Source: Planctomycetaceae bacterium | Lineage (GTDB): Bacteria > Planctomycetota > Planctomycetia > Pirellulales > UBA7805 | Length of the DNA: 64,000 bases | NCBI GenBank assembly: GCA_902630355.1 | Contig: CACOUL010000007.1 | Coordinates: 48,265-112,264 of the forward strand | Direction: 5' to 3' | In this document: in pieces, positions 1 to 64,000 of the stretch | Layout: each line of letters opens with the position of its first letter | How positions within the stretch are numbered: position 1 is the stretch's first letter | Program-made: the position numbers and the translations under genes | Notes under the pieces: generated by a model | The model's input: the letters and a program-made list of their open reading frames with translations, nothing else | The model's database searches: none | Told to the model about the DNA's origin: nothing

Positions 1-141
1 AAGCGACACGTTGTTCCAGGCAGTATTTTGAACCAGCACGGCGCCAATCATTACCTCGAAGGGTGATTCAGCAGGCCACCAGTGCTGCGGTCCGTATGCC
101 TGGTAGAGTCGCTGGTAAATATCGTCGAGTGTGACGGTCAT
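1..141 (-). CDS. Endonuclease III-like / HhH-GPD DNA glycosylase, N-terminal fragment (truncated by window edge)
   Basis: My translation of the minus strand: [47 protein letters not shown], matching the start of endonuclease III-domain proteins (WWP...[18 protein letters not shown]). Not in the supplied ORF track. Confidence 0.75.
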
Positions 142-403
142 TCCGATGGTTCTAGCCGCTTGGTAACGATCGAAGGGGGGGTGCGACCGTACGAGCCGCC
201 ACGGTGAGGGTGGTACTAAATAAGCCGCATTTCCGGAGTTTAACTCAAACAGCAGCCCGTTTCGAGAGACTGATGGAATGGCAGGGGAGGGGCCGATGAA
301 AGGGAGGCGGTCCTCGTCGATGAGGGCTTCTCACGTCTTTCCTGCGGAGTGCGGACCGACTATGCTTTCTCGCATCCAGAACGAAGCGCGATCGGTGTCG
401 GCT

Positions 404-1126
404 ATGTCGACCGACTATTGGAACCAATCGCGGAGACCGCTAGCGAGTTTCTTTTTCGTTCTCCCTTTGATTGTTTTTTATGAACTCGGCAGTTGGTGGC
501 TGGGAGAGGGTGCCGTGCGCAACGGCGCTGCGATCTGGCTGCAGCAACTCTTGACCTCCTCCGGATTGGTCGGTTGGTTTCTACTGCCGCTTCTGACTCT
601 CGCGATTTTATTGGCGTGGCACCACGCGACCGGGCAACCGTGGAAGATTTCTACTAACGTGATTTATGCCATGGCCGCGGAATCGATGTTGCTGGCTGTC
701 GTGTTGCTCGCCTTTGCGCACGTGCAGACGAATGTACTCTCCATTGCCGGGGTACAACTCGACTGTGAGATCGGGATCGAGCAACTTGCCAACGAAACCT
801 TCAGTAGAATTGTTCGGTACTTCGGTGCCGGGGTCTACGAAGAGTTGCTTTTTCGTTTGATGCTGTTGCCTCTTGTGATGGCGGCCATAGGCTTGGTCAT
901 CGTGTCACAGAAAGCACGGATTATCGGAGCACTCGTGCTGACGAGCTTGCTGTTCTCCTTCGCACATTACATCGGTCCCTACGGCGACATCTTTGAGTGG
1001 GCGAGCTTTTCCTTTCGAGCGATGGCAGGGGGATTCTTCTGCCTTCTCTTTATCTTTCGGGGTTTCGGTATCGCAGCTGGTACTCACGCCGTTTACGACA
1101 TGATCGTCGGGTTTCCGAGCGTTTAG
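404..1126 (+). CDS. CPBP family glutamic-type intramembrane protease (CAAX protease-like)
   Basis: Multi-TM protein with YEELLFR and FSFAHYIG motifs; ORF 278..1126, likely start MSTDYWNQ at 404. Confidence 0.8.
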   Translation: MSTDYWNQSRRPLASFFFVLPLIVFYELGSWWLGEGAVRNGAAIWLQQLLTSSGLVGWFLLPLLTLAILLAWHHATGQPWKISTNVIYAMAAESMLLAVVLLAFAHVQTNVLSIAGVQLDCEIGIEQLANETFSRIVRYFGAGVYEELLFRLMLLPLVMAAIGLVIVSQKARIIGALVLTSLLFSFAHYIGPYGDIFEWASFSFRAMAGGFFCLLFIFRGFGIAAGTHAVYDMIVGFPSV

Positions 1127-1224
1127 TGGCCCGCGTAGAAACTTGTTTCGTGTCGGCTGCGAATGACGCGATTGAAATATCTCAAGGTTCCGATGTGAAT
1201 CGCGTGCGAACGTTCGATCGCTCT

Positions 1225-1253
1225 TTGTCTGCCTTGCAATGAGGGTCTATAAT
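1225..1253 (+). promoter_or_regulatory. Sigma70-like promoter TTGTCT-N17-TATAAT upstream of the DUF2617 gene
   Basis: -35 TTGTCT 1225-1230, exact TATAAT 1248-1253, 17-bp spacer, about 60 bp upstream of the ORF start. Confidence 0.55.
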
Positions 1254-1309
1254 GCGGACAGAAGATTTCTTTCGGTTTGAATTACATGCGTCTTTCAAGA
1301 TAAATAAAC

Positions 1310-1867
1310 GTGCTTTCCATTCGCCCAAAAGTTGCCGAATTGGTTTTTCAACTTTATGGAAGGCCATTGCATCCTGAACTCTTTCAGGTCTTTTGTACCC
1401 GTACGGTCGATCATGGCGAGTATGAGGCGAGGATCGACATTACAAGTGCAGGACATATTGTCGCATGGCGGCATCAGGGCATTACCCTGACGGAGGTTGC
1501 GACCGGTGCACATACACCGCTGCCACAAAAGCGACGCTTGCTTTCTTACCGCCTTCAGGGTGAACGGAATGATCAAGTGGATTGCCGTGGGGGCGTCCGC
1601 TATCTGATGGGATTTCAGTTGGAGAAAGTCCAGCCCGATATCTTCTGGAATTATCAGAACGATCTGTTTCAGGAGAACGATGAAACGGAGGGCATGATTT
1701 ACCGCTTCGATTCGAGCGGCCGACTGGCGATCGGAGCGATCAGCTACATTCATATCGATGTGAGAATGCGGGTGCTGCGCGTTCAGGCATTCCACACATT
1801 TCCAGACGACTATGCCATCGTCAAGAGTCAGTCGATTTTTGAACTGCCGCAGGTGGCCGATTCGTAG
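1310..1867 (+). CDS. DUF2617 family protein
   Basis: MLSIRPKVAELVFQLYGRPLHPELF... resembles the DUF2617 N-terminus. Confidence 0.7.
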   Translation: MLSIRPKVAELVFQLYGRPLHPELFQVFCTRTVDHGEYEARIDITSAGHIVAWRHQGITLTEVATGAHTPLPQKRRLLSYRLQGERNDQVDCRGGVRYLMGFQLEKVQPDIFWNYQNDLFQENDETEGMIYRFDSSGRLAIGAISYIHIDVRMRVLRVQAFHTFPDDYAIVKSQSIFELPQVADS

Positions 1868-1879
1868 CTGCCAAGGGCG

Positions 1880-3355
1880 CTACACCTGGGCTGCTTCGAG
1901 GATGCGTGTCGTGGATACTCCTTCGACGAGCGGAGTGGTAACCACTGTGCCACCATACGATTCGACCAAGGATCGACCCACCACTTGGTCCAGACGGTAG
2001 TCTCCCCCTTTGACGAGTACATCGGGACGGAGTCGCTCAATTAAGTGAAGCGGATTTTCTTCATCAAAAATAATGACGAGATCGACGCACTGTAGGGCAG
2101 ACAAAATGGCTGCCCGATCTCGCTGATGAATGACCGGTCGCGTATTACCCTTCAACTGTCGAACGCTGCGGTCGCTGTTGAGACCAACCACAAGAAAATC
2201 GCCGAACGTCGATGCATGCTGTAAGTAGGTAATGTGGCCGACATGTAACAGATCGAAACATCCGTTAGTAAAAACGATTCGTTTGCCACTTGCGCGTTGT
2301 ACACCGGCCATTTGCTCTGCCTGTGGTAAACCCACAATTTTGGATTCGGGCGGATGTTGTCGGTCACGCAGCCTGCTACGTAACTGAGCGCGGTGGATGA
2401 CGGCCGCGCCGATTTGCTCGACTGCAAGGCCCGCCGCGACATTCGCCAGTTTGGCAGCAATCGGTCGAGGTTGATGAGCAGCAAGACAGAGTCCCACGGT
2501 GGCGAGTACCATGTCACCGGCCCCGGTGATGTCGTAGACCGTCCGCGGGTCGGTCGGAAATATTTCGCCCTCTCCCTCCCGCTCCACCAGTACCATGCCA
2601 TCCCGGTCGAGGGTCACAAGGACAGCTTCCAAGTCGACCAATTCACAAATTTTCTTTCCGGATTGCACGGCGAGAGCCGGGTCGTCGATCGTCAAACCAG
2701 TGATCCGCTCTGCTTCTGAGCGGTTCGGTGTGATCATGGTCGCACCGCGGTAGATCTCGCAGTTTCGGTCTGCAGCCGGGTCGACGATAAGCGGCACACT
2801 TTGCTCGCTGGCAAGTTTGATGATTTGACGAAGCAATCCCTCGGCAAGCGTTCCTTTTCCATAATCCGAGACGAGGATCGCATCGCAACTGATCAGCTTC
2901 TTCCGTAGCCCGCTGATAATTTTAGAGGCATGGCTGGCCGAAATCTCTTTCCGCACTTCTCGATCGACACGTAAAATCTGATGCGGATGACGATTGGCAG
3001 CCCTTCCCATGAAGCGATCTTTGGTCGTCGTGACTCGATCCGGATCGCGGATCAATAAATCGCATTTCACGCCAATCGAATTGAGCATCTGGTGGATGCA
3101 CGCTCCCGCTTCATCGTCACCTAAAACACCGGCTGCCACCACGTCGGCGCCGAGATGTAAAAGTGATTGACAGACGTTTGCCGCTCCCCCTAATTTTTTC
3201 TCCTGCTCATCTGCCTGCAGCAGGATAACGGGGGCCTCCTGGCTGATGCGTTCGGCGTTGCCCCACGTGTAGCGGTCGAGCATAAAATCACCGACCACCA
3301 GCACACGCGGTCGACCGAGTTGGTCGATTGCAGAGAGTAAGTCGAGTTGGTCCAT
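1880..3355 (-). CDS. hldE: Bifunctional heptose kinase/adenylyltransferase-like protein (HldE/RfaE)
   Basis: PfkB-type kinase domain (VVGDFMLDRYTWGNAERISQEAPV, DITGAGDMVLA) followed by a cytidylyltransferase domain (TNGCFDLLHVGHITYL, VGLNSDRSVRQLKG). Confidence 0.88.
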   Translation of the reverse strand: MDQLDLLSAIDQLGRPRVLVVGDFMLDRYTWGNAERISQEAPVILLQADEQEKKLGGAANVCQSLLHLGADVVAAGVLGDDEAGACIHQMLNSIGVKCDLLIRDPDRVTTTKDRFMGRAANRHPHQILRVDREVRKEISASHASKIISGLRKKLISCDAILVSDYGKGTLAEGLLRQIIKLASEQSVPLIVDPAADRNCEIYRGATMITPNRSEAERITGLTIDDPALAVQSGKKICELVDLEAVLVTLDRDGMVLVEREGEGEIFPTDPRTVYDITGAGDMVLATVGLCLAAHQPRPIAAKLANVAAGLAVEQIGAAVIHRAQLRSRLRDRQHPPESKIVGLPQAEQMAGVQRASGKRIVFTNGCFDLLHVGHITYLQHASTFGDFLVVGLNSDRSVRQLKGNTRPVIHQRDRAAILSALQCVDLVIIFDEENPLHLIERLRPDVLVKGGDYRLDQVVGRSLVESYGGTVVTTPLVEGVSTTRILEAAQV

Positions 3356-3563
3356 AGCGGATACTCCCGCTGAATAAAGCGTGGGAGGCGAAAACGTGTC
3401 CGGCGTCGTGGGCACGCTGGTTATAGCGACCGTCGCCGATTGCGACCAGAGAATTTTGCGTTCGGGCGATGCTAGCGTCGAAGCGAATTGGGTCTTGAGA
3501 GTGGAAATGAGCGGAATTTTTCCAGGACTCGAGTTTACTCTGATCGAGTCTCTCGGCTCGCGG

Positions 3564-4640
3564 TCATATGCGCTGCTGTAAACATTGCTGTAACAGGGCC
3601 TCAAGCCTTTCGGATCCGAGAGTTATTTCCGTTTCAATGATGACCCCATAAAGCGGCAGAGTACTTTTCCAAAGAGGGCCGATTTTGACCAAATCCTTGT
3701 GGGTGCAGAGAACGGCGGCCGCTTCCATCGTTTCACAGTGTTCTTTCAGCCATCGCGCATCGTGAGCGGTATAGTGATGATGATCGGGATATTCGCGAAG
3801 CGAGAGTAAATCCCAGTTTTTTTGTGATAACATCCGGCTGAAATTTTGAGGATTTCCCAGGCCGCAAAATGCGGCTACCCGGGCATCATCGAGTACCGAG
3901 AGGGGCGTCGTATTCCCGTTATGATCCATGAGGTGCACGGGAGAATAAGCAATCTCTATCTGGCAGGCCCCCGGGGCAAGCGATTCGATCCGCTGCCAGA
4001 GCGCCTTCCGGTCTTCTGTGGCAATCGAGTCTATCCGCGTAAGCGCCACAGCGTCCGCTCTATGAAGGTTGGTGAGTGGCTCGCGGAGCGTACCGCGCGG
4101 AAATAACTTTTCGAATCCAAACGGTTCGGTCGCGTCGATGAGGACGAGATCAAAATTTCTTCCGAGTCGACGATGTTGGAATCCATCGTCCAGAACGATC
4201 GCCTCAGCTCGATGTTCCGCGATGGCAGTTTGTGCGGCTTTGAGGCGATCCGGGTTTTGTATGTGGGGTACGCCGGGAAGCTTTTCAGCTAATTCGAGTG
4301 CTTCATCGTTTTGCTTTCCCGAATCGCCTTTGTAGCCGCGCGATACGATGGCCGCTTTGATTCCACGCGCGCTCAACCACTGGACAAGCCATGCCACTGT
4401 CGGCGTTTTGCCGGTTCCTCCAAGGGTGACGTTACCGATGCTGATTACAGGCACATCCACGTGATGAATCGCCCGCCATCCCCGGTCGAAGAGCCGATTG
4501 CGAAGGAAGACAATTCCCCGATAGGGGAAAGAGAGTAAATTGAGAAAAGCCCGTGCGATGCAGGCTCGCAGGTCGCGTCGCCGACCGCTTACGATTGCTC
4601 GAAATGTTGAGGGATTGAGCAATACGGTCACCTGCCTCAT
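3564..4640 (-). CDS. lpxK: Tetraacyldisaccharide 4'-kinase
   Basis: PVISIGNVTLGGTGKTPTVAWL, ILDDGFQHRRLGR, FCGLGNPQNF motifs. Confidence 0.9.
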   Translation of the reverse strand: MRQVTVLLNPSTFRAIVSGRRRDLRACIARAFLNLLSFPYRGIVFLRNRLFDRGWRAIHHVDVPVISIGNVTLGGTGKTPTVAWLVQWLSARGIKAAIVSRGYKGDSGKQNDEALELAEKLPGVPHIQNPDRLKAAQTAIAEHRAEAIVLDDGFQHRRLGRNFDLVLIDATEPFGFEKLFPRGTLREPLTNLHRADAVALTRIDSIATEDRKALWQRIESLAPGACQIEIAYSPVHLMDHNGNTTPLSVLDDARVAAFCGLGNPQNFSRMLSQKNWDLLSLREYPDHHHYTAHDARWLKEHCETMEAAAVLCTHKDLVKIGPLWKSTLPLYGVIIETEITLGSERLEALLQQCLQQRI

Positions 4641-4717
4641 GCGGCCCGATGCAAGATTGGCTGGAGAGTACGATCTCCCATGCTCTGACTCAAAATATTT
4701 CTAACGCGATGACTTCG

Positions 4718-5815
4718 CTATCGCAATTTGTCGCATATCGCTTCCGCCATTTCTTGAGTACCCACCGCCGTGGGGTCGTTGCGATCCGGCTTCAGGTCGT
4801 ACGTTACCTGTTTCCCTTCGGCGATCACGGCAGCCACGGCCGCTTCAAGCCTTTCAGCCGCGTCACGTTCTCCCAGATGTTGGAGCATGAGCATGCCAGA
4901 AAGAATGAGTGCCGTGGGGTTCACCTTGTTTTGCCCTTTGTATTTCGGGGCACTTCCGTGAGTTGCTTCAAAAACGGCACCCTCGGGGCCAATATTTGCA
5001 CCCGGCGCTACGCCAAGTCCTCCGACCAATCCCGCGCCGAGATCGCTCACGATATCACCGTAGAGGTTGGGCAAAACCAGCACATCGTACAACTCCGGCT
5101 TTTGGGCCAGTTGCATGCACATATTGTCTACGATTCGCTCTTCGAATTCGATATCGGGATAGTCTTCTGCCACGCGTTGGGCCGTTGCCAGAAAGAGTCC
5201 ATCACTGTATTTCATGATGTTTGCCTTGTGCACGGCAGTGACCTTTTTACGTCCATTGTCTCTGGCATAGTCGAGGGCACAGCGGACGATCCGTTCGGTA
5301 CCCGAAACGCTCATCGGTTTGATCGAGACACCCGTTTCAGCCCCAGCGGTTTTAATCTTTCGATCCGAAGGGAGCTGATTGATGAATTCGATTAACTCGG
5401 TCGTCTCCGGTTTTCCTGCTTCGAATTCCACCCCCGCATAGAGGTCTTCCGTATTCTCTCGGACGATCACCAGATCGACCGGTAGCGATGAAAAATAACT
5501 GCGGACACCCTTGTATTGCTTGCAGGGCCGGATGCACGCAAAGAGGCCAAGTTCCTGTCTTAAGTAGACGTTGATGCTGCGGAAGCCGGTGCCTACGGGA
5601 GTCGTGATGGGAGCCTTGAGGGCACACCGCGTGCGGCGGACACTCTCGAGGGTACTCTCGGGGATGGGGGTCCCCGCCGTTTCCATGATATCGACTCCGG
5701 CCTCCTGGACGTCCCATGTGATGTCCACTCCCGTTGCATCGACACATTTGCGAGCCGCCTCGGCAAGTTCGGGGCCGGTTCCGTCACCGCGGATTAACGT
5801 AATTTCGTGCGGCAT
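4718..5815 (-). CDS. Isocitrate/isopropylmalate dehydrogenase family protein (NAD-dependent IDH-like)
   Basis: [73 protein letters not shown]. Confidence 0.87.
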
Positions 5816-6053
5816 AATTTATTTTTCCATGTAAAAAAGTGTTGACCGCTTTTTTCACTTCGCAACGTCCGAGGATGCAAAGGAAACCGCCAGCGAGGTC
5901 CGAGAGTATCAGACCGATGCACGATCGTCAACGCGGGCAGCATGAGTGGTTCGTGTGCCAAGAAGAGCCCAGGTGCCGGATGGCGCGGTGCGCGTTATAA
6001 CGGGTTGCAGACGGTGCCAAAAATAGAAACGGAATCAGCGAGACAAGCTGAAC

Positions 6054-6587
6054 GTGTTGTCACTCGGTTTTGGTGCGAATTCAAAAAGTGCGAGGTGTTT
6101 TTTGAATGACGATCCGCAAGTAAAGGCTGAGGTGCCGGGCCGGATTGCAGCAGTTGATTTCGGTACCGTGCGAATGGGAATTGCGATCACCGATCCCCAG
6201 CAAAAAATAGCAAGTCCGCTCGAACAGTATGTTCGCCGGGGGCAGTCGCGGGATAGCGAATATTTTAGAGAACTCGCTGATCGGGAGGGAATCGTCCTTT
6301 GGGTTGTGGGGCTTCCGGTGCATCTCAGTGGTCAGGAAAGCCAGAAGTCGACCGAGGTGCGAAAATTCGGCGAGTGGCTCACCGCGACGACTGGGGTTTG
6401 TGTCACCTTTTTCGATGAGCGATTCAGCACGCAGTTTGCCGATGAGGTGTTGATGCAGGGGGCGGCCTCGAAAAAAAAGCGAAAACAGAAAAGAGACAAA
6501 ATTGCGGCACAAATCATTCTTGCCGCCTATCTTGAAGCGGGCAGTGGTGATCCACCGCTGCCGCTCGATGACGGAGGAGACGCGTGA
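6054..6587 (+). CDS. ruvX: Holliday junction resolvase-like protein RuvX (YqgF)
   Basis: AVDFGTVRMGIAITDP, VGLPVHLSGQESQKS, FFDERFST motifs; exact start uncertain. Confidence 0.88.
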   Translation: MLSLGFGANSKSARCFLNDDPQVKAEVPGRIAAVDFGTVRMGIAITDPQQKIASPLEQYVRRGQSRDSEYFRELADREGIVLWVVGLPVHLSGQESQKSTEVRKFGEWLTATTGVCVTFFDERFSTQFADEVLMQGAASKKKRKQKRDKIAAQIILAAYLEAGSGDPPLPLDDGGDA

Positions 6588-7450
6588 ACCGCTTGATTGT
6601 GGGTTGTGGATATCTCGGAAGGCGGGTGGCAGATCTTTGGCATCGCGCGGGGGATACGGTTCACGTGGTTACGCGCACGCAGGCGCATGCCAACGAATTT
6701 GCGACCACCGGGTGGCACCCGCAAGTAGCCGATGTGCTGGAGCCGACGTCTTTGGTCGATCTGCCGGAAGTGGATACTCTCTTGTTTGCCGTCGGCTACG
6801 ACCGATCATGCTCGGCGAGTATCCATGAGGTTTACGTGGAGGGACTGCGTAATGTACTCGACGCGATCTCTGCGAGTGCTGAGAGAGTGCTCTACATCAG
6901 TTCGACCGGTGTGTATGCGGAGGCTGACGGTGATTGGGTCGATGAAACCTCTGCGGTTGTCGGGAACCGCGAGGGAACGCGGGCCTGTTTGGCTGCGGAG
7001 CAGCTACTTCAATCGCATGCCCGTGGGAAGAAAGCGACTATTTTGCGACTTGCGGGTATCTATGGCCCGGGGCGACTCCCCCGGGCTGGCGATCTTTTGG
7101 CTCATCGTCCGATTCCGGCACCAGCAGCCGGTTATTTGAATCTGATTCACGTGGAGGACGCGGCTCGATCGGTGGTGGCTGCAGCGGAGAGGGGGAGCGG
7201 GGGAATCTATTCGGTTGCCGACGGGATGCCAACCCTCCGCCGAGACTATCTCGAAGAACTGGCGCGCTTACTCGGTGCCCCTCTCCCGCAATTTGAGCCG
7301 CCTGCCGAGCCGCCATCGGGTCGCCGTGTAAGCAATAAACGGGTGCGGAATGATCGATTAATCAATGAACTGGGTCTGGACTTGCAGTATCCGAGCTATC
7401 GCGAGGGACTCGCTGCGATCGTGAAAGAAAATAAACGGATAAGAAGGTAA
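6584..7450 (+). CDS. NAD-dependent epimerase/dehydratase (extended SDR-like)
   Basis: LIVGCGYLGRRVADLW Rossmann motif, YISSTGVYAEADGDWVDE; 4-bp overlap with ruvX. Confidence 0.8.
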   Translation: MNRLIVGCGYLGRRVADLWHRAGDTVHVVTRTQAHANEFATTGWHPQVADVLEPTSLVDLPEVDTLLFAVGYDRSCSASIHEVYVEGLRNVLDAISASAERVLYISSTGVYAEADGDWVDETSAVVGNREGTRACLAAEQLLQSHARGKKATILRLAGIYGPGRLPRAGDLLAHRPIPAPAAGYLNLIHVEDAARSVVAAAERGSGGIYSVADGMPTLRRDYLEELARLLGAPLPQFEPPAEPPSGRRVSNKRVRNDRLINELGLDLQYPSYREGLAAIVKENKRIRR

Positions 7451-7541
7451 CGCAGTTTTGTCTTCCCTCGTATCTTGGCGCAGCGCGTCAACCAACCTTA
7501 GAATTTTGACTGAGGGTCGCTCCGGGTGATCGCCCGACGAT

Positions 7542-8408
7542 ATGTCTTCGGCAGGTATTGAAGGCAGGTATCGAAGGCAGGTTCGCCAAGGTCGCCTTTG
7601 GGTTATGCAGACTTCGGATAACGCCATGATTGAACGTCAACCACTTTTCCCGCATGTCATCGAGCTGAATCATGCAGCGGGTCATCGTATCGGGTGCTGC
7701 GTCTATCTCGTCTATGACGGTGATGATTGGTTGCTGATCGATGTTGGATTCACCGAGTCGATAGACGAGATTGTCGAGCTTGTCAGACAACTCGATTTTC
7801 CACTTTCGAATTGCGTGACTCTCGTTGCCACGCATGCCGATGCCGATCATGTGCAAGGCCTCGCAAGGGCGAAACAGCTATTGAAGACGACAGCGACCGG
7901 ACATCGACTGGCTGCCAAACCGTTGCTGGAAGGGGATCGCTTAAAAACGTTTGCCGAGATTGAAGCCCACGGCATCGATTTAGAGATGCCATCAGTGAAG
8001 CTCGACCAGTTGGTGGATGATGGCGATACCATTGCAGTGGGGTCTCTCAACCTCGAAGTCTGGCATACCCCGGGACACACCGACAGCCAACTCGCATTTC
8101 GCCTGGGAAACCTTCTCTTCTCTGGCGACAATATCTATCGCGATGGTTGTGTCGGAGCGATCGATGCACATCACGGCAGCGATATCCCACAATTCATCGA
8201 TTCACTCAAGCGAATTCGAGCCAGTGATGTCGAATGGCTGTTACCGAGTCACGGCCCCGTCTTCCGCAAGGATAATGATCAGCTCGATGCGACGATCGCC
8301 CGCCTGGAGGGCTATTTGAGCATGGCCGATTTTGGAACCTGTGCAACCAGTTGGCCGCTGATGGATGAGTGGGACGAAGAATTGCACGAAGGCCGCATGC
8401 CGCACTGA
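7542..8408 (+). CDS. MBL-fold metallo-hydrolase
   Basis: [11 protein letters not shown] (HxHxDH-like), [25 protein letters not shown]. Confidence 0.85.
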
Positions 8409-8603
8409 ATCGGGACCTTGCGGTTATTCTCCGGTTCCTCCCAAATTCAGCCTACGTGCTGCACTGCTAGCGTGATACTCTTTGTGGGTTGTAGGGAATA
8501 TTCGCTTGACCTGCGGCCCGTGGTGTGCCGATGGGAAGTGGTGAGGTCGGCCTTTTTTCAGACACGCTTTTCAGGCAGGCTGCCACGCCGCTGGGGGGAT
8601 TTC

Positions 8604-8930
8604 ATGTTGGTACGCTTAAGTCTTGCTGCGTTTCTCGTCGGTTTTCTCGGATTCTTTGTCGGGACCCAGGATGTTCGGGCAGAGCGAGCTTACGGGCGAG
8701 CTTGGGGATACACCTACAAAACCCAGGATTGGGAGCGGTTCTACCACTACCCGTATGTTTACTACCCACAGAATTTCTGGGGCAGTGAATACTACCGCAG
8801 TGCAGACAGCCTCTATTATCGATATCCGCCCGAGATGCGTATTCCGGTCTACAATCGCCAGTGGCAGAACTACTACCCGCAGGCCCGAAAGTACCACCAC
8901 GGGCACCACTTCAACCTGGACGTCTTTTAA
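8604..8930 (+). CDS. Small secreted tyrosine-rich protein (function unknown)
   Basis: Start MLVRLSLAAFLVGFLGFF (signal peptide) at 8604; mature part YHYPYVYYPQNFWGSEYYRSADSLYYRYP... Confidence 0.6.
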   Translation: MLVRLSLAAFLVGFLGFFVGTQDVRAERAYGRAWGYTYKTQDWERFYHYPYVYYPQNFWGSEYYRSADSLYYRYPPEMRIPVYNRQWQNYYPQARKYHHGHHFNLDVF

Positions 8931-8970
8931 CGGCGGGTGCGCTCCGGCCTCAGCAATATGCCCTTTGTAA

Positions 8971-10170
8971 TTATCCGAGTTGCCCGGGTTGAGTCGCGAA
9001 ACGCCAGAAGGCATCACTGGCTTTTTGGATTTGTCGAACATCGATCCACTCATCGGCCGTGTGTGCCTGTTTGATTGAGCCCGGGCCAAACACGACCGTG
9101 GGGATGTTCGTTGAAGATATGATGCCCGCATTCGTGCCGTAGGGAACACCCTCAAGTGCATCGTGGGTTCCCGCATTTTCACTTGCTTCCAGCAGGTTGC
9201 GGGCAAGACCGCTATTCTTATCCCCCCGAAGGCCAGGTGAACTCAGCATGGGGGGGTCGTGTACCGCTTGAATGCCTCGGCTCTCCAATGTGCGAAGGTG
9301 GTCGATGGCGTGACGATATGCTTCCTGTGGCGACTCGTCCGGCATCAGTCGCCGATCAATCTCGATCGTGCAGCGATCGGGAATCGTATTGACGCTCAGG
9401 CCCCCAGAAACGGTGCCTACAGAAAGCGTGGCACAACCGCACAGTTGATCATTTCCGAGCGTCGGTAGAACATCCCGGTTGTAGGATTCCAGCGACTGAA
9501 GGACATGAGTCATTCGATAGATCGCATTTTCACCCTCCGACAGTTGACTGCTGTGAGCCGCCTTTCCGACAGTGTGGCATCGCCAGCGGACCACTCCTTT
9601 GTGGCGGACGACGACCTTCAATTCGGTAGGCTCAATCACAACGCACGCATCAGGTTTCCGGCCGAGAAAATCGGATGGCGAATCGGTATCCCAGAGTCTG
9701 GTGAGTTGCGTAGCGCCCGAAAAGCCGTGTTCCTCGTTCACCGTACAAGCCACGATGATGGTTGGCATTTCGGGCGGCCGCAGTTTCACAAGGCGCTGTA
9801 ATGCCATGAGGATGGATGTCATGCCACCCTTTACATCGCATGCACCTCTCCCGTAGATCCGCGTTCCCTCGGTTCGTGCCACAAAAGGTTCCTTTTGCTC
9901 CGGGTCGGCGGGGACCGTGTCTTGGTGAACGTCGAAGAGCAGCAACCGGTCTGGCGTGTCGCGGCGACGGGGCGGGTCGATTCGGGCAAGGATGTTGTCT
10001 CGGCGCGGCGCAACGACTTGTCGCAGGGTGGGTAACTCGAGATAGGAGAAAAATTTTTCCAGATAGTCGGTCAGTCTAGATTCGAAATCGGTCTCCTCGT
10101 CGAAGGCTCGCCCCATCGGGTTTTCACTGCGAATGGAGATCAGATCGCCGAGCAGAGTGGTCAATTCCAT
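8971..10170 (-). CDS. M20 family metallopeptidase (ArgE/DapE-like deacetylase)
   Basis: FDVHQDTVPADP, GRGACDVKGG, CTVNEEHGFSGA, GTNAGI; likely start MELTTLLGDLISI at 10170. Confidence 0.87.
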   Translation of the reverse strand: MELTTLLGDLISIRSENPMGRAFDEETDFESRLTDYLEKFFSYLELPTLRQVVAPRRDNILARIDPPRRRDTPDRLLLFDVHQDTVPADPEQKEPFVARTEGTRIYGRGACDVKGGMTSILMALQRLVKLRPPEMPTIIVACTVNEEHGFSGATQLTRLWDTDSPSDFLGRKPDACVVIEPTELKVVVRHKGVVRWRCHTVGKAAHSSQLSEGENAIYRMTHVLQSLESYNRDVLPTLGNDQLCGCATLSVGTVSGGLSVNTIPDRCTIEIDRRLMPDESPQEAYRHAIDHLRTLESRGIQAVHDPPMLSSPGLRGDKNSGLARNLLEASENAGTHDALEGVPYGTNAGIISSTNIPTVVFGPGSIKQAHTADEWIDVRQIQKASDAFWRFATQPGQLG

Positions 10171-10316
10171 CGCTTTCCCCTTGAATTGTGTGTTAACAAA
10201 TGATGAAGCCGTCGGGCAGCGTAGCGAAAGCACGATGGGCTGTGGATTGTATCCCGTGCAAACCGGGCCTGCAGGGCAGTCACTGAGAATGGTTAAAGGG
10301 TCCCCCATTGGATTGG

Positions 10317-10344
10317 TTGCCAAAGTCGAATCGCGGTGCATAAT
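10317..10344 (+). promoter_or_regulatory. Candidate promoter TTGCCA-N16-CATAAT for the nqr leader RNA
   Basis: -35-like 10317-10322, -10-like 10339-10344; about 50 bp upstream of the terminator hairpin. Confidence 0.3.
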
Positions 10345-10396
10345 TCATTGAAACATTTAACCCAACGGCGGCGGCGTTACATGACGCAAGCCGCGA

Positions 10397-10438
10397 CCCC
10401 TTTACAGGTTCTGCCCCATCTGTGAGGGGGTTTTTTTT
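10397..10438 (+). terminator. Intrinsic terminator in the nqrA 5' leader
   Basis: 11-bp stem CCCCTTTACAG / CTGTGAGGGGG (with two G.T pairs), followed immediately by T8. Confidence 0.75.
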
Positions 10439-10498
10439 GCGCTTTCCCAATCCGTGTGAAGTCCCGCCGCAGGCAATTTTTACCCAGTATTTCTCGGC

Positions 10499-10527
10499 TT
10501 GACCGATCATTTGGGGGCCGATACGAT
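10499..10527 (+). promoter_or_regulatory. Candidate nqrA promoter TTGACC-N17-TACGAT
   Basis: -35 10499-10504, -10 10522-10527, about 150 bp upstream of the nqrA start. Confidence 0.4.
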
Positions 10528-10569
10528 TCTGGTGGACTCGGCATTCTGTCGGGTTTTCTTTTCGCCCTA

Positions 10570-10591
10570 CTTTGTGATAACTTTCACAAAG
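10570..10591. promoter_or_regulatory. CRP/FNR-superfamily-type operator palindrome CTTTGTGA-TAACTT-TCACAAAG
   Basis: Perfect 8-bp inverted repeat with core TGTGA-N6-TCACA, between candidate promoter and nqrA start. Confidence 0.55.
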
Positions 10592-10675
10592 TCGGCGATG
10601 GTCCCTCCGCAGCGACCGGTAAACGTCGAATTTTTCGGCGTGTCCGCAGGTTTCGGGTCGACGCAGGCTAGATCG

Positions 10676-12040
10676 ATGAACAGTCATTTTCAAATTCGAC
10701 GCGGACTCCGATTGCCGATTTCCGGATCGCCACGGCAGGAACTCTCGAGTATCAGACCGCCGCGACACGTCGCTCTGTTGGGCGACGATTATGTCGGGAT
10801 GAAGCCGACCATGTTCGTGCAGGTCGGGGAGCGGGTTCGCATAGGCCAACGGTTATTTGAAGACAAAAACAACAAGGGGGTGTGCTTTACGTCACCCGCC
10901 ACCGGCACCGTCAAGGAGATTAACAGGGGTGCGAAACGCAAGTTTGAGGCGATTGTGATCGAGGTTGATCAAGAGTCGCAAGATCAGGAAACGTTTCAAT
11001 CCTTCAAGCAAGACAATCTTCAGGCGATCAACAGCGAGCAAGTGCGCGATCAATTGGTGGGTTCGGGGCTTTGGACTGCGCTGCGCCAGCGACCCTTTAG
11101 TCGAATTCCCGCGGTCGATTCTGAACCCAGTTCGATTTTTGTCACGGCGATGGATACCAATCCGTTGGCAATCGATCCGGCGGTGGTGATCCAGTCGCGG
11201 TCGGCCGAGTTTATCGCAGGCCTCGAAGTCTTGAGCACACTCGGTTCGCTTCAAGTCTGCCATGCAGCGGGAACGCGGCTACCCGGGGAAGATGGTGGGA
11301 TCGCAACGTTTCATACGTTTTCGGGGCCCCATCCATCGGGATTGGTGGGGACGCACATTCATTTCATTTCTCCCGCGAGTACTCAACATCCAGTGTGGCA
11401 CATCGGCTATCAGGAGGTCATTGCAATCGGGCATTTGTTCCGAACCGGTCACTTGCTCTGCGAGCGGGTGGTCGCGTTAGGAGGGCCTCCGGTGGCAAAT
11501 CCGCGTCTGGTGCAAACGCGACTCGGTGCATCGCTTCCGGAGTTTGTGGCGGACGAACCGATGGTCACCGAAGAGCCGATACGGATTATTTCCGGGTCCG
11601 TGTTGTCGGGACGAACGGCTGAACCTCCAGTGGATTTTCTGGGGCGCTATCACCAACAGGTGGTCTGTTTGGCGGAGGCGAGCGAGCGAGAATTTCTCGG
11701 TTGGTTGTTGCCCGGTAATAACAAGTTTTCACTCCGCCGCATTTTTGCATCGCGTTGGCATCCGCTGGGTCACCGGCGGTTCAATATGAACACGAGTACT
11801 CATGGAAGTTCGCGGGCGGTGGTACCGATCGGCATGTATGAGGATGTGATGCCGCTCGATATTGTGGCCACCCCGTTGCTCAAGGCTTTGCTTACGGAAG
11901 ATACCGAATACGCACAAAAACTTGGTGTGTTGGAACTCGATGAGGAAGATTTGGCTCTCTGTACCTTCGTGTGTCCAGGGAAGCACGAGTACGGACAACT
12001 CTTGCGACGTAGCTTGGATCGCATTGAGGTAGAAGGCTAA
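10676..12040 (+). CDS. nqrA: Na+-translocating NADH:quinone reductase subunit A
   Basis: [17 protein letters not shown]; first gene of a syntenic nqrABCDEF operon; the ORF's upstream extension from 10499 is probably untranslated. Confidence 0.9.
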
Positions 12041-12060
12041 CTGACGGAGGAGAGGGCTGC

Positions 12061-13293
12061 GTGCTGCGAAATTGGCTCGATAAAGTAGAACCCTTGTTTC
12101 AGCAGGGTGGACGACTTTCCAAACTTTATCCGCTCTATGAGGCGGCGGATACGTTTCTGTACACGCCGGCCAGCGTGACTCGTAGTGCGTCGCATGTCCG
12201 TGACGGAATTGATTTGAAGCGGATGATGGTGCTGGTGGTGCTCGCCTTGGGCCCGTGCTTTTTCATGGCGTTTTACAACACCGGTTATCAGGCCAACGCA
12301 GCCATTGCTCAGGGTGCGGTGGCGCTCGATTCCTGGCAGGAGGGGGTCCTTTCGTGGTTGGGGCTCGGGCACGATCAACAGAGTTTCATCGATGATTTTG
12401 TACTGGGCGGATTGTATTTCTTGCCGGTTTATGTGGTCACCGTGGCGGTGGGCGGTCTTTGGGAAGCATTGTTTGCCGTCGTAAGGAAGCACGAGATCAA
12501 TGAGGGGTTTTTGGTGACGAGTGCTTTGTTCCCTTTGACGCTGCCCCCCACCATCCCGCTTTGGCAAGTTGCTTTGGGGATCAGCTTTGGCGTGGTCATC
12601 GGGAAGGAGATTTTTGGCGGAACCGGAAAGAATTTTCTCAATCCTGCACTCACCGCCAGGGCCTTTTTATATTTTGCCTATCCGGCGCAAATCACGGGAG
12701 TTGCTGTCTGGACTGCTGCCGATCGAGTCGACAGCACTAGCGGCGCAACGCCCCTCGGTGCGATGGCAGAAACCTCAGTGGCCCAGGCGACCTCCGGTGT
12801 CAAATCGGTTGTCGACCATAGTTGGTGGGATTGCTTTATTGGACTGATTCCAGGTTCGATGGGCGAGACATCGGTTGTTGCATGCCTGCTCGGGGCCTGC
12901 CTATTGCTCTTCGTCGGCGTGGGTTCCTGGAGAATTATGTTGGGTGTCTTAGGGGGCGCATTTGCGATGTCAACCGTTTTCTGGCTTTGCAGCGAAGGCT
13001 CTGAGAATGCCATGATGTACCTTCCTCCCTGGTGGCAGATGGTCATCGGCGGGCTGGCGTTTGGCGCGATTTTTATGGCGACCGATCCAGTATCGGCTGC
13101 GATGACCAACGCGGGAAAGTGGTGGTATGGAATACTGATCGGACTGATGACCATCCTTATCCGCGTGGTGAACCCGGCGTATCCGGAGGGAATCATGCTG
13201 GCTATTCTTTTCGGGAATGTGATGGCGCCCTTGATCGACTATTTCGTAATTCAGATGAATATCCGGCGGAGGATGGTTCGTTATGAAGCGTGA
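12061..13293 (+). CDS. nqrB: Na+-NQR subunit B
   Basis: [47 protein letters not shown] start. Confidence 0.93.
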
Positions 13294-14092
13294 TAGTACC
13301 GCACAGACTTTGTTGGTAGCGACGCTTCTCTGCGTGGTCTGCTCCGTCATTGTGGCTTCGGCTGCCGTTGGACTACGGCATTTTCAACTCGAGAACAAAC
13401 AGCTCGATCAGAAAAAAAACGTTCTCATTGCCGCCGGACTGATCGAAGAGGGTGTGGCCGTGTCTCAGCAAGAGATCGATCGCCTCTTTTCCGAAAAAAT
13501 CCACCGAGTCCTGATCAATTTAAAAACGGGTAAAGTTGTAGATTCGTCCGTTGTTGATGTCGAGAACTACGATCAGAGAGAGGCCGCTTCCGACCCTGCA
13601 AGAAGCCAATCGATTGAACCGGTAGCCGACCTGGCGAGGATTAAGCGTCGGGAAAAATATGCTTTCGTCTACGAGGTGGTCGGGGCGGGCGGAAGCGTCG
13701 ATCAACTGGTTCTACCGATTTATGGGAAAGGACTTTGGTCCACCCTGTACGGTTTTTTGGCGCTCGCGTCCGATGGGAACACGGTCCGCGGCATTACATT
13801 CTATGAGCATGGTGAAACTGCAGGACTCGGTGCAGAGGTGGAAAACCCGAAGTGGCGGGCAATCTGGCCCGGCAAGCAGGTTTTCGATGAAAGCGGAGAC
13901 ATTCGACTCGAGGTTCTCAAGGGACACGTCCCCCCGACGAGCCCGGACGTGAAGTATAAAGTCGACGGGATCTCCGGTGCAACGATCACGAGCAAGGGAG
14001 TGAGTCAGTTGATCCGATATTGGCTGGGGCCCGATGCCTTCGGGCCATTTCTCGAGCAATTCCATCAGCAGGGTCAAGGTACCGATGCCTGA
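13283..14092 (+). CDS. nqrC: Na+-NQR subunit C
   Basis: FMN-attachment motif [13 protein letters not shown]; operon context. Confidence 0.92.
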
Positions 14093-14714
14093 AACCAAAG
14101 CCAAAGATGTTCTGATCGACCCGATCTTTCGCAACAATCCGATTGCGCTTCAGGTGCTCGGTATTTGCTCGGCACTCGCGGTCACGACCAAAGTCGAAAC
14201 ATCGGTTGCCATGGCGCTCTCGGTGATTTTCGTTCTCGGATGTTCAAACGCTGCGGTGAGTTTGATAAGAAACTTTATTCCCACCAATATACGCATCATC
14301 GTGCAAATGACGATCATCGCTTCCCTGGTGATCGTTGTCGACCAGATGCTACAAGCGTTTGCCTTTGACGCGAGCAAGCAGATGTCTGTGTTTGTCGGGC
14401 TCATTATTACCAATTGTATTGTGATGGGGCGGGCTGAGGCGTTTGCGATGAAGAATCCGCCACTCATCAGTGCGCTCGATGGAATCGGTAACGCCATCGG
14501 TTACAGCGTCATTCTTCTCGTCGTGGGGTTTGTGCGGGAGCTTTTCGGTTCGGGTGCCATTTGGGGTTACCAGGTTTTTCCGCTCAGCACCGAGGGCGGG
14601 TGGTATGTTGCCAACGGTTTGCTGCTTCTTCCGCCGAGCGCCTTTTTTATCATCGGCCTCTTTATCTGGGTTTTGCGAACATTCAAGCCTGAACAAGTCG
14701 AGCAGGAGGGTTAG
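14085..14714 (+). CDS. nqrD: Na+-NQR subunit D
   Basis: [34 protein letters not shown]; 6-TM; start overlaps the end of nqrC. Confidence 0.93.
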
Positions 14715-14718
14715 TTGA

Positions 14719-15327
14719 GTGGACGAACATCTTAAGATTTTCATGGCGTCCATCTTCGCAGAGAACCTGGCGCTCGCCTTTTTTCTCGGGATGTGTACCT
14801 TTCTTGCCGTATCCAAAACCGTGAAGACGGCGCTGGGACTCGGTGTTGCAGTGATTGTCATCATGACAATCACAATTCCGGCAAACAATCTGATTTACCA
14901 ATATCTGCTCAAGAAGGGGGCACTCGCGTGGATTAACCCCTCATGGGGTGACATCGATCTCACCTTCTTGTCGCTCATCAGTTTCATCGGTGTTATCGCG
15001 GCAATGGTTCAAATCCTGGAGATGACGCTCGATCGTTTTTTCCCGCCACTCTATAACGCGCTGGGAATTTTTCTCCCCCTGATCACGGTGAATTGTGCGA
15101 TTTTAGGCGGTTCTCTCTTTATGCAGGAACGCGACTATAACTTCTCAGAGAGTTGCGTGTTTGGATTCGGTTCGGGAGTGGGTTGGGCACTGGCGATTGC
15201 CGCGTTAGCGGGGATTCGAGAGAAGATGCGATACAGCGATGTCCCTGATGGATTGAAGGGTCTGGGTATTACTTTTATGACCGTCGGTCTGATGGCACTG
15301 GCATTCATGTCGTTTGGAGGAATGTAA
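14719..15327 (+). CDS. nqrE: Na+-NQR subunit E
   Basis: [32 protein letters not shown]. Confidence 0.93.
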
Positions 15328-15332
15328 TACAA

Positions 15333-16556
15333 ATGGTCGAGATCGTTCTCGGAGTGTTGATGTTCACGTTGATCGTTTTGGCACTGGTGGTGCTGATTCT
15401 CGTGGCGAAATCTCGGCTCGTGGCGAGTGGCAATGTCGAAATCCTCATCAACGATCAGAAAACCATCGACGTGCCAGCAGGGGGGAAGCTTCTCGGTGCA
15501 CTCTCGGATGCGGGCATTTTTGTCTCCTCGGCGTGTGGAGGTGGCGGAACGTGCGCTCAGTGCCTCGTGAAGGTACTGGAGGGTGGCGGCGATATCCTGG
15601 CCACGGAGCGGTCACACATCAATAACCGAGAAGCACGTGAGGGTTGTCGCCTTTCATGCCAGGTGCCGGTCAAACAGAGTATGAAAGTGGAGGTTCCCGC
15701 CGAGGCTTTTGAAACGAAACGCTGGACTTGTACCGTGAAGTCCAATCGCAACGTGGCGACATTTATTAAGGAATTAATCCTCGAATTGCCGGTTGGAGAG
15801 GACGTTGACTTTAAACCCGGCGGTTACATCCAGATTGAATGCCCACCTCATGTGGTGTCTTACAAGGATTTTGATATTGAGGAGGAATACCACGAAGACT
15901 GGGATAAATATGACATTTGGCGGTATGTCTCAAATGTCAAAGCGGATGTTGTGCGTGCGTATTCGATGGCAAATTATCCTGGCGAGAAGGGGGTCATAAT
16001 GCTCAATGTCCGTGTCGCGAGTCCGCCTCCGCGGGCACCTGAAAACACCCCGCCCGGACAGATGTCGTCCTTCATTTTCTCCTTGAAACCCGGAGATAAG
16101 GTAGAAATTTCAGGGCCTTACGGTGAGTTTTTCATCAAGGATTCCGATGCGGAGATGGTCTACATCGGTGGCGGTGCGGGCATGGCACCTCTGAGAAGCC
16201 ATATTTTCGAACTCTTCAAGGAGCGAAAAACGAATCGGAAAGTGTCGTACTGGTATGGAGGTCGCAGCAAACGCGAACTTTTTTACGTCGACCAATTTGA
16301 GCAGATCGCCGCCGAGTTTCCGAATTTCAGTTTCAATGTCGCGCTTTCTGAGCCTCTACCCGAAGATCAATGGACCGGTTACCAGGGATTTATTCACAAA
16401 GTGCTCTATGAGAACTATTTGCGGGACCATCCGGCGCCTGAGGATATTGAATATTATCTCTGCGGGCCTCCCCAAATGAATCAAGCGGTCTTTCAATTGC
16501 TCGATGATCTCGGGGTCGAGCAAGAGAATATCGCCTTCGACGACTTTGGTGGATAG
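15333..16556 (+). CDS. nqrF: Na+-NQR subunit F
   Basis: 2Fe-2S motif [12 protein letters not shown]...C, FAD/NAD-binding reductase domain ([22 protein letters not shown]). Confidence 0.95.
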
Positions 16557-17738
16557 ATGCGATCCCTCCGCTTTTTTCACGGGCTGCCCCGATCACCGGG
16601 TGCTCCTTCTTTGCGGAGGTGGCCTGTACTTGCCTCGTATGGGCCGTTCTCACTTTCAGGCGATTCGATTCGGTGGGCCTCTGCGTGCCTCCTCAGCGTC
16701 TCTCTTTGCCTGCTGGTGAGCGGTTGTGGTGAGAGGCCCCAGCCTGCCACGCAGCAGATGGAAGCGATGGGAAAGCGATTGCAGTGGACCGGGAAGACCA
16801 TGGGGACAACCTATCGCATACGGGTCGATTTTGTGGGTGTGGGTGCGCTTGGCCCCGAGCGACAGCCGCGCATCGCGCAGAGAGTAGAGGCCTGTCTCGA
16901 ACGAATAAATCAACAGATGTCTACATATCGCGCGGATTCGGAGTTATCGGCTTTCAATCGTGCTGCGGCCGAGCGGTGGTATCCGGTATCCGCTGCGACC
17001 GCGTCGGTGGTCGCAGCTGCACTGCAGTACCATGAACAGACCCGCGGAGCGTTTGACGTGACGGTGGGGCCTCTGATGCGATTGTGGGGATTTGGTGCCG
17101 AGGCAGCGAACGAAACGGCGGATGCGCCCGATTCTGACGAAATCCGTGCTGCCCTTGCGAAGGTCGGGTCGGCTCACCTGCGAGTCCGTATGAAACCGAA
17201 CCCAGCCTTGCGCAAGTTGAAGTCGGGAATCGAAGTCGATCTTTCATCACTCGCCAAGGGGTATGCCGTGGATCGGCTGGTGGATCTCCTGAAGTCCGAG
17301 GGTGGCACCGGTGGGCTGGTGGAGATCGGTGGCGAAGTCCGGACTTGGGGGAAACGCGGAGACGGTCGCCGTTGGCGGATTGGAATCGAAAATCCTCTGA
17401 TGAGCCGCCGCGCACTGACGCGGGTTCTCCGTCTGGAGACGGCAGCCCTGGCGACCTCAGGAGACTATCGTAATTTTCACACTCTTGGGGGCTGGCAGAT
17501 TGCGCATCTGATTGATCCGCGTACCGGCAAGCCGCTCACGACCCGCCAGATGTCGGTATCGGTCTGTGCCGAAACCTGTATGGAGGCCGATGCACTGGCG
17601 ACCGCCTTGACCCTCATGGGGGTCGAGGAGGGGCTTGCCTGGAGTGAATCGCATGGAGTGGCCGCAATGTTTTTAGTCGTTGAAAATGATAACATAGTCG
17701 AAAAGCATTCCTCGTACTTCGATCCCTACCTCCAGTGA
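16557..17738 (+). CDS. apbE: FAD:protein FMN transferase (ApbE), lipoprotein-like
   Basis: MGTTYRIRV, DLSSLAKGYAVDRL, EIGGEVRTWG, HLIDPRTGKP; lipobox-like LLVSGC. Confidence 0.9.
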   Translation: MRSLRFFHGLPRSPGAPSLRRWPVLASYGPFSLSGDSIRWASACLLSVSLCLLVSGCGERPQPATQQMEAMGKRLQWTGKTMGTTYRIRVDFVGVGALGPERQPRIAQRVEACLERINQQMSTYRADSELSAFNRAAAERWYPVSAATASVVAAALQYHEQTRGAFDVTVGPLMRLWGFGAEAANETADAPDSDEIRAALAKVGSAHLRVRMKPNPALRKLKSGIEVDLSSLAKGYAVDRLVDLLKSEGGTGGLVEIGGEVRTWGKRGDGRRWRIGIENPLMSRRALTRVLRLETAALATSGDYRNFHTLGGWQIAHLIDPRTGKPLTTRQMSVSVCAETCMEADALATALTLMGVEEGLAWSESHGVAAMFLVVENDNIVEKHSSYFDPYLQ

Positions 17739-17750
17739 GACGGCAGCGAT

Positions 17751-17984
17751 ATGAAACCGACGATGATTTTGCTGACCGTGCTTGTCTTCGCCTTGGCGCT
17801 GGCTGGCATGGCGATCGGAGTGATTTTGAGCAATCGCCGTTTGAAGGGCAGTTGCGGAGGCATGGCGGGTCGTCAGGATGCAGATGGAAATCTCGCCTGT
17901 GACATTTGCAGTAACCCCTCACCCGACTGCACTGGCGAAGTAGAGGGAGAAGAGAATAACTCAGCAGAAAGAAAACAACAGTGA
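17751..17984 (+). CDS. nqrM: Na+-NQR maturation protein NqrM
   Basis: N-terminal TM followed by the Cys-rich GSCGG...ACDICSNPSPDC; follows apbE. Confidence 0.82.
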   Translation: MKPTMILLTVLVFALALAGMAIGVILSNRRLKGSCGGMAGRQDADGNLACDICSNPSPDCTGEVEGEENNSAERKQQ

Positions 17985-18132
17985 GTCAGGGGAAGCCTTG
18001 CGGCGACAGTCGCCCGATGGCACGATCATTCCCCCCGCAATGATTCCCGAGCGAACGATGGAAGGCAGCGCTGCTCGCGAATTGTCGCCCTATAGTTTAT
18101 CAAATCCGAAATTTTGTTGATGCGAGGTAACG

Positions 18133-19254
18133 ATGTCAGAAAACGGACTTCAACGAAGCGATGTGGAGGCGGTTCTCGCCGAGTTTAAGGACCCCGAGAC
18201 GGGGCGGAGTGTGACTCAACTCGAACAGATCCTTGAGCTCAAGATCGATGGTAATCGCTTGGCCATCACGCTCGGGCTGACATCCCACTCGGCTCCTATC
18301 TGGGAAGAGACACGTATTGAGCTGGCCACGTTGCTGCGGGAAAAGATTCCCAATCTCGCTGCGGTCGATATTTCGATCAGCGAACATCATCGGCCTCCTG
18401 TGAAACTCGGACAGGTTGGATTGACCGCCAAGAGTGTGATCGTGGTGGGGTCGGGTAAAGGTGGGGTAGGCAAAAGTACGGTGGCCGCAAGCCTGGCGAT
18501 CGGTCTCCAGCGAGCCGGATGCAAGGTGGGATTGATGGACGCCGATGTTTATGGGCCGAGTATTCCGCACCTCCTGGGGGCCTCGGGGCGGCCTGAAGTG
18601 ACCAAAAAGCAGATCGGCACGGATGAAGCAGGTAAGCCGATCGAGGCACAGCGGATTACACCGATTGATGTCGGCGGCATGAAAGTCATTTCTATCGGTT
18701 TTTTGGTCCCTCCTGATAAGGCCGTGATTTGGCGAGGCCCCATGTTGCATGGGTCGATCACCGGTTTTCTTCGTGATACAGAATGGGGCCCGCTCGACTA
18801 TCTGGTGATCGATATGCCTCCCGGTACGGGGGATGTTGCCTTAACGCTTTCGCAAACGTTACCGCCCACCGGTGCGGTGATTGTTTGCACGCCTCAGGAT
18901 GTGGCCCTGCTCGATGCAGTGAAGGCGATCCGCATGTTCCAGGAAGTGCGCATCCCGGTGCTTGGTTTAGTGGAGAACATGAGTTACTTCCACTGCCCCG
19001 ACAACGGCAAGCGATATAACATTTTTGGAAATGGAGGAGCGAAGGCGAAAGCCGAAGAACTCGAAGTTCCTTTTCTGGGAGAGATACCGATCAATATCCA
19101 GATGCGGATCAACGGTGACGAGGGCAACACGAAAGACAATTTCATGGTTCCCGAAGTTGCAACTCCTCTGGAAGAATTGTGTAAAAAGTTGGTTGCACAA
19201 TTAGCGGAAAACCATCAGGAGAAGCCACCCCTTCCGAGTTTGTCCGTGCTTTGA
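18133..19254 (+). CDS. Mrp/NBP35-type Fe-S cluster carrier ATPase (ApbC)
   Basis: GSGKGGVGKSTVAASLA, DADVYGPSIPHLLG, DMPPGTGDVALTL, ENMSYFHCP. Confidence 0.92.
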   Translation: MSENGLQRSDVEAVLAEFKDPETGRSVTQLEQILELKIDGNRLAITLGLTSHSAPIWEETRIELATLLREKIPNLAAVDISISEHHRPPVKLGQVGLTAKSVIVVGSGKGGVGKSTVAASLAIGLQRAGCKVGLMDADVYGPSIPHLLGASGRPEVTKKQIGTDEAGKPIEAQRITPIDVGGMKVISIGFLVPPDKAVIWRGPMLHGSITGFLRDTEWGPLDYLVIDMPPGTGDVALTLSQTLPPTGAVIVCTPQDVALLDAVKAIRMFQEVRIPVLGLVENMSYFHCPDNGKRYNIFGNGGAKAKAEELEVPFLGEIPINIQMRINGDEGNTKDNFMVPEVATPLEELCKKLVAQLAENHQEKPPLPSLSVL

Positions 19255-19305
19255 ATGAAGCCGGCGCCGAATGAAGAACGCCTGGCTTCAACGACTGACC
19301 ACCAT

Positions 19306-19335
19306 GTGGGGTATTAAAAGGTGGGGTATTAAAAG
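19306..19335 (+). repeat. Perfect 15-bp tandem duplication (gtggggtattaaaag x2)
   Basis: 19306-19320 and 19321-19335 are identical. Confidence 0.9.
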
Positions 19336-19370
19336 AAAAACCGCCCAGCCAGAGGCTGAGCGGTTTTTTA
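19336..19370 (+). terminator. Intrinsic terminator downstream of mrp
   Basis: aaaaaccgcccagcc-agag-gctgagcggttttt: GC hairpin followed by a T run; also A-flanked, so possibly bidirectional. Confidence 0.8.
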
Positions 19371-19428
19371 TTCGCATCGGCAGAAGAACGGATCGTTGAA
19401 CCGTCCGCCCGCCTTTTATGAAGAGAAA

Positions 19429-19671
19429 CTACCGCCTCTTCTTTTTGGCGGCCTTCTTCTTCTTTCTCTTTACGGCCTTCTTCTTCTTTTTGACGGCCTT
19501 CTTCTTTTTCTTCTTCTTTACGGCCTTCTTCTTTTTCTTGACGGCCTTTTTCTTCTTCTTTACGGCCTTCTTCTTTTTCTTGACGGCCTTCTTCTTCTTC
19601 TTTACAGCCTTCTTCTTACGCTTAGGCGCTGCCTTCTTCTTTTTGGCAGCTTTTCTCTTCTTCTTAGCCAC
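19429..19671 (-). CDS. Histone H1-like lysine-repeat DNA-binding protein
   Basis: GTG start at 19671 preceded by GGAGGA; product MAKKKRKAAKKKKAAPKRKKKAVKKKKKAVKKKKKAVKKK..., with tandem KKAVKKK repeats. Confidence 0.75.
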   Translation of the reverse strand: MAKKKRKAAKKKKAAPKRKKKAVKKKKKAVKKKKKAVKKKKKAVKKKKKAVKKKKKKKAVKKKKKAVKRKKKKAAKKKRR

Positions 19672-19873
19672 AGTTCGTCCTCCGTATAAAGTTCTGAGTG
19701 AGATCCGTCTCGACATCGCCCTTACGGAGAGCGTTGTCCATCACGTGTCCCACCATGACTAAGAGCCACTCTCCTGAGGATCACACTAGAGGCAAGACAC
19801 TCAAACCATTGAGTGTGTAGACAACAAGTGAAGCCCACCGTGGCTCATCAACCCTAAAACCTAAAACAAGTGA

Positions 19874-19907
19874 AGTTAAATTTATATCAACAAATGAGAA
19901 TTTAACT
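19874..19907. repeat. Inverted repeat agttaaatt-N16-aatttaact
   Basis: Perfect 9-bp arms at 19874-19882 and 19899-19907 in the AT-rich intergenic region. Confidence 0.7.
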
Positions 19908-19959
19908 TTCGAATGGGATTTTCTCTATCTATTTCAGTGCGTCAAGACCTTCTTGCAAA

Positions 19960-20011
19960 AAAAATCAAACTTTTGTTGCTGCGCGGCAACGATTGTGGCG
20001 GTTTGATTTTT
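19960..20011. other. Nested hairpin element (candidate ncRNA or bidirectional terminator)
   Basis: Outer 11-bp arms aaaaatcaaac/gtttgattttt (19960-19970, 20001-20011) and an inner gttgc-tgcgcg-gcaac hairpin (19975-19990). Confidence 0.5.
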
Positions 20012-20573
20012 GTGAGGGCGCATTGAACCGTCTTCGTCAATCGCGATGTCAATCGAGTCGTTCCGTTGTCGGATCATTGATCGCATCATGCGGCGTCGTT
20101 CTGGGTAATGTCCATCAGATATGTTCGATGGGTTCCGCCGTTTACTGAACACGGTATCTGAAAAATGATTAAAACTTCGCATTTTTCTTGATTTTCACCT
20201 GCATCGATTCCTGGCACATCCGATTGTGATGCGGTGTGAATATATCGAAAAACACAAATCCAAACGGTCGGTATGTGTCCTGATAGCAACCGTCGGGGTG
20301 CGTCATCGAGTCATTTCTCTCTCTCTTTCTCGTTTGCCGAGGGGCTTGTAGGAGGCCAACGCGGCACCGTGAGGGGTAAGAAAAAAATCCGAAATTTTTT
20401 TGTGTCTGCATTCGCATTTTTTACCACAACCGATGTTTTTGCGTCCGAAAAACGGTACCACCGATATCGCAATCCTTCTTTCTCCGATTTTCAAGTGTCA
20501 GGTAAGACAAAAAAGCGCGCCATGACTCGGTCGGTTTCAATTCACAGGTTGCTGTGTGGGGAAACTCCGCCAG

Positions 20574-21335
20574 CTACCACGATCTTCCGCCGCCGTATCC
20601 GCCCCCACCGGAAAAGTGCTGCAATAGCGTGTAGTTGGTGTAGGCAAGGTAGCCGAACATGAAGGCGAGGTAGATTTCACCTTGAAACGCGCTAAAAACC
20701 GCGACGCCGCCGGCCATGGCGATCGAAATCCAAAGTGATTGCGCGATGCCCTGCGCGCGATTGGCAAGGAGGCATAGTTCTCGCATGATCTGCCCCCCGT
20801 CGAGTGGATAGATCGGCAGAAGATTCAAAAGACCCCAGAAGATATTGATGAACCACAGGAAACCGATGATTTGGTTCAGATTTCCATTTTCGAAACCAAC
20901 AAACGATATCCACGGTCTGGCGACTCCGTTGGGAAGCAGTTGTACCGGGTGGCCGCTGGCCTGCACGATCGCCATCACCAGGGCGATAAATAAAAATCCG
21001 GCTCCTGGCCCGGCAAGCGAGATAAGGATTTGACTGCGGGCGTCGTGCCGCGTCGGTTGATAGGAAGCGAGTCCGCCGAACCCGTAGAGCGTGATCCAGG
21101 GCCGCCATCCGTGGGAGAGGGCTGCGGCTGCATGCCCCAGTTCGTGGATCAGGATTGAGACGAACACGCACCCCACCCAGATGAGCAATTCGGCGGGAGT
21201 TGTCTCGGCACCTCCGCCGAGCCCCAACAGTACGACCACCAGCCAGAAAAAGGGATGGACCCGTACGGGAATCCCCAAGATTTGAAAGCGAAGGTCATAT
21301 TGGGTTTGGGGAGGTTCGCCGAGCATTGTTTCCAA
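20574..21335 (-). CDS. M50 family site-2-type metalloprotease
   Basis: ILIHELGHAAAAL (HExxH) and NLLPIYPLDGGQIMRE motifs; multi-TM. Confidence 0.88.
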   Translation of the reverse strand: METMLGEPPQTQYDLRFQILGIPVRVHPFFWLVVVLLGLGGGAETTPAELLIWVGCVFVSILIHELGHAAAALSHGWRPWITLYGFGGLASYQPTRHDARSQILISLAGPGAGFLFIALVMAIVQASGHPVQLLPNGVARPWISFVGFENGNLNQIIGFLWFINIFWGLLNLLPIYPLDGGQIMRELCLLANRAQGIAQSLWISIAMAGGVAVFSAFQGEIYLAFMFGYLAYTNYTLLQHFSGGGGYGGGRSW

Positions 21336-21386
21336 GAGCGGTGTTCATGAAGGAAGGGAAAGACGCATGCAATGAACTGCCCGATT

Positions 21387-22655
21387 TTATCCGGCCATTG
21401 CGGAATCAAACCGGTGTGTTGCTTTCCGGGATTTCTGAAAGTGAGGCTGCGGTTGCGAAGGTTGGGCCGGCAACTGCTGGAGGATGTACTGGGCTGCCCG
21501 TTCGGAGGCCCCTCCGTGTGCAACCTCACCACGAATCGTTTGCAGCTGGCTCCGGCAACGTTCGTGCGCCTCCTCGTCGGTGAGCCAACGGATGAGATGT
21601 TGGGCGATTTGTGGTGATTTATCGCGACACGACACAAATTCGGGAAAGGGAACGTCCCAGTCACTTTGATCGGAGTCGAGGTGACGCGGGCGATCGGCAA
21701 AAGGTTCATCCGCAAGCATGTTAACGAGCGTAATATACTTGACCCGAAATTGCAGCAGGGGCGAGATTGATTTGATGAGGGCGTAAACCCAACCGGGTAC
21801 CCAGTAAAGAATGACCGTGGGTTTCTGATGGTAAAGCAGTTCTAGCGATACCGATCCAGAGCAGGCCATCGTACAGCGGCTGGCGTGAATCAATTCCCCC
21901 GTGCGGCCCACATGCACTTCGATCGATTGTCCCATTTGCGCGATTAAGGCCCGGGCCCACTCGGCCTGAGAAGGTTTGAATCCTGCCACGGCAAAGCGGG
22001 CGGTCGGAATTGCCTCGCCGACGAGTTGGGCCGCCTTGAGAAACCAGGTCAAGTTGCGCCGCACCTCTTGCGTGCGGGATCCGGGTAAAATAGTGACGAG
22101 AGGACCTTCTTCCTGTTGAAGCCGATCGACAAAGGATTGGTCGAGCGTCTCATCGTGCAACTGGTCGAAATACGGGTGCCCGACGAAGGTCGCATTGCAA
22201 CCCCGGTTGCGAAACCACTCTTCCTCGAACGGAAGCTTGCAAAGCACATGGTCGACCAAGCGGCGCATTTTGTTGACCCGCCACGGTGCCCATGCCCAGA
22301 TTTGTGGTGTGCCATAGTAGAACACCGGAATTCCGTGGGCTTTCGCGCGACGGGCAATCCACCAATTGAATCCCGGGTAGTCGATCAGGACGACCGCGTC
22401 CGGACGGTGGTGTCGAAAGTAACGGTCGGCACGGGAGACGAGTTTCCAGAAAGAGGCGAGGTGGACAAAGACTTGAACGATACCCATCACCGCCAATCGG
22501 GTGAGATCTTCGTGAAGTTGACAGCCGGCCCTCGCCATTCGGGGGCCGCCGTAGCCGACAAACTCGATATCCGGCCTTTCCCGACGCAATCGATCGATAA
22601 GGTTTGCTCCATGCAGATCGCCGCTCGGTTCTCCGACAGAAAAAAAGATTTTCAT
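21387..22655 (-). CDS. lpxB: Lipid-A-disaccharide synthase
   Basis: MKIFFSVGEPSGDLHGANLI, FVGYGGPRMARAGC, DYPGFNWWIARRAK, LPGSRTQEVRR. Confidence 0.92.
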   Translation of the reverse strand: MKIFFSVGEPSGDLHGANLIDRLRRERPDIEFVGYGGPRMARAGCQLHEDLTRLAVMGIVQVFVHLASFWKLVSRADRYFRHHRPDAVVLIDYPGFNWWIARRAKAHGIPVFYYGTPQIWAWAPWRVNKMRRLVDHVLCKLPFEEEWFRNRGCNATFVGHPYFDQLHDETLDQSFVDRLQQEEGPLVTILPGSRTQEVRRNLTWFLKAAQLVGEAIPTARFAVAGFKPSQAEWARALIAQMGQSIEVHVGRTGELIHASRCTMACSGSVSLELLYHQKPTVILYWVPGWVYALIKSISPLLQFRVKYITLVNMLADEPFADRPRHLDSDQSDWDVPFPEFVSCRDKSPQIAQHLIRWLTDEEAHERCRSQLQTIRGEVAHGGASERAAQYILQQLPAQPSQPQPHFQKSRKATHRFDSAMAG

Positions 22656-22865
22656 GTCACTGCCATTTTCACGAAACGTTCAGAGTAATCTCCCCCGGCG
22701 GATGGAAGAGAGCCAAGTATGGCAAAACCGATCGGAACGACAAAGAGCATCTTCGCATTCTCCCGGAGCGCAAGAATCGAAGCAGGGGAAACCTGCGATC
22801 GGTCAAAAAAACGCTGCCCGGCACCATGAAAGAAGGACACGATGCCCAGTGACCGGATGATTGAC

Positions 22866-23777
22866 TCACTTGGGCTGTTTCGAGTTTCGGTACCTGTCGG
22901 TCGAGGGCCGCTTGGGGGCCGCGGTTTTGGCTTTACTTTTCTCGAGCCGACGAGAACTCTTTTCGATTAACGATTCACTGGTTTGTGTCTGTAACTGGAC
23001 GTCCAATCTGCCGCTTTCTAACTCGGTGGTTGTTTTTGCCCCGTGTTCCCGTAGTAATTTTTCGATTTCTTGCATCGCTGCAAGTTCTAGTCGTTGTCTC
23101 TGTTCGTCGCTCGCCCCCCGGCTTCGCTTGACGCGATGCGCTAGCAACGTGGTCTTACCGACTGCCAGATCGAGTGGGGTTTGCTGTAATCCGTCCAAAA
23201 TATTGGGATCGGCACTTTTTTGAAGTAACAATTGGAGGAACGGAAGTTGGCTGCGACTTACCGCAACGTGAAGCGGTCGAGGCCCACTTTCATCGGCCGG
23301 AACTGCTGCTCCGTTCACGTCAGCACCCAAACTGATCAGTAGCTCTCCCATGGCAACGCGACCCTGAAATGCAGCGAGGTGGAGTGGAGGCAGCCCTCCT
23401 TCAATCGGCGCATTCGGATCCAAGCCACCATTGATCAAGAGTTGCGCTTCGTCAGCGTCATCGTGTTCGATGGCCGAGGCGAGCGATAATTGGCGTGAAA
23501 GTGCGTTGGCCGGAAGATCGAAAAGGTCTTGCTCCGGCGGTTTTTCACATCCGATACACCCGAACAGGGCAGTCGCACACAGTATCGCGATCAAGCGTGA
23601 GAGAGTGGAGTCGGTTTGAGACACGGGGATGTTGAGGGATGAAGGTAAAGACAGTGCGTTGGAAAAGGGGCGTTGCAAGCGGTTATTATGCGGTGAGCGG
23701 ACACAAGATGCCATTGGTCGTCTCATCCGTGTATTTCTTCGTATATTTCTCGATCCATCTGTGAGGATTCTCGCCAT
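22866..23777 (-). CDS. Ankyrin-repeat protein with lipoprotein-like N-terminus
   Basis: Ankyrin repeats (PPLHLAAFQGRVAMGELLISLGADVNG..., RPLHVAVSRSQLPFLQLLLQKSADPNI) after CIGCEKPP; true start is probably internal. Confidence 0.75.
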   Translation of the reverse strand: MARILTDGSRNIRRNTRMRRPMASCVRSPHNNRLQRPFSNALSLPSSLNIPVSQTDSTLSRLIAILCATALFGCIGCEKPPEQDLFDLPANALSRQLSLASAIEHDDADEAQLLINGGLDPNAPIEGGLPPLHLAAFQGRVAMGELLISLGADVNGAAVPADESGPRPLHVAVSRSQLPFLQLLLQKSADPNILDGLQQTPLDLAVGKTTLLAHRVKRSRGASDEQRQRLELAAMQEIEKLLREHGAKTTTELESGRLDVQLQTQTSESLIEKSSRRLEKSKAKTAAPKRPSTDRYRNSKQPK

Positions 23778-24087
23778 GGAGCGAAAACGGTTCGAGTGGA
23801 CAAATAGGCATCGATCGACTGCAGCGGTTTATCCACTGCTCGATAGGCTCTCTGGCAGCTTGCCCCGATTTGGCGGCTTTTTTTCTTTCGCTGGGCGGGT
23901 TCTAAGTGAAATCTATTCTTTCCCTATTTTATCCTATTTTCCCACTTCCCGTCTCGGGTGCGATCTGATCTTGTCGGGTCGATTTTCCGCTGCTACCATC
24001 CCGCCGCATTTTTCGGAGTCTGAGTCGTTGGGCGTTTGGCGTGCTTGTCCTTACTCCTCACCGGCCCGGGATCACATCGCAGTGGGT

Positions 24088-25167
24088 ATGCATTTGAAAG
24101 CAAATTGCATTGATCATCGTTTCTCGCTGAAGGTTTCCGTGCGGACGCTGCTGCTTGTCGCGTTTGCTATGGGGCTTACGGGCTGTTCGCGCGATGGCAG
24201 CCTGACCAATCCCTTTGCTTTTTCGCAGGCGAATCGTGACGATCGCGTACCCTCCGGCTCGCCGGCTCAGCAGGTTGCGCAATTGGAGCAGTGGCGACGA
24301 GAATCCGAGCTTGAGGTGAAGCAACTTCGCCAAAGCGTTGCCAGTTTGACGGAAAAGAATCAGCTGCTGCAAACTCAAATGACCAATGCGCAGCGGCATG
24401 CTCAGTTACAGGATCAGCATCTGAAGAGCGTGAGTGATCGTTTGACTTCCACAACGACAGAACTGGCTCGAACTCAGGTTCAAAATCAGGGGAGTTCGCA
24501 GGATGCGGCCTCTTTAAATAAATTAAATCAAGAGAAAGAGCGACAGTTGGCCGCTGCTCGACAGAGCGTTCAAAAGCTTCAGCAGCAAGTTCAGGAATCG
24601 AACGAGCAACTGCAGGCTGTTCAGTCTCAGCTCGCCCAGAGTGAGTCGCGGGCCCAGGAAGCACAACGTTCGGTTGAGCACCTCACGGCTTCGAATCGGC
24701 AAAGAGGAGGGGCTACGATTCGTCCCAATCAAAATCTGAAAATCGTCACTTTGCCCACCGATCAGGCAACAATCGAGCGAGATGGTAGCGTGATTCGCGT
24801 CCGATTGCTCTCCGAGGTGTTTTTCAATCCGAATACGGCGCAGATCCGCACCGGCTCAACAGCGGTCCTTGAGCAATTGGGAGAGGTCCTCGCGCGGGCA
24901 TACCCGAATCAACGAGTCGGTGTCGAGGGTCATTCCGCTCCCGTAAAGGCGGACGACGGCACGTGGCGCAACGAACACCACTTCTCTTCGGCCCAGGCGA
25001 TGGCGGTCTACGAATTTTTTCTCACCCAATCGGTTTTCCGCAGCGATCAGATGTTTATCGTGGGACACGGCGCAAATCATCCCGTTTATTCATCTGCCAC
25101 CGATGCGGGACGACGCGGTAACGATCGGGTGGAAATTGTGATCTATCCGGATGCGATCGGCAGCTAG
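24088..25167 (+). CDS. OmpA-family lipoprotein with coiled-coil region
   Basis: Lipobox-like MGLTGCSRDG, long Q/E-rich coiled coil, C-terminal OmpA-like VGVEGHSAPVKAD...GHGANHPV...RRGNDRVEIVIY; start chosen at 24088. Confidence 0.78.
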   Translation: MHLKANCIDHRFSLKVSVRTLLLVAFAMGLTGCSRDGSLTNPFAFSQANRDDRVPSGSPAQQVAQLEQWRRESELEVKQLRQSVASLTEKNQLLQTQMTNAQRHAQLQDQHLKSVSDRLTSTTTELARTQVQNQGSSQDAASLNKLNQEKERQLAAARQSVQKLQQQVQESNEQLQAVQSQLAQSESRAQEAQRSVEHLTASNRQRGGATIRPNQNLKIVTLPTDQATIERDGSVIRVRLLSEVFFNPNTAQIRTGSTAVLEQLGEVLARAYPNQRVGVEGHSAPVKADDGTWRNEHHFSSAQAMAVYEFFLTQSVFRSDQMFIVGHGANHPVYSSATDAGRRGNDRVEIVIYPDAIGS

Positions 25168-25272
25168 TCGACTCACTCTCGCATCGTGCTGGCCCGCTCT
25201 GACTGGCATGTGTCATCGTGGTATCCTACATTACGTCCTGAGCGGGACGACCGTCTTTCAAGCGGGTATCAG

Positions 25273-25887
25273 ATGATTGCAATAATCGATTATCAAATGG
25301 GTAATCTTCGCAGCGTACAACGTGCGGTTGAGCGTGCGGGTTACGAAGGGATTGTGACCGATGATCCGCACGCGCTCGATCGAGCAGAGAAGATTATTTT
25401 GCCTGGTGTAGGCGCCTTTGCCGATGCCATGCAACAGTTGGACGAGCGCAATCTGATTGAACCGATTCAGGCGGCTGCCAAGGAAGGAAAGCCTCTTTTG
25501 GGCATCTGTCTCGGCTTGCAGCTCTTGTTTGACACGAGCCACGAAAACGGCTGTCATCGGGGTTTGGCGATCGTTGCAGGCGAAGTGGTTCCCTTCGAAG
25601 GTTTACCGCCGAGTTACAAGATTCCGCATATGGGTTGGAATCAGTTGGAAACCGTAAAACCCTCACCGCTGTTGGAAGGCATCCCCCACGGTGCAAACTT
25701 TTACTTTGTGCATTCGTATTATGTCGTTCCGGAAGACACCGACATCGTGGTCACGAGAACCGACTACCATCGCCCCTTTGTTTCGATGATCGGCAGCAAG
25801 AACATCTTCGCTACGCAATTCCATCCCGAAAAGAGTCAGCAGCTCGGGTTGCAGATGCTTTGCAACTTCGCGCGGCTCAAATCTTAG
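25273..25887 (+). CDS. hisH: Imidazole glycerol phosphate synthase subunit HisH
   Basis: MIAIIDYQMGNLRSVQ, GICLGLQLLF, FATQFHPEKSQ. Confidence 0.94.
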   Translation: MIAIIDYQMGNLRSVQRAVERAGYEGIVTDDPHALDRAEKIILPGVGAFADAMQQLDERNLIEPIQAAAKEGKPLLGICLGLQLLFDTSHENGCHRGLAIVAGEVVPFEGLPPSYKIPHMGWNQLETVKPSPLLEGIPHGANFYFVHSYYVVPEDTDIVVTRTDYHRPFVSMIGSKNIFATQFHPEKSQQLGLQMLCNFARLKS

Positions 25888-26029
25888 TGTCTCGAAGACT
25901 TTATCGGTGAGCGCGTCGCTCGGGGCCGACTTGAAGGTTGGGGGTTTCTGTGGGATATTTACGGTGAACCGAGTGGGTGGCGATCCAGATGAGGGGATTG
26001 CCGTTTTGAATGTACAGTGAGGGTGCGCT

Positions 26030-26770
26030 GTGGCAGAGCGGTTTGAAGTTTGGCCCGCAATTGATCTTCGTGGAGGTCGTTGTGTGAGGCTGGTGCAGGG
26101 CGACTATCAGCAAGAAACCGTCTACGGAGAAGACCCAGTCGCGGTCGCACAGCGTTGGCAGGATGGGGGGGCAGGTTTCTTACACATCGTCGATCTCGAC
26201 GGTGCCCGCAGCGGGCAGCCGGTGAATCGAGAGGCGATCAAAGCGATTGCCGAGGCAACACAACTCACGCTTCAGGTGGGTGGTGGAATCCGCGATGAGG
26301 CGAGAGTTCAGGACCTCATCGCCTTGGGTGTGTCGCGGTTGGTGCTCGGAACCCAGGCAATCAAGCAACCGGAGTGGTTTAAGACGATGTGCGAGCGATA
26401 CCCCGGGCAGCTGGTTCTGGGTATCGATGCCCGCGATGGATTTGCCGCCACCGACGGGTGGCTCGATCTGAGTCAGTGCCGTGCAACCGAGTTGGCCAGT
26501 ACGTTTGTTGATGCGCCTTTGGCGGCGGTGGTCTACACGGATATTGCGACCGACGGCATGCTCAGTGGACCCAACTTTACGGCCTTACGGCAATTGCGGG
26601 ACATTGTCACAGTCCCTTTGATTGCATCGGGAGGCATCCATTCGGTGGAAGATATCCAGCGGCTGGTAGAGCTACCGGTCGATGGGTGTATCGTGGGGAA
26701 GGCGTTGTACGAGGGACGTCTCTCAATCGAGGAGGCCTTGGGGGCCGCACAAATTGGTTTGAGTGAATAA
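26030..26770 (+). CDS. hisA: Phosphoribosylformimino-5-aminoimidazole carboxamide ribotide isomerase HisA
   Basis: WPAIDLRGGRCVRLVQGDY, VGGGIRDEA, YTDIATDGMLSGPN. Confidence 0.94.
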   Translation: MAERFEVWPAIDLRGGRCVRLVQGDYQQETVYGEDPVAVAQRWQDGGAGFLHIVDLDGARSGQPVNREAIKAIAEATQLTLQVGGGIRDEARVQDLIALGVSRLVLGTQAIKQPEWFKTMCERYPGQLVLGIDARDGFAATDGWLDLSQCRATELASTFVDAPLAAVVYTDIATDGMLSGPNFTALRQLRDIVTVPLIASGGIHSVEDIQRLVELPVDGCIVGKALYEGRLSIEEALGAAQIGLSE

Positions 26771-26827
26771 ATGATTTTGCCGGAATAATGACGGCAAGCA
26801 TCGGGATTTACATTAAGGATTTTGAAA

Positions 26828-28924
26828 ATGGCGAAACAGAACGTTCAAAATATTCGCAACATTGCCTTGGTAGGTCACGGTTCCTCGGGCAAGACAACTC
26901 TCGCGGACAAGTTTCTTACTTTTACGGGTGCCGTAAATGCGAATCCGAGTGTCGATGACGGCACAAGCATTTGCGACTTTGATGAGGAGGAAAAGCATCA
27001 TCAGCATACGATTGAAGCAACACTGACTCATTTTCAGCACGGCGGTAAGAAATTTCACGTGGTCGACACGCCGGGATACCCTGATTTGATCGGTCAGGTC
27101 ATCGGTAGTTTGCGCGGGGTCGATACGGCAGCCATCGTGGTCGATGCGACCGGCGGCATCAAAGTGAATACGCGTCGAGTCTTTCATGAGGCTGCGGCCG
27201 CCGGTGTGGGCCGCGTGCTGATCATCAACAAGATGGATGCCGAAAATATTGACTTCCCAGGGCTTCTCGCAAATATCAAGGAACTCTTTGGGGTTGCCTG
27301 TGTTCCGCTCAACGTCCCGGTCGGGAGTGGTGAAGATTTCAAAGGTGTGGTTTCCACGCTCGATGTTCCTGAGAATACGGATGGAGCTTTAATCGACCCC
27401 GGCGATATCCACGAAGGGTTGATCGAATCGATTATCGAAGTCGATGAGGCAGTCATGGAGCGCTATTTCGAGGGGACCGAACCTTCGGAGGAGGAGTTGG
27501 CACGGTTGATGTCTCAGGCGATCGCAACCGGTAGTCTGATCCCCATTCTTTGCGTCTCGGGAAAAACGGAGGTGGGGTTCGGAGAATTGCTCGACGGTTT
27601 GGCCCTGTGCGGGTTATCTCCCGACCTGGTGTCACGAAAAATAGAAGGCGAGGGAGATGCGCAAAAAGAGATACAAGCGGATGCGTCGGAGCCTCTGGTC
27701 GCTCAGGTTTTTCGAACGCGGATCGACCCCTTCGTCCAGAAGCTTAGCTTCGTGCGAGTTTACTCCGGCACCATCAGTAAGGATTCCCAGGTGCCGAGTC
27801 CCGATGTTCGTAAGGGAATCAAAATAGGGCCGCTCCTGCAGGTTCAAGCGAGTGAAACGGCACCGGTCGACACGGCAGGGCCGGGCGATATTGTGGCCAT
27901 TGCAAAGATTGATGAATTGCACACCGGCACATCTCTCGGTGAAGCGGCGATGCCACCCATTCAATTCCCCATGCCGATGGTCGGCCTCGCCGTCACACCC
28001 AAAAGTCGCGGCGATGAGACCAAGCTATCGACGGCGCTGCACAAAATTACGGAAGAAGATTCCACGATTCGCTTGGATCATGACCCGGAGACAAAGGAAC
28101 TCGTACTCAATGGTATGAGCGAATTGCATTTAACGTTGATTCAGGAACGCCTGAAGCGACGCGACAAAGTAGAAGTGGATACGAAAGAACCGAAAATTCC
28201 CTATCGCGAGACCATTCAGAATAATGCGGAGGGGAGTTATCGGCATAAAAAGCAATCGGGCGGCTCCGGCCAATTCGGTGAGGTTCACATTCGCATGCTT
28301 CCATTTCCACATGGAACCAATCCAGATGACTTTGCAACCAAAGATCGATTTGCTTCGATGAAAACCTTCCACTACCACAAGGACAGTAATTTTCTTTGGG
28401 TCGATTCGGTTGTCGGTGGATCGATCCCCGGCAACTTTATGCCCGCAGTGGAGAAGGGGTTCTTGGAGCGCATCGGTCGTGGTGTGATTGCGGGTTATAA
28501 AGTGCAGGATGTTTGCGTGGAGGTGCACTACGGAAAAGATCACCCTGTCGATAGTTCGGAACAGGCGTTCAAAATGGCGTCTTCCATGGTTTTCCGTGAG
28601 GTTTTCGAAAAAGCGAAACCTGCGTTGCTCGAACCGATCGTGACGATTCAGGTAACGATTCCGGGAGAAAAACTGGGTGACATCAACAGCGACCTTTCCG
28701 GAAGGCGGGGTAGGGTGCATGGCATGGAGAGTGCAGGAGGCGATCTTCAAACCGTGACGGCCGAGGTGCCATTGGCGGAGGTATCCACCTATGCTCGCGC
28801 ACTCTCAAGTATGACCGGAGGGCAGGGGAGCTACACCCTTGAGTTCTCGCACTACGAGGCGGTGCCGGGCAACGTTCAGCAAGAAATTGTCACCCAGAGT
28901 AAAGTTACCGAAGACGACGCCTGA
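26828..28924 (+). CDS. Elongation factor G-like GTPase (divergent EF-G paralogue)
   Basis: EF-G architecture with P-loop GHGSSGKTTL, DTPGYPD, NKMD; EF-G domain IV/V signatures. Confidence 0.85.
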   Translation: MAKQNVQNIRNIALVGHGSSGKTTLADKFLTFTGAVNANPSVDDGTSICDFDEEEKHHQHTIEATLTHFQHGGKKFHVVDTPGYPDLIGQVIGSLRGVDTAAIVVDATGGIKVNTRRVFHEAAAAGVGRVLIINKMDAENIDFPGLLANIKELFGVACVPLNVPVGSGEDFKGVVSTLDVPENTDGALIDPGDIHEGLIESIIEVDEAVMERYFEGTEPSEEELARLMSQAIATGSLIPILCVSGKTEVGFGELLDGLALCGLSPDLVSRKIEGEGDAQKEIQADASEPLVAQVFRTRIDPFVQKLSFVRVYSGTISKDSQVPSPDVRKGIKIGPLLQVQASETAPVDTAGPGDIVAIAKIDELHTGTSLGEAAMPPIQFPMPMVGLAVTPKSRGDETKLSTALHKITEEDSTIRLDHDPETKELVLNGMSELHLTLIQERLKRRDKVEVDTKEPKIPYRETIQNNAEGSYRHKKQSGGSGQFGEVHIRMLPFPHGTNPDDFATKDRFASMKTFHYHKDSNFLWVDSVVGGSIPGNFMPAVEKGFLERIGRGVIAGYKVQDVCVEVHYGKDHPVDSSEQAFKMASSMVFREVFEKAKPALLEPIVTIQVTIPGEKLGDINSDLSGRRGRVHGMESAGGDLQTVTAEVPLAEVSTYARALSSMTGGQGSYTLEFSHYEAVPGNVQQEIVTQSKVTEDDA

Positions 28925-28942
28925 GTCGCGGTGCAGTGTCTG

Positions 28943-28981
28943 CTAGCACGCTAGCGGTCCGTTATGACCGCTTTGTGCTAG
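28943..28981. other. Compound hairpin after the EF-G-like gene
   Basis: CTAGCAC-gct-AGCGGTC-cgttat-GACCGCT-tt-GTGCTAG, two perfect 7-bp stems. Confidence 0.6.
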
Positions 28982-29280
28982 TTCCACTGAACTCACCGTT
29001 CGAGGAGTGCCGAAGAACATGAGCAGAAAGTTGATTTTATGGCACAGCGACCGTAGGATGACGGGAGAGTGTTCGATCGCTTCGGCTCTGCTTTTGGGGA
29101 GTTGGTGATGAGACAGCGAGCAGCAGATTTTCGACAGGCTCTCTATGCCTTTTGTCGCTGTACGGGTCCGGTTTAGTACCGGACACAATCCCGCATCTCT
29201 TTCCCCAGAACTCATGCACGGTGGCAACCAGATGATGGTGGCCGCGTGGATCTTCACCTACTCAACACAACGGACAAGCC

Positions 29281-30246
29281 ATGGCTTCCGATTTTCGTCT
29301 TAAAGAACAGTTACCAAAATTAACCGATCGCATCGTGAAAACCTATTCGGATGTGGGGACGATTAATCATCTCGGGCACAGCCCACTGCCGAGTTACGAT
29401 GTCGTCATCGACGTGGCCGAATCGATCAAAGAAATCATCTACCCGGGTTATCGTCGTCGCGAAGGGTTGCATCTGGGGAACATTACCTATCATGTAGGAG
29501 ACCTGATCGATGGTTTGCATGATAAGTTAACTCAACAAATTGCCAGGGCTTTACGCCATGACGCAGGCGCTACCCACGAACTGGAGCACGAGACCGATTT
29601 CGAGGCCCTGGCACAAACAATGACCATTCAGTTTCTGGAGCGGATTCCGGACCTCCGCAAGATGCTGGCAACCGATGTCGACGCTGCCCTGGCCGGTGAC
29701 CCGTCGGTCAAGGGCGTCGATGAGGTCATTTTTTGCTATCCGGGACTTGAGGCAGTCACGATTTATCGAGTCGCACATGAACTGTATCGACTCAATGTCC
29801 CCTTCATTCCAAGGATGCTTACCGAATGGGCCCATCGTGAAACCGGGATCGATATTCACCCGGGAGCGCAGATCCAAGATCACTTCTTTATCGACCACGG
29901 AACCGGCGTGGTGATCGGCCAGACGTGCGAAATTGGCCGTCACGTCAAAGTCTATCAAGGCGTGACGCTTGGTGCCCTGAGTTTTCAGACAGATGAGTCG
30001 GGCGGTCTTGTTCGTGGAGATGAAGTGAAGCGTCATCCAACGATTGAAGATCGTGTGGTGATCTATGCGAATGCCACCGTTCTCGGTGGTAAGACGGTGG
30101 TCGGTCACGATTCGGTGATCGGATCGAGTGTCTGGATCACTCGATCGGTTCAACCGCGGACTACCGTAGTGCTAGAGAAACCGAAACTCCGCGAGCGGAG
30201 TGAACAGGACGACGATCTGGTTGCAGAGGCAAACTACCAGATCTAA
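29281..30246 (+). CDS. cysE: Serine O-acetyltransferase
   Basis: [31 protein letters not shown] hexapeptide repeats, VTLGALS. Confidence 0.88.
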
Positions 30247-30536
30247 AAATGATTTGTCCGCTGCAGAGAGTTGGCTCGCTCGAAGAGGTGGCGAAACGTA
30301 TAAAGCTCCCCTTCGAGTTGTCTGGCCATGTGCGATAGGTTCGCTTTGTAAAAGACCGTCTCAATTTCGGGCGAGGTGTTTTGTTTTCCGTCCACAGTCG
30401 ATCCGCCTTCATTTCCTTCGCACGGTGGCGTATGAGTTTTGCTAAGAAGGGGCTCAACGACGGTGAGCGGACACTCGGAGGGATGGTCGAAGTTGATCAG
30501 CCCGACAAGTCGTGAAACAATCTTGGCTTGGCTCAA
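30243..30536 (-). CDS. Small protein of unknown function (97 aa)
   Basis: TTG start preceded by AAGGGAG at suitable spacing; 22 bp downstream of the FHA-like gene, same strand. Confidence 0.45.
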
Positions 30537-30557
30537 GTGAGACTCCCTTGAAGAAGG

Positions 30558-31391
30558 TTACAGGCAAATGTGCTGCCATGCCGGGGGCAAGTGCCCGGGG
30601 TCTGGAAGCCCGACTGAGAGTTTGAGTTCTTCCGGCAGTGGGCGAGAGTTATGCTCGGCGTTCGTCGCTGTGATGGTCGTCGCTGTGGTGGACATCTCCC
30701 GTGCATGGCTCGGTGAGATGGTTTCCGATTGTATTGTGCCAACCGCTGCATGCTCGTGGCCGATCGCGGCCAGCAAGCGGCTCGCCTGCTCGATCAGTTG
30801 GCTGCCACTCTCCGCTGCGATCGACATCGTTCTTGACTGACGAGGTGCCGTACTGGGTGTCACGTGAATTGTCAGAGATAAGGGGCCAGCATGTACGTGG
30901 GCAGATGTTTCTATCCGCTGTCGCTGGGTCGGCTGTCGATCGACAAAAAGATCGGGTCCTCCGCCAAGGTGGCGTAAAACGATGCTGTGCGATTCAATCA
31001 GGAGAAACGCATACATCGGCGGAAAATGCATCGGGTCGAGTAAAAGATCGCATTCAGGGTCGCTTCCCAGGAACAGCGAGTTGTTCTCGAAGTTGATCTG
31101 CGGATTTTTTTTTGCGCCGGAAGCGATGTCAATTTGCAGTGATGCTGAACCTGCGACTGCAGTGAAATGTGTGGAGCGGTTGGCAGCGAGAACGGATTCC
31201 ATACCTGAAGTACCTGCAACGTCCCGAGAAGGCTTCCAAACCGACACAACGACCGCTCGCCTGTGTGGAATGATCGACAAAAGGTCGCCATGGACTGACC
31301 TCGATTCCTGCTTTGGTCGCGAAAAAAAAAGGCTGCGTTCCAGTGGAATGAGTTGGAAAAGATGGTCCGGTGGCAGGGGTCGCAATGCCAC
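30558..31391 (-). CDS. FHA-domain-like protein with Ala/Ser/Thr-rich C-terminus
   Basis: NNSLFLGSDPECDLLLDP...YAFLLIESHSIVLRHLGGGPDLFVDRQP resembles an FHA core; lies downstream of atpC; start uncertain. Confidence 0.5.
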   Translation of the reverse strand: MALRPLPPDHLFQLIPLERSLFFSRPKQESRSVHGDLLSIIPHRRAVVVSVWKPSRDVAGTSGMESVLAANRSTHFTAVAGSASLQIDIASGAKKNPQINFENNSLFLGSDPECDLLLDPMHFPPMYAFLLIESHSIVLRHLGGGPDLFVDRQPTQRQRIETSAHVHAGPLSLTIHVTPSTAPRQSRTMSIAAESGSQLIEQASRLLAAIGHEHAAVGTIQSETISPSHAREMSTTATTITATNAEHNSRPLPEELKLSVGLPDPGHLPPAWQHICL

Positions 31392-31476
31392 GGATCAGAC
31401 GGATCGGGTTAGTTGGACTGGGCGGGAAGAACAACCGAATGTTCCGGTTGTGCCTGCCGATTGCACGTTCTGCAAT

Positions 31477-31923
31477 TTACCGTTCCCGGCGAGCGACCCA
31501 TCGCTGCCCACTGGCCTGGGCCACCGCGCGGTCGCGGATCGCCATCGTTTCAGGGCTGTTGGCAGGCTTTTTCTTCGCGTCCGACAACGCCGCCTCGATC
31601 TCCGCCTCGTCGAGTTGATCGGCCGGGATTGCCCGTTGTGTGAGAATGGAGACCATGTTGCCGACAACCTCCACAAAGCCGCCATCCACGTAATAGCGAT
31701 AGAGGTTACCCCCCTCACGAATCCGCATTTCTCCGTATCCGAGGCGACCAATCATCGGGGCTCGCCCGGGAGCGATGCCGATCTCACCATCGAAGAGGGG
31801 AAGGGCAATGAACTGCGCAGGTGTTTGAATGGCGGTCTCCTCCGGGGTCACCACCACACACTCCAGCACGCGGGCGCCGCTGGTGACGTCGATACCCTCT
31901 TCCAGATGACTGCTGGTTGCCAT
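31477..31923 (-). CDS. atpC: ATP synthase F1 epsilon subunit
   Basis: ALPLFDGEIGIAPGRAPMIGRLGYGEMRI; operon context; start MATSSHLEEG at 31923. Confidence 0.88.
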   Translation of the reverse strand: MATSSHLEEGIDVTSGARVLECVVVTPEETAIQTPAQFIALPLFDGEIGIAPGRAPMIGRLGYGEMRIREGGNLYRYYVDGGFVEVVGNMVSILTQRAIPADQLDEAEIEAALSDAKKKPANSPETMAIRDRAVAQASGQRWVARRER

Positions 31924-31934
31924 GGTGTGTGTTC

Positions 31935-33434
<1,500 letters not shown>

Positions 33435-34322
33435 TTAGTTTTTCAAAGCTTCAACGCCGCCCATCACTTCGAGCAGCTCACCTGTAATTTGCCCCTGGCG
33501 GGCTCGGTTGTACGTCATCGAAAGTTCTCGAATCAGCTCGTCTGCGTTTTCTGTGGCTGACTTCATGGCCACCATCCGCGCCACTTGCTCACTCACGGCG
33601 GCATCGAGAAAGCATTTAAAGAGCTTTACCTTGAAACTCATGGGGACGACCTCCTGCAGGATACTCTCTGCGGAAGGTAGAAACTCAATCTCCCCCTGTC
33701 CCTCGCTGCCCTGCTCGAGATCGCCGGGGCCGTCAACCAGTGTGCCGAGCGGCAAAAGCGTTTCGACGGTAGCCTCCTGGCGAGCGATGCTCGAAAATTT
33801 TGTGTAGCAGACATCCAAGCGATCGATCATCCCGGTCGCATAGGCGTCGAGATAGCGGTTTGCAATTTGTTCCACTTCCTCGTACTTGGGTTTGTCTTCA
33901 AATTGAAGGAAAGTCTCTGCCAATGCGGTCTGACGATTTTCGAAATAGGTCACGCCCCGCTTCCCCGAGACCTCCATAAGCGATGTGGGAAATTCATCCG
34001 CAAGTTGCTGCTGATTGTCGCTCGCCAATCGAAGGACATTCCCGTTATAGCCTCCGCAGAGACCCCGATTCGATGTGAGTACGAGCTGCAGCGACGTACG
34101 GGGATTGTCGCGCGATTCGAGCAGCGGATGGCTCAGTTCCATGCCCGTGTTGGCCAAATTGGCAACCAAGCCGGTGACTCGGTTGGTGTAGGCGGTCGCC
34201 GCGCTCGCACGATCCATTGCCTGCTTGAAGCGGGCCGTCGCGATCAATTCCATCGTCCGCGTTATCTTGCGGATGTTTTTGATCGACTTGCGCCGTTTAT
34301 CGAGTGCTCTGGCATTTGCCAT
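33435..34322 (-). CDS. atpG: ATP synthase F1 gamma subunit
   Basis: MANARALDKRRKSIKNIRKITRTMELIA, TSNRGLCGGYN, C-terminal YNRARQGQITGELLEVMGG. Confidence 0.95.
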   Translation of the reverse strand: MANARALDKRRKSIKNIRKITRTMELIATARFKQAMDRASAATAYTNRVTGLVANLANTGMELSHPLLESRDNPRTSLQLVLTSNRGLCGGYNGNVLRLASDNQQQLADEFPTSLMEVSGKRGVTYFENRQTALAETFLQFEDKPKYEEVEQIANRYLDAYATGMIDRLDVCYTKFSSIARQEATVETLLPLGTLVDGPGDLEQGSEGQGEIEFLPSAESILQEVVPMSFKVKLFKCFLDAAVSEQVARMVAMKSATENADELIRELSMTYNRARQGQITGELLEVMGGVEALKN

Positions 34323-34397
34323 CGGTTGATCCCGCCACTAACTCTTCTTTTTTACTTTTGCTGTACCTTGCGAATATCGGTTAGCCACTGCAGCGTT

Positions 34398-35912
34398 TCA
34401 TTTACTTCCATCAAATTGCTTTTGAAAGTCCCCGATGGCACTTTCGATCGCTTTGTCGGTTTCGTCATCCAGTTCACCAGTTTCATCCAGCTTCGACCAG
34501 ATCTCATGCTTTTGCTCACGGATGAACTGAAGGAACCCTTCCTCCCAGCGGGCAACCTGTTCGACTGGAATTGAATCCAGATAGCCGCGAGTTCCGGCAT
34601 AAATGCTGAGGATTTGATCCACGACGTGCATCGGCTTGTATTGCCCTTGCTTGAGCAGTTCCACCATCCGGTAGCCACGATCGAGTTGCGACTGCGTTGA
34701 GGCATCGAGATCGGTGCCGAGTTGGGCGAATGCCTCAAGCTCACGAAATGCCGCAAGGTCGAGACGCAGACCGCCGGCCACCTTCTTCATCGCCTTAACC
34801 TGCGCGGCGCCGCCCACACGAGAGACGGAAATACCAGCATTCATGGCCGGACGCTGACCCGCAAAGAAAAGATCCGGTTGCAGGTAAATCTGACCGTCGG
34901 TAATTGAAATCACGTTGGTCGGGATATAGGCCGAAACCTCTCCTTCCAGCGTTTCGATGATCGGAAGCGAGGTGAGCGAACCTCCGCCGAGCGCGTCGGA
35001 GAGTTTACTCGACCGCTCCAGCAGACGGCTGTGGCAGTAGAACACGTCGCCCGGATACGCTTCCCGGCCAGGGGGCCGCCGCATGAGTAGGGAAAGTTCT
35101 CGATACGCTTGTGCCTGTTTGGAGAGATCGTCGTACACGACCAGGGCGTGTCCGCCACCAAACATGAAATGCTCGGCCATGGCGGTTCCAGAATAGGGAG
35201 CCAAATATTGCAGTGATGCCGGCGCGCTGGCACCCGCCACGATGACCGTGGTGTAGTCCATGGCGCCATTTTCGCGCAGGATTTCAATCACTTGGGCAAC
35301 CGAGGAGTCCTTCTGGCCTACCGCCACATAGAAGCACTTCACGCCCGTATTTTTCTGATTCAAAATCGCGTCTATCGCGATTGCCGTTTTTCCCGTTTTG
35401 CGATCGCCGATAATAAGCTCTCGCTGTCCGCGACCAATGGGTGTCATTGCGTCGACCGCCTTGATGCCAGTTTGCATCGGTTCACAAACCGGTTGTCGCT
35501 CCGAGACACCCGGGGCGATGATTTCCACCGGTCGTGAATCGCTCGTGGTGATCGGCCCCTTGCCGTCGAGGGGGTTTCCGAGTGGATCGACCACTCGACC
35601 GAGAGTCGCATCACCGACCGGAACCGAGAGCAATTTGCCAAGGCTTTTGACCTCATCTCCCTGATTGATGGCCAGGTAATCGCCCAGGATGATCACGCCG
35701 ACGGAATCCTCTTCGAGATTGAAGGCGAGGCCGATAATGCCACCCGGAAATTCCACCATTTCTCCAGCCATCACGCCGGAAAGGCCGTAGACGCGTGCAA
35801 TTCCATCGCCTACCTCAAGTACTTGGCCGACCTCCCGCACATCAATTTGCGCCTCGAATCCCTCAATTTCTTTCTGGATTACCGAGGCAATTTCATCAGC
35901 TTTGAATTTCAT
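34398..35912 (-). CDS. atpA: ATP synthase F1 alpha subunit
   Basis: [54 protein letters not shown]. Confidence 0.97.
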
Positions 35913-35978
35913 GTTTCGTTACCGGAAATTAATTCGTGGTCTGTAGGGTTCGTTTGTAAGGCGATGCCGCCTCATATT

Positions 35979-36590
35979 TCAGTTCTCAAATTTGCTGCGA
36001 TCCGTTTCGATCGCCTCAACGACTCCGTGGCTCATCTGCTTGCGAAGCCTTTCCAAGCGGGCTGCGATCGATCCGTCGTAGACGGTATCGCCGATGCGAA
36101 GCATCACGCCGCCGATCATGGAAGGGTCTACATCGGTTTGGAGTTCTACCTGTGAGCCAAGCACACGGGCAGCCGCCTCCCGGAGGTTCTGTTCCAACTC
36201 GGCCGAAAGTGGTACGGCGGTCGTAGCACCAATCTGCTGCACGTTCGACGCCTCATTCTTGAGCCGATGTACCTGACTTACGATGGACCGCAGGTAACCG
36301 AGTCGCGCATTGTTGGCCAGCGTCTGTAAAAAACTCAGCACCAGCGGTAGCGCCGTCGCCGAGAAGATCGATTGGATAAGGCGTTTTTTATCCTCCACGG
36401 CGACCATCGGGTTGGCAAAGAGTGTCTCAAGTTGGGGAGACCGATCGAGTACCTCGGTAATGAGAGAATCGAGTTGCTCGAGCACCGCATCGCGATTTCC
36501 CGATGCAACGGCAGCATCGAACAGGGCCCGACCGTAAATGGCCGCCACCCTTTCACCAATCAAGTCAATTTCTTTTTCTTGTGCCACCAT
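35979..36590 (-). CDS. atpH: ATP synthase F1 delta subunit
   Basis: VAAIYGRALFDAA..., C-terminal DPSMIGGVMLRIGDTVYDGSIAARLERLRKQM. Confidence 0.93.
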   Translation of the reverse strand: MVAQEKEIDLIGERVAAIYGRALFDAAVASGNRDAVLEQLDSLITEVLDRSPQLETLFANPMVAVEDKKRLIQSIFSATALPLVLSFLQTLANNARLGYLRSIVSQVHRLKNEASNVQQIGATTAVPLSAELEQNLREAAARVLGSQVELQTDVDPSMIGGVMLRIGDTVYDGSIAARLERLRKQMSHGVVEAIETDRSKFEN

Positions 36591-36613
36591 CGGTACGTCT
36601 ACGCGGCGAAAAC

Positions 36614-37207
36614 TCAGTTATCGCTCGGTTTTGCCTCCGAAAACTTTGATAAATCGTTGCGGATCATCGCCGCGTGATCCTCGGTCTTTAGTTCTTTGGC
36701 AACAATTTTTCCCGCGAGCGAGATCGCAAGATCGGCGCTACGGTCGGAAATTTCGCGCAGTGCCGACTGCTTTGCCTGCTCCACTTCGCGGAGCAGCCGC
36801 TGGCTCTCTTCGGCCGCCTTCGCCTGCGCTTTTTCCACGATTTGCTGCCCAGTATGCTCCGCATCACGTCGGGCTTCATCAAGGATCGCCCGAACTTCAT
36901 CGGCGGCACCTGCCAACTTCTCTTCGTAGTGAGCCGTCAACTTGCGGGCTTCCTCGGCCGCGTTTTCCGCCGTCGCGATATTGTCGGCAATTGACTGTTC
37001 TCGCTTTTCAAGTCCGGCAGAGATCGGCCCCCAAGCGAATTTGCGCAAAATGAGCAGCGTCAGAAGGAAGACAATCGCAGTGCAGATCGCCAAATCCACA
37101 TCGAATAAGAGGGGATCCGGACCGGCTCCACCAGCGGCGATTGCTGCCGACGGAAGGCCCAGGCAGAGCCCTGCGAGAACGCATCGGTATGCGCAGTGAA
37201 TCATCAC
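36614..37207 (-). CDS. atpF: ATP synthase F0 b subunit
   Basis: TM segment followed by a long charged helix (KFAWGPISAGLEKREQSIADNIATAENAAEEARK); operon context. Confidence 0.9.
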   Translation of the reverse strand: MMIHCAYRCVLAGLCLGLPSAAIAAGGAGPDPLLFDVDLAICTAIVFLLTLLILRKFAWGPISAGLEKREQSIADNIATAENAAEEARKLTAHYEEKLAGAADEVRAILDEARRDAEHTGQQIVEKAQAKAAEESQRLLREVEQAKQSALREISDRSADLAISLAGKIVAKELKTEDHAAMIRNDLSKFSEAKPSDN

Positions 37208-37288
37208 TCACACGTCCTTTCCTTCAAGCCTTACAGTCCTCCGCGAATCGGATACCCCACTCGCATCGGGCGCATCGGGCCACTACGA

Positions 37289-37606
<318 letters not shown>

Positions 37607-37665
37607 CTATCAAAATTTTTAGGGAATCTTGAATCCTCTGCGGCAGATGCCGCCCGGTTGTATCG

Positions 37666-38571
37666 TTAGTGGGGATGAATGGCAGTGCCAATAAACAGAG
37701 CACTTAGGAAGGTGAAAATATAGGCCTGGAGGAAGGCCACAAGCAACTCAAGCAAGGTAAGGGCACTCGCGCCCGCAACCGCAGCGGGCGCTACCCCGAG
37801 AAATGCAATATGATGAGAACTCGCCAGAATGAACGCCAGCAGCACCGCGAGGACGAGATGCCCTGCCACCATGTTGGCCAGCAGACGAACGGCCAGCACC
37901 ACATGCTTGATCAGCAGGCCGGCCACCTCGATGAGGAAGATCATCGGGAGCAAAAAGATGGCGAGTACGAAAGGTAAATCCATATGGGGCACCAGCGATT
38001 TCCAGAAACCGATCAGCCCCATCTTGCGCATACCAGCCGTCAGCACCACACCGAAGGTCATCATCGCCAGGGTGAATGTAGTACCCAGCGCACCGGTTGC
38101 CGAACCAGCCCAGGGAACTAAGCCGATCAAGTTGCATATCAGGACAAAAAAGAACATCGTCCAGAGAAACGGCAGAAAGCGATCGGCATCTTCTCGTCCG
38201 ATGGCCGGTCGCGCCACCTCGTCCCGGATGAACACGAGCATCGATTCGAGCATGTTTGCCAATTTTCCGCGCGCCGGTGTGCCGTCCGATATCTTTCGTG
38301 CAAGCCCGATAAAGAAAAAGATCAAAACAATTGCCGCTACAACCTCGAGGACCATGAACTTGGAGACCCGCAGATCAAAGGGGGCCAAGTGATAATCGGG
38401 GTCGGCTTGCAGGAGTACCTCGTCGACAAACGGTTCAAAAGGCTGCCAGATATGCAGTTTTCCCTCGTTTGCAACCGCGTGAGGCAGTTCAAAGTGATGC
38501 GCATCCTGCACGTGACCGAACAGGTGTTCGGGGTGGAGCGGATCGTCGTGATGGCCTGTTTCCGAAGACAT
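37666..38571 (-). CDS. atpB: ATP synthase F0 a subunit
   Basis: NLIGLVPWAGSATGALGTT, RLLANMVAGHLVLAV, LLELLVAFLQAYIFTFLSALFIG. Confidence 0.95.
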   Translation of the reverse strand: MSSETGHHDDPLHPEHLFGHVQDAHHFELPHAVANEGKLHIWQPFEPFVDEVLLQADPDYHLAPFDLRVSKFMVLEVVAAIVLIFFFIGLARKISDGTPARGKLANMLESMLVFIRDEVARPAIGREDADRFLPFLWTMFFFVLICNLIGLVPWAGSATGALGTTFTLAMMTFGVVLTAGMRKMGLIGFWKSLVPHMDLPFVLAIFLLPMIFLIEVAGLLIKHVVLAVRLLANMVAGHLVLAVLLAFILASSHHIAFLGVAPAAVAGASALTLLELLVAFLQAYIFTFLSALFIGTAIHPH

Positions 38572-38582
38572 GAAAAACGCCC

Positions 38583-39002
38583 TTACGAGGCAAATTTGTT
38601 TCTGATCTGAGTGAGGGTAATTCCAACATCCAGCGCTAACACAACGAGGTAGGAGGCGATGAGATAATAGGCAAAGCCTGCATCCAGTAAAGTACTCCGG
38701 CTTATGGCGAGTGCCATGCAGAGACTAAGAGGCAGGGCCATTCGTAGAAACATACCAATCAGCGTGCAGTACATCGGATCGAGTCGATCCCCGTAGATCA
38801 GTCGGTTGAAAAGACGACTGAGAAAGACGGCACCCGCACACGTGACGATCGCGAGAAGTATGGCAGTCGGTACGGCGAAACCCGCCCAACTGCACGTCAG
38901 GCACAGCAATCCCAGCACCAGGACCGCGACAAACCAAAGGCCAGTCCTATCAGCGCAATGGGCCGTCGTTCCGTCCGCCTGACTCACTCGTTTACTTTCC
39001 AT
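38583..39002 (-). CDS. AtpI-like membrane protein of the ATP synthase operon
   Basis: Small 4-TM-like protein between atpB and the AtpZ-like gene; start MESKRVSQADG at 39002. Confidence 0.65.
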   Translation of the reverse strand: MESKRVSQADGTTAHCADRTGLWFVAVLVLGLLCLTCSWAGFAVPTAILLAIVTCAGAVFLSRLFNRLIYGDRLDPMYCTLIGMFLRMALPLSLCMALAISRSTLLDAGFAYYLIASYLVVLALDVGITLTQIRNKFAS

Positions 39003-39013
39003 CGACCGGTCGC

Positions 39014-39286
39014 TCACTCGTCTCGTATCTGATCTTGATTTTCGCCCGTGTTCTCTCGCCGCTTGGTATCGTTTTTGGTTAGTTGCAAAAGATGCCACAA
39101 CGCTACGGAAAAACCGAACCCAAAACCGACGAGCGTAAAGGCAGCTTTGTAACCGAGTTGACGATCGATCCAGATTCCCAGCACACCTGGCAGGACCATT
39201 TCTAAAGCCACCGTCATCACCCGAGAGGCCCAAGCGGCCGCTTGGGCAAGGGGCGGACGACCATCATCCGGAGCGACCTTTATCAC
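39014..39286 (-). CDS. AtpZ/AtpI-family protein
   Basis: VMTVALEMVLPGVLGIWIDRQLGYKAAFTLVGFGFGFSVALWHLLQL; first gene of the atp operon. Confidence 0.72.
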   Translation of the reverse strand: MIKVAPDDGRPPLAQAAAWASRVMTVALEMVLPGVLGIWIDRQLGYKAAFTLVGFGFGFSVALWHLLQLTKNDTKRRENTGENQDQIRDE

Positions 39287-39711
39287 TGATGCTCATAGAC
39301 AAGAAAGTAGGCTGAAGAATTGGCTGGAAGGTATTGCCAAATCATCATTTATAACAATCTGAAACGTTCACGCAGCGGTGGACTCACGCGGCCCCGCAAC
39401 GAGTCGGACAATCTACTCGAACCGCAAAACAGGGTCAACCAAGCGACTCAGTTAAAATTTGATTTGCGACAACTCGATTCCGGAATCGGTTCGGGGTGGC
39501 CCGGCGGAAGACGCTCACCGCGGAACGCCCCGTTGACGAACTGAACGCTCGTCTCGAGAGGTGCGGTTTGTGACCGGTACGGGCGAAGCGGCCTCCGGCC
39601 GCGTCGGGTGTCGGCTCTACGGGTGCCGACGGAGAGGGCAGAGGAGCGGGGATCGGATTTTGTAACTGTAGAGAGTGGAAGGATTTGTGACAGTAAATCA
39701 GTATAAAAACT

Positions 39712-39740
39712 TTGCCTTTTTACCGCCGGGCAATTAGAAT
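39712..39740 (+). promoter_or_regulatory. Promoter TTGCCT-N17-TAGAAT upstream of the DUF4912 gene
   Basis: -35 39712-39717, -10 39735-39740, 17-bp spacer, about 100 bp upstream of the ORF. Confidence 0.5.
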
Positions 39741-39836
39741 CGAGGTAGACACATCAAATTCCCCGCATGTGTTGAGGTCTGCACGGTAAAGGACCGTTAC
39801 GGCCGGGAGTTCGGGGAATAAAAGCCTTGGGGCCCA

Positions 39837-40937
39837 ATGAGGGAGATTCGGATGACTGCTGCGTCCCTGCGAGCACTCACGTGTAAAGATCTGGCTCAAT
39901 TGGCTAAAAAAGATGGGGTTTCCGGGTGGCATGCCATGCGGAAGGAGGAGCTTGTACGTGCGCTTCTTCTGGCGGCCCGTCGCAAATCGCGGCGGAAGAC
40001 CGCCTCGGATGGCTCGCGAGCGACGAGTGTGAAAAAGGCGCGTGGCGAAGCGGAGGCGGGTGAATTTCAATCCGCGCAGCGGCTGGTCGATGCCATAAAA
40101 CAGGGGCAGTCCCACCGTCCGGTCCGGAGCAAATCGGACACGATCGTCTTGCTCGTCCGCGATCCTTACTGGCTGCAAGCCTCCTGGGACCTTAAGCGGG
40201 AGAGCATCGAGCGTGCGGCAGCGGCCCTCGATCGCGATTGGCATCGCGCTCAGCCGACACTGAGGCTTGTGGAAGCGGGTCAAACCGCCTCGGCCAAAGT
40301 GAGCGAACGCGTGATTCGTGATATTCCGATCCACGGGAAGGTGAACAACTGGTATATCGATGTTGCCGATCCACCCGCTTCCTTCCGCGTCAAAATCGGC
40401 TTTCTAGCCGGGGAGCGTTTTCACGGTCTTGCGACGAGCAATACCGTGACCACGCGGCCGCGCGAGGACAGCGCCGTTTTAGATGAAAACTGGCAGGACG
40501 TGGCGCATCAGTGCGACAAAATTTACGCCATGAGTGGCGGACTGGAAGACGGGGGAGATGCGGACTACCTTCGCGATCTGTTCGAAGAGAGGTTGCGTCG
40601 CCCGATGGGTTCACCGTTGGTGACGCGCTACGGCATTGGAGCCGATGCCATCGCAGCGAAGAAGCAAGATTTCCCTTTTCAAGTCGACTCCGAATTGATC
40701 ATCTATGGACAGACGACCCCCGGCTCGCACGTTGTGTTTCGCGGCGAACCGCTTGAGTTGCGGGAAGATGGTAGTTTTACCGTGCGCGTGCGACTCGAAG
40801 ATGGAAGAAAAGTGATTCCGATGTCTTCAACGCGGGCGGACGGACTTGAGCAAAAAACGGTCGTTGTGGCACTCGAGCGAAATACAAAGTTTCTCGAACC
40901 GGTGGTTCGGGAGATCGAGGACGTGATCAATAGTTAA
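39837..40937 (+). CDS. DUF4912 domain protein with Rho-N/SAP-like N-terminus
   Basis: N-terminal LRALTCKDLAQLAKKDGVSGWHAMRKEELVRALL (Rho_N-like) followed by DTIVLLVRDPYWLQASWDLKRESIERA (DUF4912-like). Confidence 0.75.
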   Translation: MREIRMTAASLRALTCKDLAQLAKKDGVSGWHAMRKEELVRALLLAARRKSRRKTASDGSRATSVKKARGEAEAGEFQSAQRLVDAIKQGQSHRPVRSKSDTIVLLVRDPYWLQASWDLKRESIERAAAALDRDWHRAQPTLRLVEAGQTASAKVSERVIRDIPIHGKVNNWYIDVADPPASFRVKIGFLAGERFHGLATSNTVTTRPREDSAVLDENWQDVAHQCDKIYAMSGGLEDGGDADYLRDLFEERLRRPMGSPLVTRYGIGADAIAAKKQDFPFQVDSELIIYGQTTPGSHVVFRGEPLELREDGSFTVRVRLEDGRKVIPMSSTRADGLEQKTVVVALERNTKFLEPVVREIEDVINS

Positions 40938-41119
40938 CCGCCGCGGCAATCGTCTTTAAGTGTCCGTCACTCTTTGCGGTTGCGTTACGAAGCCTTTATG
41001 CTACGAAGAAGTGCAATCGCCTCACACGCTCGCTGGCCCCATTTTTCCGTGACGCATTTCAGGTTCCGAGTGGCACCGGAATTGCTCTGGTTTTTTGTTT
41101 GACATTTTGCGCCATTTGC

Positions 41120-41148
41120 TTGTTGTTTATTCTGGGCCGTGCTAGAGT
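41120..41148 (+). promoter_or_regulatory. Candidate promoter TTGTTG-N17-TAGAGT for the structured RNA upstream of larE
   Basis: -35 41120-41125, -10 41143-41148; predicted start a few nt before the terminal stem; a TTGACA also sits at 41099-41104. Confidence 0.4.
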
Positions 41149-41161
41149 ACCGCTGAGACGA

Positions 41162-41375
41162 GACTGCCATCGATCGTGTGCTGCGGCGCTTAATGAGGTA
41201 AGCCGCTAAATCAGCTCGTTGGGAGCCTTAGCAAAGGGACTTGGGGCCGTATAGCCAGCGTCCGGTGCGCAAAACTCCGGAGCAAACGTTTGGATCACGA
41301 AACCAGGACTCAAGGCACCCCCTTGAAGACAAACGAGCTTGCCCACGGCCCCGCAGCACACGATCGACAGCAGTC
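41162..41375 (+). ncRNA. Candidate structured RNA (~214 nt, rod-like; 6S-like architecture possible but not shown)
   Basis: Terminal stem GACTGC-CA-TCGATCGTGTGCTGCGG (41162-41186) / CCGCAGCACACGATCGA-CA-GCAGTC (41351-41375); nested 8-bp stem AGCTCGTT/AACGAGCT (41213-41220/41332-41339); internal hairpins gctta/taagc, tccgg/ccgga, tcaagg/ccttga. Confidence 0.7.
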
Positions 41376-41498
41376 CTCTTGTCCCTGCAGTTTCATCGCT
41401 CTACGCTTAAGGGACGGCGCCGATATGAAGCGCTCGATGGCGAGCTTCTTGAGACGATCGGTTCTCATGTCCCGTCTTTTTCAACGTGCCGATGTTGC

Positions 41499-42332
41499 AT
41501 GACGATGCTGCAGATTGAAGAAACCGTCGATCGGATCCTCTCCCTGCTCAAGGGGTTCGATGGTTGTGCCGTCGCTTTCAGCGGTGGAGTCGATAGTGCG
41601 GTTGTGGCGAAGGCAGCACAGCTTGCGCTGAAGGATCGCGCGGTGGCGGTCACGGCGGTGAGCCCAAGTCTCGCGGCGGAAGAGTTATCCACATCCCGTC
41701 AGGTTGCAAAAATCATTGGCATTCGCCATGAAATTCTGCAGACCCGCGAGCTTGAGAATCCGGAGTACAGTGCCAATTCGCCCCGCCGATGCTACCACTG
41801 TAAAAATGAGCTTTATGCCGAGATTCACAAGAATATGGGTCGTTGGCATACGGACGTGATGCTCAACGGGGCAAATCTTGATGACTGTGAAGACTATCGT
41901 CCGGGCCTGGAAGCGGCCGCCGATTGGAACGTGCGTAGTCCGTTGGCCGAGTGTGGGCTGCACAAAGCGGACGTGCGCCGCTTGGCAAAATATTGGGAAT
42001 TGCCGGTGTGGAATAAACCGGCAACTCCCTGTCTCTCAAGCCGCATTGCTTACGGGGAAGAGGTCAATGAAGATCGGCTTGCGATGATTGATCGAGCCGA
42101 GCAATATCTACGGAAGGCGGGTTACGGTACGGTGCGGGTTCGCTATCACAAGGGTGACCTGGCGCGGGTCGAGGTTCCCGGCGATCGAGTGGGGGAGTTG
42201 GGGGATCCGGAAACTCGCGAGCGGCTCATCGCGGAATTTCACAAAATTGGATTTCGCTACGTCTGTCTCGACCTGGAAGGGTTTCGCTCGGGAAGTCAGA
42301 ATCTGGTGTTGCCTCTACCGCCGAAACGCTGA
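41499..42332 (+). CDS. larE: ATP-dependent sacrificial sulfur transferase LarE-like
   Basis: AFSGGVDSAVVAKAA (PP-loop), NSPRRCYHCKNELY, NKPATPCLSSRIAYGE; start MTMLQIEE at 41499. Confidence 0.88.
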   Translation: MTMLQIEETVDRILSLLKGFDGCAVAFSGGVDSAVVAKAAQLALKDRAVAVTAVSPSLAAEELSTSRQVAKIIGIRHEILQTRELENPEYSANSPRRCYHCKNELYAEIHKNMGRWHTDVMLNGANLDDCEDYRPGLEAAADWNVRSPLAECGLHKADVRRLAKYWELPVWNKPATPCLSSRIAYGEEVNEDRLAMIDRAEQYLRKAGYGTVRVRYHKGDLARVEVPGDRVGELGDPETRERLIAEFHKIGFRYVCLDLEGFRSGSQNLVLPLPPKR

Positions 42333-42417
42333 AGAAGTATGCCCTCCGATGAGGATCTATGACCCGGGGCAGACGAGATCAGCTTGCTCCACCAAGTGAT
42401 TGCCGGTGCTTATTTTT

Positions 42418-42867
42418 ATGACTTACGAAACGCAGCTTCAGATCAATCTGCTTCTTCAATCGCTAGCGACTTTTGCAATGTTCGGCGTGATCTGGTTGAT
42501 TCAGTTGGTCAACTACCCGCTGCAGATTCACGTGCCGGCAGAAAATTTTGTCGATTACCAAATCGGGCACATGCGTCGCATCACACAAATCGTTGCTCCC
42601 CTCATGTTGCTTGAAGCGATCTCGTCGGTTTGGCTACTCGTAATTCCCCTCTCCGGGATCGGGTCAGTGCTGGCGTGGGTCGGTTTTGCACTTGTCATGA
42701 TTCTTTGGATTTCAACCGGCGCAATCCAGGTACCGCTGCATCGCAGGCTTGAAGAGGGGAGAGACGAGCGTGCAATCCGCGGATTGATCGCGAGTAACTG
42801 GATTCGAACCTTGGGTTGGACGGCCCGAACTGTGACGGTCGCGTGGCTCCTGCTTCTGTTAGCCTAG
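42418..42867 (+). CDS. Integral membrane protein of unknown function
   Basis: About 4 TM segments; start MTYETQLQINLLLQ. Confidence 0.6.
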   Translation: MTYETQLQINLLLQSLATFAMFGVIWLIQLVNYPLQIHVPAENFVDYQIGHMRRITQIVAPLMLLEAISSVWLLVIPLSGIGSVLAWVGFALVMILWISTGAIQVPLHRRLEEGRDERAIRGLIASNWIRTLGWTARTVTVAWLLLLLA

Positions 42868-42922
42868 CTTGTCGCTTCGACGCGTTTCGAAGTAAAGAAC
42901 ACATCGAGCTGTAGCGTTGCCG

Positions 42923-44500
42923 TCAGCTGAGTGGTCCACTACCCGTCAGTTTCATCACCACAAGAATGATCAGAACCACGGCGGCCAGAGCGATGATGAC
43001 GTACCAGATCCAATCGGGAAATCCGCGACGCGTCTGCTTTCTCGGATTGCTTGCGGTTCTTCTCGCGCTTCGTGAGCCGCTCTTTTTTTCGGTCGGCCCC
43101 GGTTTGTTTCCGCCTTTTGTTTTTGCAGAACCCTCCGTATCGATGACAATAGGGCCCTGGCCGGAAGGGTCCGCCGATTGGGACTGTTTCTTTTGTCTCG
43201 TAACCGGTTTGCCGACTCTACTCGATTGAGCTGTTTTTGCCGAAGCGGCCGGGTCTGCCACCGTGTTGCCCGTCGCATCGGTGAGGGTATCGGAGGGCCG
43301 CGTTTTCTGAGGTTGCCCTTTCCTCCGGGTGACTTGCACACGGGGCTTCGATTTTTTTGTGTCCCCGCTACCGCCGACCGATCGGGAAGAGGTCGCCGTC
43401 AGGGCAGCGGACATGCCGCTGCTCGAGGGATTGTCTGAGCCGGCATAGTTGCTTCCGCGACCTTGCAGCCAGGAGCCCAACTGCTGCGCAACCTCGGCCG
43501 CCGTCTGTTGCCGCTCATCCTCCTTTTTTTCCATCATCTGCTCGCAAATAACCAGCAGTTCCGGCGGTACGTCAGGCCGATCTTTCCGGATACTTTCTGG
43601 CGTGCTGTTTTGATGCGCGAGAATCCGTTGCGGTAGCGTGCCTTCAGGGAAGGGTGGGTGGCCGGTGAGAATGTAGTAAAACGTGCAGCCGAGGCTATAG
43701 ATGTCGGCACGCCCATCCACCAAATGACTATTGACCGCCTGTTCCGGCGACAAATAATCGGCTGTTCCAAGGACATTCTCATCATGCATTACCGTGAGTG
43801 ATGCCTGCTCATCGTCCCCGTCATCAAGCCGCGCGAGCCCCATGTCGAGGATTTTTACCACGCCACTTTCGTCGACCAATAAATTGGCCGGTTTGATGTC
43901 TCGGTGTACAAGATCCGCTTCATGGGCATGCTGCAGTCCTTCAGCTGCCTGGGCAATGTATTGTGCTGCCAGTTCGTATTCGAGCGGACCGGTCTCTTTC
44001 ACCAATTTTTGTAAATCGGTTCCATCGACAAACTCCATCACGAGATAGTGAGTGCCTTTGTCCTCGTCGATGTCGTAAGCACGTACGATATTGCCATGAT
44101 CGAGCCTCGCTGCAGCCTGTGCTTCCTTTTTGAATCGCGCCAGGTAGGAAGACTCCTCCACCTTCCCCTTAGGTAGAACTTTGATCGCAACCCGCCGCTG
44201 CATGAGTACGTGATCGGCTAAATAAACGCTGCTCATGCCACCCGTACCGAGGTGGCCTAGTAACTTGTATTTGCCAAGAAAAAATCCCTTGTAGCGTCCT
44301 TCAAGCAGCTTTTCACTTTGCCAGGCGGTGATAATTTTCTTTTCGATCAGAAAATTCGCGACCACCGTGGGGTCTCCCGGTAGAAGTCCCCCTGATTCAT
44401 CCTTTAGCGCACCGAGAACTTTTGTGATCTGATCGGGATTTTCAACCAGTCCACTCCGCTTCAACAAATCGAGCAGTTTTTCTACGCTGACAGTTGCCAT
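42923..44500 (-). CDS. Serine/threonine protein kinase with C-terminal TM segment (planctomycete type)
   Basis: LGTGGMSSVYLADHVLMQRRVAIKVLP, VHRDIKPANLLVD, DMGLAR; C-terminal WIWYVIIALAAVVLIILVV. Confidence 0.92.
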   Translation of the reverse strand: MATVSVEKLLDLLKRSGLVENPDQITKVLGALKDESGGLLPGDPTVVANFLIEKKIITAWQSEKLLEGRYKGFFLGKYKLLGHLGTGGMSSVYLADHVLMQRRVAIKVLPKGKVEESSYLARFKKEAQAAARLDHGNIVRAYDIDEDKGTHYLVMEFVDGTDLQKLVKETGPLEYELAAQYIAQAAEGLQHAHEADLVHRDIKPANLLVDESGVVKILDMGLARLDDGDDEQASLTVMHDENVLGTADYLSPEQAVNSHLVDGRADIYSLGCTFYYILTGHPPFPEGTLPQRILAHQNSTPESIRKDRPDVPPELLVICEQMMEKKEDERQQTAAEVAQQLGSWLQGRGSNYAGSDNPSSSGMSAALTATSSRSVGGSGDTKKSKPRVQVTRRKGQPQKTRPSDTLTDATGNTVADPAASAKTAQSSRVGKPVTRQKKQSQSADPSGQGPIVIDTEGSAKTKGGNKPGPTEKKSGSRSARRTASNPRKQTRRGFPDWIWYVIIALAAVVLIILVVMKLTGSGPLS

Positions 44501-44742
44501 GTCACGCTTGCGGAGGCAGAGAATCAAATCAGCCGCCGCTCTTGCTCCCGAGAAGTGGTTTATGTCGGATTGCGGTGCGATCCAAACTGGGGCGTTGCGC
44601 TAGCTTCGAAGTCATTAGAGTAGCACGTTGTCGAACAGAATTCTAGTTTTTCCTCACAGGATTGTTACAATTTAAGACGTTTTCTTCCGTTCTTCTGCCG
44701 GGAGTAACGATTAGTAGGGGTCGGTTTGGTGATCCGCTTTGG

Positions 44743-44766
44743 CCACTGTTTTGACCACTGTTTTAA
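44743..44766 (+). repeat. Imperfect 12-bp tandem repeat CCACTGTTTTRA x2
   Basis: 44743-44754 and 44755-44766, with a degenerate partial third copy. Confidence 0.6.
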
Positions 44767-44813
44767 TCACCGTTGCGAAAAGTACGTTAGTGCACTTTAC
44801 TTCGAGGGCTTGA

Positions 44814-45083
44814 GTGAAATTATTCGGTTGGCTTTTTCCTCATCTCCGGCAGTCGCCATCCTTGCCCCGCGTGGTGCTGTACACGCGCGATGGCTGTCAT
44901 CTTTGTGAGGATGCGAAAGATATTTTGTCTGAGCATGGTTTGGTTCCAAAGGAGATCAACATCGATCACGATCCGGGATTGCAGAGCCAATTCGACGAGT
45001 GTGTGCCTGTCGTTGAGATCGATGGAAAAATTCGATTCCGAGGTCGCATCGATCGCAGGTTGCTTCGGCGGCTGCTCCCCTGA
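44814..45083 (+). CDS. Glutaredoxin family protein
   Basis: VVLYTRDGCHLCEDAKDILSEHG (CxxC), CVPVVEIDGK; GTG start. Confidence 0.83.
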   Translation: MKLFGWLFPHLRQSPSLPRVVLYTRDGCHLCEDAKDILSEHGLVPKEINIDHDPGLQSQFDECVPVVEIDGKIRFRGRIDRRLLRRLLP

Positions 45084-45160
45084 TTTTATGTTTTCCGTGT
45101 GGGCGGGGTTGCCGGTTTGTCGATTGAAGTTGCTTGTATGGCTATTGCAGGGGACGATTC

Positions 45161-45901
45161 ATGACGGAAGGCAGACGCCCGGATAAATTGACGCAATTCG
45201 GCATCCTCGCTAAGCACTGGTCGCCCGGGCGGGTTAAAACGCGTTTGGCAGATTTCTGTGGAGAACAGAGAGCCGCGCAACTGCATCGCGCATTTCTCGA
45301 ATCGACGTTGTGCCGATTTGCCTCAGTGGCTGAACGCCACGTACTGTGCTTTACGCCGGAACAAACGCGGGCCGACTTTGAGGAAATATCGGGCGGTCAC
45401 TGGAAACTGTTGGCGCAGGTCTCTGGAGATCTTGGCGAGCGTATCGCAAGCTATTTTCAAGAAGCATTTGCTTCGGGGAGCGAGCGGGTAGTGCTTGTGG
45501 GTGCCGATGCGCCGAGTCTACCCATCGCGAGCGTCACTGCCGCCTTCCGGGCGCTGGAGCAGCACGACCTTGCGTTCGTTCCGAGTGAAGATGGTGGCTA
45601 TTGTTTGATAGGCGCCACCCGGCCTGTGGAACCAGTCACAACCAACATTCGTTGGGGAAGTGAATCGGTCTGGGAGCAGACACGGGAAAAATTTTCGACG
45701 CTCAACTGGTCTGCCAAAATATTGCCCTCGTGGTATGACATCGATCACGAAAAAGATCTCTTGCGCCTGATGAATGAATTGGCTTTGATTCGCAATGATT
45801 CGAAAGACGGTCACGATGCGGAGGATGCGAATCTCGACTGGCTCCGCGGTCAAATTCACGAAATCTGCAAGGGTTTGTCCGTCGGCCACCCGAAAGATTA
45901 G
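45161..45901 (+). CDS. DUF2064 / TIGR04282-like glycosyltransferase
   Basis: FAKHWSPGRVKTRLADFCG-type start, VLVGADAPSLPIASVTAAF, DLAFVPSEDGGYCLIGA. Confidence 0.82.
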   Translation: MTEGRRPDKLTQFGILAKHWSPGRVKTRLADFCGEQRAAQLHRAFLESTLCRFASVAERHVLCFTPEQTRADFEEISGGHWKLLAQVSGDLGERIASYFQEAFASGSERVVLVGADAPSLPIASVTAAFRALEQHDLAFVPSEDGGYCLIGATRPVEPVTTNIRWGSESVWEQTREKFSTLNWSAKILPSWYDIDHEKDLLRLMNELALIRNDSKDGHDAEDANLDWLRGQIHEICKGLSVGHPKD

Positions 45902-46009
45902 TGGTGGATCGGTTCACCACTGCTTCGCGAGCATTGTGCTTTTCTTGCTTTTTCACCTCAATCATCACGGCCACCTTGCGAGTCCATCAGCCGGGAGTAG
46001 ATTGAATGT

Positions 46010-47140
46010 ATGAATGATTGTGTGGTTATCGGTGGTGGTGCGGTAGGTCTTTCGATTGCCTATGAACTCTCACGGCACGACTGGCAAGTTCAGTTGGTCG
46101 AGAGAAATCAATGCGGTCAAGAAGCGTCGTGGGCCGGAGCCGGTATTCTGCCGGCAACGAGCGACAAACCCGGGACAGAAGCTTATCAGCGACTCGCTCA
46201 GGTGAGCGCGGAGTTGCATGCGCGGTGGGCCGATGAACTGAGAAACGAAACAGGGATCGATACGGGGTATCACCGCTGCGGGGAACTCTTTCTCGAAGAA
46301 GAGGAGATTCCCGGTGAACCTCTTTCCCGCAGCCGACTGGCTCTTGAATCGCGTGGCGTGCAGGTGGAGTTGATGGATCGCCACCGCATCGGGCAGATTG
46401 AACCGAATCTCGCCGTCACGGAGAAGGAGATTGCGAATGGAGCGGTCTACCACACTCCGGGTTCGGCGCAAATCCGCAATCCCCGCTATTTGCAATCTCT
46501 GAAGGAAGCCTGCCGGCAACGAGGGGTGCAAATCACCGAAGGGGCAGACGTGTTGGGGTTCGATTCCCAGGGTGAATCGATCAGCTCGGTGCAGACGACG
46601 GCAGGCAATTTTTCAGCCGCACACTTTTGTCTCGCTGCAGGAGCCTGGACGACCCCGTTGGCCGAAATGCTGGGCTTCACGCTGCCTGTGAAACCGATCC
46701 GAGGCCAAATGGTACTTTTGCGGGGCGATCAGCGGGTAATCGAACGCATCATTCATCAAGGCAGCCACTACCTGGTTCCTCGCCCCGATGGACGCGTGTT
46801 GGTGGGGTCGACTTTGGAAGATGTGGGATTCGAAAAGAAGACAACGATTTCGGCAATCGGTGCGCTGCTTCGATTCGCGCAAAACAGAGTGCCGGCACTT
46901 GCGTTGGCAGAAGTCGAGCGGTGCTGGGCCGGATTTCGCCCCGCAAGTCCCGATGGCTATCCCTACATCGGTGCGGTTCCCGGTTTCACCAATGGTTGGG
47001 TCGCGGCAGGTCATTACCGATGGGGACTCTTTCTCTCGCCGGCGACCGCCGTGCTGGCCCGGGAGTTGATGCAGGGAGAGACTCCTAGCGTTGCCCACGA
47101 TGACTTTCGGATAGCTCGCACGACTGCAGCGGTAGGGTGA
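46010..47140 (+). CDS. thiO: Glycine oxidase ThiO-like FAD-dependent oxidoreductase
   Basis: DCVVIGGGAVGLSIAYELSRHDWQVQLVER, VKPIRGQM, RCWAGFRPASPDGYPYIG. Confidence 0.82.
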   Translation: MNDCVVIGGGAVGLSIAYELSRHDWQVQLVERNQCGQEASWAGAGILPATSDKPGTEAYQRLAQVSAELHARWADELRNETGIDTGYHRCGELFLEEEEIPGEPLSRSRLALESRGVQVELMDRHRIGQIEPNLAVTEKEIANGAVYHTPGSAQIRNPRYLQSLKEACRQRGVQITEGADVLGFDSQGESISSVQTTAGNFSAAHFCLAAGAWTTPLAEMLGFTLPVKPIRGQMVLLRGDQRVIERIIHQGSHYLVPRPDGRVLVGSTLEDVGFEKKTTISAIGALLRFAQNRVPALALAEVERCWAGFRPASPDGYPYIGAVPGFTNGWVAAGHYRWGLFLSPATAVLARELMQGETPSVAHDDFRIARTTAAVG

Positions 47141-47171
47141 GGCGGATGCACTCTGGTGGACCGGGGAAAAC

Positions 47172-48449
47172 ATGATGGAAACCTCGTTGCCGTCGATTGC
47201 CGTCTTGGGGGGAGGGCCGATCGGGATTGAAGCGGCCCTCTATGGCCGGTTTCTCGGTCATGATGTCAAGCTTTATGAGCAGGAGAGGGTGGGGCATCAT
47301 GTAGAGCAGTGGGGACATGTGAAATTGTTCACCCCATTCGCGATGAATCGCTCTCCACTGGCGGTTGCCGCCCTTCGGGCCCAGGATGCCGCGTGGCAAG
47401 CCCCGGAAGATGAGGCGCTGCTCACCGGGGAAGAGTATCTGCGACGGTTCCTTCAGCCCCTTGTAGAGACCGATTTACTCACCGGGGTTATTCATGAGCA
47501 AACTCAAGTGCTTGCGGTCGGTCGTCCCCACCTTTCGAAAAGCGATCATGGCTGCGGGATCGATCGGAAAGATGCCTCCTTCCGATTACTGCTTTGCGAT
47601 TCGACGGGTAAGGAATCGGTAGCCACAGCAGATGCGATTATCGATGCGACAGGGGTTTACTCGCAGCATTGCCACCTCGGCAGGGGAGGCGTTCCGGCAC
47701 GAGGGGAGCGTCAAATTACCGGCGACATCGATTACAAAATTCCGTTCATCGGCAAAGACCGTAGTTGCCGCTTTGCCGGTCGACATGCACTGGTGGTTGG
47801 CGGAGGCTATTCGGCGGCCACGTCGGTCGTGGCGCTCGCCGCCTTGGCCGAGTCGGTTCCGGAGACGCGCATTTCGTGGGTGGTCCGCAGTCCGCGCGGT
47901 GAGGAGGGGGCCCCTCTCTTTGAGATCCCGGGGGATCCACTACAGGAGCGCGTCCACTTGACCGATCGGGCAAACCGTCTGGCAATGGGATCGGATGCAG
48001 CGGTTAACTATTTGCCGCACCGGACGGTGGAGGCGGTGCGTCGCCTGCGCGGCTCAGGCGCATTTGAAGTAGAGCTTTGTAACATGCGAGAAGCGGCGGA
48101 TGATTTAAACTGCCCGGTCACCTGCGATTCGATTCTGGCTCACGTGGGCTTTCGTCCCGATTGCACTCTTTTTTCCGAGTTGCAGGTACAGCTTTGCCAC
48201 GTGAGCGAAGCGCCCATGAAGTTGGCCGTGCATCTGGTGGAGCAAAGTGCGACCGATTGTCTCGGTCAGGAGGTGCCGTCCGGGAACCTGCTCGTCACTT
48301 CGGAGCCGAATTACTTTCTCATCGGAAACAAAAGCTATGGGCGAGATGCCCGCTTTTTAATTTCTATGGGGCTCGAGCAAGTGCGACAGGTCTTCGCCTC
48401 CATTCGCGGCGATGCGAATCTCGATCTTTACCGTACAATGAAGGAATGA
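47172..48449 (+). CDS. FAD/NAD(P)-binding oxidoreductase of unknown substrate
   Basis: Two Rossmann motifs: IAVLGGGPIGIEAALYGRFLG and ALVVGGGYSAATSVVAL. Confidence 0.75.
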   Translation: MMETSLPSIAVLGGGPIGIEAALYGRFLGHDVKLYEQERVGHHVEQWGHVKLFTPFAMNRSPLAVAALRAQDAAWQAPEDEALLTGEEYLRRFLQPLVETDLLTGVIHEQTQVLAVGRPHLSKSDHGCGIDRKDASFRLLLCDSTGKESVATADAIIDATGVYSQHCHLGRGGVPARGERQITGDIDYKIPFIGKDRSCRFAGRHALVVGGGYSAATSVVALAALAESVPETRISWVVRSPRGEEGAPLFEIPGDPLQERVHLTDRANRLAMGSDAAVNYLPHRTVEAVRRLRGSGAFEVELCNMREAADDLNCPVTCDSILAHVGFRPDCTLFSELQVQLCHVSEAPMKLAVHLVEQSATDCLGQEVPSGNLLVTSEPNYFLIGNKSYGRDARFLISMGLEQVRQVFASIRGDANLDLYRTMKE

Positions 48450-48491
48450 TCTGCGGGCAAGGCCGACGGAACAGATGAGCATCGAAAGGGA

Positions 48492-49421
48492 TTGCAATTG
48501 AGTTGTTCCGCTGATCGATCATCGCCTGAGATTACGCTCACGCAGCTTAAGCACCTCTGGTTTCAGGTGGCAGGCACGCTTTGCAATTTGCACTGCTACC
48601 ATTGTTTCATCAGCTGTCATCCGAAAAACGATTCCTTCGGATTCATGTCGCGTGCGCAAGTGCGCACGCATCTCGACGAATCGGTTGATGTGGGGGTCAA
48701 GGAATATTACTTTACCGGGGGAGAACCGTTTCTCAACCCGGAGATGGTGCCCATTCTTATCGATTCCCTCGAGTATGGTCCGGCCACGGTGTTAACTAAC
48801 GGAACCGTGCTAAAGGAGCGATGGCTCGAACAACTTGCAGCCGCCGAAGAGGCGAGTTGCTATAGTCTCGAGTTTCGGATCTCGATCGACGGTTTTTGTG
48901 CAGAGCAGAACGATCCGATTCGGGGGGAGGGTACGTTTGACCGCGCGATGGAGGGAGTCGCACTTCTGAATGAATTTGGTTTTCTTCCCATCGTTACCGC
49001 TGCTAGAAGTTGGCGTCTCGAAGAGGAGGAACGCGTTGTCGACGCCTTTCTCGACCGGTTGCGAGCCGCTGGCTGCCAGAGGCCGCGGCTTAAAATTCTG
49101 CCCATGCTCCGACTCGGCGCCGAAGAGACTCGGTCATCCCCGTATGCAGCATCGGACCGCGTGACTCGGACGATGCTCGAGGGGTACGATACGTCTCAAT
49201 TCATTTGCGAGCATAGTCGCATCGTTTCAGACCGAGGCGTGCATGTCTGCCCGATTTTACTCGAAATGCCTGATTCACTTCTCGGTGCGAAGCTTGGCGA
49301 TGCAGATAAGAGTTTTGCGCTCAAACATGGGGCGTGTCTGACTTGCTACCAACACGGCGCGATTTGTTCCAATCCCTCGGCCGGCTATCGCGCTCCCTCT
49401 TCCAGTGAGTCGACAGAATGA
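48492..49421 (+). CDS. Radical SAM protein with C-terminal auxiliary Cys region
   Basis: GTLCNLHCYHCFISC (CxxxCxxC), YYFTGGEPFLNPEM; C-terminal CEHSR...HVCPILLEMP...GACLTCYQHGAIC. Confidence 0.85.
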   Translation: MQLSCSADRSSPEITLTQLKHLWFQVAGTLCNLHCYHCFISCHPKNDSFGFMSRAQVRTHLDESVDVGVKEYYFTGGEPFLNPEMVPILIDSLEYGPATVLTNGTVLKERWLEQLAAAEEASCYSLEFRISIDGFCAEQNDPIRGEGTFDRAMEGVALLNEFGFLPIVTAARSWRLEEEERVVDAFLDRLRAAGCQRPRLKILPMLRLGAEETRSSPYAASDRVTRTMLEGYDTSQFICEHSRIVSDRGVHVCPILLEMPDSLLGAKLGDADKSFALKHGACLTCYQHGAICSNPSAGYRAPSSSESTE

Positions 49422-50215
49422 GCATCGCTGCGACACGGGTTGCATTGCTCGGCGGAATTTACAGCAACTATCTTGCGCTGCAGGTGGCCCTTCGGCAAAT
49501 TCGCGAAGCGGGCGTCGATGCGATTTATTGTCTCGGTGATCTGGGGGCATTCGGGCCTTACCCGGATCGGGTCTTTCCACTTTTGCAGCAGTATGATGTG
49601 CAGAGCATTCAAGGAAACTATGATCACTCGGTCGGCCATGCCCTCGACGATTGCCGTTGTGGTTACACTGACCCACGAGACAATCATTACGCTCAGAAAA
49701 GCTACGATTATACGCTTGAGAATACTTCGAGTGCTGGACGCACGCTGCTTCGAGGCCTTCCGGAAGAAATTCAGTTTGAGATGGGGCGACATCGGGTTTT
49801 GCTTTGCCACGGCAGCCCAACGAAGGTGAACGAGTTTCTTTGGGAGAGCACGACAAGTACGCACTATTTGAATGTCATGCTCAACGAACTTGGAGTCGAC
49901 TGCCTCTGTGCGACGCATACGGGGATCAAGTGGAGCCGCCATCTCAATGACGACAAATGCTTTGTCAATGTGGGCGTGTTGGGACGTCCGGAGAATGACG
50001 GACAAACATGCGTCTGGTACGCGATCCTCTCAGAGCATGGTGAGAGACCGTTGGAAATTCAATTTGTTCCGGTCGCCTACGATTTTCAACGCCTTACCCG
50101 CGAGATGGCATCGGAGGGACTGCCCGAAGAATTCCAGGAGACGATCATGACCGGTTGGTGGACCACATGTCTCGAGAGCCTACCGGCAAAAGAACGGAAA
50201 AGGGGGCGATTTTAA
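49418..50215 (+). CDS. Calcineurin-like metallophosphoesterase-fold protein with altered metal-site motifs
   Basis: LLGGIYSNYLALQVAL, CLGDLGAFGPYPD, IQGNYDHSVG, LLCHGSP, ATHTGIKWSR; ATGA overlap with the radical SAM gene. Confidence 0.75.
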   Translation: MSIAATRVALLGGIYSNYLALQVALRQIREAGVDAIYCLGDLGAFGPYPDRVFPLLQQYDVQSIQGNYDHSVGHALDDCRCGYTDPRDNHYAQKSYDYTLENTSSAGRTLLRGLPEEIQFEMGRHRVLLCHGSPTKVNEFLWESTTSTHYLNVMLNELGVDCLCATHTGIKWSRHLNDDKCFVNVGVLGRPENDGQTCVWYAILSEHGERPLEIQFVPVAYDFQRLTREMASEGLPEEFQETIMTGWWTTCLESLPAKERKRGRF

Positions 50216-50339
50216 GCTTGCCTTCTAGTCGCTGAGGTGGCTGCTGGAGTAGAATGCGCCGCCAGTGCCCCCCGTAGCGCGGGGCCGCGACATCAAAAAA
50301 ACGATAACCTCCCCAGCGATACTTGAGAAAGGCTCCGTT

Positions 50340-51683
50340 ATGTCTATGTTTCGCCACCGTGATCTTCTTTTTTGCTCCAGCTTTCTCTTGTTGTGGGGCT
50401 TCTCGTCCACCCTTTGGGCTGATGAGCAAGCGAATGCCGGAGAGCCCTCGGCGACGGTAGGGGATGCTGATCTGCAGAAAGAATCGCTGCAGGACCTGCA
50501 CACGCGACTGATGGATTTGAATCGCAAGACGCCCGAAGGGAACACGCGGGAGGAGATGTTCGGTAACTATCGTAAAATCCAGGAGGAAATGCTGGAGGTT
50601 GCCCGGGTACTGTACGACAAAGCGATCAAGGGCGACGATGCCAAGGAGTTGAATTTCGCCGCGATTGCCCTTAGGGCACAGTTTATGGCTCAAGGGAATT
50701 TGGCGAAACTCTTGTCGCTTGGCGGGGAGCAGCCCTCGGCGGCCCCGTTTGAAAAGCTGGCCTCTGAAGGAATGGAACTCTTTAGAGCAAGCCAAGTGGC
50801 CAAAGATGATTTTCAAACGGCCGGGGAGGCGGTGCAGGTGACCGTGCAGTCGATGATGGCTTTCGGTCAACTTGATGGATCGGATGCGATTGCCAAGCTC
50901 ACCCCTTTTCTCGAGGAGGTCAGCCAGGATTCGCGACCCCAGATTGCAGCGATCGGAAAGCAGTTGCTCTTGCAGTCCCAGTTGCAACTGACTCCCAGCT
51001 CCGGTCCCGAGGACGTGGCCCGCGTGGTTGGTCTCTTGAAGAAAGAGTTTGCAGACCGCGCCATCAAGGTCCAAGATGTGCAAACGGTTGAGGATGTTCT
51101 CTCGCAGATCGAACAACTGGGACAGACATCCGCAGCGGTTCAACTGAGCAAGTTTTTTGCTCAAAAATTTGCTGCCAGCGATCAGCCGCAAATAAAAGAG
51201 CTCGCCCCAAGGCTTGAAGGCGCAGCGCGGCGGTTAGAATTACCCGGTCATCAGATGGAACTTTCGGGCACCTTTCTCGATGGCAGTTCGTTGGACTGGG
51301 CATCGTACCGCGGGAAGGTCGTGTTGGTCGATTTCTGGGCCACTTGGTGTAGACCCTGTCGAGAAGAATTTCCGAATGTGATTAAGAATTATGAAAAATA
51401 TCACGATCAGGGATTCGATGTGATCGGCGTGAATCTCGACGATGAAAAGTCAACGGTGGAAGCGTTCCTCCAGAAGGAAAAGTTGCCCTGGAAAACGCTT
51501 TTCAGCGATCAGCCTGGGCAGACCGGTTTCAATAATCCGTTGGCCCGCCGTTATGGGATTTCGGGAATTCCCACGGTGATTCTCGTGGATCGGGAAGGCA
51601 AAGTGATTTCTCTCAACGCCCGCGGTCCGGAGTTGGGGCGATTGTTGGCCGAGCAGTTTGACGGCAAGCAGGGTGGTAGCTGA
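50340..51683 (+). CDS. TlpA/ResA-like thioredoxin-domain protein, secreted
   Basis: Signal peptide MSMFRHRDLLFCSSFLLLWGF; WATWCRPCREEFPNVIKNYEKY, YGISGIPTVILVDREG. Confidence 0.87.
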   Translation: MSMFRHRDLLFCSSFLLLWGFSSTLWADEQANAGEPSATVGDADLQKESLQDLHTRLMDLNRKTPEGNTREEMFGNYRKIQEEMLEVARVLYDKAIKGDDAKELNFAAIALRAQFMAQGNLAKLLSLGGEQPSAAPFEKLASEGMELFRASQVAKDDFQTAGEAVQVTVQSMMAFGQLDGSDAIAKLTPFLEEVSQDSRPQIAAIGKQLLLQSQLQLTPSSGPEDVARVVGLLKKEFADRAIKVQDVQTVEDVLSQIEQLGQTSAAVQLSKFFAQKFAASDQPQIKELAPRLEGAARRLELPGHQMELSGTFLDGSSLDWASYRGKVVLVDFWATWCRPCREEFPNVIKNYEKYHDQGFDVIGVNLDDEKSTVEAFLQKEKLPWKTLFSDQPGQTGFNNPLARRYGISGIPTVILVDREGKVISLNARGPELGRLLAEQFDGKQGGS

Positions 51684-51686
51684 CTC

Positions 51687-52391
51687 TTAGCCGTTTCGCT
51701 CGTCAATCCAAGTCGCGATGATCTCGGGCGAAAGCTCAGAGAGATGAGTAATCACCTGCGCAGCTTCGGAAAATTCCTCTCGACGATGACCGGTACTCAC
51801 CAGGCCCACGCTGAGCATTCCTGCCGCATTGGCCGCTGTAATCCCCGCGGCTGCATCTTCGATCACCGCACAAGCGGTGGGCACGATATCGAGTTTCTTG
51901 GCGGCCTTTTGAAACACCTCGGGGTGCGGCTTGCCCTGCAGTACATCCGATCCGCTGACTGCGGCGGTAATCCAATCGGGTTCATTGAGTTGGGACAGCA
52001 ACAGTTCCACGTTTTCCCGCGGACCCGATGAACCGACTGCCAAACGATATCCGGAATCGGACAACGAAGAGATTAAATCCAACGCGCCGTCCATCCACGG
52101 ATAATCGGCGATAACGATTTTTCGGAACGCAGCTTCTTTTTCGCAGTCGAACGATTCGATATCCGCATCACGCATCTCGGCACCGCTCCACAGGGAGCGG
52201 ATGATTTCCCGACTGGTTCGACCGAAGGTACGGGCAAAGTCCTCTTCGCTCATTTCGTGGCCGTGACTATGGGCCACCTGCTGCCAACTCTGTAGATGTC
52301 CCCGGTACGAATCGATAAGCACCCCGTCGATATCGAAGATGACCGCTTTGTTCGCACCGATCGCAATATTCATCTGTTGCCGCTCGCTCAT
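51687..52391 (-). CDS. HAD-superfamily hydrolase (beta-phosphoglucomutase-like)
   Basis: VIFDIDGVLIDSYRGHLQSW, GSSGPRENVELL, GKPHPEVFQKAA, IEDAAAGITAANAAGM; ATGA overlap with the upstream gene. Confidence 0.87.
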   Translation of the reverse strand: MSERQQMNIAIGANKAVIFDIDGVLIDSYRGHLQSWQQVAHSHGHEMSEEDFARTFGRTSREIIRSLWSGAEMRDADIESFDCEKEAAFRKIVIADYPWMDGALDLISSLSDSGYRLAVGSSGPRENVELLLSQLNEPDWITAAVSGSDVLQGKPHPEVFQKAAKKLDIVPTACAVIEDAAAGITAANAAGMLSVGLVSTGHRREEFSEAAQVITHLSELSPEIIATWIDERNG

Positions 52392-53293
52392 TGTTTCACA
52401 AGCACATCGATCATTTGCCCGATTGTTTGCTTGAGCAGTGTCTCGCCTCCGAATCGCATTCCGAGATTTTGGATTTTTTGCGTTTCAATCGTGTGGCGAG
52501 GTTGCTTCGATTTCCCCGAGACTAAACTTGTGCTTCCTGCGATCTCGACTGCCAACTGTGCAACATCAAACTCGGATATGTAGCGATCGCAGCAGTTGTA
52601 GATCTGCCCGTTGATTTCGGGTGCGGAGAGAAGGATAGAAATCGCCTTGGCCACATCGGCCGCGTGTACTTCCTTTCCGCCTTTTTCACATGTGACCGGT
52701 TCACCACGGGTGATTTTTTCAACCAGCGGAAACCACTTGCTGTTCTCCGGCGGAGTGTTCAGTCCATAGATTCCGGTGGGTCGTAATCCGCAGATTGCGT
52801 GACCGCTTCCGCCAAAACTCCGGACGAACTGCTCGAGCGCCGCTTTATGGGCCCCGTAGTGGGTCAGGGGAGTTGTGGGGTGGTTTTCATCGAGTGGGCG
52901 GTCCTCCAATATCTGTTCATGGACCGCACACGTTGAGACAAAAACAATGCGACAGTTTTCGGCCTCCAGGGCCGTTTCAAATAGGTGCAGGCTCCCGAGC
53001 AAGTTGATTTCGGCAAAAGTCGAGAGGTCTCCCTCGCTGCCTCGAAAAGTGCCCAAACCAAGCACTCGGTAGAGTGCCGCGTGGACCAGAGCATCGCATC
53101 CGGAAACCAATTCGGTATGCGATTCCCGATTCCGTAAGTCGCCTTCGATCCACTCAATCGCGGGGTGTTCGGGTCGTGTGCCCGATGCACCTTGCTTTCT
53201 CCACCAGCAGCGACACGTGTGGCCTTCGGCAAGCAACTGTTGCACGATGTAGCGGCCTAAAAATCCGGTCGCTCCCGTGACGGCGATCCGCAT
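52388..53293 (-). CDS. NAD-dependent epimerase/dehydratase
   Basis: MRIAVTGATGFLGRYIVQQLL, FVSTCAVHE, LTHYGAHKAALEQ. Confidence 0.85.
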   Translation of the reverse strand: MRIAVTGATGFLGRYIVQQLLAEGHTCRCWWRKQGASGTRPEHPAIEWIEGDLRNRESHTELVSGCDALVHAALYRVLGLGTFRGSEGDLSTFAEINLLGSLHLFETALEAENCRIVFVSTCAVHEQILEDRPLDENHPTTPLTHYGAHKAALEQFVRSFGGSGHAICGLRPTGIYGLNTPPENSKWFPLVEKITRGEPVTCEKGGKEVHAADVAKAISILLSAPEINGQIYNCCDRYISEFDVAQLAVEIAGSTSLVSGKSKQPRHTIETQKIQNLGMRFGGETLLKQTIGQMIDVLVKQ

Positions 53294-53583
53294 AGGTTTT
53301 TCCCTCGTGAGTCCTCGTTACCGGCTGACCGCCTGTTCACGGCACCCAGGTTTTCGTATTTGAAAAATCCAATCATGGCACATGGCGCAAAGGTTTTCCA
53401 GACGACTTTTCTTCCTGTCACCGGTCCCGATTTTTGCCGCTCGTGAGCCTCGGGCGACTGAGGTGCCCTTGACCATCGGTGCGATAAGCGTTTTTCTTAA
53501 TCCGTCCGTCGAAACATACGTTTTCTTTAGCGCACCGCAAAAAGCGCACCGCGAAATCGCCCTGTTCAATTTTGGAGGCATTG

Positions 53584-54870
53584 ATGACACCCATTGATCC
53601 ACTTGTGGCCGCCGGAATTGTAATCACCCTCGCTGCGATTTTTGCCTATGCGAATGAGCGATGGTTGCAATTTCCAGAGACGATCGGGCTGATGGTCGTC
53701 GCGATGATTTTGTCGCTCGTGCTGGTGCTTGTCGGCACTCTGAACCCCAGCATGATGCGGATTGCCCAGGAGTTCATGGAGCAGATCGATTTTAACGATA
53801 CGCTGATGCACGGCATGTTGGGCTTTTTATTGTTTGCCGGTGCGCTGCACGTCAAACTTGATGACTTGGCCGAGCAGAAATGGGTGGTGACCATCACGGC
53901 AACGCTCGGCGTCATCGGTTCGACGCTGCTGGTCGGCATCCTGACCCACTATATTTTGGCCGCGTTTGGAATCGCGATGTCGTGGCCCGTCTGTTTTTTG
54001 TTTGGTGCTCTCATCTCGCCTACCGACCCGATCTCCGTGCTGGGCATCATGAAAAAAATTGGGGCTCCCAAGAGTTTGGCGACCAAGATCTCCGGAGAAT
54101 CGCTTTTTAACGATGGAGTGGGGGTCGTTGTATTCCTCGTCCTTTTAAATGCGTCGACAGGCGACGGGGACTTGTCCTTCGCACAAGTTAGTTTTTTGCT
54201 CCTGCAAGAGGTGGGTGGCGGAGCTTTACTTGGTCTAATCCTCGGTGCGGTTGCCTTTTATTTGCACAGGACCGTGGACAGTGTTCATGTGGAATTATTG
54301 ATTTCACTTTCAGTGGTGGCGGGAGGATATCCTTTGGCACTCGCCTTGCACTGTTCGGGACCGATCGCGATGGTGGTGGCGGGGTTGCTGCTCGGGAATC
54401 CGGGAAGAAGGCATGCGATGGGTGAAACGGTCCGCGCACAGGTCGACGCGCTGTGGGAGATGATCGACGAGATACTCAATGCAATTCTCTTTGTTTTGTT
54501 AGGGCTCGAGGTCATTATTCTCGCCTGGCGAAGAGAATTCCTGTTTGTGGGCCTTCTGATGATTCCGGTCGTTCTCCTCTCGCGGTTTGTCACGGTGGGC
54601 GCGGCGGTGACCGCCTTGCGCCGATTTCGCGTGTTTAGCCCCCGCGCCATTCGGATCCTCACCTGGGGTGGTTTGCGGGGAGGTATCTCGGTTGCGCTTG
54701 CGCTCTCAATACCGCTGACGATTGAGGTCACCGACGATGCAACCACATTTCCGGCAAGGAATCTGATCCTGGTAATGACATACGTGGTTGTTGTCTTTTC
54801 AATCGTGGTCCAGGGGCTGACGATCGGGCCCTACATCCGTCGCTCGCTTTCACTTTCTAGTCAGGGGTGA
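53584..54870 (+). CDS. CPA1-family Na+/H+ antiporter
   Basis: FGALISPTDPISVLGIMKK, GESLFNDGVGVVVFLVLL, TWGGLRGGISVALALS. Confidence 0.9.
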   Translation: MTPIDPLVAAGIVITLAAIFAYANERWLQFPETIGLMVVAMILSLVLVLVGTLNPSMMRIAQEFMEQIDFNDTLMHGMLGFLLFAGALHVKLDDLAEQKWVVTITATLGVIGSTLLVGILTHYILAAFGIAMSWPVCFLFGALISPTDPISVLGIMKKIGAPKSLATKISGESLFNDGVGVVVFLVLLNASTGDGDLSFAQVSFLLLQEVGGGALLGLILGAVAFYLHRTVDSVHVELLISLSVVAGGYPLALALHCSGPIAMVVAGLLLGNPGRRHAMGETVRAQVDALWEMIDEILNAILFVLLGLEVIILAWRREFLFVGLLMIPVVLLSRFVTVGAAVTALRRFRVFSPRAIRILTWGGLRGGISVALALSIPLTIEVTDDATTFPARNLILVMTYVVVVFSIVVQGLTIGPYIRRSLSLSSQG

Positions 54871-55794
54871 GAAGGCTTCCGGTCGCGGGCCATCGTGAAC
54901 GATCAGTCGGTACTTAAGCGAGAGCGTTTTTCCTTTTTCGATCTGCACGCTGTCTGCCGCAACGATGCACGGATTAATCATCGCGATCGAAAGAAGATTG
55001 TGCCATCGTGTGGGCGGATTTTCCGGGCCACTCATCACCATGATCCCCGCCTTTTTCCCGGAGGGAAGCACGAAGGTATAGTCATAGAAAGGAGCGTTTG
55101 GCCAGTCGGTTTCCGGTTTCAGATGATGTGGTGCAGCGAGGTCTACCTTTCCTTGTGGATCGAAAAATGTTCGGGTGCCATCTTGGCGACTTTTGACGCA
55201 AAAACCTCCGAATGCACTCTGGTCGATTACCATATTTTCTGTCGGCGTAAGTCGAAAGTGAAAGTCGATAACGAATGTTGTATTTTTTTCTTGTACAGTG
55301 AGAAGGCACTCTTCATGCAGGACCGTTCGGTCCCCAATTTTCCAAGCGTTTTTCGCCGAAACTTTTGCCTGATCGGTCCCTGTATCAACGAGTCGCAGGG
55401 AGAGATTGTCGATTTTCCTGTTCTCCGTGGGAGCCATTTCCCCCCACCCCCAAAAATCGGCCCGCTTCGTAAATTGCATGGCATGCCAGGCCAGAAATAC
55501 ACCACGGTGATGGCGATGATCACCCGGCGCAAGGTCGACCACACGTGTCCCTTTGGGTGAGTTTAAGGGATAGAGGCAGCAGGTGCTGTTGGCGGAAAGG
55601 TTCGTTTTCTCCGGCTTTTGGATCATGTACTGGAATACGACACGACCGTCGGGCGTAAAGAGCGTTTTTCCATGTTTGGAGGGTTCAAATCGAAAGGTAG
55701 CCGACTCGGTCGCCTCGGAAGTGCCGGTTGCGAGGATCACCTGCCACGCCACGATGAGCAAAGTGCACGAGAGTGTCCAATGACGATTTTTCAT
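54850..55794 (-). CDS. DUF6807 (PmoA-like) secreted protein
   Basis: Signal peptide; DLAPGDHRHHRGVFLAWHAMQF, DFWGWGEM typical of DUF6807. Confidence 0.72.
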   Translation of the reverse strand: MKNRHWTLSCTLLIVAWQVILATGTSEATESATFRFEPSKHGKTLFTPDGRVVFQYMIQKPEKTNLSANSTCCLYPLNSPKGTRVVDLAPGDHRHHRGVFLAWHAMQFTKRADFWGWGEMAPTENRKIDNLSLRLVDTGTDQAKVSAKNAWKIGDRTVLHEECLLTVQEKNTTFVIDFHFRLTPTENMVIDQSAFGGFCVKSRQDGTRTFFDPQGKVDLAAPHHLKPETDWPNAPFYDYTFVLPSGKKAGIMVMSGPENPPTRWHNLLSIAMINPCIVAADSVQIEKGKTLSLKYRLIVHDGPRPEAFSPLTRK

Positions 55795-55825
55795 CTTTCA
55801 ATTTCCTTTGGGGGACTAACGAGGC

Positions 55826-56425
55826 TTACGATGAGGGATCTTCTTCTTCGAGCAAATCTTCCGCATAACCCGGAGGAAAAGGGCCGGCCCCCTGATTCGT
55901 GATGGGGGAATCGTCGATTTTTTCTTCCGGGTCTTTGAACTTAAACTTCTTTATCCAATAGTCGACTTCGGCCGGCGAGTTGGCCTGAAGGGGTTTATCC
56001 ACACCGCTGTGGTTGTGTTCGATTTGTCTCTGGCAAACTCGAGCGTACCAGACTTCACTGTCGATGGCCTCCGCTTTGCGTCGTCGCGCGGCACGCTGAA
56101 TGCGATGATCGCTCGAGACGACCGTCAGGTTGCGCGGAGCCGAGTCGCTGCGGATCAACTCTTCGATCAGTGTGTCCGCATCGTCGTATTGCGCGGCAAA
56201 ATGAATGGTCATTGCCCGATCGACCACTCTTCTCGGTAGCCCCCGGGGTGCGTCGGGACCCGCGTCGAAAACGACTGTCGTTTTCGCCCGATCTTCCTCG
56301 GAGAGTGTGGCTACGAGAAACTGCAAGAGAGCCCCGCGTGCTCCTTCAAGATTGTGTGGGCCATGTCGGGGCGCATGAATGCCAACCGCGTTAAGCAGGT
56401 TGTAACCATCGATAATCAAAGCCAT
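55826..56425 (-). CDS. YacP-like NYN domain protein
   Basis: MALIIDGYNLLNAVG, TTVVFDAGPDAP, LTVVSSDHRIQRAARRRKAEAIDSEVW. Confidence 0.82.
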   Translation of the reverse strand: MALIIDGYNLLNAVGIHAPRHGPHNLEGARGALLQFLVATLSEEDRAKTTVVFDAGPDAPRGLPRRVVDRAMTIHFAAQYDDADTLIEELIRSDSAPRNLTVVSSDHRIQRAARRRKAEAIDSEVWYARVCQRQIEHNHSGVDKPLQANSPAEVDYWIKKFKFKDPEEKIDDSPITNQGAGPFPPGYAEDLLEEEDPSS

Positions 56426-56451
56426 CAATTGTTCTCGACACCGAGAGGCGA

Positions 56452-57747
56452 TCACGCGTCCCGCTCAAATTTGACCGCTCCGGATACGATCACGGTACGG
56501 GCGCGGCCATAGAGCGTTTCACCACCGAAGGGCGTATTTTCGCTTTTTGAGAAAAAGTGATCTGGATCAACGATCCAGGTTTCATCCGGATCAATAATCG
56601 TGACGTCGGCATCTGCACCTATTTGCAACGTTCCCTTAGAAATTCCCAAGACACGTGCCGGCCGAATGGTCAGTTTCTCCAGTGCAGTGAGCCAATCGAG
56701 ATGTCCCGGGCGTATCAGTTTGGTGATCACCAGTGCCAGGGTGGTCTCCAGTGCAATGACGCCGAACGGAGCCTGATCGAGTTCCTGCATTTTCTTTTCT
56801 ACGGCCTGCGGTTGATGGTCTGAGGCGATCACATCAAGAGTGCCGTCTTTGAGCGCTGCGATACAGGCATCAACGTGTTGCTGGCCTCTGAGGGGTGGAT
56901 TGATTTTGCAGTTCGAATCGAATGAGCGGAGCGATTCGTCGGTGAGACTGAAATGTTGGGGACTGACCTCGGCGGTGATGCGAACACCCCGCGATTTTGC
57001 TCGACGAATGAGATCAATACTACCGGCAGCCGAAATATGCATCATGTGAATCCGACCGCCGGTCGATTCCGCCAGCGATATATCGCGACTGGTCATGACC
57101 GCCTCTGCATCTGCCGGCATTCCCGGTAACGCCAGCACGGTCGAGACGAGTCCCTCGTGCATCACGCCGTCGCCGCTTAATTCTCGCACTTCGGGGTGGC
57201 TCAAAAGCGGCTTGTCGAACATGAGGAGATATTCGAGGGCACGCCGCATCAGTTCGGGATTCGAAACAGGAGAACACGCATCGCTGAAAGCGACGGCACC
57301 CGCATCGACCAACGTGCCCATCTCTGCGAGTTCTTCCCCCGATCGATTCTTGCTCACGCAGGCAATCGGGTAGACATTACAGTTATCGGCGTCTGCGGCT
57401 TGTTGTTTCACAAACTGCACGGTCCCTTGCGTATCGATCGGGGGATTCGTATTCGGGGCACAAGCAATCGAGGTAAATCCCCCGGAGAGTGCCGCCTTGG
57501 TGCCCGACTCGATCGTTTCGTCTTCCTCGCCACCCGGTTCGCCCAAATGCGCGTGCATGTCGATCAGACCAGGGGCGACAATCTTTCCCGACGCGTCGAG
57601 GGTGGTCGTCGTACCGTTGGTCGAACCCGCATCGATCGCGACGTCATACGCGGCGATCTTACCTTCCTCGATCAGGATATTGGTAACGCGATCCATGCTT
57701 TGCGATGGATCAACGACCCGACCATTGGTAATTAGGATGCCGGACAC
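56452..57747 (-). CDS. pyrC: Dihydroorotase
   Basis: GKIVAPGLIDMHAHLGEPGGEEDETIESGTKAAL, MMHISAAGSIDLIRRAK, IASDHQPQ. Confidence 0.9.
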   Translation of the reverse strand: MSGILITNGRVVDPSQSMDRVTNILIEEGKIAAYDVAIDAGSTNGTTTTLDASGKIVAPGLIDMHAHLGEPGGEEDETIESGTKAALSGGFTSIACAPNTNPPIDTQGTVQFVKQQAADADNCNVYPIACVSKNRSGEELAEMGTLVDAGAVAFSDACSPVSNPELMRRALEYLLMFDKPLLSHPEVRELSGDGVMHEGLVSTVLALPGMPADAEAVMTSRDISLAESTGGRIHMMHISAAGSIDLIRRAKSRGVRITAEVSPQHFSLTDESLRSFDSNCKINPPLRGQQHVDACIAALKDGTLDVIASDHQPQAVEKKMQELDQAPFGVIALETTLALVITKLIRPGHLDWLTALEKLTIRPARVLGISKGTLQIGADADVTIIDPDETWIVDPDHFFSKSENTPFGGETLYGRARTVIVSGAVKFERDA

Positions 57748-57784
57748 ATCGCCCTCCGCGGTGCCAGTCGAGAAAGGTGTTCGA

Positions 57785-58744
57785 TCACCGATTCACCTCG
57801 TGGGTGAGATACAAGACTGCCATTCGAACTGCCAAACCGTTCGTTACTTGATGCAAGATGACTGAATGCGGGCCGTCGGCAACCTCCGGGGTGACCTCCG
57901 TTCCTCGATTGATGGGGCCGGGGGCCATGATCAGGATATCGTCTTTTGCCCGCGCCATCCGCTCACCGGTCATCGCATAGAGCAGGGCATATTCTCTGAC
58001 CGAGGGAAATGGCCTGGTGATCTGACGTTCGAACTGGATGCGCAAAAGATTGAGCACATCGCATCGCGGCAGGATGGAATCGAGGCTATAGGCAACCTCA
58101 ACCCCCAATTCCTCCCAGCGGCGCGAAACGAGGGTCGACGGACCACAGACGATAACGTGCGCGCCGAGTTTTTTCAGTCCCCAAATATTGGAGCGGGCGG
58201 TGCGACTATGCGAGATGTCGCCGATAAGTGCAACGGTGAGTCCCGCAATTTTTTTTCGATGCTCTCGAATCGTCATAATGTCGAGCAACCCCTGCGTGGG
58301 ATGCTCGTGGGCACCGTCACCCGCGTTGATTACACTGCTACGAATATTCTTTGCAAGCAAATGCGGAGTGCCCGGTGTGCGATGCCGCACCACAACACTA
58401 TCGACGTTCATTGCCTCAATGTTTTTGGCAGTATCGATGAATGTTTCACCTTTGGAGAGGCTACTTCCCGACGACGAAAAGTCAATCACATCGGCACCGA
58501 GACGCCGCGCCGCGAGCGAAAAACTCGTACGGGTACGCGTGGAATTTTCAAAGAAAAGATTCGCAACGGTGCAACCGCGGAGCAGATCTAATTTTTCTGC
58601 ACAGCCATTAGTCATTTCCTTAAGCTGCCGAGCCGTATCGAGAATGATCGTGATTTCTTCGGCAGAGAGATGCTCAAGTCCGAGAAGATCGGGCTGAGTC
58701 CAGCGGTCGGTGCCAGCCAGTTTTTCCATCACGTCTGTGTTCAT
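57785..58744 (-). CDS. pyrB: Aspartate carbamoyltransferase catalytic subunit
   Basis: [53 protein letters not shown]. Confidence 0.93.
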
Positions 58745-58763
58745 GGTGATATCTTGCCCCAAG

Positions 58764-58834
58764 CTGGGGAACTAGGATTTGAACCTAGACTAAGTGATTC
58801 AGAGTCACTCGTGCTACCGTTACACTATTCCCCA
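58764..58834 (-). tRNA. tRNA-Gln (anticodon CUG)
   Basis: Minus strand TGGGGAATAGTGTAACGGTAGCACGAGTGACTCTGAATCACTTAGTCTAGGTTCAAATCCTAGTTCCCCA+G; 7-bp acceptor stem, anticodon loop CTCTGAA, T loop TTCAAAT; CCA not encoded. Confidence 0.93.
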
Positions 58835-58855
58835 GAGTAAATTTCCCCAGAGTAA
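58828..58855. repeat. 13-bp direct repeat ttccccagagtaa duplicating the tRNA-Gln 5' end
   Basis: 58828-58840 and 58843-58855 identical, 2-bp gap. Confidence 0.85.
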
Positions 58856-59223
58856 GTTCACTCCGGTCGAACGGATATGCCGACCTCTCCGGCAACCTCT
58901 ATCTTTTTTTAACCTATCCATCCTCACCTGCGCCTGCTGTGACGGATAGCGTGGCTCGATCACCTTGAGCGGAAACCGGCACCTCGCGCCCCGGCAGCAG
59001 TCTCCCCTCACGCAATTAAACCTAGAATATGGCGCTGAGGAGCGTCAAGGGTCGCCCCCTCGTATCTTGCTTCGAGCCGCACTCAGGGGCCCTAAAGCTT
59101 CCCTTTCGGCTGGTTCCCCCCCGGCAGCGTCTTCCATAAAATGCACTCTGCGATGCAGGTACAGTTGGCAATCTTCGTCGACTCTCTCGGCAACCATCTT
59201 TCTTGAAAAGGCGATAGTCGTTC

Positions 59224-60927
59224 ATGCCCGGTGGAAGTTTGATTATGACGGTGGGCCCCGACATGGGGCAAAAGTACGAGATCGACCAAGCGACGATGGT
59301 CATGGGACGGCATCCGGACTGCGAGATTCACATCAATGCGGGAGCAGTCAGTCGGCATCACGCTCAGATTACGGCGGCAGACGGAAAATATTTCATCGAA
59401 GATTTGCAGAGTCGGAACGGAACCTTTGTCAACGATGAGCGAATCGACGGACGGCAATTGTTGCGGCACGCCGATAGTATACGGATCTGCGACGTCGGCT
59501 TTCGTTTTGAAGATCACGATTTTGTTAAGAAACAGGCGGCGGCGGCGCGAGATACCGGTTTTGCAATCGACCCCGGTTCCTCTCAGTCGGTGGTGATCGA
59601 CGACGATCGCGACGCCCCGAGCGGTTCCAAGGTGATGACGAAAATCGAGGTATCCGACACGGCGCGGATGCGCCTCGACACCAACCCGATCACGAAGCTT
59701 AAAGCGGTTTTGGAAATCACTCGAAGTTTGAGTAAATCTCTTTCACTCGACGAAGTTTTGCCGAAGGTGGTCGACAGTTTATTTACGATTTTCCCTCAGG
59801 CGGATCGCGGATTTATTGTGCTTAAAGAGGGCGACGAAGGCCGCTTGGTTCCCAAGGCTGTGAAATTCCGCCGACCTGACGACGACGATGAAATTCGCAT
59901 TAGTCGCACGATCGTCGATGAAGTGATGACGAGTAAGGAAGCGGTGCTCTCTGCCGATGCGGCAACCGACAGCCGTTTTCAAATGAGTCAAAGCATTGCC
60001 GATTTCCGCATTCGCTCGATGATGTGTGCGCCGCTGCTCGATAGTGAGGGGAACGCATTAGGCGTGATTCAAATCGATACCCTCAATCAAACGACTCGAT
60101 TTCAAGATGATGATCTCGAGGTGCTGGGAGGAGTCGCTGCACCTGCGGGGTTGGCAGTGGAGAATGCGCAGTTGCATGAGGATCAGCTAAAGCAACAAGC
60201 GTTGCAGCGAGATCTTCAAATGGCACGTCGGGTTCAGTTGGGTTTTCTGCCCTCTGCCCCTCCCAAAATATCGGGTTATCACTTTTTTGATTACTACGAT
60301 TCGGCCTATGAAGTGGGCGGAGATTATCACGATTACATCGAACTACCGGACGGTCGATTGGCAATCATCGTTGCGGATGTGTCGGGTAAGGGAATATCGG
60401 CCGCTCTGTTGACGGCAAAACTCTCTGCGGAAATGCGGTTCTGTCTGGCGACTGAAACCGACCCGGCGGCAGCTGTCACAAAACTCAATGCGGTGTTCAG
60501 TCAGGGAGGTTGGGAAGATCGATTCGTCACGATGATTCTGATGGTTCTCGAACCTGTGAGCGGCAAAGTCACGTTGGTCAATGCAGGACACATGCCGCCG
60601 TTGGTTCGGTTGGGCGATCAGTCGGTGGAAATGCCGGGTTCGGAAAAAGCCGGGCTTCCGATCGGTGTGACCGAAGAATTTGAATACGAACCATACGTCA
60701 TCACGCTGTCTCCTGGTGATGGTCTTGCGGCGTTCACCGATGGTTTCAGTGAAGCGATGAATGCCGAAGAAGAGTTGTACGGTGTCGAGCAACTCGAGGC
60801 ACGGTTCGCCGACCCATTGAGCAGCATTTCAGACTTAGGTGAGCACATTCTAGAGGACGTCAAGCGGCATGTTGCAGGGCATCCGCAAAGCGACGATATG
60901 TGCCTAGTCTGCGTCGGTCGAGATTGA
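59224..60927 (+). CDS. FHA-GAF-PP2C (SpoIIE-type) serine phosphatase
   Basis: FHA: VMGRHPDCEIHINAGAVSRHHAQI, LQSRNGTFVNDERI; GAF region; SpoIIE: QMARRVQLGFLPSAPP, VGGDYHDYIEL, IVADVSGKGISAALLTAKL. Confidence 0.93.
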   Translation: MPGGSLIMTVGPDMGQKYEIDQATMVMGRHPDCEIHINAGAVSRHHAQITAADGKYFIEDLQSRNGTFVNDERIDGRQLLRHADSIRICDVGFRFEDHDFVKKQAAAARDTGFAIDPGSSQSVVIDDDRDAPSGSKVMTKIEVSDTARMRLDTNPITKLKAVLEITRSLSKSLSLDEVLPKVVDSLFTIFPQADRGFIVLKEGDEGRLVPKAVKFRRPDDDDEIRISRTIVDEVMTSKEAVLSADAATDSRFQMSQSIADFRIRSMMCAPLLDSEGNALGVIQIDTLNQTTRFQDDDLEVLGGVAAPAGLAVENAQLHEDQLKQQALQRDLQMARRVQLGFLPSAPPKISGYHFFDYYDSAYEVGGDYHDYIELPDGRLAIIVADVSGKGISAALLTAKLSAEMRFCLATETDPAAAVTKLNAVFSQGGWEDRFVTMILMVLEPVSGKVTLVNAGHMPPLVRLGDQSVEMPGSEKAGLPIGVTEEFEYEPYVITLSPGDGLAAFTDGFSEAMNAEEELYGVEQLEARFADPLSSISDLGEHILEDVKRHVAGHPQSDDMCLVCVGRD

Positions 60928-60966
60928 ATGGGGGCACTTCGCTCTTTTGAGCAGCAGTCCCTTTTT

Positions 60967-61938
60967 TCAGCAGCAGTTACTGTCCGGGCCACAACAGTCG
61001 CCGTCGGGGAGGACCGTCAAGGAAGTATCGCGGGGCTTGTCCGTGATGTCTTGGCGATTCTCTTCGCCTTCGTAAGCGGACGCTGAGGTCGATTTTTCAG
61101 CCCGCACCGTGAGGCTGCGAAATTCGATCCCCTCCACAATCGCCCAAGCCTCATCCTGCCTTTTGAGGATCTCTACGTGATGCAGGCCAGCACGTTTGAA
61201 TGCTTCGAGGAAATGTCCCTCCATGAATGCTCCGCTGATGCATCCACTCCAAAGGTGAGGGTCTTTTTGCAGATGAAGCGGAACGGGATGGTCGCTGACA
61301 ATATCACTGATAATGGCCCGTCCTCCGGGACGAAGTACTCGGGAAATTTCCGAAAAAAGTTGTTCGCGGTGTTTTGGATTGACGAGATTCAGCACGCAAT
61401 TTGAGACGACCACATCGATCGAATCGCTTTCGATCATCGGAGAAGCTTCGCGCTGCTGCTCGATCCATTGGTCGACCCGCTGCCAATCAGGGTAGCTGTG
61501 TACCGGATGATCGTTCAGGAAGGAATCGAGGGCTTCGAGGTCGAGTCCGAGATCCTGGATGTTTCCCTTCAAGAAGTAAGTGTTATTCCAACCGATGGCC
61601 TCAGCAATTTGTGTTTGATAGCGCCGAGCGAGAGCCAGCATTTCGTCGTTTCGGTCGACGCCGAACACCTGTCCTTTGGGACCGACGACCTGCGAGAGGA
61701 TGTAGCAAATTTTGCCTCCCCCGGAACCGAGGTCGAGAACCGTTTCCCCCTCGCCGACATACTCGGCCGGGTTTCCACAACCGTAGTCGCGGTCGATCAA
61801 CTCCTGGGGAAGGACATCGAGATATTTGCCGTCGTAAGTGACCGGACAGCAGAGGGCAGGCTCTTTCTCAGCGGCAGCGGCCGCATAGCGCTTTTGGACC
61901 GCACGGTCTACGAGGGTTTCAAAGTTTTCCTGCTCCAT
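60967..61938 (-). CDS. SAM-dependent methyltransferase, ArsM-like, with Cys-rich tail
   Basis: CCPVTYDGKYLDVLPQELIDRDYGCGNPAEYVGEGETVLDLGSGGGKICYI; C-terminal GDCCGPDSNCC. Confidence 0.78.
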   Translation of the reverse strand: MEQENFETLVDRAVQKRYAAAAAEKEPALCCPVTYDGKYLDVLPQELIDRDYGCGNPAEYVGEGETVLDLGSGGGKICYILSQVVGPKGQVFGVDRNDEMLALARRYQTQIAEAIGWNNTYFLKGNIQDLGLDLEALDSFLNDHPVHSYPDWQRVDQWIEQQREASPMIESDSIDVVVSNCVLNLVNPKHREQLFSEISRVLRPGGRAIISDIVSDHPVPLHLQKDPHLWSGCISGAFMEGHFLEAFKRAGLHHVEILKRQDEAWAIVEGIEFRSLTVRAEKSTSASAYEGEENRQDITDKPRDTSLTVLPDGDCCGPDSNCC

Positions 61939-62066
61939 GTGGCTTCCATCCATGCGAAGGTGAATCTCAAAGTCCGATGTGTCATGTCGGATTAAACTCG
62001 CAGGCGGCCTATTCTAACCGCTTTTCGCGGCAACTCCACTGGCGAGCCAGGAGCCGAGCAGGGAAT

Positions 62067-62627
62067 TCAGTTATTGATCGGCAGAATGCCGCTGAAATTA
62101 TCGTCCCGGCGTTCCCACTCGCGCCGCACTTCGCCCAGGCCGTACACGCACATTTCAAATTCGTGGCTCAGGCGTCGCAGTACCTCATTCTTGCCGTCTT
62201 CTTCGTCGACGGGGATGGTGCTGGCAATATAATAGGCCCGCTTTCCCTGCTCGCAGTAGTCGAGAAAATAATCTTTTCGTTCTTTGTCTTGCATTTGGCG
62301 GAGCGATTCCGGATACAAGCCAGTCCAGAAAAGAGTGAAGTCTCCAACATGCTGGTGCAGTTCGCGACGCGCTTCACCGATTCTCTCTTGCCCCTCGAGC
62401 ATCATTCCGGCGACTTCCTCAAGTCGCTTTCCGGTGAGGTCACGGAGGCGATAGACCATATCGTTGCGGAGGAAGCGTACCAAGAGACTCGCGACGTAAT
62501 CGACGAGCGGTGGATCGGCAACTCCGAGCTGGGAAACAAACGCGTGTTCCGTGAGCCCGGTAAAGAATCGCCGGAGTGTTTGTGAAGGCGTGGGTGTCAT
62601 GCGAACGCAACCTCCCGAATCCGCCAA
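62067..62627 (-). CDS. Conserved-looking hypothetical protein (186 aa)
   Basis: Well-formed ORF of ordinary composition (VASLLVRFLRNDMVYRLRDLTGKRLEEVAGMMLEGQ); family not recognised. Confidence 0.65.
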   Translation of the reverse strand: MADSGGCVRMTPTPSQTLRRFFTGLTEHAFVSQLGVADPPLVDYVASLLVRFLRNDMVYRLRDLTGKRLEEVAGMMLEGQERIGEARRELHQHVGDFTLFWTGLYPESLRQMQDKERKDYFLDYCEQGKRAYYIASTIPVDEEDGKNEVLRRLSHEFEMCVYGLGEVRREWERRDDNFSGILPINN

Positions 62628-62925
62628 GGATATACTTCAAAATCGTCATCGAAGACTTTGTTTCTTTCATTAATTTACCGGTTTCCTTTTTTTTGAGTCA
62701 ATAAAAAAATTTCAATTTGCCTCCGGTACCTGTAAAATGGCGTTTCCATAAGCACTTGCGTGCGGAGGCTCTTTTTTTGCATGCGTCGCCTGCAATGAAA
62801 AAATCTTTTCCTTGCGAGTGACCAGGAATGATCGAAGCAGTGAAAGCAGACGGCGCCAGAGATGAAATTGCTCTCAGTATCGCTCGCGAGTCGCGGTCCA
62901 TGGGCCACCAAGTGGAGGCTACAGA

Positions 62926-63741
62926 TCAACAAGAAGCGAGAGCAGAGGTCAGAGTTTTGGCATAAGCATCAACCTCTTCCAATGCCTTCGAGTCGTCCTG
63001 CGAATCACTTCGACTTGCTTTGGAAAGGCGTTTGACGATCGCGCTTCCGACAATGATGCCGTCCGCGACGGGCGCGAGCATGCGAATGTGTTCCGGAGTG
63101 CTGATGCCGAAGCCGATGCAAATCGGCAGGCTTGTTTTTGCACGCAGCGACTCCACATTTTTGACGAGTTCATTTGGAAGGCTTTGTCTTTCACCGGTGA
63201 TGCCCACAACCGACACGTAGTAGATGAATCCGCTGGTGGCTGCGATGATCTGTTCCGTTCTGGCGGGCGGGGTGTTGGGCGTTATCAATTGAATGAGGCT
63301 CATGTCGGCAGAGCGACAGATGGCCTGCAATTCGTCCGATTCTTCCACCGGAAGGTCTGGGACGATGAGTCCCGCGACTCCCGCCTCTTTCGCCGCCTCG
63401 ACATACTCGCCCATGCCGCGACGGTACACGATCGCGTGACTTACCATCGTCAAAACCGGGGCCTTCAGCGACGGTGTCGTCTCACGGAGCATCTGGAGGA
63501 TTTGTTCCAGGCGAATGCCGTCTTCCAGTACGCGGGTGTAGGATGCCTGAATGACCGGCCCGTCGGCGATCGGGTCGCTGTAGGGAATGCCCACTTCGCA
63601 CATGTGGGCGCCCTGGCTCACAAGACTCTGAAGTACCCGGCTCGTCGTCTCCAGACTGGGATCGCCTGCCGTGATAAAGGGGATGAAAGCCTTTTCACCC
63701 CGCGCCTTGAGTTGGGCGAACAAGTCGTCCACTGCCGACAT
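62926..63741 (-). CDS. trpA: Tryptophan synthase alpha chain
   Basis: FIPFITAGDPSLETT, EVGIPYSDPIADGPVIQASYTRVL, VPDLPVEESDEL, GFGISTPEHI. Confidence 0.95.
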   Translation of the reverse strand: MSAVDDLFAQLKARGEKAFIPFITAGDPSLETTSRVLQSLVSQGAHMCEVGIPYSDPIADGPVIQASYTRVLEDGIRLEQILQMLRETTPSLKAPVLTMVSHAIVYRRGMGEYVEAAKEAGVAGLIVPDLPVEESDELQAICRSADMSLIQLITPNTPPARTEQIIAATSGFIYYVSVVGITGERQSLPNELVKNVESLRAKTSLPICIGFGISTPEHIRMLAPVADGIIVGSAIVKRLSKASRSDSQDDSKALEEVDAYAKTLTSALASC

Positions 63742-63759
63742 GATGGTTCCCTTCCGTCT

Positions 63760-64000
63760 CTACGTCCCGTTCCCCAATGATCCGTCTTCCCCGCGCAATC
63801 GGGCAATCTCTGCCGTGTCTTTGTCGCCTCTTCCCGAGAGACATACCACGACGCGTTGCTCCTTGGGCCGTTCCTTTGCAATCTGCATTGCCATCCACAC
63901 CGCGTGGGACGTTTCGATTGCGGCGAGGATCCCCTCGGTTTTTGCCAGCGCGTCGAACCCCCGCAATGCGTCTTGATCGCGGCAGCAATCGTAGCGAACT
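63760..64000 (-). CDS. trpB: Tryptophan synthase beta chain, C-terminal part (truncated by window edge)
   Basis: VRYDCCRDQDALRGFDALAKTEGILAAIETSHAVWMAMQIAKE...VVVCLSGRGDKDTAEIA. Confidence 0.88.
   Translation of the reverse strand, partial: VRYDCCRDQDALRGFDALAKTEGILAAIETSHAVWMAMQIAKERPKEQRVVVCLSGRGDKDTAEIARLRGEDGSLGNGT

What the first reader, a model, noticed from the sequence alone, without database searches (positions are those of the whole stretch)
41099..41400. Candidate undescribed structured RNA upstream of larE
The region directly before larE shows no coding signal but can fold into a long rod. GACTGC-CA-TCGATCGTGTGCTGCGG (41162-41186) is complementary to CCGCAGCACACGATCGA-CA-GCAGTC (41351-41375), giving 17+6 bp around a 2x2 CA/CA internal loop. 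Nested inside are AGCTCGTT/AACGAGCT (41213-41220/41332-41339) and hairpins at 41188-41203, 41261-41281 and 41310-41326. A plausible promoter (TTGTTG-N17-TAGAGT) ends just before the stem. Length and rod-with-internal-loops shape recall 6S RNA. I could not match it to RNase P RNA, tmRNA, SRP RNA or the cobalamin riboswitch by motif. It could be a stand-alone sRNA or a larE leader.
Basis: partly seen in the sequence, partly recalled or inferred. Interest (0 to 1): 0.8.

Follow-up and report, generated by a model that had tools for sequence, protein, structure and literature searches.

The report
Divergent 6S RNA upstream of larE
The rod-shaped RNA before larE is a 6S RNA, the well-known decoy that mimics an open promoter and holds bacterial RNA polymerase, in a planctomycete version so divergent that the standard Rfam model misses it and 6S had been reported missing from close relatives.

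Summary
The rod is real. The 17-bp arm pair at 41170-41186/41351-41367 is the only exact inverted repeat of 14 bp or more within 300 bp in the 64-kb window, and the RNA folds far better than shuffles (z about -5). It is not a new class: it is a divergent 6S (SsrS) RNA. Rfam's 6S model misses it directly. A covariance model built only from planctomycete sequences above Rfam's 6S cutoff, none from this family, finds both E. coli ssrS at its annotated ends (25.8 bits) and the window RNA (41.9 bits, E about 1e-10). A second model from same-order 6S genes gives 78 bits. There is one copy per genome: 157 of 397 genomes of the order match, and wherever Rfam detects 6S in the class genomes tested, it is at the same place. 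In 36 sequences, 35 of 57 pairs show compensatory changes; wobble pairs fix the + strand. The order DUF4912 gene, 6S, larE is conserved, but the RNA also occurs without larE, so it is a stand-alone RNA, not a larE leader. Novelty is modest: a missed member of a known class. One paper reports 6S as absent in Pirellula, Rhodopirellula and Thermogutta.

The parts
41155..41385 (+). 6S RNA (SsrS) gene, about 230 nt; ends inferred from promoter spacing and the end of the closing stem. Model matches cover 41165-41373 (R3) and 41170-41367 (R1, R2).
   Evidence: R1 78.4 bits E=1.6e-15; R3 41.9 bits E=9.8e-11; R2 134 bits, by construction; conserved in the family
41120..41148 (+). Promoter: TTGTTG (41120-41125), 17-nt spacer, extended -10 TGC-TAGAGT (41143-41148)
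   Evidence: TTG-N20-TANNNT upstream of 20 of 34 homologues against 0.22 expected in shuffles; aligned in the family
41157..41186 (+). 5' arm of the closing stem
   Evidence: fold; the only exact inverted repeat of 14 bp or more within 300 bp in the window; covariation of closing-stem helices 1-3
41351..41383 (+). 3' arm of the closing stem
   Evidence: as above
41187..41212 (+). 5' strand of the central bubble; holds GUAAGCCGCUAA, the conserved counterpart of E. coli CUGAGCCGAUAU
   Evidence: AGCCGCUA invariant in all 8 family members; AGCCGNUA-type motif found in all 36 sequences of A4 with a loose pattern
41207..41207 (+). Predicted start of pRNA synthesis (U equivalent to E. coli U44); predicted pRNA 5'-AGCGGCUUACCUCAUUAAGCG
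   Evidence: alignment to E. coli ssrS; initiation itself is inferred
41213..41220 (+). 5' arm of the apical stem next to the bubble (AGCUCGUU)
   Evidence: helix 6 of the consensus, 96.4% of cells paired, U-A to C-G covariation
41332..41339 (+). 3' arm of the apical stem (AACGAGCU)
   Evidence: as above
41261..41281 (+). Apical hairpin TCCGG...CCGGA, variable in length among relatives
   Evidence: alignments
41282..41302 (+). Conserved strand with GGAUCACGAAA, pairing back to GGCCGUAUAGCC
   Evidence: GGAUCAC invariant in 15 of 15; helices 9 and 10 paired in 100% and 90% of cells
41340..41350 (+). 3' strand of the central bubble
   Evidence: fold and model alignment
41499..42332 (+). larE, conserved downstream neighbour; not part of the RNA
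   Evidence: TIGR00268 304.8 bits; same strand downstream in 7 of 7 family loci and 23 of 30 order loci
39837..40937 (+). DUF4912 protein gene, conserved upstream neighbour
   Evidence: PF16258 89 bits; conserved

Best explanation
The element is the single 6S RNA (ssrS) gene of this Pirellulales bacterium. It is transcribed from its own sigma-70-type promoter into an RNA of about 230 nt. A long closing stem, a central bubble and an interrupted apical stem-loop imitate an open promoter. Shown here: homology to 6S, single copy, covarying structure, strand, conserved promoter, and conservation of the pRNA template motif. Inferred from 6S biology: it binds RNA polymerase with the primary sigma factor when nutrients run short, blocks ordinary promoters, and is released on regrowth when the polymerase copies a short pRNA starting opposite U41207 (5'-AGCGGCUUACC...). 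Being next to larE is conserved synteny, much as E. coli ssrS sits before fau/ygfA, not a riboswitch.
For: Independent bridge: R3, built from 17 planctomycete sequences all above Rfam's 6S cutoff and none from this family, finds E. coli ssrS at 284-467 (annotated 284-466; 25.8 bits, E=3e-8) and the window RNA (41.9 bits, E=9.8e-11). R1, from same-order RF00013 hits, gives the window 78.4 bits, full length, E=1.6e-15. One match per genome in 64/118 relatives, 157/397 of the order and, with R2, 128/199 of the class. All 26 RF00013 hits among 39 tested genomes lie at the R2 hit. Covariation: 35/57 pairs, score 0.360 against 0.180 shuffled and at most 0.082 slid. Strand: 215 G-U against 29 A-C cells. 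Promoter 20/34 against 0.22 expected; T5 run downstream 19/34 against 3.0 expected. pRNA-template motif shared with E. coli.
Against: RF00013 does not match the window directly, even at permissive thresholds; the best family member reaches only 21.4 bits against a cutoff of 46.4, so membership is transitive. At about 230 nt with a near-perfect closing stem it is longer than E. coli 6S (183 nt). The window copy lacks an obvious T-run and a consensus-strength promoter. No transcript or polymerase-binding data were available. A4 was fitted to the model, which favours its structure; the unfitted MAFFT alignment still shows changes on both sides at 13 of 33 pairs.
Confidence: 0.95

Rival explanations
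1. A cis-acting leader or riboswitch of larE that controls larE expression.
For: Directly upstream of larE on the same strand in 7/7 family loci and 23/30 order loci.
Against: The RNA persists without larE downstream (L052, L056, L058, L062 keep only the DUF4912 neighbour, L047 and L054 have neither; L062 has a comEC-like reading frame downstream, identified by eye). T-run soon after the closing stem in most relatives. Homology to 6S explains the structure.
Confidence: 0.02
2. An Ms1-like RNA: related to 6S by descent or shape but binding core RNA polymerase without sigma.
For: Ms1 is an RNA structurally related to 6S that binds core polymerase in actinobacteria (abstracts of PMC4191392 and PMC9130861); sequence alone cannot tell which polymerase form is bound.
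Against: The pRNA-template motif and model bridge point to genuine 6S; no other Rfam family matches.
Confidence: 0.06
3. A new, unrelated structured RNA class.
For: No Rfam hit at the window.
Against: Matches by 6S-derived models; coincidence with RF00013 hits across the class.
Confidence: 0.01
4. A mobile palindrome (MITE-like) or chance inverted repeat.
For: Long inverted arms around about 160 nt.
Against: Single copy in the genome; conserved at one syntenic position; compensatory changes.
Confidence: 0.005

Closest known systems
6S RNA / SsrS (Rfam RF00013; E. coli ssrS)
   Same: Closing stem, central bubble and interrupted apical stem in the same order; GAGCCGAUA-type pRNA template on the 5' bubble strand; one copy per genome; own promoter; RF00013 hits fall on the same loci in other planctomycetes; one model finds both E. 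coli ssrS and the window.
   Different: Too divergent for RF00013 in this family; about 230 nt against 183; template GCCGCUAA instead of GCCGAUAU; neighbours DUF4912 gene and larE instead of zapA and fau.
Ms1 RNA of actinobacteria
   Same: 6S-like RNA that binds RNA polymerase (abstracts of PMC4191392, PMC9130861).
   Different: No sequence match found here; Ms1 binds core polymerase; not tested for this RNA.

Membership tests
6S RNA (SsrS) | Homology to accepted 6S RNAs | tested here: met
   R3 from sequences above the RF00013 cutoff finds E. coli ssrS and the window; R1 gives 78.4 bits
6S RNA (SsrS) | Direct RF00013 match above the gathering score (Rfam's operational criterion, not a property of the molecule) | tested here: not met
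   no hit in the window; best family member 21.4 bits against 46.4; neighbouring families do pass
6S RNA (SsrS) | Long closing stem, central bubble and apical stem-loop, supported by compensatory changes | tested here: met
   35 of 57 pairs with changes on both sides; fold
6S RNA (SsrS) | Conserved pRNA template on the 5' bubble strand | tested here: met
   motif around the equivalent of E. coli U44 present in all 36 sequences with a loose pattern; sequence level only
6S RNA (SsrS) | Separate gene with its own promoter, single copy | tested here: met
6S RNA (SsrS) | Binds primary-sigma RNA polymerase holoenzyme in the active site | not testable with these tools
   needs co-purification or gel shift
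6S RNA (SsrS) | Serves as template for pRNA and is released by it | not testable with these tools
   needs in vitro transcription or small-RNA sequencing
larE leader / riboswitch | Always linked to the regulated gene | tested here: not met
   RNA present without larE within 1.5 kb downstream in L047, L052, L054, L056, L058, L062

The most novel reading that the evidence does not exclude
The Pirellulales 6S RNA, with its longer, near-perfect closing stem and changed template, may have a changed mode of action (for example binding core polymerase like Ms1, or a different release by pRNA), and some sister families may have replaced or lost it.
Probability: 0.08. Interest if true: 0.6.

Novelty: new member of a known kind. 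Interest (0 to 1): 0.38.

Why it matters
One paper (PMC5673643, citing Wehner et al. 2014) reports 6S RNA as absent from Pirellula staleyi and Rhodopirellula baltica and found none in Thermogutta terrifontis. Here 6S genes are found in 157 of 397 genomes of the same order, many of them beyond the reach of the Rfam model. This corrects a gap in the known distribution of a global transcription regulator, yields models that extend RF00013, and gives a testable pRNA in a phylum where growth-phase control of transcription is little studied. It also sharpens which families of the order really seem to lack 6S.

Tried and rejected
Rfam search of the region at permissive E-values gave only a spurious fragment. 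Own-genome search for repeat copies: single copy, so not a mobile element. Same-order RF00013 hits first looked unrelated by exact motif search, but reading them showed shared blocks, which led to the models. The LarE-based genome scan gave only four loci and was replaced by whole-genome searches. Synteny search upstream of larE in genomes without a strong model hit recovered only three weak or partial copies (G019, G008, G050), and whole-genome search with R2 found nothing in most of them, so absence there is either real or beyond this model. Single-sequence folding to choose the strand was rejected because the minus strand folds better. The Wehner 2014 paper itself was not held.

Full report
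OBSERVATION. The arms, nested helix and promoter-like boxes are at the stated coordinates. The 17-bp arm pair 41170-41186/41351-41367 is the only exact inverted repeat of 14 bp or more within 300 bp in the 64-kb window. The predicted transcript 41155-41385 folds at -100 kcal/mol, z = -4.97 against dinucleotide shuffles. The minus strand alone folds even better, so energy does not decide the strand.

FIRST COMPARISON. Rfam gives no credible match at the window, at gathering score or at E up to 5. A DNA search finds the element once in its own genome and in seven relatives of the same family, down to about 75% identity. One of them is a contig titled Pirellulales bacterium, which places the window in that order. 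Their alignment shows invariant blocks AGCCGCUA, GGGAGCCU, GCCGUA.AGCC and GGAUCACGAAA.

THE LEAD TO 6S. In the same order RF00013 (6S) matches seven genomes, one above the cutoff. Reading these loci and aligning them with the window family showed the same blocks in the same order: GGUGAGCCGAUA, GUAUAGCCG, CGGAUCACACAA. A model built from those seven order-level sequences, none from the window's family (R1), finds the window at 41170-41367 with 78.4 bits, E = 1.6e-15, and every family locus. It finds exactly one copy per matching genome in 64 of 118 relatives and in 157 of 397 genomes of the order. RF00013 itself sees 16 of 20 high-scoring order loci at E below 0.1, three of them above the cutoff.

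CLOSING THE CIRCLE. A model from a wider set (R2) matches one place in 128 of 199 class genomes. RF00013 run on 39 genomes matches in 26, all at the same place and strand as R2 (compared by reading the coordinates). A third model, R3, was then built only from 17 sequences above the RF00013 cutoff, none from the window's family. R3 finds E. coli ssrS, fetched as control, at positions 284-467 against the annotated 284-466 (25.8 bits, E = 3e-8), and it finds the window RNA with 41.9 bits, E = 9.8e-11, and all seven relatives. One model built from accepted 6S sequences thus reaches both.

STRUCTURE AND STRAND. On 36 sequences 94.7% of cells pair, 35 of 57 pairs have compensatory changes, and the covariation score is 0.360 against 0.180 in shuffles and at most 0.082 when partners are slid. 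This alignment was fitted to the model; the unfitted MAFFT alignment of 15 sequences still gives 13 of 33 pairs with changes on both sides. G-U cells outnumber A-C cells 215 to 29, which puts the RNA on the + strand. The consensus is a closing stem, an asymmetric bubble and an interrupted apical stem, the 6S plan.

PROMOTER, END, TEMPLATE. TTG-N20-TANNNT lies upstream of 20 of 34 homologues (0.22 expected) and a run of five T within 25 nt downstream of 19 of 34 (3.0 expected). The window copy has the promoter (TTGTTG-N17-TAGAGT) but no clear T-run. The 5' bubble strand carries the counterpart of the E. coli pRNA template: E. coli GAGCCGAU(44)A, window AAGCCGCU(41207)A. From 6S biology (own knowledge) the polymerase would begin a pRNA opposite U41207; this is inferred.

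NEIGHBOURHOOD. The order DUF4912 gene, RNA, larE is kept in all seven family loci; larE follows on the same strand in 23 of 30 order loci (LarE by TIGR00268; DUF4912 by Pfam). Several loci have the RNA without larE. So synteny is conserved but the RNA does not depend on larE. The one family genome without a match has larE at the very start of a contig, so the RNA would lie off the assembly.

DISTRIBUTION AND LITERATURE. [quoted passage not shown] Many families of the order have the gene, but sampled genomes of families f6, f8, f18, f20 and many genera of f15 give no match even with R2.

VERDICT. A divergent member of a known class, missed by the standard model. Homology 0.95; the polymerase-decoy mechanism is inferred from homology, about 0.85.

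Noticed in passing
same-order genomes G014, G023, G031, G081, G089, G105 and others (families f6, f15): High-completeness genomes with no match to the 6S models or RF00013, although other genera of f15 have it: candidate real losses or extreme divergence of 6S RNA.
   Followed up: partly
window 41241-42332: The longest LarE reading frame starts at a TTG inside the 6S gene; an automatic gene caller could overlap the RNA. The likely start is the ATG at 41499 (or 41505).
   Followed up: yes
window 39837-40937: DUF4912 protein with a weak N-terminal Rho_N-like match, conserved next to 6S RNA across the order.
   Followed up: partly
window 36614-38571: Reading frames that look by eye like F-type ATP synthase subunits b, c and a lie on the minus strand upstream of this locus.
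   Followed up: no
window 58764-58834: tRNA gene on the minus strand, the only Rfam match above cutoff in the window.
   Followed up: no
phylum-level genomes G663, G677, G705 (f93), G558, G586 (f39), G661, G690 (f67): Single R2 matches of 46-66 bits outside the class, probably further 6S RNAs.
   Followed up: no
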